Made by a program: the position numbers and the translations under genes
Source of the DNA: a virus
Length of the DNA stretch: 37,863 nucleotides
Virus record (IMG/VR): IMGVR_UViG_3300030328_002153
Coordinates: 1 to 37,863 of that record
Reading direction: 5' to 3' (one strand)
Shown here: one piece after another, positions 1 through 37,863 of the stretch
Position numbering within the stretch: the first letter of the stretch is position 1
Layout: the number at the start of each line of letters is the position of its first letter
The notes under the pieces: generated by a model
Database searches by the model: none
The model's input: the letters and a program-made list of their open reading frames with translations, nothing else
Told to the model about the DNA's origin: nothing

Positions 1-1
1 A

Positions 2-43
2 AACGAAGAGATAGATGAAATAATGTTAAGGAGATTTCAATGA
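2..43 (+). CDS. C-terminal end of a truncated upstream gene
   Basis: The second reading frame is open from the window edge and ends NEEIDEIMLRRFQ at a TGA in positions 41-43. That stop overlaps the next ATG as ATGA, the usual coupling in this genome. The Shine-Dalgarno (SD) sequence AAGGAG of the next gene lies inside this reading frame. The other two frames stop within the first 20 bases. Only 13 residues are visible, so no function can be given. Confidence 0.5.
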   Translation, partial: NEEIDEIMLRRFQ

Positions 44-1110
44 GAAAATTACTATGTAGTTTATTATTGTTAGGTTCAATATATGCACAAGATTTTTTTA
101 AGTTTAGTACAATATATGGAGCTTATAATTTTAGTAGTCCAGTAACAAAAGAGTTACAATATCAAGTATCTGGTGGTCGGTTACAAGAGTTAAAAGAAGA
201 GTTAGATGACCATACAGTTATGACCTTTGGTATTCGTAAGCTAGCCAGGTTCGGATATGAGAACAAAAGCGAAGTTTGGTATTCAGGTACAGAGTCTAGC
301 ATTAATGAAAACGCATCTATTGGAAATGTTCCTACTGGATGGGAATATGTTATTGAATACTCAGACCATAAAGAGTTTGGAGAAGAGTTTACAAATAAAC
401 AATTTATGTTGAGATATATGGGTGACCATTTTATTGGAAAAGCTAACTACGATTATCGTGGATTAGAAGATGTAGAGTTTGCAGCTGTAGATATGAGATA
501 CAAGAAAGACCTTGGTAATCTTGCATTATCATTAGGAGTTGCAGGTCGTTCACATCCAGCATATTTAGATTTCCTACCTATTGATTTATGGTGGAATGAA
601 CAAGGAATTGATATTAGTGAGTTCACACCTTTCTGGGAGTTTGCTTATTTCTACGGATATACAGATGAACTTGCACAACAATTCACTCAATATGGATATG
701 AATACTATGATTACTTATGGTATGATGCTGAAGGAAACATTGTAGCTAACACAGATGATATGTTCTATAAACAAATTTATGGAAGAATTGTTAGAGAGTA
801 TAATGAAGAGTATGCAAAAGAGCTTGGTTACCAAAACGAACTAAGTTTATCAGTAGGTACTGATTATTATAAATATACACCTAAGAATTGGTTTCACTTT
901 TGGACCACAGCATACCCAGTAACAAAAGGTATGTCTGACTATTCATTTAATTATGAAGTAGCAGAAAATGGAATGGACTATGATTTAGGATTGGTTTATG
1001 GTTGGAAAATAAGTAACAAGTTTGGAATATTTTTAGAAGGTCGTTATTTTAATATGTATGACGTTCAAAGTTATGAGTCCAAAGTTGGATTTAATTGGTT
1101 AATATATTAA
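40..1110 (+). CDS. secreted, probably outer-membrane beta-barrel protein
   Basis: This 356-residue protein begins with a clear signal peptide: MRK, a Leu-rich core at residues 4-12, and a likely cleavage after SIYA (residue 16). The mature part is rich in Tyr, Phe, Trp and Gly with alternating polar and nonpolar residues. The last two segments (about 325-356) look like antiparallel strands ending in Tyr, as in outer-membrane barrels. An AAGGAG SD sits 6 nt before the ATG. It leads the late block just ahead of the holin. By inference it is exported to the host outer membrane, where it could alter surface properties, exclude other phages or help release. I do not recognise the exact family; a virion surface protein is the alternative. 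Confidence 0.55.
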   Translation: MRKLLCSLLLLGSIYAQDFFKFSTIYGAYNFSSPVTKELQYQVSGGRLQELKEELDDHTVMTFGIRKLARFGYENKSEVWYSGTESSINENASIGNVPTGWEYVIEYSDHKEFGEEFTNKQFMLRYMGDHFIGKANYDYRGLEDVEFAAVDMRYKKDLGNLALSLGVAGRSHPAYLDFLPIDLWWNEQGIDISEFTPFWEFAYFYGYTDELAQQFTQYGYEYYDYLWYDAEGNIVANTDDMFYKQIYGRIVREYNEEYAKELGYQNELSLSVGTDYYKYTPKNWFHFWTTAYPVTKGMSDYSFNYEVAENGMDYDLGLVYGWKISNKFGIFLEGRYFNMYDVQSYESKVGFNWLIY

Positions 1111-1120
1111 GGAGATTATT

Positions 1121-1651
1121 ATGCAGCAAGACAAAAAGAAGACATTAAGAGATTATTTTTCCGATGGAATTATAGAGACCTTTGGAGATAAAAGTTCGGT
1201 TTCTGATGAGCTAAAAGCAGATATAGTAGGAGGTAAAATATATTCTGATATAGGTGGAGAAAAACAATATCTTGGTGAGCTTTTAGGAGGCGGGTCAGCT
1301 GAAGCCTATCAAATGACATTAAAAAATTTGCTAGAAGGAAAAAATAAGGGAAGAGAATACTATGACACTAAAGGAGTGTTTGGATATGTTAGCCCAGAGC
1401 AAGACACAACCTATTATCACGGAGGAACAGGAAAGTCAACGGATTTTGGTCATAGCAGAACTAAGTTAAATTTTTCCAACAGAACAGATATGGTTAAGGC
1501 TTTGCTAGGACAAGATGTTTCACATTTAGACGAATATTTTCCAGTAGATTTAGAAGAAGGTCAAACCATAAATGACTTTATAGACCAATTTGCAGGTTTT
1601 AGAGATGAAAGAACACCAGTAAAACAAAGAAGAAGAGGAAGAAGGAGATAA
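1121..1651 (+). CDS. uncharacterised late protein with a basic C-terminus
   Basis: The 176-residue protein is soluble, with no membrane segment. It ends in an Arg-rich tail (KQRRRGRRR) that could bind nucleic acid or a negatively charged partner. The middle part is Gly- and Tyr-rich (about residues 85-110). A strong SD (AAGGAG) lies 6 nt before the ATG and the gene follows the beta-barrel gene by 10 nt, so the two are probably co-transcribed. I do not recognise a domain. Position between the exported protein and the holin suggests a late role, in the virion or at release. Confidence 0.6.
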   Translation: MQQDKKKTLRDYFSDGIIETFGDKSSVSDELKADIVGGKIYSDIGGEKQYLGELLGGGSAEAYQMTLKNLLEGKNKGREYYDTKGVFGYVSPEQDTTYYHGGTGKSTDFGHSRTKLNFSNRTDMVKALLGQDVSHLDEYFPVDLEEGQTINDFIDQFAGFRDERTPVKQRRRGRRR

Positions 1652-1653
1652 AG

Positions 1654-1767
1654 ATGAAAATATTTATGATAGGAATGTTATGTGGATTAGCTATTCATTG
1701 GGCTGTATGTAAGTACGGCGGATGCTTGAATGGATGCGATTGCGTTAAATGGCAAGGTTTGAAATAA
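1654..1767 (+). CDS. 37-residue membrane peptide, Cys-rich tail
   Basis: A short frame starts at an ATG only 2 nt after the previous stop. Its SD (GGAG) overlaps the end of that gene. Residues 3-18 (IFMIGMLCGLAIHWAV) form one membrane segment. The rest carries five cysteines, four of them in a compact CKYGGCLNGCDC stretch. Its TAA stop shares one base with an in-frame ATG of the holin (TAATG), which argues that both are translated together. By position it may be an accessory lysis peptide. It is too short for firm family assignment. Confidence 0.5.
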   Translation: MKIFMIGMLCGLAIHWAVCKYGGCLNGCDCVKWQGLK

Positions 1768-2138
1768 TGCCTAAGCTAGATTTAGTAACAAACATAATTG
1801 ATAAAGTAGCTGGTCACGTAGACAAGTTTACTTTAGACAAACAAGAGAAAGCTGAATTAATTGCAGAAATTAATAAAGCTCAAATGGAAGTAAATAAAGT
1901 AGAAGCTGGACATACGTCTATGTTTGTAGCGGGCTGGAGGCCCTTTACTGGCTGGATTTGTGCTTCAGCAATGGCATATCATTACATATTACAACCTTTA
2001 CTAACCTTTATATTATATAGTGTTGGTAATGAAGTAGTATTGCCAACATTTGATATGGGAACGTTAACAACAGTATTACTTGGGATGCTTGGTCTCGGAG
2101 GAATGCGTAGTTTTGAAAAGGTGAAAAGAAGTGCCTAA
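1767..2138 (+). CDS. holin, GTA 3TM type
   Basis: Holins form lesions in the inner membrane that time host lysis. This protein (123 residues from the chosen start) has an N-terminal charged helix, then the signature region HTSMFVAGWRPFTGWICASA and two to three hydrophobic segments ending before MRSFEKVKRSA. The WRPF-GW pattern and the layout match the family of three-TM holins described for gene transfer agents (PF11351). An ATG at 1749 is also in frame but has no SD. The ATG at 1767 overlaps the preceding stop as TAATG and has AAGG upstream, so I prefer it. The end overlaps the next gene by 8 nt. Confidence 0.8.
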   Translation: MPKLDLVTNIIDKVAGHVDKFTLDKQEKAELIAEINKAQMEVNKVEAGHTSMFVAGWRPFTGWICASAMAYHYILQPLLTFILYSVGNEVVLPTFDMGTLTTVLLGMLGLGGMRSFEKVKRSA

Positions 2139-4245
2139 AGTTTCAGTACCAATAAATAGATTTGAAGGCGGGTTAAACAATAGAGATTCGGCAAGAGATA
2201 TTGGCGACAACTTTCTTGCTGAAGCTACTAACGTAGACGTAAGCTCTGTTGGAAGAATAAGAACTCTTGGAGAGTTTAAGAATTTGTCAACTTCAATAAC
2301 TAGCAATGTAGATAATCATCAACCGGGATATGGGCTATTTAAAATTAATGTAGATGGTCCTCCAGAAGCTAGTGGAACAACAACCACTGGAGAACATTTA
2401 GTTTATGTAAATGGAGATGCAGAAGTTTATGTTGGTCCGACATCAAATGCTTTAGCGGCGTGGCATAGTACTGACTTAGGTAGTGTTTCTACTTGTAAGC
2501 CAGTATTTTATTATGCAGACGGCGGATTGAGAATAGCAGATTCTGTATTAGGCAACGCTTCTGAGACTGTAGCTTTACAAAGATTGGTAAGGAGTGCAAA
2601 TGGATATGCAGCTCTTACAGAAAGAATGGATTTAATTAACGATGGATTTGCTGGACCTGTAAATGCAGATTTTGAAGACAGTGACGCTAAAGATTGTGTG
2701 GCTGCAGCTAGTGGAGCAGAAGACGGAGAAAATCCTAGTTCTGACTTTCTAGTACAGACACTACCTAGTGGAACAGATGGATTATGGCCTGCAAGTACTT
2801 ATACTTTTGGAGTTAGTTATGTATATTATGGCAATCAAGAATCTAAAATATCTACAGGATTGACAAATATATCAGCAGACGGAACTATTACATTGACAGA
2901 TGGACAGTTTCCAAACATTAGTGTTTCTATAGGAGACGGAGATGTTAAGCTAGCTGAAATACAAGGAATGAGAATATACTTAAGAGATATTAATAATCCT
3001 GATGATGAGTTTACTTTATTATTAGATATAGATTTTGAACAAGGTTCTAGAATATCTTTAGCAGACGACTTTGACGCTCTTGTAGACGGTAGCGGTTTTG
3101 ACGTTACTAATGATGCTAAGAATGTAAACGCAGACAATAGAGCCTATGCTATTAAACAACCAGGACTTGATACTTATGCTACTATTAATGGATATTCTTC
3201 TGAAGAAAAAGAAATATCATTTAATGGGAATACGGCATATGGATATAAAACTGCGGTTGTAGCTAATCAAAGAGCTTTTGTTGGAAATGTAGATTACGTA
3301 GACTCTGAAGGTAGAACAAAAGTTATGGGAGATAGAATACAATATACTCCCGTAAGAAAGTATGACCTATTTCCACAAAGTTTTTATTTAGATATTGGAA
3401 CGAATGACGGAGACGAGATTGTTAAGTTAGCAGAGTTTCAAGATAAGTTGTTTGTATTCAAAAAAGAAAAATTATTTGTAATTAATATAGCTTCAGGTTC
3501 TGATGCTGGTTGGTATGTAGAAGCAGAATTAGAAAACAGAGGAGTTCATTCTCCTGGAGCCGTATGTAAATCAGATTTAGGTTTAGTTTGGGTAAATGAA
3601 CACGGAATGTTTAGCTACTCAGACAAAATACAAAAACTGTCTTCTACAATAGATGACACAACTTGGCAAACAAATATAACTGCAGCAACAGCGGTTGTCG
3701 GTTTTATTCCTAAGAAAAATCAAATTCTAGTTGTTGGAGATACTAACGACGTAACTCCAGTAGGGTACTTATATGATATACAAACACAATCTATAGTTAA
3801 TATAAATAGCACTAGCGTTTTAGAAGGAGATAAAATTACTAATTTTGTAGTATATGGAGAAGAGCTGGTTTGTTTGGCAGATAGTGGTACATTTAAAAGA
3901 TATGACCCTGCTCCTGCAGCGCAGACTATAGATATAAAAACAAAAGAAGTAGATTTTCAATTACCTTCTGTAGATAAAAGATTTTATTCTGTATATGCTA
4001 CATACGAAGATGGAAACGCGGCTGTACTAGCTGGAGGTTTGAACGGAGCAAGCCCTTCAGATATATTCACAGACACTGGAAATGCAAACGCTTTGAATGC
4101 GACATCTATGGGAACAGAAGAGTTTTTAATATCCTCTGGAAGTAGAGGTGGTAAGTCAATACAACTTCAAGCTTCTGGAGATGTAAGTGCTACATTTGAG
4201 CTACAAGATTTATCTATAATACTAAGAGCGAAAGGACAAAGATAA
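2131..4245 (+). CDS. tail nozzle/hub-like structural protein
   Basis: The 704-residue protein starts with GTG inside the end of the holin gene. Its N-terminus (INRFEGGLNNRDSARDI, then NVDVSSVGRIRT) is the typical opening of phage tail-hub proteins of the T7 gp12 / P22 gp10 kind, where a GG-N motif precedes a list of beta-propeller repeats. The rest is beta-rich, with blade-like segments such as KLFVFKKEKLFVINI (about residues 435-450) and LGLVWVNEHGMFSYSD (about 485-500). It probably forms the distal tube through which DNA leaves the capsid. The assignment rests on pattern, not on a close relative. It ends with a TAATG overlap to the next gene. Confidence 0.6.
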   Translation: MPKVSVPINRFEGGLNNRDSARDIGDNFLAEATNVDVSSVGRIRTLGEFKNLSTSITSNVDNHQPGYGLFKINVDGPPEASGTTTTGEHLVYVNGDAEVYVGPTSNALAAWHSTDLGSVSTCKPVFYYADGGLRIADSVLGNASETVALQRLVRSANGYAALTERMDLINDGFAGPVNADFEDSDAKDCVAAASGAEDGENPSSDFLVQTLPSGTDGLWPASTYTFGVSYVYYGNQESKISTGLTNISADGTITLTDGQFPNISVSIGDGDVKLAEIQGMRIYLRDINNPDDEFTLLLDIDFEQGSRISLADDFDALVDGSGFDVTNDAKNVNADNRAYAIKQPGLDTYATINGYSSEEKEISFNGNTAYGYKTAVVANQRAFVGNVDYVDSEGRTKVMGDRIQYTPVRKYDLFPQSFYLDIGTNDGDEIVKLAEFQDKLFVFKKEKLFVINIASGSDAGWYVEAELENRGVHSPGAVCKSDLGLVWVNEHGMFSYSDKIQKLSSTIDDTTWQTNITAATAVVGFIPKKNQILVVGDTNDVTPVGYLYDIQTQSIVNINSTSVLEGDKITNFVVYGEELVCLADSGTFKRYDPAPAAQTIDIKTKEVDFQLPSVDKRFYSVYATYEDGNAAVLAGGLNGASPSDIFTDTGNANALNATSMGTEEFLISSGSRGGKSIQLQASGDVSATFELQDLSIILRAKGQR

Positions 4246-4631
4246 TGTCACTGACCAAAGGTAGAAGAATAGCAGGAACTAACAAGCAAGTGAAACGTGG
4301 AGCTGTATCTAAATCTGAGATGAAGAACGGAGAAGAAGTTATACAGTATCATAACGGAAGACTTAAAGTTGTTAGAAAAGAATTTGGTAAAATGTTTGAA
4401 CTAGAGTTCGTTCAACAAAAAGGACCGGCAGAACAAAAAGAATTAAAGACATTTGCTAAAAACTCTGATGTTAAGAAACCTTCAAGAGACGCTATTAAAA
4501 TTTTTGAAGGAGGAGTTAGAGCTGGTACTGGTAAAAAGTTCTATGGGTCTGTTCCTGCTTCAGGAGATTCTAATGTTATAGGAGGAGAATTTGAAGTTGC
4601 TCCAGACGGCGAAACCTTGATATTGAAATGA
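4245..4631 (+). CDS. small uncharacterised late protein
   Basis: This 128-residue protein has a basic N-terminal third (many Lys and Arg up to residue 45) and a Gly-rich C-terminal half. It starts at an ATG that shares one base with the stop of the nozzle-like gene, so translation is probably coupled. No membrane segment or known motif is visible. Position suggests a minor virion component or assembly factor. Confidence 0.6.
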   Translation: MSLTKGRRIAGTNKQVKRGAVSKSEMKNGEEVIQYHNGRLKVVRKEFGKMFELEFVQQKGPAEQKELKTFAKNSDVKKPSRDAIKIFEGGVRAGTGKKFYGSVPASGDSNVIGGEFEVAPDGETLILK

Positions 4632-4635
4632 TAAT

Positions 4636-4755
4636 ATGAAATATTTACTTGACATAGACGACAAAACTTTATTATTTTATGATGGTGAAGTGCATACAAA
4701 TTATATTTGTAGTATTCTTGCTTTCAATAACAGGAGATACGATGGGCGTAAATAA
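4636..4755 (+). CDS. possible 39-residue peptide ahead of the lysozyme-like gene
   Basis: An ATG four bases after the previous stop opens a 39-codon frame beginning MKYLLDIDDKTLLFYDGEVH and ending RRYDGRK. It overlaps the start of the lysozyme-like gene by 14 nt and contains that gene's SD. It has no convincing SD of its own. The acidic opening resembles many short phage proteins, but chance is possible. Confidence 0.35.
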   Translation: MKYLLDIDDKTLLFYDGEVHTNYICSILAFNNRRYDGRK

Positions 4756-5230
4756 CAATCAGATAAAAGATTTAATCAGAGATGTTTGTGTTCAGCTAGG
4801 AGAAAAATATGCGAAAAAAGAAGCTTTGGATATTGTCTACGCAACTGGACTTGTGGAAAGCAAGTACGAATACATTGAACAAATTGGACCAGGGCCTGCA
4901 AAGAGCTTCTGGCAAGTTGAGCCAGAAACAGCTGTGGACAACTGTAAAAACTTTATATCAGCTCGCCCTGAACTTATGCAAAGGGCTGCAGATATTCTTA
5001 ACATTGACCCTTATCACTTTATTGACCCTCAGCTTGATAATTGGGACTGGATTCTTCGTACTAATATTGCCGCTGGTATCTTGCATTGTCGAATTAAGTA
5101 CTGGCGCGTACCAGAAAGCATTGAAAATAGTCCAGAAGGATTAGCAAAATATTGGAAAGAACACTATAATACAGCAGATGGTGCTGGTAGTGTCGAACAT
5201 TTTTTACATTTAACAGAAGGAAAATTATAA
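4742..5230 (+). CDS. lysozyme-like, putative peptidoglycan-degrading protein
   Basis: The product has 162 residues from the chosen start. The core YATGLVESKYEYIEQIGPGPAKSFWQVEPETA (residues 33-64) matches the phage pattern ES-x-IGGGPA-GIFQMEPAT, seen in lysozyme-superfamily proteins; the Glu in VES is the likely catalytic acid. Such enzymes cut the glycan chain, either at entry as part of the virion or at lysis. The ATG at 4742 has AGGAG five bases upstream. A further in-frame ATG at 4679 would add a hydrophobic leader resembling a signal peptide, but it lacks an SD. The gene ends by sharing one base with the next start. Activity itself is an inference. Confidence 0.6.
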   Translation: MGVNNNQIKDLIRDVCVQLGEKYAKKEALDIVYATGLVESKYEYIEQIGPGPAKSFWQVEPETAVDNCKNFISARPELMQRAADILNIDPYHFIDPQLDNWDWILRTNIAAGILHCRIKYWRVPESIENSPEGLAKYWKEHYNTADGAGSVEHFLHLTEGKL

Positions 5231-6027
5231 TGGCAAGTTTCTCACAACTTATCTCACAATTAGAATCAGAACAGAATCTTGAAAGTTCTTTAGACAGAGC
5301 TTCTCTTGGTACTGACGTAGAGCAAGAGTCTCAAGACTTAGAGGCTGCAAGGTCAGATTATTACGACAAAGTAGAGCAAGCAGAGAGAGAGATTGCTAGA
5401 AAACAAAGAAAGAGAAGTAAGAGAGGTCTGTTGGGAACTTTACTTGGAACCGCTTTATCTTTTACTGGACTAGGTCCTCTTGGAGGAGCTTTAATAGGAG
5501 GAGCAGCTTCAGGTCTTGGAAGGCGCTCAGTAGAACCTTATGCAGAGAGCATTAAATCTAGCCTTCCTGGAGGAAAGTTTCACGGCCAAGCAAGAATAGA
5601 CCACGGCAAAAACATTGCTTCAACAAATCAATTTTTTGAAGACTCTAGAAAAGGTCAAGGTTTCGCAGACTGGGCAAATGCTTTTGGCGACGCTGTTAAC
5701 ATCTTTGGCACATCAAATATGTTAGGAGATATGGGCATAGGTAGCGGAAAGCTAAGAAGAGGAGCTGAAAACAAAATAATGGATTTAAGAGGAAAAAAAT
5801 CTGGTTTTGGAAAAAATTTATTTAAAGGTAGAGTTGGTGAAAATGTTCAGAATAGAGTCGTTGGAAGCCCGAATATTGATTGGAGAGGTGACAACCCTTT
5901 AGAGTTACTCTTTGATATTCAGAAAGGGACTTTAGCTGATGGGTTTATGACTAGAGATGGGCTTGCAGAAGATGAAAGAATGAAAAAAGTTTTAGAGTTA
6001 TCAAAAAACTTAAAAAGAAATTTATAA
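5230..6027 (+). CDS. putative internal virion protein with a Gly-rich hydrophobic segment
   Basis: The 265-residue protein has an acidic, helical N-terminus (residues 1-60), a very basic patch (ARKQRKRSKRG, about 55-65), then a Gly/Leu/Ala stretch of about 35 residues that could insert into a membrane. The rest is mixed and ends basic. It is the first gene of a run leading to the giant 1,500-residue protein, as in phages whose internal proteins are ejected to span the cell envelope. The start follows from the TAATG overlap and AAGGAA upstream. The family is not recognised. Confidence 0.5.
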   Translation: MASFSQLISQLESEQNLESSLDRASLGTDVEQESQDLEAARSDYYDKVEQAEREIARKQRKRSKRGLLGTLLGTALSFTGLGPLGGALIGGAASGLGRRSVEPYAESIKSSLPGGKFHGQARIDHGKNIASTNQFFEDSRKGQGFADWANAFGDAVNIFGTSNMLGDMGIGSGKLRRGAENKIMDLRGKKSGFGKNLFKGRVGENVQNRVVGSPNIDWRGDNPLELLFDIQKGTLADGFMTRDGLAEDERMKKVLELSKNLKRNL

Positions 6028-6039
6028 TAAGGAATAATT

Positions 6040-7059
6040 ATGGGAATGTATGACGATATATTAAAACAAATGCAAGGAAGTTTTATGCAAAACAATCCAA
6101 AAATGTTTGGAAAACCTGGAGGATTTAGTTCATCTAATTTCAATTTTAATGACCCTGATGTCATTAAACCTGGAGGTGGAGGAATCGTCGGAGGAACTGG
6201 AGGTACAGACGGAGATATACCTGGAGGAACCGGAGGAACTGGAGGAACTGGAGGAACCGGAGGAGCTGGTGGCGGAAGCTCTAGCTATGGGCCTACTTCT
6301 TACGGAGGTCAATTTAACTCAAACTTTTCAAGCGTACAAGATATTTTAAACAGAATAGGTCAGTCAGATTATGACTTATCAAATCCAGCTTCTCAATTTG
6401 GATATGGAGAAGATTACGAAGATTATTTTGGTAGTTTTGATATTCAGGGATATAATGAAGCTCAAGCAGCTTTATCTCAAATGCAAGAAAGAGGATTTAA
6501 AGATATAGGTCAGCAATATCAATCTAATAGATTAGGTCTGCAAGGAAACCTTCAGGACACACTACTAGGAATGACGGCAGAAGAAAGCACTACAGGGTTG
6601 AAAAGCGGTAGAAGCCAAAGAAGGAGAGACCTAACAAGAGAATCTGGAGAACAGAAATACGGAGAATTAGGAAGAGCTACTCAACAAAGATATGCTGGAC
6701 TTGAAGAATCAATAGGACAAAAAGCTGGAGCATTAGAAGGCACATTGTTAGACTTTATAGGAAAGCAAGCTGGAATTGCACTCAACTTGGAGCAGTCAGA
6801 CGCAACAAAGCAAATCGATAACGGCGCTGGTCCTTCTAGTTGGTTTGACGTCCAAAGAGGTACGGGATACTCATCAACAAGTGGAGAAATGACTCCTTTC
6901 CAAGCTCAGTTTGGAGATTTAGGAGATTTGTCTGCTGCAGCTTATCAAGATTTTGTTAACAAAGCTCACAGTAATTTAAGTCAAGCTCAACTTCAGGAAC
7001 TATTCAACGACGTATACAATCAATTTCAACAACAATCGGAGAGCGGAGAAGATGGCTAG
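6040..7059 (+). CDS. putative internal virion protein with Gly/Thr repeat linker
   Basis: The 339-residue protein has a short N-terminal head, a low-complexity GGT-repeat linker (about residues 45-85) and a Gln-rich, helical C-terminal part (about 140-339). The helical part contains MQERGFKDIGQQY and several coiled-coil-like stretches. Long flexible linkers followed by helices are common in phage internal or tail proteins. The gene overlaps the next one by 8 nt (ATGGCTAG). Function is inferred from neighbours only. Confidence 0.5.
   Translation: MGMYDDILKQMQGSFMQNNPKMFGKPGGFSSSNFNFNDPDVIKPGGGGIVGGTGGTDGDIPGGTGGTGGTGGTGGAGGGSSSYGPTSYGGQFNSNFSSVQDILNRIGQSDYDLSNPASQFGYGEDYEDYFGSFDIQGYNEAQAALSQMQERGFKDIGQQYQSNRLGLQGNLQDTLLGMTAEESTTGLKSGRSQRRRDLTRESGEQKYGELGRATQQRYAGLEESIGQKAGALEGTLLDFIGKQAGIALNLEQSDATKQIDNGAGPSSWFDVQRGTGYSSTSGEMTPFQAQFGDLGDLSAAAYQDFVNKAHSNLSQAQLQELFNDVYNQFQQQSESGEDG
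6223..6265 (+). repeat. 9-bp tandem repeat coding a Gly-Gly-Thr linker
   Basis: Copies of GGAGGAACT, with ACC variants, are repeated in frame and encode GGT units. This is the purest part of a longer Gly-rich linker within the internal virion gene. Copy number is likely to vary between relatives. Confidence 0.8.
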
Positions 7060-8791
7060 AAATCCTTTATACCCAAGAAGCGCTGGAGAAACAGCAGTAG
7101 ATAGACTTTTAAATCAAACTCTACCTAGAATCATTAAAGATAAGCAGGATAGAGATGACAGAGCTCAACAAAGACAAGATACATTAGATGCTAGAGCGCA
7201 ACAACAAGAAAATTTTAATAAACAATTTACATATGGAGTTGAACAAGACGCGTTAAAAGAAAGTAATAGAAAAGATGAAAAAGTATCTAACCACTTTTCA
7301 AAAGCTACATCTTATGCGATGGTAGGAAAATATGAAGAGGCTGAGTCAGAGTATCAAAATGGATTATTTTGGGCAGGTAAGTGGGGATTAAGCCATAAAG
7401 ATTATGGAAGCGAAACATCTAGGATTAAAATAGATAAGGTTAGAACTACGAATAACACTTACGATACAGCAATAGGAGTATTTAATAGTAGTATGTCTAG
7501 CCCGGATTCAATTCTGTCTGCCGGTAAATCAGTTATGGGAGTATGGGGCGATTTAAGCGATAAACAAAAAGTTGAATATCTTCAAATAGTAAAAGATGGC
7601 GAAGATAATCAAAACTTTGCGATGCTTACTTTTGATAGAAATGAGCTTGAGTTCTTTGATAAAAACTCTAAATTATACTCTTCTACTTTGGGAAAAAAGT
7701 CTGGTTTTGCAAACTTAACTGAGTCTCAAAGAGAAGAATTTGAGGCAAAGCTTCCTACTGAATTGCAATACTTAGGACCAGATGCTACAGAGGCTCAACT
7801 AAAAAGAAGAGAGCAAGAGCTTACAAAGTTATATCAATCTTCAGATTTGTATACAAGCGAACAGGAGTTTGCAAAGAAATATGTAAATGACACTGTAAAT
7901 ATGTATGGAGGAAATTGGGATACTGCTAGCGAGATTATTAATTCAATGACTGGGTTTAATAGAGATGAGCATATTTCTAGACTTGCTCTTGGGTTAGTTA
8001 AGGGCGGAGAAGTTAAAGCTAGTGAAATAGAGAAGAACCTTTTAGAAAAAGGAATTAGTGAAGAGGCAATAAATGCTAGCGGTCTATTTAAAGAAGCTCC
8101 AGGAGATGGAGATGAAGATGGAGATGAAGATGGAGGTAAAAGTGAAATAGATTTAGATAATTTTGAAAATCTTTCTCCTGAAAAAAAAGTTGAAGTTTTT
8201 GATAAAAACGAAGAAGTTTCATCGTCGGTGTCAGGTAAAATGGATTTTCTTAGAGAAGCAAATAGAGAATATGATAGACTTATTTTAAAAAGAAGCAAGG
8301 GAATTACTTTAAATGACGAAGAAGTAGAGTCATTAAGAAAGTCTAGAGCTGTAATAGATAGCGTTCCGGAAAACTTAAATAATATATCAAAAAAAGATAG
8401 ACCTGCGAACACTAGAGGTTTGGCATCAAAAGTTAGAGCAAGTCAATTAAGAGGTCATTTAGAAGATGTTGAAAAATGGAAAAGTAGAATTAAACAATTA
8501 GAGACAGCTATTAAAGAAAATAAAACATACACATTAGGTCATAGCACCTTTCTTGAAGTTCCAGGTCAGGATAAATATGGAGTTTTATCGGAAAAAAAGA
8601 CTTTAAGTGGATATAAAAAAGAACTACAGACCTTAAAAAAGTCTCTAGAAAAGAGCCCTAAGACAATTAAAATCTTAGAAAGAAGACTTCAAGAAGCTGT
8701 TAATGCTAGAGACCCTCTTAAAAATTATGACTTAATAGATGTCAAAAACGAACAGGGTCAAATAATAAATCAATTTTTAAGAAAAAAATAA
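7052..8791 (+). CDS. long helical, putative internal virion protein
   Basis: The 579-residue protein is highly charged and predicted mostly helical. Gln/Arg-rich coiled-coil-like segments lie near residues 25-60, and Lys/Glu-rich ones near 460-550. An acidic repeat (GDGDEDGDEDGG, about residues 351-362) splits it into two halves. The start overlaps the previous stop by 8 nt. Placed just before the giant protein, it probably belongs to the same ejected internal complex. No enzyme motif is visible. Confidence 0.5.
   Translation: MARNPLYPRSAGETAVDRLLNQTLPRIIKDKQDRDDRAQQRQDTLDARAQQQENFNKQFTYGVEQDALKESNRKDEKVSNHFSKATSYAMVGKYEEAESEYQNGLFWAGKWGLSHKDYGSETSRIKIDKVRTTNNTYDTAIGVFNSSMSSPDSILSAGKSVMGVWGDLSDKQKVEYLQIVKDGEDNQNFAMLTFDRNELEFFDKNSKLYSSTLGKKSGFANLTESQREEFEAKLPTELQYLGPDATEAQLKRREQELTKLYQSSDLYTSEQEFAKKYVNDTVNMYGGNWDTASEIINSMTGFNRDEHISRLALGLVKGGEVKASEIEKNLLEKGISEEAINASGLFKEAPGDGDEDGDEDGGKSEIDLDNFENLSPEKKVEVFDKNEEVSSSVSGKMDFLREANREYDRLILKRSKGITLNDEEVESLRKSRAVIDSVPENLNNISKKDRPANTRGLASKVRASQLRGHLEDVEKWKSRIKQLETAIKENKTYTLGHSTFLEVPGQDKYGVLSEKKTLSGYKKELQTLKKSLEKSPKTIKILERRLQEAVNARDPLKNYDLIDVKNEQGQIINQFLRKK
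8104..8135 (+). repeat. short tandem repeat coding an acidic Gly-Asp linker
   Basis: In-frame repeats of GGAGATGAAGAT encode Gly-Asp-Glu-Asp units. The block separates two helical halves of the host protein. Its content in Gly and Asp would also suit a calcium-binding or purely flexible linker. Confidence 0.7.
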
Positions 8792-8797
8792 ATAATT

Positions 8798-11700
8798 ATG
8801 CCTACAAAATTTGAAGAACTATTAAGTCAATCAGGAGGTACATACGAACCTGAATTTTTCGATTTTGAGGAAGAGTCAAAAGAAGAAGAGTTTCAAGACT
8901 CATTATTTTCTAGAAGATTACTAGGCTACACATCAACGGGAGACACTCCAAAGAAAGGCCCTGAAAGAGAAGAAGATAGGTCTGCTTTCTGGGACTCTGT
9001 TCCTGAGCTATATAAAAGAGCTTACAATGAATCATTGGGCGGCATTATGCACGAAATGGTTACAGGAAAGAAGTATTACAATCTAGCAGAAGCACCAAGA
9101 AGCGCAGTTAAAGATATTGCTGCAGGATTTTTATCTTTCTTTGCTTCTAAAGAAGATTTATTGTTAATGGGAACAACAGCAGGAGCTGGTGCTTTTGCAG
9201 GTAAACTAGCAGTAAAAGGTATAGCGGGAAAAGCTGCAGCTCAAGTAGCTGTAGGTCCTAACAGAAATAGTGCTCAAAGAGCTGCTGCAATGTTACGAAA
9301 AAGAGGTGGGTTAAGTGAAAAAGCAGCTAAATCTATTATTGACGACGTTATTCAGATAGGTGGTCAGCAAGCATTTATACTAGGTGCTCACGACGGACTT
9401 TATGAAGCAGCAAGAGATGCTAGAGATGAAATACTTGCTTCTGATATTGATTTAGATAAATATAAAGATATGGATTACGGAAAAGCTTTGGGAGCTGTAA
9501 TGAAGAGTGCAGACGCTAAAGACTTTTTTAGAGGAGGAGCTCTTGGTCTTGCTGGAGGAGTCGGTAGAATGTCTAAGCTTATATCTCCAATAGGAAAAGG
9601 AAGCTCTGCGGCAGGGTTTATAGGAGAAGGTCTTACTTTTGGAGCTTTATCTCCAATAGCATACGAGGGAAGATTGCCTCAGTTCCAGGATTTGGCTATT
9701 GCAGGAGGTTTAACAGCTGCTATAACATTGCCAGGAGGTTTTTTGAAATATGGAAGAAACCTTAAAAGACAAAAGATGATGGACGAGCTAGGTATCACAG
9801 AGACAGACTCAGCTAAAAGAGAAGCTGCATACAGAGATTTAATTGTTAGACAAAAAACTCAACTTTGGGAAAGACCTGAAGGTTCACAGCCTTATGTTAG
9901 AGTGGAAGACATACAAGATAAAAGAAAGTTAAGTAAAGAGTTACAATTTAAAATGGGAAGAGGAACTTTCCAAAAAACAAATATATATGGTAAGAAAGTT
10001 GATAAAGTTAGAAAATATAAGGGAACAGACACAATACTACCAGAAGGTTCAACTCTAAAGGAAGGAGTTGTAACAACTATAGAGTATGGGAATAAACAAG
10101 AAATTCCTTTCTTGAAAGCAAGAATAGTAAATGGAAGTTTTAAACAAGCAGCTAAAAAAGGAAAAGGTTTTAGTATGCAAATAGATATAGATGGACAAGG
10201 AAGATTTCAGTTAGACCCATTTAATACAGACTTGTTTTTCAAATTTCACACCTCGGATGTAGAGCTTTTAAGAAAATTTGAATTAAACATTGGTAACATT
10301 CAAGGAAAAAGAAACGCTATTCAAAAACTCCACGACATAGAGCTTAGAAAGTATAGAGAGCTTGCATTCAAGGGCGAAGAAGGTTTTAAGAAAGAAGATT
10401 GGAAAAACGCTTTAATTAATACTATCAACCAAAATATGGGTGAAAAAGGAAGTGGCTCTGGATTTTTTAGGTGGGCAGAAGCTATAGAGAATGGACAGAA
10501 TATTCGAATTAAGAATATGACTGTAGGGGAAAAAGCTATTCTTACAAAAAATTTAAGAAATGAAAAAATTGTTAGAGATTTTATTGAAGAAAATTCTCAA
10601 ATTTACGACACAAACTATCAGTATCTAACGGTCAACGGTAAGGGAAGCTTCTCTGAAGTTTTGGGAAATTTTTTACCATTCTATCATCATATAACAGACC
10701 CTCATTTCAAGAAAGCTCTTAGGTTGCATAATAATGTTGTAGCATCTACAGAGCAGAAAACAGCAGAAAGATTGATACAAATTAACAACATTGTAAATAG
10801 AGATGTAGGGAAGACTAACAAGAAGTGGTGGGAAAGATACTTAAAAGGAGATGGAGAGCAGTCAGCTTGGAAAGACTTTGATGAAATACAGACAGCTGGA
10901 GGCTTAAAGAGCTGGTTGAGAGTTATGGACGACAGAATTGCCAGGTCTAGCGGAGTTGAACAACAAAGACTTAAACTTAGAAAAGATTTAATTATTGACA
11001 GTAACACATTTACAACAGACAGTAAGTATAAGATAAAGCTAGGTCTTCAATCTGCTGACGATAGCTATGCATTGCCTAGTATTTGGGAAGACGGAATTTC
11101 TGCCAACCTTGACTTAGCTAGAAAAGTAGACGGTTACTTACCTAGGCTATTTAAAAAAGAAGTTTTAGATGTTATGTTTGACGCTATGAGTACAATGGAG
11201 CAAAAGGTATTAAAATTAACAGAGATTCCAGGATTTAATCTAGACGGAAATTATGATGCAGATATGTTAGCTAAATTAAATAGCAATCTAGAGGGTTTAG
11301 TTTCTCAGTTTACAAAATCTAAAAAAAAGGGAGCTGTTGAGTTTAAAAAAGTTTGGGACACGTTAAAGACTTCTATGGCTTCAGTTGGAGAACCTACTAA
11401 CTATGACGTATTTAGAGTTTTAAACCACGGAATGTACACAAATTCATTGAGAGCTTTTAGTCCTTTAGAGAAAGCTAGAAAATTAGCAAACTTTGATATG
11501 TCAAATCAAGACGTAGTCAAGATGATATCGAGTGCTCATAGTTCACTAATGGAAAAAGATTGGACAAAGTTGATGGTTGAATATGCATCCGGAGCTACAA
11601 AACGTATTGAGACAGCAAAAGCATTTACTCCTACTGGAGCATATTTTGACGAACTAGTTAGAAGAGGAAACCAAGGAGCTATGCTTTCAGGAGTTAAACT

Positions 11701-13300
11701 TCCTAAACTTTTAGGAGGACAAGACCTTCCTTTTACCGTTCAAAGCCAAGCAGACGCAGTTAGAATGGCTAAAGAAATATTTACAGGAGAAATTAATTTT
11801 AATAAAATAACTCCTCTTGCAAAGTCTTTTCAAACAATTTCTAACCTAGAAATGATGGGAAAGATATCTTTGGGTCAAGCAGTTATACCTAATCTTACTC
11901 AAACGTTTATATCTACCATTCCTCAGGCGGGAGCAATGACAACACTTAGAGGAATGTGGAGATTGGCAACAGACACTAAATTAAGAGAGAGAGTTAACAA
12001 AAGTGGAGCAACAATTTTGACAGCTTTTGATGAAATAGTTACTCAAGATAGAGCTCTACAAATAGGAGCAGAAAGAATGACAAAAACAGAGGCTCCTTTC
12101 AAAGAATTTATAAAAGGTAAAATGAACTACACAGACGGAATAACTTATCTTACTAAGAAAACAGCTTGGCCTTTTTCCAAGGTAAATGAAATGAATCAAA
12201 TGATTGCAGCAGCTACATCTGAAGAACTTGTAAAGAAATTAGGTAGAGCTATAACAGGAAAAGACTTTATGTCGGGAATAGCTCCAGCTCAAAGAAAAAA
12301 TTGGGCAAGAAATAAATTAGGAAGAATGGGATTGAAAGAAAAGGATGTCATAAAACACTTAGATGCTATAGAAGCAGGAAGATATACAACTAAAGAGCAA
12401 CAAGCTTTTAGGAGTAAGCTCCTAATGTCTATGCAAAAATTCTCAAGAAACTCACAACTTCAAAGAGACTTTATGTTAGACCCATTTTTATTCAACGACC
12501 CTATGATTAAACCTTTACTCTTATTTAAAAGATTTGGTTACAGACAATTTACTTATATGAAAAACACTCTTGAGAGAGAATTTTTAGATGGAAACGTTAT
12601 GCCAATACTTAACTTAGGCGTCGGAGGTCTTGCAGGAGGTAGTTTTGTTATGTGGGCTAAAGAAAAATTAAACCAAGTATTAACTGGAGAGCCTCAGTTT
12701 TATGGAAAAGATAACAGAGCTAAGCTTTTAAAAGAAGATGTTACTTTCAATGACTATATGAATGCACTATCTAGCGTAGGTTCATTTGGTGTTATGTCGG
12801 ATATTTTAACAGACGAAGACCCTGGCTCTGCTATAGAGTTCTTCTTAAAACCTGTAGTTATTGACGACTTCCAAAGACTTATAAGGTCTTATGATACTTT
12901 TGCTAAAAGTATGGAGACTCATTACCCGGAACAGTGGGATGTGCCACTTAGAAAAGCTGCAGTTGTCGCTGCACCTATAGCTGGTGGTAATATTAGTAGG
13001 ATGGTTAGAACGGGAGTTGGTATTGGAAAATTTAAAATTACTCCAGGAGCAGAGACTGAAGGAATGAAAAAGGACAGAATTAGAGCTGCAAAAGGAAGGA
13101 CAGTTGAAACTGTTAGAGATATGATTCAACAAGGAAATACTAAAGAAGCTCAGAGAATTTTATTAGAATTTAATAAAACTTACGGAAGTATGTACCCTAG
13201 TCTTATTATTAGAAGCAAAGATGTTTCTTGGAAGACAATAAGAAAAAGATGGGAAAGAAAAATAAAATCACAACAAGAAGAAAAACAATATATACCATAG
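8798..13300 (+). CDS. giant internal virion (ejection) protein
   Basis: At 1,500 residues this is the largest protein here, comparable with the biggest internal core proteins of short-tailed phages (for example T7 gp16). It has an acidic head (residues 1-50) and an Ala/Gly-rich hydrophobic region (about 124-165) that could contact a membrane. A second Gly/Ala-rich stretch lies near 245-320, followed by a very long charged helical body. I see no clear transglycosylase or protease motif; the separate lysozyme-like gene may supply that activity. The ATG lacks a clear SD (AT-rich upstream), which is odd for such an important gene. It probably enters the host with the DNA. Confidence 0.6.
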   Translation: MPTKFEELLSQSGGTYEPEFFDFEEESKEEEFQDSLFSRRLLGYTSTGDTPKKGPEREEDRSAFWDSVPELYKRAYNESLGGIMHEMVTGKKYYNLAEAPRSAVKDIAAGFLSFFASKEDLLLMGTTAGAGAFAGKLAVKGIAGKAAAQVAVGPNRNSAQRAAAMLRKRGGLSEKAAKSIIDDVIQIGGQQAFILGAHDGLYEAARDARDEILASDIDLDKYKDMDYGKALGAVMKSADAKDFFRGGALGLAGGVGRMSKLISPIGKGSSAAGFIGEGLTFGALSPIAYEGRLPQFQDLAIAGGLTAAITLPGGFLKYGRNLKRQKMMDELGITETDSAKREAAYRDLIVRQKTQLWERPEGSQPYVRVEDIQDKRKLSKELQFKMGRGTFQKTNIYGKKVDKVRKYKGTDTILPEGSTLKEGVVTTIEYGNKQEIPFLKARIVNGSFKQAAKKGKGFSMQIDIDGQGRFQLDPFNTDLFFKFHTSDVELLRKFELNIGNIQGKRNAIQKLHDIELRKYRELAFKGEEGFKKEDWKNALINTINQNMGEKGSGSGFFRWAEAIENGQNIRIKNMTVGEKAILTKNLRNEKIVRDFIEENSQIYDTNYQYLTVNGKGSFSEVLGNFLPFYHHITDPHFKKALRLHNNVVASTEQKTAERLIQINNIVNRDVGKTNKKWWERYLKGDGEQSAWKDFDEIQTAGGLKSWLRVMDDRIARSSGVEQQRLKLRKDLIIDSNTFTTDSKYKIKLGLQSADDSYALPSIWEDGISANLDLARKVDGYLPRLFKKEVLDVMFDAMSTMEQKVLKLTEIPGFNLDGNYDADMLAKLNSNLEGLVSQFTKSKKKGAVEFKKVWDTLKTSMASVGEPTNYDVFRVLNHGMYTNSLRAFSPLEKARKLANFDMSNQDVVKMISSAHSSLMEKDWTKLMVEYASGATKRIETAKAFTPTGAYFDELVRRGNQGAMLSGVKLPKLLGGQDLPFTVQSQADAVRMAKEIFTGEINFNKITPLAKSFQTISNLEMMGKISLGQAVIPNLTQTFISTIPQAGAMTTLRGMWRLATDTKLRERVNKSGATILTAFDEIVTQDRALQIGAERMTKTEAPFKEFIKGKMNYTDGITYLTKKTAWPFSKVNEMNQMIAAATSEELVKKLGRAITGKDFMSGIAPAQRKNWARNKLGRMGLKEKDVIKHLDAIEAGRYTTKEQQAFRSKLLMSMQKFSRNSQLQRDFMLDPFLFNDPMIKPLLLFKRFGYRQFTYMKNTLEREFLDGNVMPILNLGVGGLAGGSFVMWAKEKLNQVLTGEPQFYGKDNRAKLLKEDVTFNDYMNALSSVGSFGVMSDILTDEDPGSAIEFFLKPVVIDDFQRLIRSYDTFAKSMETHYPEQWDVPLRKAAVVAAPIAGGNISRMVRTGVGIGKFKITPGAETEGMKKDRIRAAKGRTVETVRDMIQQGNTKEAQRILLEFNKTYGSMYPSLIIRSKDVSWKTIRKRWERKIKSQQEEKQYIP

Positions 13301-13308
13301 GATAAATT

Positions 13309-14016
13309 ATGAATGAAAGATTAAAAAAATTACTACAATCAGCTAGAGATAGAATGAAATTAAATACCTTTGGAAACGAAGGTAAAGAGATTACTATAGA
13401 GGATATTATGGAGATGTCGATGCCTATGGGTAGCGTCGGAAAAGGCGGAAATATTCTAAGACAATTATTTAACAACTCTGGAAGTTTTGTTAAAACTGGA
13501 CCTAAACAATTTATTGCAAATAAGAAAGCTCACGAAAAAGCTTATAAGGAAGCTTCAGGGAGATTGCAAAACAAGAATATTCAAGATAGAGTTGATTGGG
13601 AAATAGGAAATCCTAAAGGCTCTTGGAACAATCCCGGACCTCTAGACAGGATGAAAACAGACGAAGAAAAAATAATGTATATAATGAAAAACTTAATGGG
13701 AGGCGCTCCAGTCGCTGGACTTACTCAGACACTAAAAGATTCTTCTAATGTGGAAACTGAAAATAAAAGAGAACTTCCTTATCCTGGAATTAGAGGAAGT
13801 GGTTATTGGGGAAAAAATGAAGAAGGAGAACGTAGAACCTTTGAAGAACTTACTAGAGGTCTATTTGAAAACGAAACAGCTGAACAAGACTCTGTGCAGC
13901 AAGACGCACTAAGAAGACTAAAAGGAAGCGGTCTCTGGGGAAAGAGAGGAAATCCATTTAAGAATTATAATATAGATAAGATATTAGAAGCAATACTAAA
14001 GAGACCTAGACCTTAA
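13309..14016 (+). CDS. uncharacterised late protein with a repeated GSG-W-GK motif
   Basis: The 235-residue protein carries the same octapeptide twice: RGSGYWGK at residues 162-169 and KGSGLWGK at 205-212. Such repeated aromatic-Gly motifs often act as short binding peptides. The N-terminal 90 residues are basic. A segment DSSNVETENKR (about 144-154) resembles the opening of the next gene product (DNSNVETRRKR). The gene follows the giant protein by 8 nt, with AGGAT upstream. No known family is recognised. Confidence 0.5.
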   Translation: MNERLKKLLQSARDRMKLNTFGNEGKEITIEDIMEMSMPMGSVGKGGNILRQLFNNSGSFVKTGPKQFIANKKAHEKAYKEASGRLQNKNIQDRVDWEIGNPKGSWNNPGPLDRMKTDEEKIMYIMKNLMGGAPVAGLTQTLKDSSNVETENKRELPYPGIRGSGYWGKNEEGERRTFEELTRGLFENETAEQDSVQQDALRRLKGSGLWGKRGNPFKNYNIDKILEAILKRPRP

Positions 14017-14017
14017 A

Positions 14018-14755
14018 ATGTCTGATAATTCTAACGTAGAAACTAGACGTAAGAGGATAAAAGACTTTATCCCTTCAAATGCTAGATGGCTTTTAACAGA
14101 CTTACTTGGTATTGATAAAACTTTTACTGAAGATGATTTAACTAGAGATGAAATGCAATATTTGAAAGATAATCTATCAAATATTATTTCAAGAGGTAGT
14201 TTCGTAAACGACCAAACAGTTGCTATAAAACCTGGAGGAACTTATGATAGCGCAATGATGGGTGAATCAAATTTATTAAATCTTGTCAAAAAAAGTTACG
14301 ACCCACGATTGAGCTTGAGAACTGCTTTAGGTAATGCTACTTTAGATTTAAGTGGAGGTCAAGCTGTTATAAAAGATAAATACGACTTTGAAGTTGAGCC
14401 CAGTATGTATAAAGATGCATCTTTGCGAGATATTCTTACTGAAAATTCTGGTTTAAGCGCTTACGACCTTATATCTGCTGTGGCTGGAAAGTTTGGTAGT
14501 GACGCAAGAGAAGGAGAAGGTAAGCCTGTTTCTATAAATTTAGGAACTTTAGAAGACTTAGGACTTACTCAGGAAGTTTTAAAGCGTCTTATATCCGAAC
14601 AGAGTACTGCTCTTTTGGAGCCTATGGTATTAGACCTGTCAGAATTAGATTTTCCGAAAAAAGGAAAGAAACTAAGAAAACGAAACTTGACTCGAAGTAA
14701 AATAGACCGTGCTAAGGCAAGACGGGATGTCTTAGAAGGAAACATTATAGACTAA
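14018..14755 (+). CDS. uncharacterised, probably virion-associated protein
   Basis: The 245-residue protein contains SLRTALGNATLDLSGGQAVIKDKYDFEVEPS (about residues 95-126). That resembles an LG-x-IKD-YDF pattern I associate with marine phage internal or tail proteins of unknown function. The C-terminus is strongly basic. It is the last gene of the late plus-strand block. Its TAA stop lies within CTAA, shared with the TAG stop of the oppositely oriented helicase gene. Confidence 0.5.
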   Translation: MSDNSNVETRRKRIKDFIPSNARWLLTDLLGIDKTFTEDDLTRDEMQYLKDNLSNIISRGSFVNDQTVAIKPGGTYDSAMMGESNLLNLVKKSYDPRLSLRTALGNATLDLSGGQAVIKDKYDFEVEPSMYKDASLRDILTENSGLSAYDLISAVAGKFGSDAREGEGKPVSINLGTLEDLGLTQEVLKRLISEQSTALLEPMVLDLSELDFPKKGKKLRKRNLTRSKIDRAKARRDVLEGNIID

Positions 14756-16074
14756 AAAGGCACGTCAGGCATTGGGGCAGCAGCGAATGCTTCTACCTCT
14801 TGAACTGTGTCGTATAACTTACAAGAGTCTGGAGCAAATCCTACAGACGCCTTACCGGTAGAACCATATCTATTTTTAGCTACTACAATTTCTAAACCAT
14901 ATCTACCATTCTTTGCATTCTCAAAATTAACTGTCCAAGGATAGTGAGTAAATGCTACTATCTCTGCGTCTTGTTCTAAATTACCTGATTCGGCAAGGTC
15001 ACTAAGTTTAGGAATACGTTCTGTTCTATATTCTATATTACGATTAAGTTGTGATACTAGGATAACAGATATCTTTTCTGATTTACATAACCATTTATAT
15101 CTTCTAGATGTATCACCTATTTTAAGTCTTAAATCTCTCATATCATTATTTGGATACTCAATAAGACCGATATGGTCATCAATGACTATATCTGGTTTTA
15201 TACGACGTATCTCTCTAAAAGTTCCTTCTAAATTACGAATGTTGTCAAACATAAATAGTTTGTCAGTATACTTTTCTTTAATAATTTCTAAACTTTTTTG
15301 TATTTTTTCTTTATTAGAGATAGCATTATGTCTTAACATATCGTATGTTATATTATTTGACTCCATAGCAATAAACTTTTTCATCATCTCTGTATTGGGC
15401 ATCTCTCTGTTAAACATAATAACCTTTTTCCCAGACAAAACCAAGTTTCTAGCTATGTTTGCGACTGTGGTAGTTTTAGCATTACCTGGACGTCCTGCAA
15501 ATATAGTTATTTCTCCCTTGGTCATTCCAGATATGATTCCGTCTAGAGGTTTTATTCCCGTTCCCACTAGATTTCTTTGATTAAAAATAGAATCTTTAGT
15601 CTCTGTAAGTAAATCTCCCAGGTCAAACTTTTGACCAGGCTCAAGATTTAACAAAGAACTCGCTGTGTCGTGAACATTAACAAGAAGACTATTTATGTCG
15701 TTACTGTTATCTGTAGCCTTACACGCTATTTCTTGAGATTGAGTTACAAGCTTTCTTCTTAGCCAGTCTGAATTTAATTGTCTAGCATAAGATATGACAT
15801 TGGCTGTAGTAGGTACAGAATCAACTAATCCCGTTATGTAGTATGTCATATTATCTAGTTTAGTAGAGACATTAACCATATCTACTGGAATGTTCTCTTT
15901 TTTGAGACCACATATTACTTCCCATATAGATTGATTTTTTATTTGATAAAATACTTCCTTCTCAGGTATAAAATCTTTAACAAGTTCAAAACAAGTTTCG
16001 TCTAAAAGAACAGAGCCTAGAACTGCTTGCTCTGACTCTGAACTATGTATTGATAAAGCTTTTTGTTCAACCAT
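14752..16074 (-). CDS. dnaB: replicative DNA helicase, DnaB family
   Basis: The 440-residue protein unwinds the fork. It has a DnaB N-terminal domain (residues about 8-105: SEQAVLGSVLLDE, later ISYARQL) and a RecA-like ATPase domain. Walker A is GRPGNAKTT (194-202), Walker B IVIDD (296-300), and the DnaB motif H4 is LSDLAESGNLEQDAEIV (357-373). Length fits the family. It starts with ATGGTTGA, overlapping the previous gene by 8 nt. With no polymerase or primase in the window, host enzymes or genes outside must finish replication. The C-terminus, PMPDVPF, resembles the acidic tip of single-strand binding proteins, which is unusual for a helicase. Confidence 0.92.
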   Translation of the reverse strand: MVEQKALSIHSSESEQAVLGSVLLDETCFELVKDFIPEKEVFYQIKNQSIWEVICGLKKENIPVDMVNVSTKLDNMTYYITGLVDSVPTTANVISYARQLNSDWLRRKLVTQSQEIACKATDNSNDINSLLVNVHDTASSLLNLEPGQKFDLGDLLTETKDSIFNQRNLVGTGIKPLDGIISGMTKGEITIFAGRPGNAKTTTVANIARNLVLSGKKVIMFNREMPNTEMMKKFIAMESNNITYDMLRHNAISNKEKIQKSLEIIKEKYTDKLFMFDNIRNLEGTFREIRRIKPDIVIDDHIGLIEYPNNDMRDLRLKIGDTSRRYKWLCKSEKISVILVSQLNRNIEYRTERIPKLSDLAESGNLEQDAEIVAFTHYPWTVNFENAKNGRYGLEIVVAKNRYGSTGKASVGFAPDSCKLYDTVQEVEAFAAAPMPDVPF

Positions 16075-16423
16075 TATTAGCCTCCTTACATTTGTGACAG
16101 TCTCCCTTTACCATTGGTATGTTTTTATATAGAGACTGGTCTAGATATGTAGGCTCAAATTTGTTAGCATTAACTAGTTCTACTGCCCAAGCTTTTTTAC
16201 ACTTAGGACATCTAGTTGGTATTCTTGTCGTAGACACATCTCTATAAGCATTATTCTTCCTATTATTTTCATAATGAGGATTGTTTTTGCTTCTTAAGTA
16301 CTTATCTACTACCTCTTTATCAAACCATTCTTCGTCTCCGTCGAAATAGTGATAAAGAGACATAAAATGAGCTTTCTCCTGCTCGTACTCCTCTTTAGAC
16401 TTTTGGTCGTAATTTACTCTCAT
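16067..16423 (-). CDS. small zinc-ribbon protein upstream of the helicase
   Basis: The 118-residue protein is highly charged, with a Tyr/Asp/Glu-rich first half. The second half has CPKC (about residues 72-75) and CHKC (109-112), a classic four-Cys zinc ribbon. Its stop overlaps the helicase start by 8 nt, so the two are co-translated. A role in replication, such as helicase loading or priming, is suggested only by this coupling. The family is not recognised. Confidence 0.6.
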   Translation of the reverse strand: MRVNYDQKSKEEYEQEKAHFMSLYHYFDGDEEWFDKEVVDKYLRSKNNPHYENNRKNNAYRDVSTTRIPTRCPKCKKAWAVELVNANKFEPTYLDQSLYKNIPMVKGDCHKCKEANNG

Positions 16424-16446
16424 AATATCTCCCTATTTAATACTTA

Positions 16447-16785
16447 TTAATTTAATTGAAATGTTAGCTGTATCAACTCTAACAAGTCTTTATATCTTAT
16501 TGTTGCGTATATCTCTCCTCTGTCTTGCTTGATAAGAGTTATGTCGCAACCTTCCGGAGGAAGTAGGTATTGAGCAATCTTATTTCTTACTTTACACTGA
16601 ACATCCATCTCTCTTTCTGATTCAGGTGAAAGTAGATAATTTATTACAACGTCAACTTCAGGACCCTTACCTATACTTCTTCCGTCGCTACCCCAAGCGC
16701 GCTTCGCTTGAAACCCGTGTTGTTCTGCTATATCAACACATTCTTTTTCAAATCTATTTCCTTTAGCTTTTGATTTACTAGACAT
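16447..16785 (-). CDS. Holliday junction resolvase-like PD-(D/E)XK nuclease
   Basis: The 112-residue protein has the compact archaeal Hjc-like layout: KGNRFEKE with Glu14, then GPEVDVVI with Asp45, then MDVQCKVR with Gln63 and Lys65. These are the metal-binding and catalytic positions of the PD-(D/E)XK fold. Such enzymes resolve branched DNA before packaging or during annealing-based recombination. The gene sits among replication and recombination genes. GAGGAC upstream of the ATG is a plausible SD. General endonuclease activity is the alternative. Confidence 0.75.
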   Translation of the reverse strand: MSSKSKAKGNRFEKECVDIAEQHGFQAKRAWGSDGRSIGKGPEVDVVINYLLSPESEREMDVQCKVRNKIAQYLLPPEGCDITLIKQDRGEIYATIRYKDLLELIQLTFQLN

Positions 16786-16792
16786 ATTGTCC

Positions 16793-17200
16793 TCACTTTA
16801 AATTCTTTAGTTTATTAATATTCCACTCTTCAGATAATATCTTAATGCTTTGTTTGAATTTAATGTTTTTATCTCGCCACTGTCCATTAAAATATATAGA
16901 ATCTACATCTGTGTCTGCCAAAACAACATCGTCAGAAGCATTCGTATTGTGAGTAACAAAATATGCTATAGCAAGCTTACCTTGACCGGACTTAGTCCAG
17001 CTGTCTACTATTCTCTGTAAAACCAGCTTTTGCCCAACAGTAATATTTTTTCCCTTCATTTTAACTTCTCCGATAAGTAAATACTTATTATCAACTTCGA
17101 AACAAAAGTCTATATCTGTCGGAGAAATGACTCCGTCTTGCAATCCGTTAAAAACTATAGGCTGATTAAACCTTTTTCTATATTTTATTAAGTCTTCCAT
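16793..17200 (-). CDS. PD-(D/E)XK-type nuclease
   Basis: The 135-residue protein shows SPTDIDFCFEVDNKYLLIGEVK, with Asp29/Asp31 and the E-x-K pair Glu45/Lys47, followed by Gln57 in VGQKLVLQR. This order is typical of small PD-(D/E)XK or VRR-like nucleases. It is the second such enzyme in a row, next to the Hjc-like gene. AGAGAGG lies 7 nt before the ATG. The substrate cannot be read from sequence; a flap, branched or host DNA substrate is possible. Confidence 0.65.
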   Translation of the reverse strand: MEDLIKYRKRFNQPIVFNGLQDGVISPTDIDFCFEVDNKYLLIGEVKMKGKNITVGQKLVLQRIVDSWTKSGQGKLAIAYFVTHNTNASDDVVLADTDVDSIYFNGQWRDKNIKFKQSIKILSEEWNINKLKNLK

Positions 17201-17331
17201 AAATTTTCCTCTCTAGAATGCCCCTCTAATCGATTATAATTACATTTGCGACATAAGTGTCGAGTTACCTGCCAAATGTCCATAGAGGGGCAATCTCGTT
17301 CGTAATTTAAAGTTTTTCCAATTTTTACCAA
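17188..17331 (-). CDS. short Cys-rich peptide, non-ATG start or 31-residue form
   Basis: The frame runs 47 codons from a TTG at 17331 (or 31 from an ATG at 17283). The product includes DCPSMDIWQVTRHLCRKC and then YNRLEGHS, so Cys14, Cys27, Cys30 and His38 could hold zinc. It overlaps the next gene by 13 nt and begins just inside the end of the HTH gene, as real genes do here. Neither start has a good SD. The same DNA carries strong inverted repeats and a promoter-like sequence, so a structured leader is an alternative. Confidence 0.4.
   Translation of the reverse strand: MVKIGKTLNYERDCPSMDIWQVTRHLCRKCNYNRLEGHSREENLWKT
17219..17292. repeat. nested inverted repeats, possible RNA structure
   Basis: TGCCCCTCTA (17219-17228) is an exact reverse complement of TAGAGGGGCA (17283-17292). 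Inside, ACATTTG (17242-17248) pairs with CAAATGT (17273-17279), and CGACA (17249-17253) with TGTCG (17258-17262). In the minus-strand transcript this gives a closed stem with an internal stem and hairpin, immediately upstream of the nuclease gene, where it could control translation. Confidence 0.6.
17233..17263 (-). promoter_or_regulatory. possible promoter upstream of the small nuclease gene
   Basis: On the minus strand a perfect TATAAT (17233-17238) lies six bases after GTCGCAAA, and TCGACA (17258-17263) could be the -35 with a long 19-bp spacer. GTCGCAAA is also present in two other predicted promoters at 26291 and 32981. The call is tentative because the spacer is long and the sequence may be coding. 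Confidence 0.3.
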
Positions 17332-17534
17332 TTATTAGGCCAATCCATCCATCTATATTCAATATCTAGCCACAATCTGTCCGAAGATACCCTATATCCA
17401 CTAAGTCTTATAGATTTCATTATTTTTTTTAATTCCCACGGAGATATTCCGTGAAGAAGTAAAGCTTCTAATTCGCAGATTCCACCATTCTCTTTAAACT
17501 TTCTTAGAATCAGACTCTCTTGATTTCTTTGCAT
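17325..17534 (-). CDS. helix-turn-helix protein
   Basis: From the ATG at 17534, which has GGGAG seven bases upstream, the product is 69 residues. ESLILRKFKENGGICELEALLLHGISPWELKKIMKSIRLSGYRV has the shape of a small phage winged-helix domain, with a helix, a turn, a recognition helix and then RLSGYRV as in the HTH family PF14090. A longer frame from 17597 adds a basic leader but no SD. It overlaps the end of the upstream gene. It may be a regulator or DNA-binding accessory of the early operon. Confidence 0.5.
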   Translation of the reverse strand: MQRNQESLILRKFKENGGICELEALLLHGISPWELKKIMKSIRLSGYRVSSDRLWLDIEYRWMDWPNNW

Positions 17535-17724
17535 CTGCAATCTCCCTGTATGTTTTTCTGAGAAGATGCACGAAAACTTTTTCTTCCCGTGCATCAATCT
17601 CTTCTACTCCCTTGTCTACACCAAAAGAAAGTCTTTTCATTATAACGACCTCACGAGTTCCTTTCTCGTAACCCATCAAGTCTTGAAAAGACTTCATTAT
17701 TTGGTTCCACCTAGAAATATCCAT
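17494..17724 (-). CDS. small charged protein, unknown
   Basis: The 76-residue protein is rich in Lys, Arg and Glu and probably all helical; the last third (KTYREIADAKKSRESDSKKV) is a charged helix. Its ATG shares one base with the stop of the previous gene (TAATG), which supports it as a real gene. The end overlaps the HTH gene by 41 nt. No domain is recognised. Confidence 0.5.
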   Translation of the reverse strand: MDISRWNQIMKSFQDLMGYEKGTREVVIMKRLSFGVDKGVEEIDAREEKVFVHLLRKTYREIADAKKSRESDSKKV

Positions 17725-17957
17725 TAGTCACAGTTGTCGCAATATCCAGGCCCAAGAGTTTTTTTAGCTGCAGACAATAAGTCGTCAACCTCTAAGTTTA
17801 CTTGTTCTTCGTGGCTTTTAAACTGAGCTTGAAATTGAGACTTAATAGATGTTCTCAAGTCAGAACATTTCTGCTCTTCTCCTTCACACCTATGTTGCTC
17901 AATCATCTCAATCAAAGACATTGCTTCTTCTTCTGTTAGGTTAAATGAATACTCCAT
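17724..17957 (-). CDS. small acidic protein with Cys-rich end
   Basis: The 77-residue protein is acidic and helical (EEEAMSLIEMIEQH near residues 9-22). It ends in YCDNCD, a CxxC pair; two more Cys lie at 24 and 31, so one zinc site is possible. It lies between the SSB-like gene and a small charged gene, with one-base overlaps (TAATG) at both ends, so it is tightly coupled to both. Function unknown. Confidence 0.55.
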   Translation of the reverse strand: MEYSFNLTEEEAMSLIEMIEQHRCEGEEQKCSDLRTSIKSQFQAQFKSHEEQVNLEVDDLLSAAKKTLGPGYCDNCD

Positions 17958-18514
17958 TAGAATGGCAGTTCCTCTGAAGAAAGAGCCTTAACTCTATCTT
18001 TAGATTTAAAGACGTTTACTGCTAAAGGAGTCACTCTCTCGTCTCCGTCACTTCCAGTCCATTTGTCGTGAATGACTTTAAGCGTAACTGGATTTCCCGA
18101 GATATCAGACTCCATTAGATAAGGAAGTAAATACTTACCCTGTTTGTCTTTTTCCATCTCGTGTCCACAAGCTTCGGCAAAAATCATATATCCCTTATTA
18201 TTACCTTGATTGTCCTCAAGATTAGGATGTTTCTTTTTGTCCGGAGATTTAAACCTAAAGTATCCTTTAGACTTAATCTCTCTGCCTTTCAAGTTTGGAT
18301 GATTGTTGTCATCTATAGAATATATAGCTTCAAATATGTCGCAAATATATTTATTCTTAACAACAATATCTTTCTTGATATTCATCTTCTTAACGTTGGC
18401 TTCATAAGTTCCTTCAGGGATTGGCTCGTAATTATTACCACTAGTATCCTCTGTAGGATTATAATAAGCTACGTTATTATCTATCTCTGATAGCATTTCA
18501 TTAACATTACTCAT
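17957..18514 (-). CDS. single-stranded DNA-binding protein-like
   Basis: The 185-residue protein has the DUF669/phage-SSB shape: IPEGTYEANVKKMNIKKD at residues 33-50, a beta-rich middle with KGYFRFKSPDKKKHPN, and NPVTLKVIHDKW near 140-151. The acidic end SSEELPF resembles the SSB tip (D-D-I-P-F) that docks partner proteins. It lies directly after the Rad52-like annealing gene, as in many phage recombination cassettes, and starts inside that gene's stop (ATGAGTAA). It probably coats single strands during replication and annealing. Confidence 0.6.
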   Translation of the reverse strand: MSNVNEMLSEIDNNVAYYNPTEDTSGNNYEPIPEGTYEANVKKMNIKKDIVVKNKYICDIFEAIYSIDDNNHPNLKGREIKSKGYFRFKSPDKKKHPNLEDNQGNNKGYMIFAEACGHEMEKDKQGKYLLPYLMESDISGNPVTLKVIHDKWTGSDGDERVTPLAVNVFKSKDRVKALSSEELPF

Positions 18515-19139
18515 TCGTTTCCTCCGTTGTGTCTGTTAATTTAGAAACTACCCTTTCGTAGTTGTCTGTAGTTATTTTACCAGAAATCAAAGCAGCTTCT
18601 ACTTTCTCTGCTTCATTGACATCTAGTTGTGACATAATAAGTAACAGTTTGTCGTATTGATTCTGACTTAAAGTCTTATCAATATACTGTTTTCTATATA
18701 CGTCGTCTGCAACATTACACAATCTATTAACTGCGACTTTGAATGCGTCTGAATTTGCAGCCTTAAGGTCATTCCCTAAATCTACATATCCTGCTCCGCT
18801 CCTAGCCTGCGCTATTCTGTGTGCTGCTACTGAGTCAAAACTACGTGGTATACCTTCGTCTACAATCTTTAGACGTCCGTGAACAACAATAGCCTTGTCT
18901 CCAAGTGTTTCATACTTTATTACCTCCCAAGACCAGATAGGATAATGTTGGTTTAAACGCCAACGCATATACCCTTCGTCTACATAGTCAAAACCATTTC
19001 TACTTTTAACTACGTCTTGAGGAGTAGGTGCTTCTGAAACTTGTTGATGTTTAGATACTAACATATCGTGACTCATTGGTGATTCATTCAATGCTTCTAT
19101 ATCAGACTGATACATATCTAATTCACTCATTTTACTCAT
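18507..19139 (-). CDS. Rad52-like single-strand annealing protein
   Basis: The 210-residue protein has the Rad52/Rad22-type core: NGFDYVDEGYMRWRLNQHYPIWSWEV (about residues 48-73), GRLKIVDEGIPRSFDSVAAHRIAQ (about 91-114) and NDLKAANSDAFKVAVNRLC (123-141). That is the usual order of the DNA-binding surface and the DAFKRA-like helix. It would anneal strands resected by the Cas4-like exonuclease encoded just upstream. The helical C-terminus (150-210) may bind partners. An SD (GGGAG) and an 8-nt overlap link it to the exonuclease gene. Confidence 0.75.
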   Translation of the reverse strand: MSKMSELDMYQSDIEALNESPMSHDMLVSKHQQVSEAPTPQDVVKSRNGFDYVDEGYMRWRLNQHYPIWSWEVIKYETLGDKAIVVHGRLKIVDEGIPRSFDSVAAHRIAQARSGAGYVDLGNDLKAANSDAFKVAVNRLCNVADDVYRKQYIDKTLSQNQYDKLLLIMSQLDVNEAEKVEAALISGKITTDNYERVVSKLTDTTEETNE

Positions 19140-20013
19140 TTATACTCCCATTGTTATATGGACATAGATTTCTAACGTCGCAATATGCTTGACATTTTCT
19201 TCCACTCCACGTTTGCTCATCATTGCATTTCTGAGGCAAGTTATCTGTCTCTAGAGCCTTATTTAGCTCGTCTCTAGCTTTCAAAAACTTATACTCAAGG
19301 ACTTCGTCGTCATATTTAGGCACTTCAATTAAATATATATTTCTACTTAATCCTCTATCTCTAGATACTGCGAGCCCTCCGTCTCTAAGTGTAACTTGTA
19401 TATACATCTTTTCAACTTTGTGTCCCGCTTTAGTAAGTAGGTATCTATACCAATTAACCTGCCAACCCCAATCTCCGAAGTCTGCTAAACCTTCGTCTCT
19501 GTACCATTCTTTTACCATTTTAGGAGAGCCTTTCTTTCCCCATTTTCCAGAGACTTTGTATCTTGCGCCAGAAGGGTCTGGCACTAGTCTGTATGTCATC
19601 CCTAGTAGTTGAGCACATTTATAAGAACCGGTATTTTTGTAGTCTAATAATGTTTTAGTTTCCTTGTCATACAAGTCCGCTATCCCAGTAATATTAAACT
19701 CTTCCAAAACCTCTTCTAGTAAATGTCTTTCGTCTGTATGTTGCTCTAGTTTAGCGTGGTGCATAGTTCCTGCTAGAGAGAACGCTCTATCCTGTGGATT
19801 CACATAATAGTCTTTTTTTCTCTTTAGATAGGACTCACAAGCACCTACAAGCAACTCTGTTGTAGACGGCTTTCTATTAGGGTCTCTTTCTTTCGACATT
19901 TCAATTAAAGTAGGTAATGACATTCCCATTTTCACTATGTCTACATTACCTTTTCTTACGTCTTCGAAAGAAACTTTGTCACCATTTGGGTATATGAAAC
20001 CAACTGCTGGCAT
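19132..20013 (-). CDS. Cas4/RecB-like exonuclease with iron-sulfur cysteines
   Basis: The 293-residue protein has all marks of the PD-(D/E)XK exonuclease family with a 4Fe-4S cluster. It has Cys59 early and C-x3-C-x5-C late (Cys274, Cys278, Cys284). His85/His86 lie in GTMHHAKLE, Asp113 in TGIADLYD, the D-x-K pair Asp124/Lys126 in LLDYKNTG, and the QxxxY-like motif in WQVNWYRYLL (Gln185). It probably resects double-strand ends for the annealing protein. The ATG at 20013 has AAGGAG seven bases upstream; an ATG at 20037 is also in frame but lacks an SD. It overlaps the ribbon-helix-helix gene. Confidence 0.8.
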   Translation of the reverse strand: MPAVGFIYPNGDKVSFEDVRKGNVDIVKMGMSLPTLIEMSKERDPNRKPSTTELLVGACESYLKRKKDYYVNPQDRAFSLAGTMHHAKLEQHTDERHLLEEVLEEFNITGIADLYDKETKTLLDYKNTGSYKCAQLLGMTYRLVPDPSGARYKVSGKWGKKGSPKMVKEWYRDEGLADFGDWGWQVNWYRYLLTKAGHKVEKMYIQVTLRDGGLAVSRDRGLSRNIYLIEVPKYDDEVLEYKFLKARDELNKALETDNLPQKCNDEQTWSGRKCQAYCDVRNLCPYNNGSINE

Positions 20014-20158
20014 TCTTTGTCTCCTTCTTATTGACATAGTCTAATATTAGACTATTAAGGTTGTCTTTAATCGTTTTTCCCTCACTTAAAGATTTAGACT
20101 TAAACTTTATCCAAAGTTTTCTATCTATCATAAACGAGGTTTGATATCTATTTTTCAT
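19979..20158 (-). CDS. ribbon-helix-helix protein (short gene)
   Basis: The 59-residue product opens MKNRYQTSFMIDRKLWIKFK and continues with SLSEGKTIKDNLNSLILDYV. That is a beta-strand plus two helices, the Arc/MetJ ribbon-helix-helix layout, where the strand RYQTSFMI contacts DNA. It overlaps the exonuclease start by 35 nt and so would be co-transcribed with it. No SD is visible; a promoter appears to place transcription start at or beside the ATG, implying a leaderless message. It may control the recombination operon. Confidence 0.6.
   Translation of the reverse strand: MKNRYQTSFMIDRKLWIKFKSKSLSEGKTIKDNLNSLILDYVNKKETKNASSWFHIPKW
20037..20054. repeat. 18-bp perfect palindrome
   Basis: TAGTCTAATATTAGACTA reads identically on both strands. 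It lies inside the ribbon-helix-helix gene, 24 bp upstream of the exonuclease start. Palindromes of this size are common operator sites; here it also codes for SLILDY, so chance or coding constraint cannot be excluded. Confidence 0.5.
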
Positions 20159-20163
20159 AAGTC

Positions 20164-20193
20164 AATATAGTTCAATTTATATATTGTAGTCAA
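20164..20193 (-). promoter_or_regulatory. promoter for the ribbon-helix-helix gene
   Basis: On the minus strand TTGACT (20188-20193) and TATATT (20164-20169) are separated by 18 bp and match the housekeeping promoter pattern well. Transcription would begin about six bases further, at or next to the ATG at 20158. The region 20159-20209 holds nothing else. Confidence 0.5.
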
Positions 20194-20209
20194 CACAAAC
20201 TTTAAAACT

Positions 20210-20461
20210 TTATAAATCAAGTTTCATTAGTTTTTTATCAACTTTAACCTTTTCATCGTCAGGTATAGAGTCAAAATATTCATACAATATTTCATATGCC
20301 TCTCTATGCCTATCCAAATCAAAAGCAAGTTTTTTAATCAACTCTTCAGCCTGCGCTATATATAAAGTTAATTGATTCTGACTGAATCCTATTACTTCTG
20401 TTTCTACCTTCAGACTATCTATTAACTTGTCTCCGGTTGTTCTATTGTCTATCTTTTTCAT
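20210..20461 (-). CDS. small helical protein, unknown
   Basis: The 83-residue protein is predicted to be two long helices (about residues 24-52 and 54-68) with an acidic turn (SIPDDEK). It has no Cys and no membrane segment. It starts at an ATG overlapping the stop of the preceding 51-codon gene (ATGA), so the two are coupled. It is the last gene before the internal promoter. Function unknown. Confidence 0.55.
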   Translation of the reverse strand: MKKIDNRTTGDKLIDSLKVETEVIGFSQNQLTLYIAQAEELIKKLAFDLDRHREAYEILYEYFDSIPDDEKVKVDKKLMKLDL

Positions 20462-20613
20462 TTACTATGTTCTCCCTGTATTAATTGACCTAGTTTTTTA
20501 TCAAACTCTTTTAAGGTCAATTCTCTGTTTAGTCTTTTCGTCCCATTATTGTGGCACTTAAAAAATATTTCTTGAGTAAGTCTAGGTATCGCTCCCTTAT
20601 TTAACTTCATCAT
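20458..20613 (-). CDS. 51-residue basic protein (short gene)
   Basis: The frame begins MMKLNKGAIPRLTQEIFFKC and ends LIQGEHSK. It is basic and mostly helical. GAGGAA lies just before the double ATG. The gene begins within the end of the co-chaperonin gene and ends in an ATGA overlap with the next, filling what otherwise would be a gap. These overlaps are the main support; no domain is recognised. Confidence 0.55.
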   Translation of the reverse strand: MMKLNKGAIPRLTQEIFFKCHNNGTKRLNRELTLKEFDKKLGQLIQGEHSK

Positions 20614-20878
20614 ATTCCTCCATTATTGCCATTATCTCTGTCTCTCTTAAGATAAGATTCTCTTCTCCTTCAGTTACGACTATTGTTCCAGAGTAGTCTG
20701 GAAAAACAACTCTGTCTCCTATAGATAAAGACTCTACTTTATCTCCTATCTCTAGAACAATTCCCGTAGACTGCTTTACTTGTTCTGTGGCAGTTAAGAC
20801 AATACCACTATCAGTAGTCTCTTTTGTTTCATCTCTCTTTACTAAAAGTCTATTATCTAAAGGTTTTATATTACTCAT
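20597..20878 (-). CDS. groES: GroES-like co-chaperonin
   Basis: The 93-residue protein (from the ATG at 20878) has the Cpn10 pattern: IKPLDNRLLVKRDE at the start, a mobile-loop region KETTDSGIVL (about residues 18-27), TGIVLEIGD, then IGDRVVFPDYSG and ENLILRETEIMAI at the end. Phage co-chaperonins replace host GroES so that the chaperonin can fold bulky viral proteins such as the capsid (T4 gp31 is the model). The ATG at 20884 gives two more residues; the chosen one repeats the ATGAGTAA overlap used throughout this operon. Confidence 0.85.
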   Translation of the reverse strand: MSNIKPLDNRLLVKRDETKETTDSGIVLTATEQVKQSTGIVLEIGDKVESLSIGDRVVFPDYSGTIVVTEGEENLILRETEIMAIMEEYDEVK

Positions 20879-21122
20879 TGTCAACTACCATTTCATCGTC
20901 GCAAGTCATATTGTCTAGAGCATAGTCTTTATTCTTGTCTTGCTCTGCGTCTATAATTTCTTGCTCGTCTAATTCGTTATTCTCTCCAGTGTTCCTATTG
21001 ACAATCTCGCTAGCCCAACCTGCTCCTTCTATATATGTAGTCTCTATGCTATATCCTAATTCATATAGTTTTGAAATCCGATTTACTATTTGCGACTGCA
21101 ACTTTATTGCTTCTTTACTCAT
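20871..21122 (-). CDS. small acidic protein, unknown
   Basis: The 83-residue protein has a helical first part (SKEAIKLQSQIVNRISKLYELG) and a very acidic second part (NELDEQEIIDAEQDKNKDY, then CDDEMVVDNE). Both ends use the ATGAGTAA overlap. An SD (GAGGAG) lies upstream. Acidic phage proteins of this size sometimes mimic DNA or inhibit host enzymes; no such evidence exists here beyond charge. Confidence 0.55.
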   Translation of the reverse strand: MSKEAIKLQSQIVNRISKLYELGYSIETTYIEGAGWASEIVNRNTGENNELDEQEIIDAEQDKNKDYALDNMTCDDEMVVDNE

Positions 21123-21294
21123 TTTCCGTCTCCTCTTTATATGTATGTGTTTCTAATTGTAATAATAAATTCCATTTCTTTTGTAGTCGTCTAGCCCATT
21201 CGTCCATTTCTTCTAGCGACATACTTTGGGTTAAATAGAAATACAAAAAGTGTGACATATCTCTTTTAATACCGTCTAAATCTATTTTACTCAT
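21115..21294 (-). CDS. 59-residue acidic protein, tandem paralogue B
   Basis: The product MSKIDLDGIKRDMSHFLYFYL continues with TQSMSLEEMDEWARRLQKKWN. It aligns without gaps over 34 residues with the next upstream product (HFL--YL-QS-SLEE-D-------KWN conserved). The two are tandem paralogues. It overlaps both neighbours by 8 nt (ATGAGTAA). The helical core with a conserved Trp suggests a small protein-binding module. Function unknown. Confidence 0.65.
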   Translation of the reverse strand: MSKIDLDGIKRDMSHFLYFYLTQSMSLEEMDEWARRLQKKWNLLLQLETHTYKEETENE

Positions 21295-21448
21295 CTTCCG
21301 TCTCTTTTATATTCCATTTATCTTTCATTTCTTTTGCTATAATATCTAATTCTTCTAAACTAGTAGACTGGTTAAGGTATAGTTCTAAAAAATGCTTAAA
21401 GTCTAGTTTTAATTCAGAAGCAATTTGCTCATATGTATTACTGCTCAT
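21287..21448 (-). CDS. 53-residue acidic protein, tandem paralogue A
   Basis: The product opens MSSNTYEQIASELKLDFKHF, continues LELYLNQSTSLEELDIIAKE, and ends KDKWNIKETEDE. It is clearly related to its downstream neighbour (paralogue B). AAGGAG lies ahead of the ATG, and the start is inside the end of the upstream gene by 11 nt. Conservation between the copies at the protein level shows that both are translated. Confidence 0.65.
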   Translation of the reverse strand: MSSNTYEQIASELKLDFKHFLELYLNQSTSLEELDIIAKEMKDKWNIKETEDE

Positions 21449-21701
21449 TTTCCGACTCCTTCCACTCTTGTATCCATTCTTTAATGATGTCTATCTCTTC
21501 ATTAAATTCGCCTTGCATAGTTATTTCATCAAGAGTTCCGTCTTCGTCTAGATATTGTTCTACTTTGTATATTCCTTGCAACCAAAACCATACAGAACCA
21601 GATTGTGAGTGTTCAAGTTTCTTATCTAAAAACTCAACTAATTCGTCTCTACCCGCACCAAATAGTCCTACTTGTTTTTTCGTCTTAAGTGTCTTACTCA
21701 T
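21438..21701 (-). CDS. small acidic protein, unknown
   Basis: The 87-residue protein has a basic start (SKTLKTKKQVGLFGAGRDEL) followed by an acidic, Trp-containing body (VWFWLQGIYKVEQYLDEDG) and an acidic helix EEIDIIKEWIQEWKESENEQ. It starts inside the preceding gene (ATGAGTAA) with AAGGAG upstream. It belongs to a run of small early genes. No known domain is recognised. Confidence 0.55.
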   Translation of the reverse strand: MSKTLKTKKQVGLFGAGRDELVEFLDKKLEHSQSGSVWFWLQGIYKVEQYLDEDGTLDEITMQGEFNEEIDIIKEWIQEWKESENEQ

Positions 21702-21990
21702 TTTCCGACTCCTTCATAGGTTTTTGTTCTTCTGCAAAATAGTAATCCTCATCACTTAAGTCGCACTCATAGTCTCCGTCTAACCATATTAACATATTAG
21801 TTCTAAGCGAGTCATATATTTCGTCATATATTGATTCTAAACCAATATTCTCATTCATTTCTTCTATGCCTAAACTTACCGCTTCTTCGTGGCTTTCAGC
21901 GTCTACCATTATTTCTGCGTCAAAATTTCTCATTAAGTCGCTAGTGTCGTATTCAATCGGAATACTTAATCTTACTTTATACTTTTTCAT
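21694..21990 (-). CDS. small acidic protein, unknown
   Basis: The 98-residue protein starts with a beta strand pair (MKKYKVRLSIPIEYDTSD, then NFDAEIMVDAESHEEAVSLGIEEM). That resembles small alpha/beta proteins in which a strand is followed by a long helix. The C-terminal half is very acidic (DGDYECDLSDEDYYFAEEQ). The ATG overlaps the stop of the 48-codon gene upstream as ATGA. Function unknown. Confidence 0.55.
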   Translation of the reverse strand: MKKYKVRLSIPIEYDTSDLMRNFDAEIMVDAESHEEAVSLGIEEMNENIGLESIYDEIYDSLRTNMLIWLDGDYECDLSDEDYYFAEEQKPMKESENE

Positions 21991-22133
21991 CTTTTTATTT
22001 CTCCGTTTTTACGACGGACAGAGGTTTGCCAACCAATATATTTGCAATTTACGTCAAAGGTAATGGCAGGATTGGTTACCTGCGACTGCCTATTTTCAGT
22101 CGTTAATTGTTTATATTTTATTCTGTCCGTCAT
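21987..22133 (-). CDS. 48-residue protein (short gene) with flanking inverted repeat
   Basis: The frame starts at 22133 (MTDRIKYKQLTTENRQSQVT) and ends VRRKNGEIKR with an ATGA overlap to the next ATG. No strong SD is seen (GAAGAT). The codons for TDR near the start are part of GACGGACAGA, an exact reverse complement of TCTGTCCGTC near the end, so the message could fold start to end. The overlap supports coding; a structured leader is the alternative. Confidence 0.45.
   Translation of the reverse strand: MTDRIKYKQLTTENRQSQVTNPAITFDVNCKYIGWQTSVRRKNGEIKR
22013..22131. repeat. long-range inverted repeat, possible RNA fold
   Basis: GACGGACAGA (22013-22022) is the exact reverse complement of TCTGTCCGTC (22122-22131). 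Between them CGACTG/CAGTCG and GGTAA/TTACC can form smaller hairpins. CAGGTAAC occurs here and in the nested element near 17265, both upstream of minus-strand genes. It could gate translation of the small gene it covers or of the next gene. Confidence 0.5.
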
Positions 22134-22354
22134 ATCTTCAATAATATAATTGATATTAATTCAAATAATATTAATAGTCAAGTTTTTTTTATTTTTTTTT
22201 CTATCTAGCAATCTAGCAAGGCCTTTCTGCTCTAAAAAAAACGCATAAAAAAAAACTGCCGTAGACTATTTTATATCGCGTCGCAGAAGTAGGAACACAG
22301 ACTAGAGGCGTATAGTCTGTGTTCTCTTCCTTTCGTCTCACACTAGTAAATAAA
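22134..22354. other. gap with homopolymer tracts and a strong hairpin
   Basis: No gene is seen. The stretch holds T8 and T9 (22183-22190, 22192-22200) and A8 and A9 (22234-22241, 22247-22255). It also holds a tandem TCTAGCAA and a 12-bp hairpin (listed separately). The A tracts are U tracts on the minus transcript, so minus-strand messages from the amidoligase may end here. Confidence 0.5.
22293..22324 (-). terminator. 12-bp hairpin after the amidoligase gene
   Basis: GAACACAGACTA (22293-22304) pairs perfectly with TAGTCTGTGTTC (22313-22324) around an 8-base loop. It lies 31 bp beyond the amidoligase stop. No U run follows immediately on the minus strand; the first lies about 40 bp on. It may be a terminator, an RNase-stable 3' end or an attenuator. 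Confidence 0.45.
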
Positions 22355-24217
22355 CTAAGTTTCAATATACTCACTTATTTTGCTACTATTCAGTTCCAAC
22401 CTTACGTCTGAAAAAATATCTGATACAATAGTATCAGAAGTCTCTTGTATCGCACTAATAGTCGGTATTCTATGCTCAATCATACTTACGTTTTTAAAGT
22501 CGCAATCAAGATTGTCATACTCTACAAACCTAGTAGTTCTACTATAGCAATTTTCGACGTGTTCCGGGTCTGAAAACTGACCGTGTTCCTGTCTTGTTTT
22601 AAGCCATTGTCTATAGAACTTTCTAGTCTCAATCGGAATTTCAAATAGTTCAAACATATTGTCTATGGTCATAGTAGGTCTATTATAAGCACCTAGACCA
22701 CAAGCCACTCCGACTAAAGAAGAAAGGTGTCTAAAGTCATATGCGTCGCCAAATTCAAGTTTAGGGATTTTTAATTCTTCCCTTATCTTTTCCGACATTC
22801 TTAAAAATGCAGGATTATTTAACAACGAATCTTCTGAAGTGCTTTCTTCGTCCATAACTACCCTGTAAGTAGTTCTAATTTGAGACTCCAGTTCTTCAGA
22901 GACTACTCTTTGTAACGACTTTATAAAAGGCGTTCTTGCAAACCAGTTATCTCCGTCGTCATATCTATCCTTTAGTTCATTTCCGATTTTGTAGCACTTA
23001 TCTACAATCTGTCCCCAGACTATAGACCAGTGCATCATTTTCGTCGGATTTAAAGTTCCGGAGTGATAACGAATTTCTAGTCCTTGTTTTCCTTGAAAGT
23101 GAGAATGAAGATTGAGTCCGTGATATCTTTTGTCGTGATATTTTTCATTTCTATATCTCTCTCCGTCGTAGTAAAAATCTACGAAAGAATCCCTGTCGTC
23201 GATATGTCTAAATTGACTCCAAGTTTGAGAAACTGGCAGACACCACCTAGACGTTCTACGGCTAGACGGCATCCAACAAAAGACGTGAGGCTCAATCAAC
23301 TTAACCATTGCAGTTAAGACTGCGAAATGATACCAGTCGTAGTCTCTAACATCTATATGAAGATGATATCCGCACTTAACGCTTATATATGCGTCCCATT
23401 GACTCTTCATTGTTTCCGAAATAGTCTCTAGGTCTCTAACTAGGACGTCTCCACGACGAGGACTCATTACAATCTCTGCCCCGTAAGGATGATTTTCTCC
23501 AGTTACAGAACCGTCGTTAACTACTTGTAGACTTCTGTCCATATACTTAACCCAATCATACATCTTAAAACGTGAAGTTCTAGTCTGCATAATATTTCCG
23601 TTTAAGTTATGGAACATCTCTTCTCTATCAAATCTGTCGTAACAATTAAATTCTATTTCAATTCCTTGATAACGACAAGATTTTATAATAGAGTGAGAGT
23701 CTTTGAAATTGCTTCGTTCACTTCCGAGAACGTCAAACTTCTTTTTCTTAATTGTTCCAAATTCCGACATATCATATCCGGAACTAGAAGGGCTTAAGAA
23801 TTGGTCGTTTTCTACGACAAAGTTATTAGCCATTACTGTCCAATCTACTTCGTCTCTTGCTCTTTCTCGTCTTTCATCATAGCAATGCTCACAATAACAA
23901 TCGTCGTAATCGCTCCAATGACACTCATCAACGTGAATTGCGTCGCCGCAACTATCACAATGATTAAAAGTCTCAGAGTAGCACTCCTGACAGAAAACTT
24001 GGTCTGTCGGAGTGTTGCACGACGTTGATATTACAGTCTCTTCGTTACAAGATTCGCAATCAACATAATGATTATCGTAACACTCCCGACAATAAATGTC
24101 TCCGTCGTTACTTTCTTGAGAATCGCTTTCAGATGTTATCGTTGTTCCACAAGTAAGACAGTTATCAACTTCGTCTTCTATGCGAGTAGAGTCTACCATT
24201 CTATAATGACTAGGCAT
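22355..24217 (-). CDS. amidoligase (COOH-NH2 ligase) with N-terminal zinc ribbons
   Basis: This 620-residue protein joins two parts. Residues 20-112 hold three CxxC-x(18-19)-CxxC units (Cys20/23-43/46, 54/57-76/79, 87/90-109/112), a zinc-ribbon or LIM-like array. Residues about 183-410 match the phage amidoligase family, related to glutamine synthetase: GIEIEF (185-190, metal-binding Glu residues), DGS to GAEIVMSP (235-253), CGYHLHIDV (282-290), RYHGLNL (364-370) and LEIRYHSGTLNP (380-391). Such enzymes use ATP to link a carboxylate to an amine. The coupled amidotransferase gene (8-nt overlap, ATGCCTAG) could supply ammonia. The substrate is unknown: peptide, cell-wall or nucleotide carboxylates are possible. 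About 200 C-terminal residues have no assignment. Confidence 0.85.
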   Translation of the reverse strand: MPSHYRMVDSTRIEDEVDNCLTCGTTITSESDSQESNDGDIYCRECYDNHYVDCESCNEETVISTSCNTPTDQVFCQECYSETFNHCDSCGDAIHVDECHWSDYDDCYCEHCYDERRERARDEVDWTVMANNFVVENDQFLSPSSSGYDMSEFGTIKKKKFDVLGSERSNFKDSHSIIKSCRYQGIEIEFNCYDRFDREEMFHNLNGNIMQTRTSRFKMYDWVKYMDRSLQVVNDGSVTGENHPYGAEIVMSPRRGDVLVRDLETISETMKSQWDAYISVKCGYHLHIDVRDYDWYHFAVLTAMVKLIEPHVFCWMPSSRRTSRWCLPVSQTWSQFRHIDDRDSFVDFYYDGERYRNEKYHDKRYHGLNLHSHFQGKQGLEIRYHSGTLNPTKMMHWSIVWGQIVDKCYKIGNELKDRYDDGDNWFARTPFIKSLQRVVSEELESQIRTTYRVVMDEESTSEDSLLNNPAFLRMSEKIREELKIPKLEFGDAYDFRHLSSLVGVACGLGAYNRPTMTIDNMFELFEIPIETRKFYRQWLKTRQEHGQFSDPEHVENCYSRTTRFVEYDNLDCDFKNVSMIEHRIPTISAIQETSDTIVSDIFSDVRLELNSSKISEYIET

Positions 24218-25340
24218 TTTCTTCTCCCTTAGTTCCTGCGTCGCAAATAGGCTTTACGTCGTTAGAGTCTGGGGCAAAATTATTGCCGTAAACTCTGTCG
24301 CTCATATCTTCTTCCGAATATTGTGAGCCGTCGTCTGTAAGATAATACCAACGACCTTGGTTTATGTCGTAATACCAATTATCTGATAAACCACCATATA
24401 TAGACGCAAGTTCGTCTTGTTCTCTTTTATACCATTCTTCGTCGATTCCACCGTCGTCGTCTAACATAAGACCTGAGTCTTTGTCAAGTTCTATCTCTAT
24501 TTGAGAATCGTCGTCGTTGAATTTTGAAGATAATATACTAGACCATACAGAACTATTATTTGTGTTGACGTCGTTAATGTATCTATTAATATTAACTTCG
24601 TAAACTCTACTTTCGTATTCAAACTTCGTTTTCGTCACATTAGTAATTTCGTCGCCAAACTCTTTAACGTCGAAACTATATAGTGTGTTTTTATTTAACT
24701 GATATACGTCTTGAGTATACCCGTTACACCATAAAGCGTCTTTTATAAAGTCGCTTTCCGACGCAAAGAAAAGAGTTTTTAGTTCCGTTACATATGCGAC
24801 GTGAAGCGGTCTATTAGACTCACGACACAAGTGCAATACATCTAGGTTATCCTTGACAAAACACAATGCAAAGTCGCTATCAAAATGTTTGACGGCTTCT
24901 TCTAATGTATTTGACTTATCTATAGACTTAAAGATTAATTGACTGTCTACCGGACAAACTTTGTCTAGTTTCTTTTCCATCTTCTCTATGTTATAGACAC
25001 AACCATTATGCGCTCCGACGGTATCTCCCACTTTAAAAGGGTGAGAATTCTCGACGGTAATTGCTCCTTGAGTCGCAAATCTTGTATGACCTAATATAAT
25101 CTTCGTGTCGTTTTTTAACGATTTTATGACGGAGTTATATTCTTTCGTGTCTACAAATTTTGAAGACTTAAGTAGTGATTTATGTATTTTGACTTCATTT
25201 CCGACTGATGCTATACCAGACGAATGACTACCTCTAGACTCAGAGTCTATTGCAATCTCTCGTAAAATGCGTCTAACATCCTTAAGTTGTTTCTTTGTAT
25301 AAGGTGTCGGAGATTTTGCCATTCCATATATTCCACACAT
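24210..25340 (-). CDS. class II glutamine amidotransferase
   Basis: The protein starts MCGIYGMA, so Cys2 becomes the N-terminal nucleophile after Met removal. RGSHSSGIA (36-44), GHTRFATQG (84-92), NSHPF (98-102), AHNGCVYN (110-117) and VDSQLIF (131-137) follow in the order of the GlmS/PurF glutaminase domain. It hydrolyses glutamine to glutamate and ammonia. No synthase domain follows; the C-terminal 120 residues are acidic and Tyr/Trp-rich (DDDGGIDEEWY and others), perhaps docking to the amidoligase. AAGGAA lies 8 nt before the ATG. With 376 residues it is longer than a bare glutaminase domain. The acceptor is inferred from the coupled amidoligase gene. Confidence 0.88.
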   Translation of the reverse strand: MCGIYGMAKSPTPYTKKQLKDVRRILREIAIDSESRGSHSSGIASVGNEVKIHKSLLKSSKFVDTKEYNSVIKSLKNDTKIILGHTRFATQGAITVENSHPFKVGDTVGAHNGCVYNIEKMEKKLDKVCPVDSQLIFKSIDKSNTLEEAVKHFDSDFALCFVKDNLDVLHLCRESNRPLHVAYVTELKTLFFASESDFIKDALWCNGYTQDVYQLNKNTLYSFDVKEFGDEITNVTKTKFEYESRVYEVNINRYINDVNTNNSSVWSSILSSKFNDDDSQIEIELDKDSGLMLDDDGGIDEEWYKREQDELASIYGGLSDNWYYDINQGRWYYLTDDGSQYSEEDMSDRVYGNNFAPDSNDVKPICDAGTKGEENA

Positions 25341-25594
25341 TGTCTAATTTCCTTGTTTATTAGTTAAAGTTCTTCCGTCGTTCAACCTACCGACGAAACC
25401 ATATTTGCCGTAGCAAATTCTTAAATTCTTTGACAAGACGCCGACGCAAAGGACGCAGTTTGTTTCTGCCAAAAATCGTCGGCAATGTATTGTTGTCTTG
25501 TCTGTATAAATAATTGTTCTTCTATCTAGCGAGTAACTACCATAAATACTGACGGAGTTGTTAGTCGCGACTATCCCTTTGTTCTGACGTAGTT
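25341..25594 (-). other. structured leader upstream of the amidotransferase gene
   Basis: On the plus strand GACAAGAC-GCCGACG (25432-25446) pairs with CGTCGGC (25477-25483) and GTCTTGTC (25495-25502), giving a 15-bp stem with an 11-nt bulge and a 30-nt loop. A second hairpin TTTGC-CGTA-GCAAA spans 25404-25417. On the minus strand this would be in the message ahead of the amidotransferase gene. It may be a regulatory RNA, or part of an unusual gene (see the open frame at 25344-25607). Confidence 0.5.
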
Positions 25595-25607
25595 TTATTC
25601 TATGTCT
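25344..25607 (-). other. 87-codon open frame lacking ATG or GTG start
   Basis: The frame is free of stops between TAG at about 25608 and TAG at 25344-25346. The product would include NNSVSIYGSYSLDRRT and CVLCVGVLSKNLRICYGKYG, with Cys spacing that could hold zinc. The only canonical start is a TTG at 25472, giving 42 residues. It may be a gene with a rare start, a decayed gene, or simply open by chance because the DNA is GC-richer here. Confidence 0.25.
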
Positions 25608-26059
25608 CTATCTTCAAATCCTAGTCTATGTGTTGCATTAGAGCCACGAACTGCACTACGACTAGATTTTGCGACCATATCGCTAAACCAGTCTAACCTG
25701 CCTTTACGTCTTTCTTTAAATTGTTCGTCTGCCCAATCATTAAATTCTATGTGGCTTAACCTTGTCGCTCTATCAAAACGACTAGTAGGAAAAACGACGC
25801 TTATTCTATGTTCGGGTCTATGCATTTTAAATGCGACATTAGTTATAAACCAACGTGCGTCTTTCATATTCGTCGCAACGAATTCTGAAGTCTCATCATT
25901 AATGTGGTCTATCATTGTAATAGTCCAAGTTTCATCTTCATTATCGTCGGGAACACAAAGAACTTCTACGCTTTTAGGTAGCGTCTTAATTTCAACTTCT
26001 TCGCTTACCCATTGGCTACACGTCGGACATTTACTATGTCGCTTATATGTGTCTGTCAT
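25595..26059 (-). CDS. uncharacterised protein heading the amidoligase operon
   Basis: The 154-residue protein has one CPTC pair (residues 11-14) near the start and no second pair. The middle (ETWTITMIDHINDETSEFVATNMKDARWFITNV) is an alternating beta/alpha segment. The C-terminus is basic and Trp-containing. It is the first minus-strand gene after the divergent promoter region, so it is probably transcribed with the amidotransferase and amidoligase genes. The family is not recognised. It could be an early accessory or regulator of that pair. Confidence 0.6.
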   Translation of the reverse strand: MTDTYKRHSKCPTCSQWVSEEVEIKTLPKSVEVLCVPDDNEDETWTITMIDHINDETSEFVATNMKDARWFITNVAFKMHRPEHRISVVFPTSRFDRATRLSHIEFNDWADEQFKERRKGRLDWFSDMVAKSSRSAVRGSNATHRLGFEDRDIE

Positions 26060-26111
26060 TGTTTTATTTCCGTCTGTTATTTGTTTTTCTTAATACCTTA
26101 TTTGGCGTGTT

Positions 26112-26140
26112 ATATTACTAAATAATATTCATTCTAACAA
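26112..26140 (-). promoter_or_regulatory. minus-strand early promoter
   Basis: On the minus strand TTGTTA (26135-26140) and TAATAT (26112-26117) are separated by exactly 17 bp. It would give a leader of about 45 nt before the ATG at 26059. It is the likely source of transcription for the left-going early operon. Confidence 0.4.
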
Positions 26141-26290
26141 GCCCTAAATATTTCTCTTGTGTGTTCTAGTGTGTATCCTATAACCATATATAAATAATTA
26201 TACCGCTTTCTAGCCAAAAACTTAACCTTCATTGGTTTATAGGTGTCTGACTTTTCAGTTTAGTCGCTTGATTCCAGAAGAATGATTTAT

Positions 26291-26318
26291 TTGCATAGTC
26301 GCAAAAAAGTGTTATATT
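26291..26318 (+). promoter_or_regulatory. plus-strand promoter containing GTCGCAAA
   Basis: TTGCAT (26291-26296) and TATATT (26313-26318) are 16 bp apart. The spacer contains GTCGCAAA, shared with the promoter before the portal gene. Transcription would start near 26325, giving a short leader to the ATG at 26359 with AAGGAG in between. Confidence 0.5.
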
Positions 26319-26358
26319 CTTTATTATGTTAACTACTAAAATAAAGGAGTCAATTCAA

Positions 26359-26781
26359 ATGGCTAAAAAAGTAGAGATTACAGAAGACGTCGTAAAAGAC
26401 GCTATCGTTAAAGTATCTAGAGAACGTTATAATAGAGACTTAGACAATATGGACGATTTAGGGAAGAAGCATAAATTGTCTGAAGCAGTTATATTCGATA
26501 TGAAAGAAGAATATAAAAAGAGTCATATGATTAAAGGAACGAAGGTTGATACTCACTTAATCCGTTTATCTAATATGGATAAGAATAAGAAAGAATATCT
26601 AACCGGCGTCGCAGAATCATTGGACGAGTTTAATCTATTACTTATTACGGAAGGTGTTACCCTACCTAAACGTAAAAGAGGCGAAACCATAGAATATGAT
26701 GCACAACCACAACTAAAATTGGTTTGCGAATTAATAGATATGGACGACCCAACATCAAACAACGAGGAATCAGTTAGTTAA
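26359..26781 (+). CDS. monocistronic charged protein, possible early regulator
   Basis: The protein is 140 residues from the ATG at 26359, which has AAGGAG nine bases upstream; an ATG at 26326 is in frame but would lie at the predicted transcription start. It is rich in Lys, Asp and Glu and mostly helical (VEITEDVVKDAIVKVSRERY, then LSEAVIFDMKEEYKKS). No DNA-binding motif is certain. It is the only gene between its own promoter and a strong terminator, alone on the plus strand between minus-strand operons. That arrangement is common for regulators or for abundant small host-takeover proteins. The family is not recognised. Confidence 0.65.
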   Translation: MAKKVEITEDVVKDAIVKVSRERYNRDLDNMDDLGKKHKLSEAVIFDMKEEYKKSHMIKGTKVDTHLIRLSNMDKNKKEYLTGVAESLDEFNLLLITEGVTLPKRKRGETIEYDAQPQLKLVCELIDMDDPTSNNEESVS

Positions 26782-26808
26782 TCAATTATTCCTTCATACC
26801 CTTCACAC

Positions 26809-26850
26809 AAAGCCGGTTAATGCCACGTAGCGTTAGCCGGTTTTTCTTTT
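26809..26850 (+). terminator. intrinsic terminator
   Basis: AAGCCGGTTAATGC and GCGTTAGCCGGTTT pair over 14 positions (three G-U pairs) around a 6-base loop CACGTA. The stem runs into TTTTTCTTTT. It lies 28 bp after the stop of the single-gene plus-strand unit. Confidence 0.85.
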
Positions 26851-27178
26851 AATGCCCTATCTTGCCAACACGTAGGATTCAGCAATTTTATAGTAGGCGA
26901 TTAGTCACGGATTTACGCATAATAAATGTTATGTATCATAAAATAGGTATTTACGCATAATATATATTATGTATCATTGAACGGGTCTCTAAGTTTTTTA
27001 TGTCTTATCCTTCCCTTCCGTCGCTTGTGGGTATCTCTATTTTAAAACTCCATATATTCAAAATTTTCGCCTCAGTCTAGCGGGTAAAAACCTTATTTTT
27101 TATAAAATAAAAAAGAAGAATTCATTCAGCAAGATGATATTATATATATATAGTAATGCGCTATTCTTTATTTGATAA
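26851..27178. other. non-coding stretch with direct repeats
   Basis: No gene is seen in 328 bp between the terminator and a minus-strand gene. It contains two 29-bp direct repeats (separate entry), a run of TA alternation (27133-27145) and AT-rich DNA. A role in replication or regulation is possible. Confidence 0.5.
26911..26977. repeat. two 29-bp direct repeats with internal palindrome
   Basis: ATTTACGCATAATA-AT-TTATGTATCAT occurs at 26911-26939 and 26949-26977, with two mismatches over 29 bases and a period of 38. The second copy contains the perfect palindrome CATAATATATATTATG. The arrangement is typical of paired binding sites (operators or iterons). Confidence 0.75.
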
Positions 27179-27508
27179 CTACCTAAGTTCGTCGTCGTAT
27201 GGACTTATCCAACATTTCCAACGTAGACGGGCTAAAGTATAATCATACATAAATTTGCCTGTGGAGGGATTACGTCGTATTGGAATTGGTCTCAACTCAT
27301 TTAATAGTCTTTCGTGGCATTTCGGACAATAATCCCTATGCGTTGTCCACGGCTTCAATCCCGACTTTATTTCACACCCATTAGGACGGCCGCCACCACG
27401 TATTAAATAAAATTGACATTCTTTGCCTTTACTATCCCAAGGCGCATACATATTATGTAGTATGCGCTGAGTATTACGCCAAATGAACGTTTTATTAGTC
27501 CATTTCAT
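27179..27508 (-). CDS. small basic protein with a Cys/His site
   Basis: From the ATG at 27508 (GGAAGGG upstream) it is 109 residues; a TTG at 27535 is also in frame. It contains ECQFYLIRGGGRPNGCEIKSG and HRDYCPKCHERLL, so four Cys and two His could bind zinc. It is basic overall with several Trp. The compact Cys pattern fits a small nucleic-acid-binding or HNH-like protein, but the catalytic motif is not clear. It is coupled to the gene before it with 4 nt between stop and start. Confidence 0.5.
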   Translation of the reverse strand: MKWTNKTFIWRNTQRILHNMYAPWDSKGKECQFYLIRGGGRPNGCEIKSGLKPWTTHRDYCPKCHERLLNELRPIPIRRNPSTGKFMYDYTLARLRWKCWISPYDDELR

Positions 27509-27512
27509 TGTA

Positions 27513-27662
27513 TTATATACCCTTCCATAAATCAACGCTTAAATCGTCTTCAACTATTTCAAAGACTATAGGCCTTTTAGGTCTATTACGGAACCATTTA
27601 TAAAACGCGCTATTCATTGGTTTATATAGAGGGAATAGAAAACTCTTTCCTTTGTTTCTCAT
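27513..27662 (-). CDS. 49-residue basic protein
   Basis: From the ATG at 27662, with AAAGGA upstream, the product opens MRNKGKSFLFPLYKPMNSAF and ends EDDLSVDLWKGI. It is basic in the first 35 residues and acidic after. A longer frame to 27770 adds a hydrophobic segment, but that DNA is a low-complexity AAT/AAC run and I treat it as non-coding. It forms a two-gene minus-strand unit with the next gene. Confidence 0.45.
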   Translation of the reverse strand: MRNKGKSFLFPLYKPMNSAFYKWFRNRPKRPIVFEIVEDDLSVDLWKGI

Positions 27663-27977
27663 TTTGTATCCTTTGTTTGTTAATATCATACTACAATATA
27701 CAAATAATAACAATAATAGCAAATAAATAGATTCTATGACGACAAAACACGCACAAAATAGACATTTCAACGTAATGTTAGGGAATCCGGATTTTCAACC
27801 TTTTTTGAGATTTTCAACTTGGAAAAAGACCCGACGCCTTCTGGGGAGATAAAAGGCACACACAAATTTGTGCGATTTTTTCAACATTATTGGTTTTTTT
27901 GGGATTATAGCCCTGAAATAGAAATTTTTCGGGGTTTAGATTTTTTTTGGATATTTTTTTTCGCGACTAGGGTCTCT

Positions 27978-28045
27978 GAGCATTGAGTATTATTTTAAAA
28001 TAAGATTTAATAAACTCTATTTATTTCAAGAGCACCGAGTATTAT
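27978..28045. repeat. 16-bp direct repeat pair
   Basis: GAGCATTGAGTATTAT (27978-27993) and GAGCACCGAGTATTAT (28030-28045) match at 14 of 16 positions, 52 bp apart, roughly five helical turns, so they would face the same side of the DNA. Possible binding sites in the control region. Confidence 0.55.
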
Positions 28046-28155
28046 AATAAAAAATTATGATTATTGTTGTCAACACTTATTTTCAATTTTATTAAAGTAT
28101 TTTTTTTAATACAATGTAATTTAATTGTTGACTTATGTAAGTATATTAAGCTAAG

Positions 28156-28184
28156 TTGCATACACAAATGATAGAAAGTATCAA
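28156..28184 (+). promoter_or_regulatory. candidate promoter for the right-hand operon
   Basis: TTGCAT (28156-28161) and TATCAA (28179-28184) are 17 bp apart and lie 33 bp before the ATG of the metallopeptidase gene. TTGCAT is also the -35 of the promoter at 26291. The -10 is a weak match. A TTGACT 28 bp further up has no good partner. Confidence 0.35.
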
Positions 28185-28217
28185 TTTAATGTACACATTA
28201 GCCATAGGGAGGGCCAA

Positions 28218-28517
28218 ATGAAGAGAGGTTTAGTTATAGGAGGACATCCGTACGAAATTTTGACGTCGAAATTAGAGCACGAAGACAGAAATAAGGAATT
28301 ATACGGAAGACACCTAGTAAAAGAGAATGTTATATTAATAAATGAAGACATAGCGCCGTCTAGAATAAAAGAAACGCTGATACACGAAGTATTACACGCG
28401 ATTTTTTACAATACTGGATTAGAACACAATGAACGTCAAATAGAAGCCATATCAAATGGTTTATTTCAATTAGGAGTAGGAGAGTACTTATGGAAAAAAG
28501 CACAAAAGAAATCTTAA
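28218..28517 (+). CDS. small zinc metallopeptidase-like protein (HExxH)
   Basis: The 99-residue protein has HEVLH at residues 56-60 and downstream Glu (NERQIEAIS, Glu72 or Glu76), the layout of compact phage gluzincins related to ImmA/IrrE or SprT. Such proteases cleave a specific regulator or peptide, or may only bind zinc. GGGAGG precedes the ATG. It is the first gene of the packaging-side operon and overlaps the next gene by 28 nt. No HTH is present. With peptide-bond chemistry elsewhere in the genome, a role in processing a peptide product is conceivable but unproven. Confidence 0.7.
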   Translation: MKRGLVIGGHPYEILTSKLEHEDRNKELYGRHLVKENVILINEDIAPSRIKETLIHEVLHAIFYNTGLEHNERQIEAISNGLFQLGVGEYLWKKAQKKS

Positions 28518-28996
28518 AAGCAAAAAAAGAAGGTAATTACAGTAAGGTACAGAAATTACAACAAACACTAAGTAAACCTTTTAAGAAGATTAATACTATG
28601 AATAAAGAATATGAGTATGAGTGTGAAATGGCAGACATTCCACAAAAAACAACTACAATCGAAGATACGGTAGGGTATATTAAAGAAAATTACCCGGAAA
28701 CCGAAGAAGACCTTCAACAAGTATTAAATAAGATGTACTTAACATTTTGCAAAAAACAATTTGATTACGGCCCAGGCAATATAGCTATGGGAACTTCACT
28801 TAAAACGGAAGAAGAAATCAATATGGCTTTATTAGGTATTATAGTAAGGCTGAACGATAAGATAAACAGGCTAGTTAACCTTTCAACTAAACATAACTTT
28901 GAAGCAAAGAACGAACCAATCGAAGATGCGTTTTTAGATACTGCTATATATGCAGCGATGGCGTTAATAGTCAAAAACCAGAAATGGGGTAAATAA
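28490..28996 (+). CDS. DUF1599 (nucleotide-modification-associated) protein
   Basis: The 168-residue protein ends in the DUF1599-type pattern: CKKQFDYGPGN (about residues 87-97), LLGIIVRLNDKINRLVNL (114-131) and EPIEDAFLDTAIYAAMALIV (143-162). I recall this family as PF07659, nucleotide modification associated domain 1, with an all-helical fold related to MazG/dUTPase-type enzymes. It may clean up or supply nucleotides. The N-terminal 70 residues are charged and unassigned. AGGAG before the ATG lies within the preceding gene. Confidence 0.65.
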   Translation: MEKSTKEILKAKKEGNYSKVQKLQQTLSKPFKKINTMNKEYEYECEMADIPQKTTTIEDTVGYIKENYPETEEDLQQVLNKMYLTFCKKQFDYGPGNIAMGTSLKTEEEINMALLGIIVRLNDKINRLVNLSTKHNFEAKNEPIEDAFLDTAIYAAMALIVKNQKWGK

Positions 28997-29104
28997 ATGG
29001 CAAAAGCTAAGAAAACAAAAAAAAGAGCAAAAAAACAACTAGGATTTTGGGATAGAGTAGCTCAAGGTTGGAAAAAGTTGTTTTCGTCTGCGTGGAGTAA
29101 GTAA
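28997..29104 (+). CDS. 35-residue cationic amphipathic peptide (short gene)
   Basis: The frame MAKAKKTKKRAKKQLGFWDR continues VAQGWKKLFSSAWSK. It has a Lys-rich head followed by a Trp-containing amphipathic helix, like membrane-active peptides. It starts directly after the previous stop (TAAATG) and shares one base with the next start (TAATG), so it is very probably translated. It may disrupt membranes or bind nucleic acid; no evidence decides between them. Confidence 0.55.
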   Translation: MAKAKKTKKRAKKQLGFWDRVAQGWKKLFSSAWSK

Positions 29105-29835
29105 TGGCGAAATCAAAACTGTGGTCAGATGAAGAGATAGTAATATTACATCAATATGAAAAAACTTCTAAATCTGCATTTGTTCTATATCAAGAATGTA
29201 GAAAAGCAGGTTACGACAGAACTTACAAGGCAGTTACTCGTAAAATAGAGTCTATGGGCTTTAGAAAACCTAAACGTTACGTAACTGGTCACGAAGTCAG
29301 TATTGGATATTTAGATATCGAATCTACTGGTTTTAGTGCAAATATTGATGTAATGTTGTCTTGGTGTATAAAAGGAAGAGGAGAAAAGAAAGTAGCTGGT
29401 GCAATGATTACTAGAGAAGAATTAATGTCTGGTAAGTCAGATAAGCGAATTACAAAAGAACTTGTTGATGAAATGAGCAAGTATGATGTGATTATGACTT
29501 ATTACGGAACTAGATTTGATATTCCGTTCATTCGTACTAGAGCATTGTTTCACGGACTTGACTTTCCTTTGTATAGACAAAAATCACATAAAGACCTATA
29601 TTATGTAGTTAGGTCTAAATTGAAGTTACATAGGTCTTCTCTTATGGCAGCAACAGAGTTTTTCGGAATTGATGGAAAAACTAGGTTAAAGCCAGATGTA
29701 TGGAAAAAAGCAAGATGGGGTGATGCCAAGTCTTTAAAATACATATATGAGCACAATGTTGCTGATGTAGAGATATTAGAAGATTTGCATAGAAAGCTAG
29801 AAGACTATGCTCCACCAACAGTTAACCCGCTATAA
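29104..29835 (+). CDS. DnaQ-like 3'-5' exonuclease with N-terminal Myb-like domain
   Basis: The 243-residue protein has a Myb/SANT-like helical head (residues about 5-52, LWSDEEIVILHQY) that may bind DNA. An RNase H-fold exonuclease domain follows: YLDIESTG (Asp71, Glu73), YYGTRFDIPFIRTRA (Asp139) and HNVADVEIL (Asp221), i.e. the DEDD metal residues in order. It would remove nucleotides from 3' ends, perhaps for proofreading, repair or host DNA breakdown, as no phage polymerase is visible. It starts in a TAATG overlap after the cationic peptide gene. Confidence 0.78.
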   Translation: MAKSKLWSDEEIVILHQYEKTSKSAFVLYQECRKAGYDRTYKAVTRKIESMGFRKPKRYVTGHEVSIGYLDIESTGFSANIDVMLSWCIKGRGEKKVAGAMITREELMSGKSDKRITKELVDEMSKYDVIMTYYGTRFDIPFIRTRALFHGLDFPLYRQKSHKDLYYVVRSKLKLHRSSLMAATEFFGIDGKTRLKPDVWKKARWGDAKSLKYIYEHNVADVEILEDLHRKLEDYAPPTVNPL

Positions 29836-29848
29836 TATAGGAGATAAT

Positions 29849-30082
29849 ATGGCTGAAAAAGAACAAAAAGTAAAGATAGTTCACAATGAACAAGAATACG
29901 AGTTTTTACCTTCTGAACTTTCAGATGAAAGTCTAGCTCAATATAGAAGAGCTAATCAAATAGGTAGTGCTTTAATGCAAATCGAGCAAGACCTTATGGA
30001 AAAACGTTTTCTTTTGAATAACTACCTTTCTTTCGTTGTTGACAATCTTAATAAAGATGTTGACGAAAAAGAAGATAAATAG
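29849..30082 (+). CDS. small acidic helical protein, unknown
   Basis: The product is 77 residues from the ATG at 29849, which has AGGAG upstream; an earlier ATG at 29807 lies inside the exonuclease gene and lacks an SD. It opens with a beta segment (VKIVHNEQEYEFLPSELS) followed by a long helix (QYRRANQIGSALMQIEQDLM) and an acidic tail. Size and place before terS suggest a packaging or replication accessory. The family is not recognised. Confidence 0.55.
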   Translation: MAEKEQKVKIVHNEQEYEFLPSELSDESLAQYRRANQIGSALMQIEQDLMEKRFLLNNYLSFVVDNLNKDVDEKEDK

Positions 30083-30089
30083 GTAAATT

Positions 30090-30854
30090 GTGAAAACTAG
30101 AACAGTAAATGGAGAAACTAAATATCTATTTGAAGATATAGACGAGTTTAGAGAATATCATCCTTCGGTCACTATATGTAATGATTGGAGACACGCTTCT
30201 GTAGACGACTGGATTATATCTGACGATGGTCAAGTTTGTCAAGTGCTGTATGTTGGTATTTTAAAAAATCCCAACAGAAAAAAAGAGACTACATTTGTAA
30301 GAACTATAATAGGTTCTTTTGTTTGTGGTCCAAACGTTACTATGGAAGGAGAGATGCGTACCAATATGCATACTTTTGCAAAAGATGGCAAATCTCCTTC
30401 AGTACGTAAAAAAGAAAGAACTAAGGCAACGGAAAAAGAATTCTTATTTGCTAAGTATGTAGCAAAAGGAGATGACGTAGTGGATGCATATATGAGCGCT
30501 TTTCCTAGTAAGAAAAAATCATATGCGGAGTCTCAAGCAAAACTGTTGCTAAAAACAGACAGGGTAAAAAATTTGATTAGAGAAGAAATAGACAAAGTTT
30601 TAAACGAAGCAGAAATAACTCCTTTATATCTCCTAGAAGAGATGAGGAGTATAATAGATAAGAAAGGCTCTACAGATAGAGATAAATTATCTGCACTAAA
30701 CACTTTAATGAAAATATCTGGAATGATGGACACAGAAAAGAAATCAGAATCTATTACATTGTTTCAGGGATTTACGAAGGAGCAATTGAATGCAATTCAG
30801 GGACCCGAAGTCAAAAAACTTCAAGAAGTTAAAATCGATAGCGAAAAAGAATAG
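30090..30854 (+). CDS. terS: terminase small subunit
   Basis: The 254-residue protein starts with GTG. Residues about 108-205 carry the small-terminase helix-turn-helix core: TEKEFLFAKYVAKGDDVVDAYMSAFP, then SYAESQAKLLLKTDRVKNLIREEI and DRDKLSALNTLMKISG. It recognises the packaging site and feeds DNA to the large subunit. An extra N-terminal domain of about 100 residues (DWRHASVDDWIISDDGQVCQVL) is unusual for the family. The large subunit lies two genes downstream, with two small genes inserted between. Confidence 0.72.
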   Translation: MKTRTVNGETKYLFEDIDEFREYHPSVTICNDWRHASVDDWIISDDGQVCQVLYVGILKNPNRKKETTFVRTIIGSFVCGPNVTMEGEMRTNMHTFAKDGKSPSVRKKERTKATEKEFLFAKYVAKGDDVVDAYMSAFPSKKKSYAESQAKLLLKTDRVKNLIREEIDKVLNEAEITPLYLLEEMRSIIDKKGSTDRDKLSALNTLMKISGMMDTEKKSESITLFQGFTKEQLNAIQGPEVKKLQEVKIDSEKE

Positions 30855-31017
30855 ATGTCATATATGTTCTCATAAACTCATAAATACAGGAGTTTTTGTT
30901 TGGGACGTATCAAAAAAAGATGCAACAGCTGTTAAGTGCATAAATTGCTTAACAATATACTCTCCTAGCTTTGAAGTAATAAATCTAGGAATACCAAGAA
31001 CAATAGGGTATTCTTAA
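30790..31017 (+). CDS. zinc-ribbon protein
   Basis: The 75-residue protein has CHIC (residues about 23-26) and CINC (50-53), a four-Cys zinc ribbon, with a basic head. The ATG at 30790 lies 65 nt inside the terminase small gene and has AAGGAG seven bases upstream, so it is a well-supported overlapping gene. Its end shares one base with the next gene (TAATG). Role unknown; zinc ribbons often bind nucleic acid or partner proteins. Confidence 0.6.
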   Translation: MQFRDPKSKNFKKLKSIAKKNRCHICSHKLINTGVFVWDVSKKDATAVKCINCLTIYSPSFEVINLGIPRTIGYS

Positions 31018-31412
31018 TGAGATTAGCTGTATATGGAACTCTTAGAAGAGGATATCCAGATAAAGGTAAGCTAGAGGGTTTTAGCTTGGTATTTCCCGGA
31101 ACTGAATCTTTTCCAGCTGTAATTAAAAACGAAAAAGGAAAAGGCGCCGTTGTTGAAATGATGGATGTTACGGAAGAAGACCTAAATATGTATGATGAAT
31201 ATGAAGGCGTAGATAGTGGTCTATATATAAGAACAACAGTTCCTATTTCTTTAGATAATGGAAAAACAGAAAAAGCTTGGATATATGTAGCAGGACCTCA
31301 GTTGTGGCAAAGAGCTAAGTCTTTTACAGAAGTACCAGAAGGAGATTGGCATTCTAGAAAAACTCTAGTAATGCTTGACAGAGTATATGAAAAAGAATAC
31401 CAAGAAGCCTGA
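31017..31412 (+). CDS. gamma-glutamylcyclotransferase-like (AIG2-like) protein
   Basis: The 131-residue protein starts with the family signature LAVYGTLRRG (residues 3-12, the glycine loop that holds the gamma-glutamyl group). It also has MYDEYEGV (58-65), the acidic motif with the expected catalytic Glu. These enzymes release 5-oxoproline from gamma-glutamyl amines. Placement between terminase genes is unexpected for a metabolic enzyme. Together with the amidoligase and amidotransferase genes it could form or undo amide bonds. Pseudo-enzyme status cannot be excluded. The start shares a base with the previous stop. Confidence 0.75.
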   Translation: MRLAVYGTLRRGYPDKGKLEGFSLVFPGTESFPAVIKNEKGKGAVVEMMDVTEEDLNMYDEYEGVDSGLYIRTTVPISLDNGKTEKAWIYVAGPQLWQRAKSFTEVPEGDWHSRKTLVMLDRVYEKEYQEA

Positions 31413-32973
31413 AGTTTTTAATATAATACCTCCAGACTTATCTCAAAAAGAAAGAGCTTTGGAATTGGCTAAAAAAGATATAATTACTTTTGGTCAGATG
31501 TTTTTACCTGAAGATTTTATGAAATCTAGCCCAGCTCCTTATCAATATGAATTAAGCGACCTTCTTTTAGGAGAAGAAAAAAGAGCCTGTATAATACTTC
31601 CTCGTGGTCACGCAAAGTCTACATTAGCAAAAACAGCCCTATTATATCAACTATATTTTTCTCCTCCTGATAAAAAACAATTTATTGCTTGGGTTTCAGA
31701 AGAACAATCTCAAGCTATCGACCACATCAAGTACATTCAAAATCACATCGATATTAATCCTGCTTTACAATATTATTTCGGGGATTTAAAAGGCAGTAAA
31801 TGGACTGAGAAGGAATTTACTACAGCTAGAGGAGATAGGATTATTGCTAAAGGTACAAGTCAGCGTTTACGTGGTCGTTCTCAATTAGGTCTTAGATATA
31901 CAAATATTATTCTTGACGACTTTGAGTCTGAATTAAATACAAAAACTCCAGACAGAAGAAGAGAAATCAAGGAATGGGTTATGTCTACCGTAGAGCCTGC
32001 TTTAGAAAATTCTAAAGAACAAGAAGGTTCTATTTGGCTAATTGGAACAATAGTTCATTATGATTCTTTCTTACAAGGAGTTTATGATGGGTGGTTGGAT
32101 GCTGAAAAAGAAGGAAGAAAGTCTCCTTGGACAGTTCTTTATAAAAAAGCTATGGTTGACGGAATTCCTTTGTGGCCAAATTATTTTACCAAGAAAAAGT
32201 TAGATGACATAAAATCTAGATTCTCAGATATGGGACTTGTACATAAGTTTGCTCAAGAATATATGAATGAAGCAAGAGATTTGGAAAGTGCTAAATTTAA
32301 AATAAATAGAATTAATTATTACAGAGGACACATAGAAGAAAGAAATGGATTTAATTATATGATGATTGATGAGTCTGCTATACCTGTTAACGTATATGTA
32401 GGAGTTGATTTAGCTTATGAAGCAAACGCTAGGAGCGATTATCAAGTTATTGTTACAATAGGAATTGATAGCGATAGAAATATTTATTTAATTGATTACT
32501 ACAGAGAACATTCTCCTTTGTATGATATGCCGAAAAGAATAATAGAGGTAGCAAGACAATATCATCCAGTTAGAAGAGTTAATGTTGAAAAAGTTGGAGC
32601 TCAAGGATTGATTAAAGACCACGTTAATAAACTAGCTGGTTCTGATAGAAAATTAGCTCCAGGTCTTTCCCAAGGAGTAAGACCTCCCGGAGGAATAAAA
32701 AAAGAAGACAGGTTGGAAACATTGTTGTGCCCAATAGTAAATGGAAGAAAACTTTTTATTAAAAAGGAACATCAAGACTTAGTAGATGAAATGTTTGAGT
32801 TTCCTAAAGGAAGAAATGATGACCTTCTTGATGGATTGTGGTATGCTGTAACTACAGCAAAACCTCCTAAAAGTGGAGCCGTAGAAATTAGTAAACTAGA
32901 AGAAAGGTTAGAAAATAGAGAAAAAAGCCTTGCTAATAGAACTATTAATTGGATTACTGGACAAAAAATATAA
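31387..32973 (+). CDS. terL: terminase large subunit
   Basis: The 528-residue protein has the packaging ATPase motifs LPRGHAKST (71-79, Walker A), NIILDDFE (173-180, Walker B) and LIGTIVHYD (218-226, motif III). The RNase H-like nuclease domain begins GVDLAYE (339-345) and includes NDDLLDGLWYA near the end. It pumps DNA into the procapsid and cuts it. The ATG at 31387 lies inside the cyclotransferase gene; an in-frame TTG at 31375 would add four residues. Neither has a strong SD. Length fits the family. Confidence 0.9.
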   Translation: MKKNTKKPEVFNIIPPDLSQKERALELAKKDIITFGQMFLPEDFMKSSPAPYQYELSDLLLGEEKRACIILPRGHAKSTLAKTALLYQLYFSPPDKKQFIAWVSEEQSQAIDHIKYIQNHIDINPALQYYFGDLKGSKWTEKEFTTARGDRIIAKGTSQRLRGRSQLGLRYTNIILDDFESELNTKTPDRRREIKEWVMSTVEPALENSKEQEGSIWLIGTIVHYDSFLQGVYDGWLDAEKEGRKSPWTVLYKKAMVDGIPLWPNYFTKKKLDDIKSRFSDMGLVHKFAQEYMNEARDLESAKFKINRINYYRGHIEERNGFNYMMIDESAIPVNVYVGVDLAYEANARSDYQVIVTIGIDSDRNIYLIDYYREHSPLYDMPKRIIEVARQYHPVRRVNVEKVGAQGLIKDHVNKLAGSDRKLAPGLSQGVRPPGGIKKEDRLETLLCPIVNGRKLFIKKEHQDLVDEMFEFPKGRNDDLLDGLWYAVTTAKPPKSGAVEISKLEERLENREKSLANRTINWITGQKI

Positions 32974-32980
32974 ATAATTC

Positions 32981-33010
32981 TTGACAATAACGTCGCAAAT
33001 TAATTATTTT
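32981..33010 (+). promoter_or_regulatory. promoter before the portal gene
   Basis: TTGACA (32981-32986), a perfect -35, is followed after 18 bp by TATTTT (33005-33010). The spacer contains GTCGCAAA (32992-32999). It lies in the only gap between terminase and portal and would drive the head genes. Confidence 0.55.
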
Positions 33011-33039
33011 AGACTTAAAATATAAAAAGGGAGTCTACA

Positions 33040-35049
33040 ATCAATTACGACGAAACTAATAAAACAAAACCTCAAGCTACAAAAGAGCTTTTTAGAAGAT
33101 GGAGAGACGCAAGGCAGTCTTGGGATTTAGAGGCAAGGGATGCAGTAGATTTTGTTTTAGGAAATCATTTTACAAAAGAAGAATCAAACGCTTTGGCTTC
33201 TGTTGGTCAAGCAGACTTTGTTATTGATAGAGTTTATGCTGCAGTCGACAAGCTAAAATCTTTACTTACAGCTCAACCAGCTAAATTTACAGCAATAGGA
33301 AGAGAAGACTCGGATAATAAACTTTCAAATATTTGGAAAGGTATTTTAGAATACATCTGGGACATATCAAAAGGAGACACTGTTTTCAAGCAAGTTGTTC
33401 ACGACTATGCAGTTCAAGGGCTTGGATATATGTATGTATATATGGACCCAGAAGCTGACTACGGAAGAGGAGAAATTAAATATACTCACGTTGACCCTTT
33501 TAGGGTTTATGTAGACCCTGCGTCAAGAGATAGGTTTTTTTCAGATGCTTCTGGAATTATTCTTTCAACATATCTTACGAAACAGCAAGTAATAGATTTA
33601 TATCCAGACCTAGAAGAATCTATAGACGACATAGATGTAAGTGAAAGCTCTTTATATGGAGAAGACTATCCTTCTTCAAACCTAAAAAATTCTCAAAATA
33701 TTCTTACTCCAGCAGAAGCAAAACATTTAGATTACAATGTAAATCAAAAATATCAAATATTAGACAGGTTTTATAAAACAAGAGTTCCTTTCTATAGACT
33801 ATTTAATACTTCTAGTGGAGAAGAAAAAATAATTAATGCTCAAATTTATGCTGAAATGTTACAAGAAGAGCAAAACGTTCAAGCAATTGCTTCTGGAGCA
33901 GTAGAAATAGAAGAAGTATTTCAAACAAGAATTATGCAGTGTACCAGCATAGGAGACGTACTACTATATGAGCGAGTTCTTAATACCGACATTTATCCAA
34001 TTGTTCCTTTTACAAACATTTGGACTAATACTCCCTATCCAAAGTCGGATGTGAATAAGGTTAAAGACTCTCAAAGGCTTTTAAATAAGCTATTCTCTTT
34101 AACCTTATCTCACGCTCAATCAGCTGCTGGTTTAAAACTTTTAATTCCAGAAGGAAGCGTAGACAGTGTAAGTCAATTAGAAAAAGACTGGGCTAATCCA
34201 AATGCCGTTATTGAATATAACCCTGAATTTGGAGAGCCTCACTATCCTCAACCCGCTCCTTTAACAAGCGAATTTTATTATCTAATAGATAGGGTAGAAA
34301 AATATATAGATTTAAACTTTGGTATTCCAGAGTTATTACAGGGATTTAAAGACCAAGCTCCTGAATCAGTAAGAGGAACAATGCTTCTTTCTGAAATGGG
34401 AGAGTCTAGAGGAAAATCTAAGCTAAGAGATATTGAAGCTTCTTTAGCTCAAACAGGTCAGGTAATATACAACTTAGCTAAAGACCACTATAAATTCCAA
34501 AAAACTTTTAGAATTGTACAACCAAACAACGATTTAACAGAATTTTCTGTTAATATGAAATTGTATGATGATAAATCACAGGCGATTGCCGCTGTTGAAA
34601 ACGATATAACTATCGGACAACACGACATTCGCATAATATCAGGTTCAACTTTACCAAGCAATAAGGTAGCTGAATACAATATGTATCTTGATGCTTATAA
34701 ATTAGGTCTGGTAGATGACGTCGAGGTTTTAAAGAAAAGCGAAATCTTTGACAAAGAAGGTGTTCTTCAAAGAAAAGGACAAATGGCACAAATGCAAAAC
34801 TACATATCACAACTTGAAAATCAAGTAAAGAAACTAAGTGGAGACTTACAAACATCTGAACGTGAAGGCGTTAGCGCAAGAAAACGTACAGAGGTTGAGA
34901 AGTTTAAAAGCGACTTAAAGGAATTTAACGCATCCTCTAAAGTAAAAGAAAAAGAAAAGGTAATGCAGTTAGGAAATTTGGCAGACCAAATGGCTCAATC
35001 TTTGGAGGCCGAAAAGAAAAACAACTCTGGTTCAGAGCGTAAAAGCTAA
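33040..35049 (+). CDS. portal protein with apparent AUC start
   Basis: The frame is 669 residues if it starts at ATC 33040. The N-terminal part (NYDETNKTKPQATKELFRRW, later RDAVDFVLGNHFTKEE and ADFVIDRVYAAVDKLKS) matches the opening of P22/T7-type portals. The rest (LLNKLFSLTLSHAQSAAGLK, FGIPELLQGFKDQAPESVRG) fits too. No ATG, GTG or TTG occurs in frame before 33193, and starting there would cut 51 portal-like residues. AGGGAG lies six bases before the ATC, exactly where an SD should be. Either AUC is used as a start or one base is wrong. The C-terminus (about 560-669) is a charged coiled coil. The portal forms the ring through which DNA enters and leaves. Confidence 0.85.
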   Translation: MNYDETNKTKPQATKELFRRWRDARQSWDLEARDAVDFVLGNHFTKEESNALASVGQADFVIDRVYAAVDKLKSLLTAQPAKFTAIGREDSDNKLSNIWKGILEYIWDISKGDTVFKQVVHDYAVQGLGYMYVYMDPEADYGRGEIKYTHVDPFRVYVDPASRDRFFSDASGIILSTYLTKQQVIDLYPDLEESIDDIDVSESSLYGEDYPSSNLKNSQNILTPAEAKHLDYNVNQKYQILDRFYKTRVPFYRLFNTSSGEEKIINAQIYAEMLQEEQNVQAIASGAVEIEEVFQTRIMQCTSIGDVLLYERVLNTDIYPIVPFTNIWTNTPYPKSDVNKVKDSQRLLNKLFSLTLSHAQSAAGLKLLIPEGSVDSVSQLEKDWANPNAVIEYNPEFGEPHYPQPAPLTSEFYYLIDRVEKYIDLNFGIPELLQGFKDQAPESVRGTMLLSEMGESRGKSKLRDIEASLAQTGQVIYNLAKDHYKFQKTFRIVQPNNDLTEFSVNMKLYDDKSQAIAAVENDITIGQHDIRIISGSTLPSNKVAEYNMYLDAYKLGLVDDVEVLKKSEIFDKEGVLQRKGQMAQMQNYISQLENQVKKLSGDLQTSEREGVSARKRTEVEKFKSDLKEFNASSKVKEKEKVMQLGNLADQMAQSLEAEKKNNSGSERKS

Positions 35050-35070
35050 ATCGGAAGGAGAAAAAAACAA

Positions 35071-35835
35071 ATGGCAAAAGAACAAGAAGAACAAAAGGTT
35101 GAAAAGCAAGACCCAATAGTAGAGTCTGTGGTGGAAGAAACAGTTGCATCACAAGAAGATACCGTTGAAGAAGGTGTGGAAGCATCAGAAGAAGTGAATT
35201 GGGAATCAGAAGCTAAAAAGTTTCAATCAATGTATGACAAAAAGACGGCAGAACACGAGAATCTAAGAAGTGAGTCTCAGGACTTAATTCAATTAAGAGA
35301 TACTTTAAATTCTAGACCAGACTTAGTCGATACTATTGAAAAAAAGCTTGCAGGAGAATCTATTGAGGGCGAAAATACGGAATCAAGTACAACTCCGGAA
35401 AGTTTTGACCCTTGGGACGCCTATTACAAGCCAGACTCAGAGTCTTACAAATTTAGAGTAGGACAAGAGAAAAAGCTTGTACACGAAACAGTAGATAACG
35501 AACTAGCTAGGCTAAAAACCGATATGGCAATGAGTAATTTAAAAAACGAATTAGTAAGCAATCACAACTTAGAGACAAATGAAGCTCAAGAGTTTTTACA
35601 GTTTGCAACAACACCAAAAGCTAACTTACCCATCGAAACTTTAATAAAGGTATGGAAAGAAGGCAAAGGTGGAAGCGCCAAACGAAATGAAAACAAAGAA
35701 GCTGTGCAAGCTGCTAAATCAGTCCCTAAACCAGCAGGAGTTCTTCAGGGAGGCGAACAGCCTTCAAAATCTGAAGGAGACAAGGTTTGGGATAGAATTA
35801 TGAATGCAGGACGCGGCGGTAGACTAGCTAAATAA
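35071..35835 (+). CDS. capsid scaffolding protein
   Basis: The 254-residue protein is acidic and helical, with a Glu-rich head (residues 1-55) and a coiled-coil-like stretch (ESEAKKFQSMYDKKTAEHEN). It ends basic (DRIMNAGRGGRLAK), the part that usually binds the capsid. It lies between portal and capsid genes, as scaffolds do, with AAGGAG before the ATG. It would guide procapsid assembly and then leave. The sequence itself is not diagnostic. Confidence 0.75.
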   Translation: MAKEQEEQKVEKQDPIVESVVEETVASQEDTVEEGVEASEEVNWESEAKKFQSMYDKKTAEHENLRSESQDLIQLRDTLNSRPDLVDTIEKKLAGESIEGENTESSTTPESFDPWDAYYKPDSESYKFRVGQEKKLVHETVDNELARLKTDMAMSNLKNELVSNHNLETNEAQEFLQFATTPKANLPIETLIKVWKEGKGGSAKRNENKEAVQAAKSVPKPAGVLQGGEQPSKSEGDKVWDRIMNAGRGGRLAK

Positions 35836-35859
35836 TACATTAATAGTTAGGAGACTAAA

Positions 35860-37233
35860 ATGGCTATAAATAGCGGAATACTAAAAGCTTCCAACATTAC
35901 AGCTGCTGCTACAAGTGCTGGTTACGGACAAGCTCCGGACCAAAGAAAATTGTATGATTTCTCTGATAGAGTTGCAGAACTTACTCCAGAAGAATCACCT
36001 TTTTTCACCTACTTGGCTAATGTTTCTAAAGTTGCGACTGATGATAATGTTTTCAGATTTCTTGAAAACAGAACTCAAATCAATCATACTAACAGAAACT
36101 TTAGTTTAGACGCAGACGTAAATGGAGGTTCAGCAGTCTCTGCTAATACAGTATATGCATTCCAAGTTGACGATGGTGCTGGAGCAGCAATCGGTTGGCT
36201 TACAAAAGGAATGGTCTTTGCAGTAGGAGTCTTAGACTCAACTGCAGGATACTCACAGGTATTAGTAAGAGTAGAATCTGGGCCTGTCCAAAACTCAGCT
36301 GATACTACCTTCCAAGGTAGAATCATTGAGCTTTCAAGTGTGACAACAAGTGGCTACAATATTCTTTCAGACAATGATGCGTGTCAAGTAATTGGTACAT
36401 CATTTGAAGAAGGAACTGCGTCACCAGACACATTTTCAGACAGTCTAGATGATGGATTTGGTTATACACAAATCTTTAAAACAGCGTGTGAATTAACAAA
36501 CACAGCAATAGCAACTCGTCATCGCGGGTATGCTAATGAGTTCGATAGAATTTGGGCTCAAAAATTACGTGAACATAAAATTGACATTGAAAGAGCTATG
36601 CTTTTCGGTCAAAAAGCTCGCGTTAATGGCGTTCAGTATACTGAAGGTCTTGTAGGAAACATTCTAAAGAATGTAACTCCAGTAACAGACGACTCTGCAT
36701 TATCTTATTCTTCAGGAAAAGGATATTACAGAAGTTGTACTACTGCTGAGTTAACATACGATAGATTGCTATCAGACTTAGAGGTTATATTTGACCCAGC
36801 AAGAGGCGGAGCAAGTGAAAAACTTGTTATGGCTTCTTTACCTATTATTTCATATTTCAATAAAATGGGCGACGGTGCGTTTATCGATGCATCAGCAGGT
36901 TCAGCTGCAAATATGCCTTACAGAGTAAATATGGATAACGTAGACGGTGCTTTCGGACACAAGTTAATGGAAATTAACACTGTTCACGGAAGTATGTTCT
37001 TAGTTAAACAACCACTCTTTAGAGGTGTTGCAAGCGGAATGATGATGATGGCTGATATGAGTCAGTTAGCATACAGACCGTTAGTAGGTAATGGTTTAAA
37101 TCGTGATACTCAAATTATGACAAATGTACAAAGTGCAGATGAAGATTTGAGAAAAGATATGATTCTTACAGAAGCAGGTCTTGAAATCACATTACCAGAA
37201 TCTCACGCTCTATATAATGTGGAGGGTTTGTAA
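35860..37233 (+). CDS. major capsid protein, SU10-like HK97 fold
   Basis: The 457-residue protein has RVAELTPEESPFFTYL near residues 37-52 and KLREHKIDIERAMLFGQKA near 230-248. These are the characteristic segments of the SU10-type capsid family (PF17236), in which a long helix is followed by a Gly-rich A-domain. Residues about 85-155 form an inserted beta-rich domain. A GGAG SD precedes the ATG. The gene follows the scaffold and would be the most abundant late product, likely the client of the GroES-like protein. Confidence 0.85.
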   Translation: MAINSGILKASNITAAATSAGYGQAPDQRKLYDFSDRVAELTPEESPFFTYLANVSKVATDDNVFRFLENRTQINHTNRNFSLDADVNGGSAVSANTVYAFQVDDGAGAAIGWLTKGMVFAVGVLDSTAGYSQVLVRVESGPVQNSADTTFQGRIIELSSVTTSGYNILSDNDACQVIGTSFEEGTASPDTFSDSLDDGFGYTQIFKTACELTNTAIATRHRGYANEFDRIWAQKLREHKIDIERAMLFGQKARVNGVQYTEGLVGNILKNVTPVTDDSALSYSSGKGYYRSCTTAELTYDRLLSDLEVIFDPARGGASEKLVMASLPIISYFNKMGDGAFIDASAGSAANMPYRVNMDNVDGAFGHKLMEINTVHGSMFLVKQPLFRGVASGMMMMADMSQLAYRPLVGNGLNRDTQIMTNVQSADEDLRKDMILTEAGLEITLPESHALYNVEGL

Positions 37234-37234
37234 G

Positions 37235-37702
37235 ATGAAAACTAACGTGATTAATAAAAATAGCGGTGATTATGGTAAACAGTATAAAAAGTGGAATCTT
37301 GAAGCAGTTACTGCTGATAAAACACTTACTGTAGATGATTCAGGAAAACTATTCGTAGTTAATCCTGCTGCAGAAACAACTATTACTCTTCCAAGTGTTG
37401 GACTAGTAGGTTGGAATTGTACTGTTGTATTAACTGAAGGAATTGCAGCAACTGACGGTTCTATGGACCAGGTTGTTAATATTGCTTTAGGTCAAGGCGA
37501 TAACATTGGTCAAGTACATGAAGTAGACGGACAAGCTGGTAACTTTGCAGCTACTGGTGACGACTACTTTGTGTTTACTGCTGCAGCTACCCCAGGAGAT
37601 AGAGTTGAACTTATCTCTGATGGTACTCAGTGGATAATCCAAGCGTACGTTAAAGACCTTAGCGATGCTGATTTCTCAGCTAATGCTACAACTATAGCAT
37701 AA
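37235..37702 (+). CDS. putative head decoration or fibre protein
   Basis: The product is 155 residues from the ATG at 37235 (GGAGGG upstream); an in-frame ATG at 37181 lies inside the capsid gene. It is beta-rich and acidic: TLTVDDSGKLFVVNPAAETTITLPSVG, later GDRVELISDGTQWIIQAYV, like small beta-sandwich decoration or fibre-head domains. Its place right after the capsid gene fits a capsid-stabilising protein. No enzymatic motif is present. Confidence 0.6.
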   Translation: MKTNVINKNSGDYGKQYKKWNLEAVTADKTLTVDDSGKLFVVNPAAETTITLPSVGLVGWNCTVVLTEGIAATDGSMDQVVNIALGQGDNIGQVHEVDGQAGNFAATGDDYFVFTAAATPGDRVELISDGTQWIIQAYVKDLSDADFSANATTIA

Positions 37703-37720
37703 ATAGTAATTAGGTACTAT

Positions 37721-37742
37721 GGAGTGGGTTTATTCCCACTCC
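37721..37742 (+). promoter_or_regulatory. 8-bp hairpin between two head genes
   Basis: GGAGTGGG (37721-37728) pairs with CCCACTCC (37735-37742) around TTTATT. No U run follows, so a true terminator is unlikely. It could attenuate transcription, protect the 3' end of the abundant capsid message or be a cleavage site. It lies 20 bp before the next ATG. Confidence 0.6.
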
Positions 37743-37762
37743 GAAACCTATAAGGAGAAAAT

Positions 37763-37863
37763 ATGTTTGAATTATTTAAAGATAAAAATGAATACAACGA
37801 AAAGAATATCATCGGATTTCTTTCATTCGCACTTATGTGTGTTTTTGGTATTGTAGATTTGGC
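37763..37863 (+). CDS. membrane protein, cut by the window end
   Basis: The first 33 residues are visible: a charged head (MFELFKDKNEYNEKN) followed by a hydrophobic segment (IIGFLSFALMCVFGIVDL). This is probably a signal anchor. AAGGAG precedes the ATG. Function cannot be assigned. Confidence 0.6.
   Translation, partial: MFELFKDKNEYNEKNIIGFLSFALMCVFGIVDL

Follow-up and report, generated by a model that had tools for sequence, protein, structure and literature searches.

An uncultivated bacterial virus encodes, in two overlapping genes, a glutaminase and an amidoligase which we read, with a probability of roughly 0.55, as a two-subunit glutamine-dependent amide ligase that would dock its substrate or partner through a zinc array and act on a host target, with a separately encoded gamma-glutamylamine cyclotransferase (GGACT) acting on related gamma-glutamyl amides. 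The DNA analysed, hereafter the window, is the whole IMG/VR virus record IMGVR_UViG_3300030328_002153, of 37,863 bases; the coordinates of the relevant features are given in table 1. The Ntn-type subunit would hydrolyse glutamine at Cys2 and release ammonia. The ligase subunit, of the glutamine-synthetase fold, would activate a carboxylate as an acyl phosphate, with the help of ATP and metal, before joining it to this ammonia, or to an amine, to form an amide. The N-terminal zinc array would position the substrate or a partner protein, and the target would most likely be a host molecule, either a precursor peptide of the peptidoglycan type or a protein of the host. Transfer of ammonia to an amide is a plausible reading, and the nearest ligase folds, taken with the GGACT, suggest gamma-glutamyl chemistry.

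Table 1. Positions of the enzyme pair and associated features in the window
Feature	Position	Strand	Basis or remark
Amidoligase, 620 aa: putative zinc array, glutamine-synthetase-like core and C-terminal helical region	22355..24217	-	PF12224, predicted fold
Amidoligase core, residues 183-398	23024..23671	-	PF12224 match
Three tandem C-X2-C-X18/19-C-X2-C modules, LIM/treble-clef-like, residues 20-112	23882..24160	-	Cysteine conservation
Class-II (Ntn) glutamine amidotransferase, 376 aa, catalytic Cys2	24210..25340	-	PF13522, PHROG 4736, GlmS/PurF fold
Overlap of glutaminase stop and ligase start, 8 nt	24210..24217	-	ORF coordinates
AGGGAG Shine-Dalgarno-like element	24224..24229	-	Inside 3' end of glutaminase gene, 6 nt before ligase ATG
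Small CPxC-motif gene	25595..26059	-	Upstream of pair, same strand; relatives' gene profile matches at 4e-53
GGACT/AIG2 family cyclotransferase, 131 aa	31017..31412	+	PF06094, 5e-16

Genome context and gene pairing

The record belongs to a tailed phage, as profile searches of the window ORFs identified genes for the terminase large subunit, portal, major head protein, holin, DnaB helicase and exonuclease. End repeats were searched for in the 37,863-base record and none was found. Because no cellular homologue of the ligase appeared in a pattern scan of 84,980 genomes, and the cellular homologues of the glutaminase are three remote matches, all in MAG contigs, no host was inferred for the phage. 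The operon that contains the pair also holds the exonuclease, an SSB-like protein and the DnaB helicase. Such neighbours could point to hypermodification of DNA or nucleotides, with phage bases being amidated or aminoacylated, but no base-hydroxylating, deazapurine or thymidylate-modifying gene was seen among the window ORFs scanned, and we consider this role extremely unlikely.

A first, sequence-only reading of this DNA had described two genes overlapping by 8 nt; both lie on the minus strand, and the coordinates and the overlap are exactly as described. The relatives gathered for comparison comprise about 70 virus contigs which share gene order with the window and are therefore counted as one lineage. 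Wherever a relative's contig extends beyond the glutaminase, the next gene is the ligase, on the same strand (in L119 the ligase reading frame is split in two). As glutaminase and ligase overlap by 1-65 nt or nearly abut in the related loci, translational coupling of the two genes is likely. Adjacency recurs, in either gene order, in the distant loci L081 (ligase-glutaminase-ligase), L084/L085, L087, L089 and L154, as well as in PaP3, phiEco32, the actinophages Waltz and Ottawa and a spring-water podovirus, so that the neighbourhood survey proposed earlier finds the pair adjacent both across the lineage and in unrelated phages. The pair is under purifying selection, with dN/dS values of 0.1-0.4 for most close pairs and 0.6-0.75 for one contig pair.

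Co-occurrence extends beyond this lineage. Among glutaminase-positive phage records, PF12224 is present in 17/17 and PF06094 in 11/17, the 17 having been picked across the glutaminase matches, that is, selected for having the glutaminase. None of the few controls (n=8: T7, lambda, T4, N4, P22 and three phages with a similar terminase) has the glutaminase, PF12224 or PF06094. One control, ICP2, belongs to the Zobellviridae and lacks the set that other members of the family carry; the enzyme set thus seems to be acquired or lost as a whole. A glutaminase of this kind occurs in hundreds of sequenced phage records, those of common Pseudomonas and E. coli phages among them, and every glutaminase-bearing record sampled also has the amidoligase.

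Glutaminase and amidoligase core

The ligase matches PF12224 (Amidoligase_2) far above chance (E=2e-20, 73.9 bits against a cut-off of 22), a match shared by all 13 aligned relatives, and its best PHROG is 2443. All the motifs previously quoted as those of phage amidoligases are present: GIEIEF at residues 185-190, CGYHLHIDV at 282-290, HSGTLNP at 385-391, and GAEIVMSP. Thirteen residues are invariant in 60/60 ligases (E187, E189, D235, E248, H285, H287, R320, R364, N369, H371, E381, R383 and H385), and the ExE, HxH and E-x-R-x-H motifs, assigned to ATP and metal by analogy, are likewise found in all 60; the putative ATP site is therefore not lost. The AlphaFold model, built for the ligase alone and of moderate confidence (mean pLDDT 71.5), has YbdK as its first Foldseek match (1r8g/1tt4, probability 0.99-1.00), followed by GmaS (gamma-glutamylmethylamide synthetase) and GlnA, which agrees with the glutamine-synthetase-like fold expected for the protein. 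The TM-scores of these matches are low because of the extra domains and the moderate quality of the model. A single-sequence search with the ligase gave no match, and alignments were required to gather its relatives.

The glutaminase begins with MCGIYGMA and matches PF13522 (E=2e-13, 50.7 bits against a cut-off of 27, far above chance) and PHROG 4736 (2e-43). Its domain spans residues ~1-240 and is followed by an acidic linker of low conservation and then a short C-terminal piece. Residues C2, H85, R87, T90, H100, N112, G113 and D132 are invariant in 66/66 relatives, and the entire GlmS glutamine site, that is, the N-terminal Cys and the glutamine-binding residues, is kept. Comparison of the AlphaFold model with solved structures returns GlmS and PurF (E about 1e-11 to 1e-12), and asparagine synthetase and EgtC are also among the matches, EgtC ranking below GlmS and PurF. 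The earlier description of a GlmS-type glutaminase with an N-terminal Cys is borne out by these data, and the protein most likely frees ammonia from glutamine.

The presence of EgtC among the matches bears on the main chemical rival to our reading. EgtC-type class-II hydrolases have the same fold but remove gamma-glutamyl groups, and in EgtA-EgtC and related pairs a GCS/GS-type ligase works with a class-II Ntn hydrolase; the likeness of the window pair to these systems is the EgtC fold match. By this account the ligase would attach glutamate, through its gamma-carboxylate, to an amine as a protecting group, and either the Ntn protein, acting as an EgtC-like gamma-glutamyl hydrolase and not as an ammonia source, or the GGACT would remove it later. 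The nearest ligase folds are indeed gamma-glutamyl ligases (YbdK-like and GmaS), and the GGACT recurs with the pair. However, EgtC falls behind GlmS and PurF, the full GlmS-type glutamine site is retained, and making and breaking a single bond requires a reason, such as different timing of the two steps. We therefore regard protection and deprotection by gamma-glutamylation as unlikely.

A separate observation concerns the W-rich C-terminal piece of the glutaminase (residues 298-352), which was considered as a set of choline-binding cell-wall repeats and rejected as too weak: the PDB profile search gave E about 3e-4 with no stretch passing alone, and one member scored 0.09. No link to the cell envelope was found for the glutaminase or the ligase.

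Cysteine array of the amidoligase

The N-terminal modules of the ligase, spaced by seven residues, were absent from the sequence-only reading, as were the GGACT gene and the rapid divergence of the pair. Each of the twelve cysteines is conserved in 58-60/60 relatives, in a region that is only about 30% identical to that of the window, and the array probably binds zinc. The ligase model has a pLDDT of about 76-85 at residues 21-100 and of 65-70 at residues 101-120. The array profile has weak similarity to LIM proteins, and no clear homologue of known function was found for it. No CxxC occurs at the array position in one faecal sequence or in ten reference phage ligases (those of PaP3, Zobellviridae, phiEco32, Waltz, Ottawa, Bacillus, Rhizobium, Blautia, Porphyromonas and the spring podovirus), whereas ligases of the distant loci L081, L084, L087, L089, L090, L091 and L154 do carry a CxxC array. 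On the ligase tree the array label requires three changes, but many branches are long and a single origin is possible.

Proteins or nucleic acids are the usual ligands of tandem LIM/treble-clef-like modules, as is established for LIM domains, and the most likely role of the array is to hold the substrate or a partner protein. Our reading of the pair includes a host protein among its candidate targets, and the main rival as to the target goes further: the array would direct the ligase to a protein of host or phage, and the carboxylates of that protein would be amidated or coupled to an amine or amino acid. The weak LIM match and the recurrence of the array in several distant virus groups, set against its absence from the ten reference ligases, are consistent with such protein modification. 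On the other hand, it comes with no target, the array could merely hold the complex together, and the reference systems function without it; we treat protein modification as possible but tentative.

Arrays also occur in other arrangements. In L081 (6716-11227), and in the near-identical L082, two different zinc-array amidoligases flank a single glutaminase gene. In L089 (9968-13349) amidoligases lie on either side of the glutaminase, with cysteine modules of 9 and 4 CxxC; the two group together in the tree, which suggests a duplication.

Cyclotransferase and cassette members not found

The GGACT gene belongs to the packaging operon, with the small terminase gene region on one side and the large terminase gene on the other. 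A bare two-gene system had been entertained and was dropped once this gene was found. Searches of whole records with PF06094 were positive in 40/48, including nearly all of the window's lineage. GGACT enzymes cleave gamma-glutamylamines. The YGTLR motif (Y6, G7, T8, L9) and Glu63 are kept in 67-68/68 aligned sequences, the profile matches the AIG2-like structures 2kl2, 1vkb and 3jub, and E63 is the putative catalyst by analogy with human GGACT.

Of the families put forward earlier for profile checks, PF12224 and a GATase-type domain (PF13522) are thus present in this genome, and the second ligase, PF14395, was not found by profile search in the window or its lineage. A RimK-like ATP-grasp protein was likewise not found in either, with a profile that also missed the annotated RimK-like protein of PaP3, so that divergent ATP-grasp proteins could be overlooked. 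Since neither PF14395 nor the ATP-grasp was found, the window shares the core of the cassette described below and not the full form of LUZ24-like phages and phiEco32. The lineage therefore represents a reduced form, with one ligase, one glutaminase and one cyclotransferase, which separates the core from the extras.

The location of the GGACT among packaging genes allows a more speculative proposal, a reversible post-translational modification. The zinc-adaptor ligase and the glutaminase would amidate or gamma-glutamylate proteins early in infection, the cyclotransferase encoded with the packaging genes would remove the mark late, and the array would serve as a target-recognition module that diversifies with the host. 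We consider it distinctly unlikely.

Comparison with known systems

As a kind, the pair is already known; phage amidoligase-glutaminase pairs had been described beforehand, as the sequence-only reading noted (PMC3890496, PMC3517423, PMC10580990, PMC5498523). That reading knew of no demonstrated substrate, and none for such a pair was found in the searchable literature. The cassette of amidoligase, glutaminase, ATP-grasp and cyclotransferase was proposed by Iyer et al. 2009, according to the passages in PMC5498523 and PMC10580990 that refer to that work. The published guess for the phage cassette, cell-wall modification against superinfection, is traced to Iyer and colleagues in the corresponding passages of PMC5498523, PMC10580990 and PMC11318856, and no experiment on it was found in the searchable literature. 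As far as checked, what is new here is the zinc array, the separation of the GGACT into the packaging operon, the reduction of the gene set and the rapid divergence.

Cassette carriers include LUZ24-like phages (PaP3, tf, UFV-P2), the Kuravirus phiEco32 and Zobellviridae (PA11, PSA-HP1). The window shares with these groups a PF12224 ligase and a class-II glutaminase as neighbours or near neighbours, close to replication genes, and a GGACT is also found in PaP3, phiEco32 and several Zobellviridae. It differs from the LUZ24-like and phiEco32 cassette in the two members not found and in the position of its GGACT, in the packaging operon and on the opposite strand; the ligases of PaP3, phiEco32 and Zobellviridae lack the N-terminal zinc array that the window ligase has. 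In the Arthrobacter phages Waltz and Ottawa, as in the window, the ligase adjoins the glutaminase and no further ligase is annotated, but there is no zinc array and the gene order is ligase then glutaminase. In Waltz the GGACT lies just upstream, beside the pair, unlike the separate operon of the window. Prophage amidoligases of Clostridium clostridioforme are assigned to PHROG 2443 and occur with a gamma-glutamyl cyclotransferase (PMC11318856); they share this PHROG with the window ligase, and no glutaminase is reported beside them.

Cellular enzymes offer a further comparison. GatD is a class-I glutaminase, MurT a Mur ligase homologue and AsnB1 an asparagine-synthase-type amidotransferase. 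Neither MurT-GatD nor AsnB1 has a glutamine-synthetase-fold ligase, unlike the window, and the analogy is therefore functional only. Both combine a glutaminase with an ATP-dependent ligase and make carboxamides on peptidoglycan stem peptides, and so provide an established precedent for our reading of the pair (PMC3267633, PMC4155827).

Rate of evolution and possible targets

The median identity between the window and its lineage is 85% for TerL, 85% for the exonuclease, 79% for DnaB and 72% for the GGACT, but 56% for the glutaminase, 39% for the ligase and 29% for the upstream CPxC gene. Within the pair, identity is 67% and 51% in the catalytic domains and 22-31% elsewhere. The pair thus diverges far faster than the core genes, which fits the expectation for a variable host target. 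Relaxed constraint could likewise account for this divergence, as could adaptation to a metabolite in the version particular to the host; decay is disfavoured, because the active sites are invariant and dN/dS is low.

Slower change would be expected of a housekeeping or nutrient role, which is disfavoured on that ground. This applies to an auxiliary function in nitrogen metabolism, in which the enzymes would feed the nitrogen and amino-acid pools of host or phage during infection, as proposed for the Planctomycete phage ZRK32, which has the same enzyme set (PMC10945688). That proposal rests on phage growth effects and not on the enzymes, and an enzyme acting on small molecules would have no obvious need for a zinc array; we judge this role very unlikely.

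The earlier suggestion of host modification or anti-defence fared differently in its two parts. Host modification is the hypothesis preferred in the literature, and the rapid evolution of the pair agrees with it; anti-defence received no direct support. PADLOC gave no match for four proteins, in a collection that lists defence proteins and so covers counter-defence weakly. There are two handles on the target of the proposed amide ligase: the zinc array could be used as bait, and the pair changes faster than the core genes. A peptidoglycan target would bear on superinfection exclusion, and a protein target would amount to a new viral modification.

Other genes in the neighbourhood

The small CPxC gene was found in 64 related loci, 162-1195 nt upstream of the pair, and is very divergent. 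Searches of Pfam and the PDB with it returned no match. It was first suspected to encode the cyclotransferase, but does not; its product is a possible accessory or third partner of the pair. Downstream of the pair and on the same strand, a GroES (Cpn10) homologue (20597-20884, minus strand; PF00166, E=1.7e-20) represents a phage-encoded co-chaperonin. The ORF at 20210-20461 (minus strand) has a weak match to a replication terminator protein (winged-helix) family (E=0.001) and is a possible early regulator. On the plus strand, the gene at 28218-28517 has a weak SprT/M78-like metallopeptidase match and is conserved in 68 related loci.
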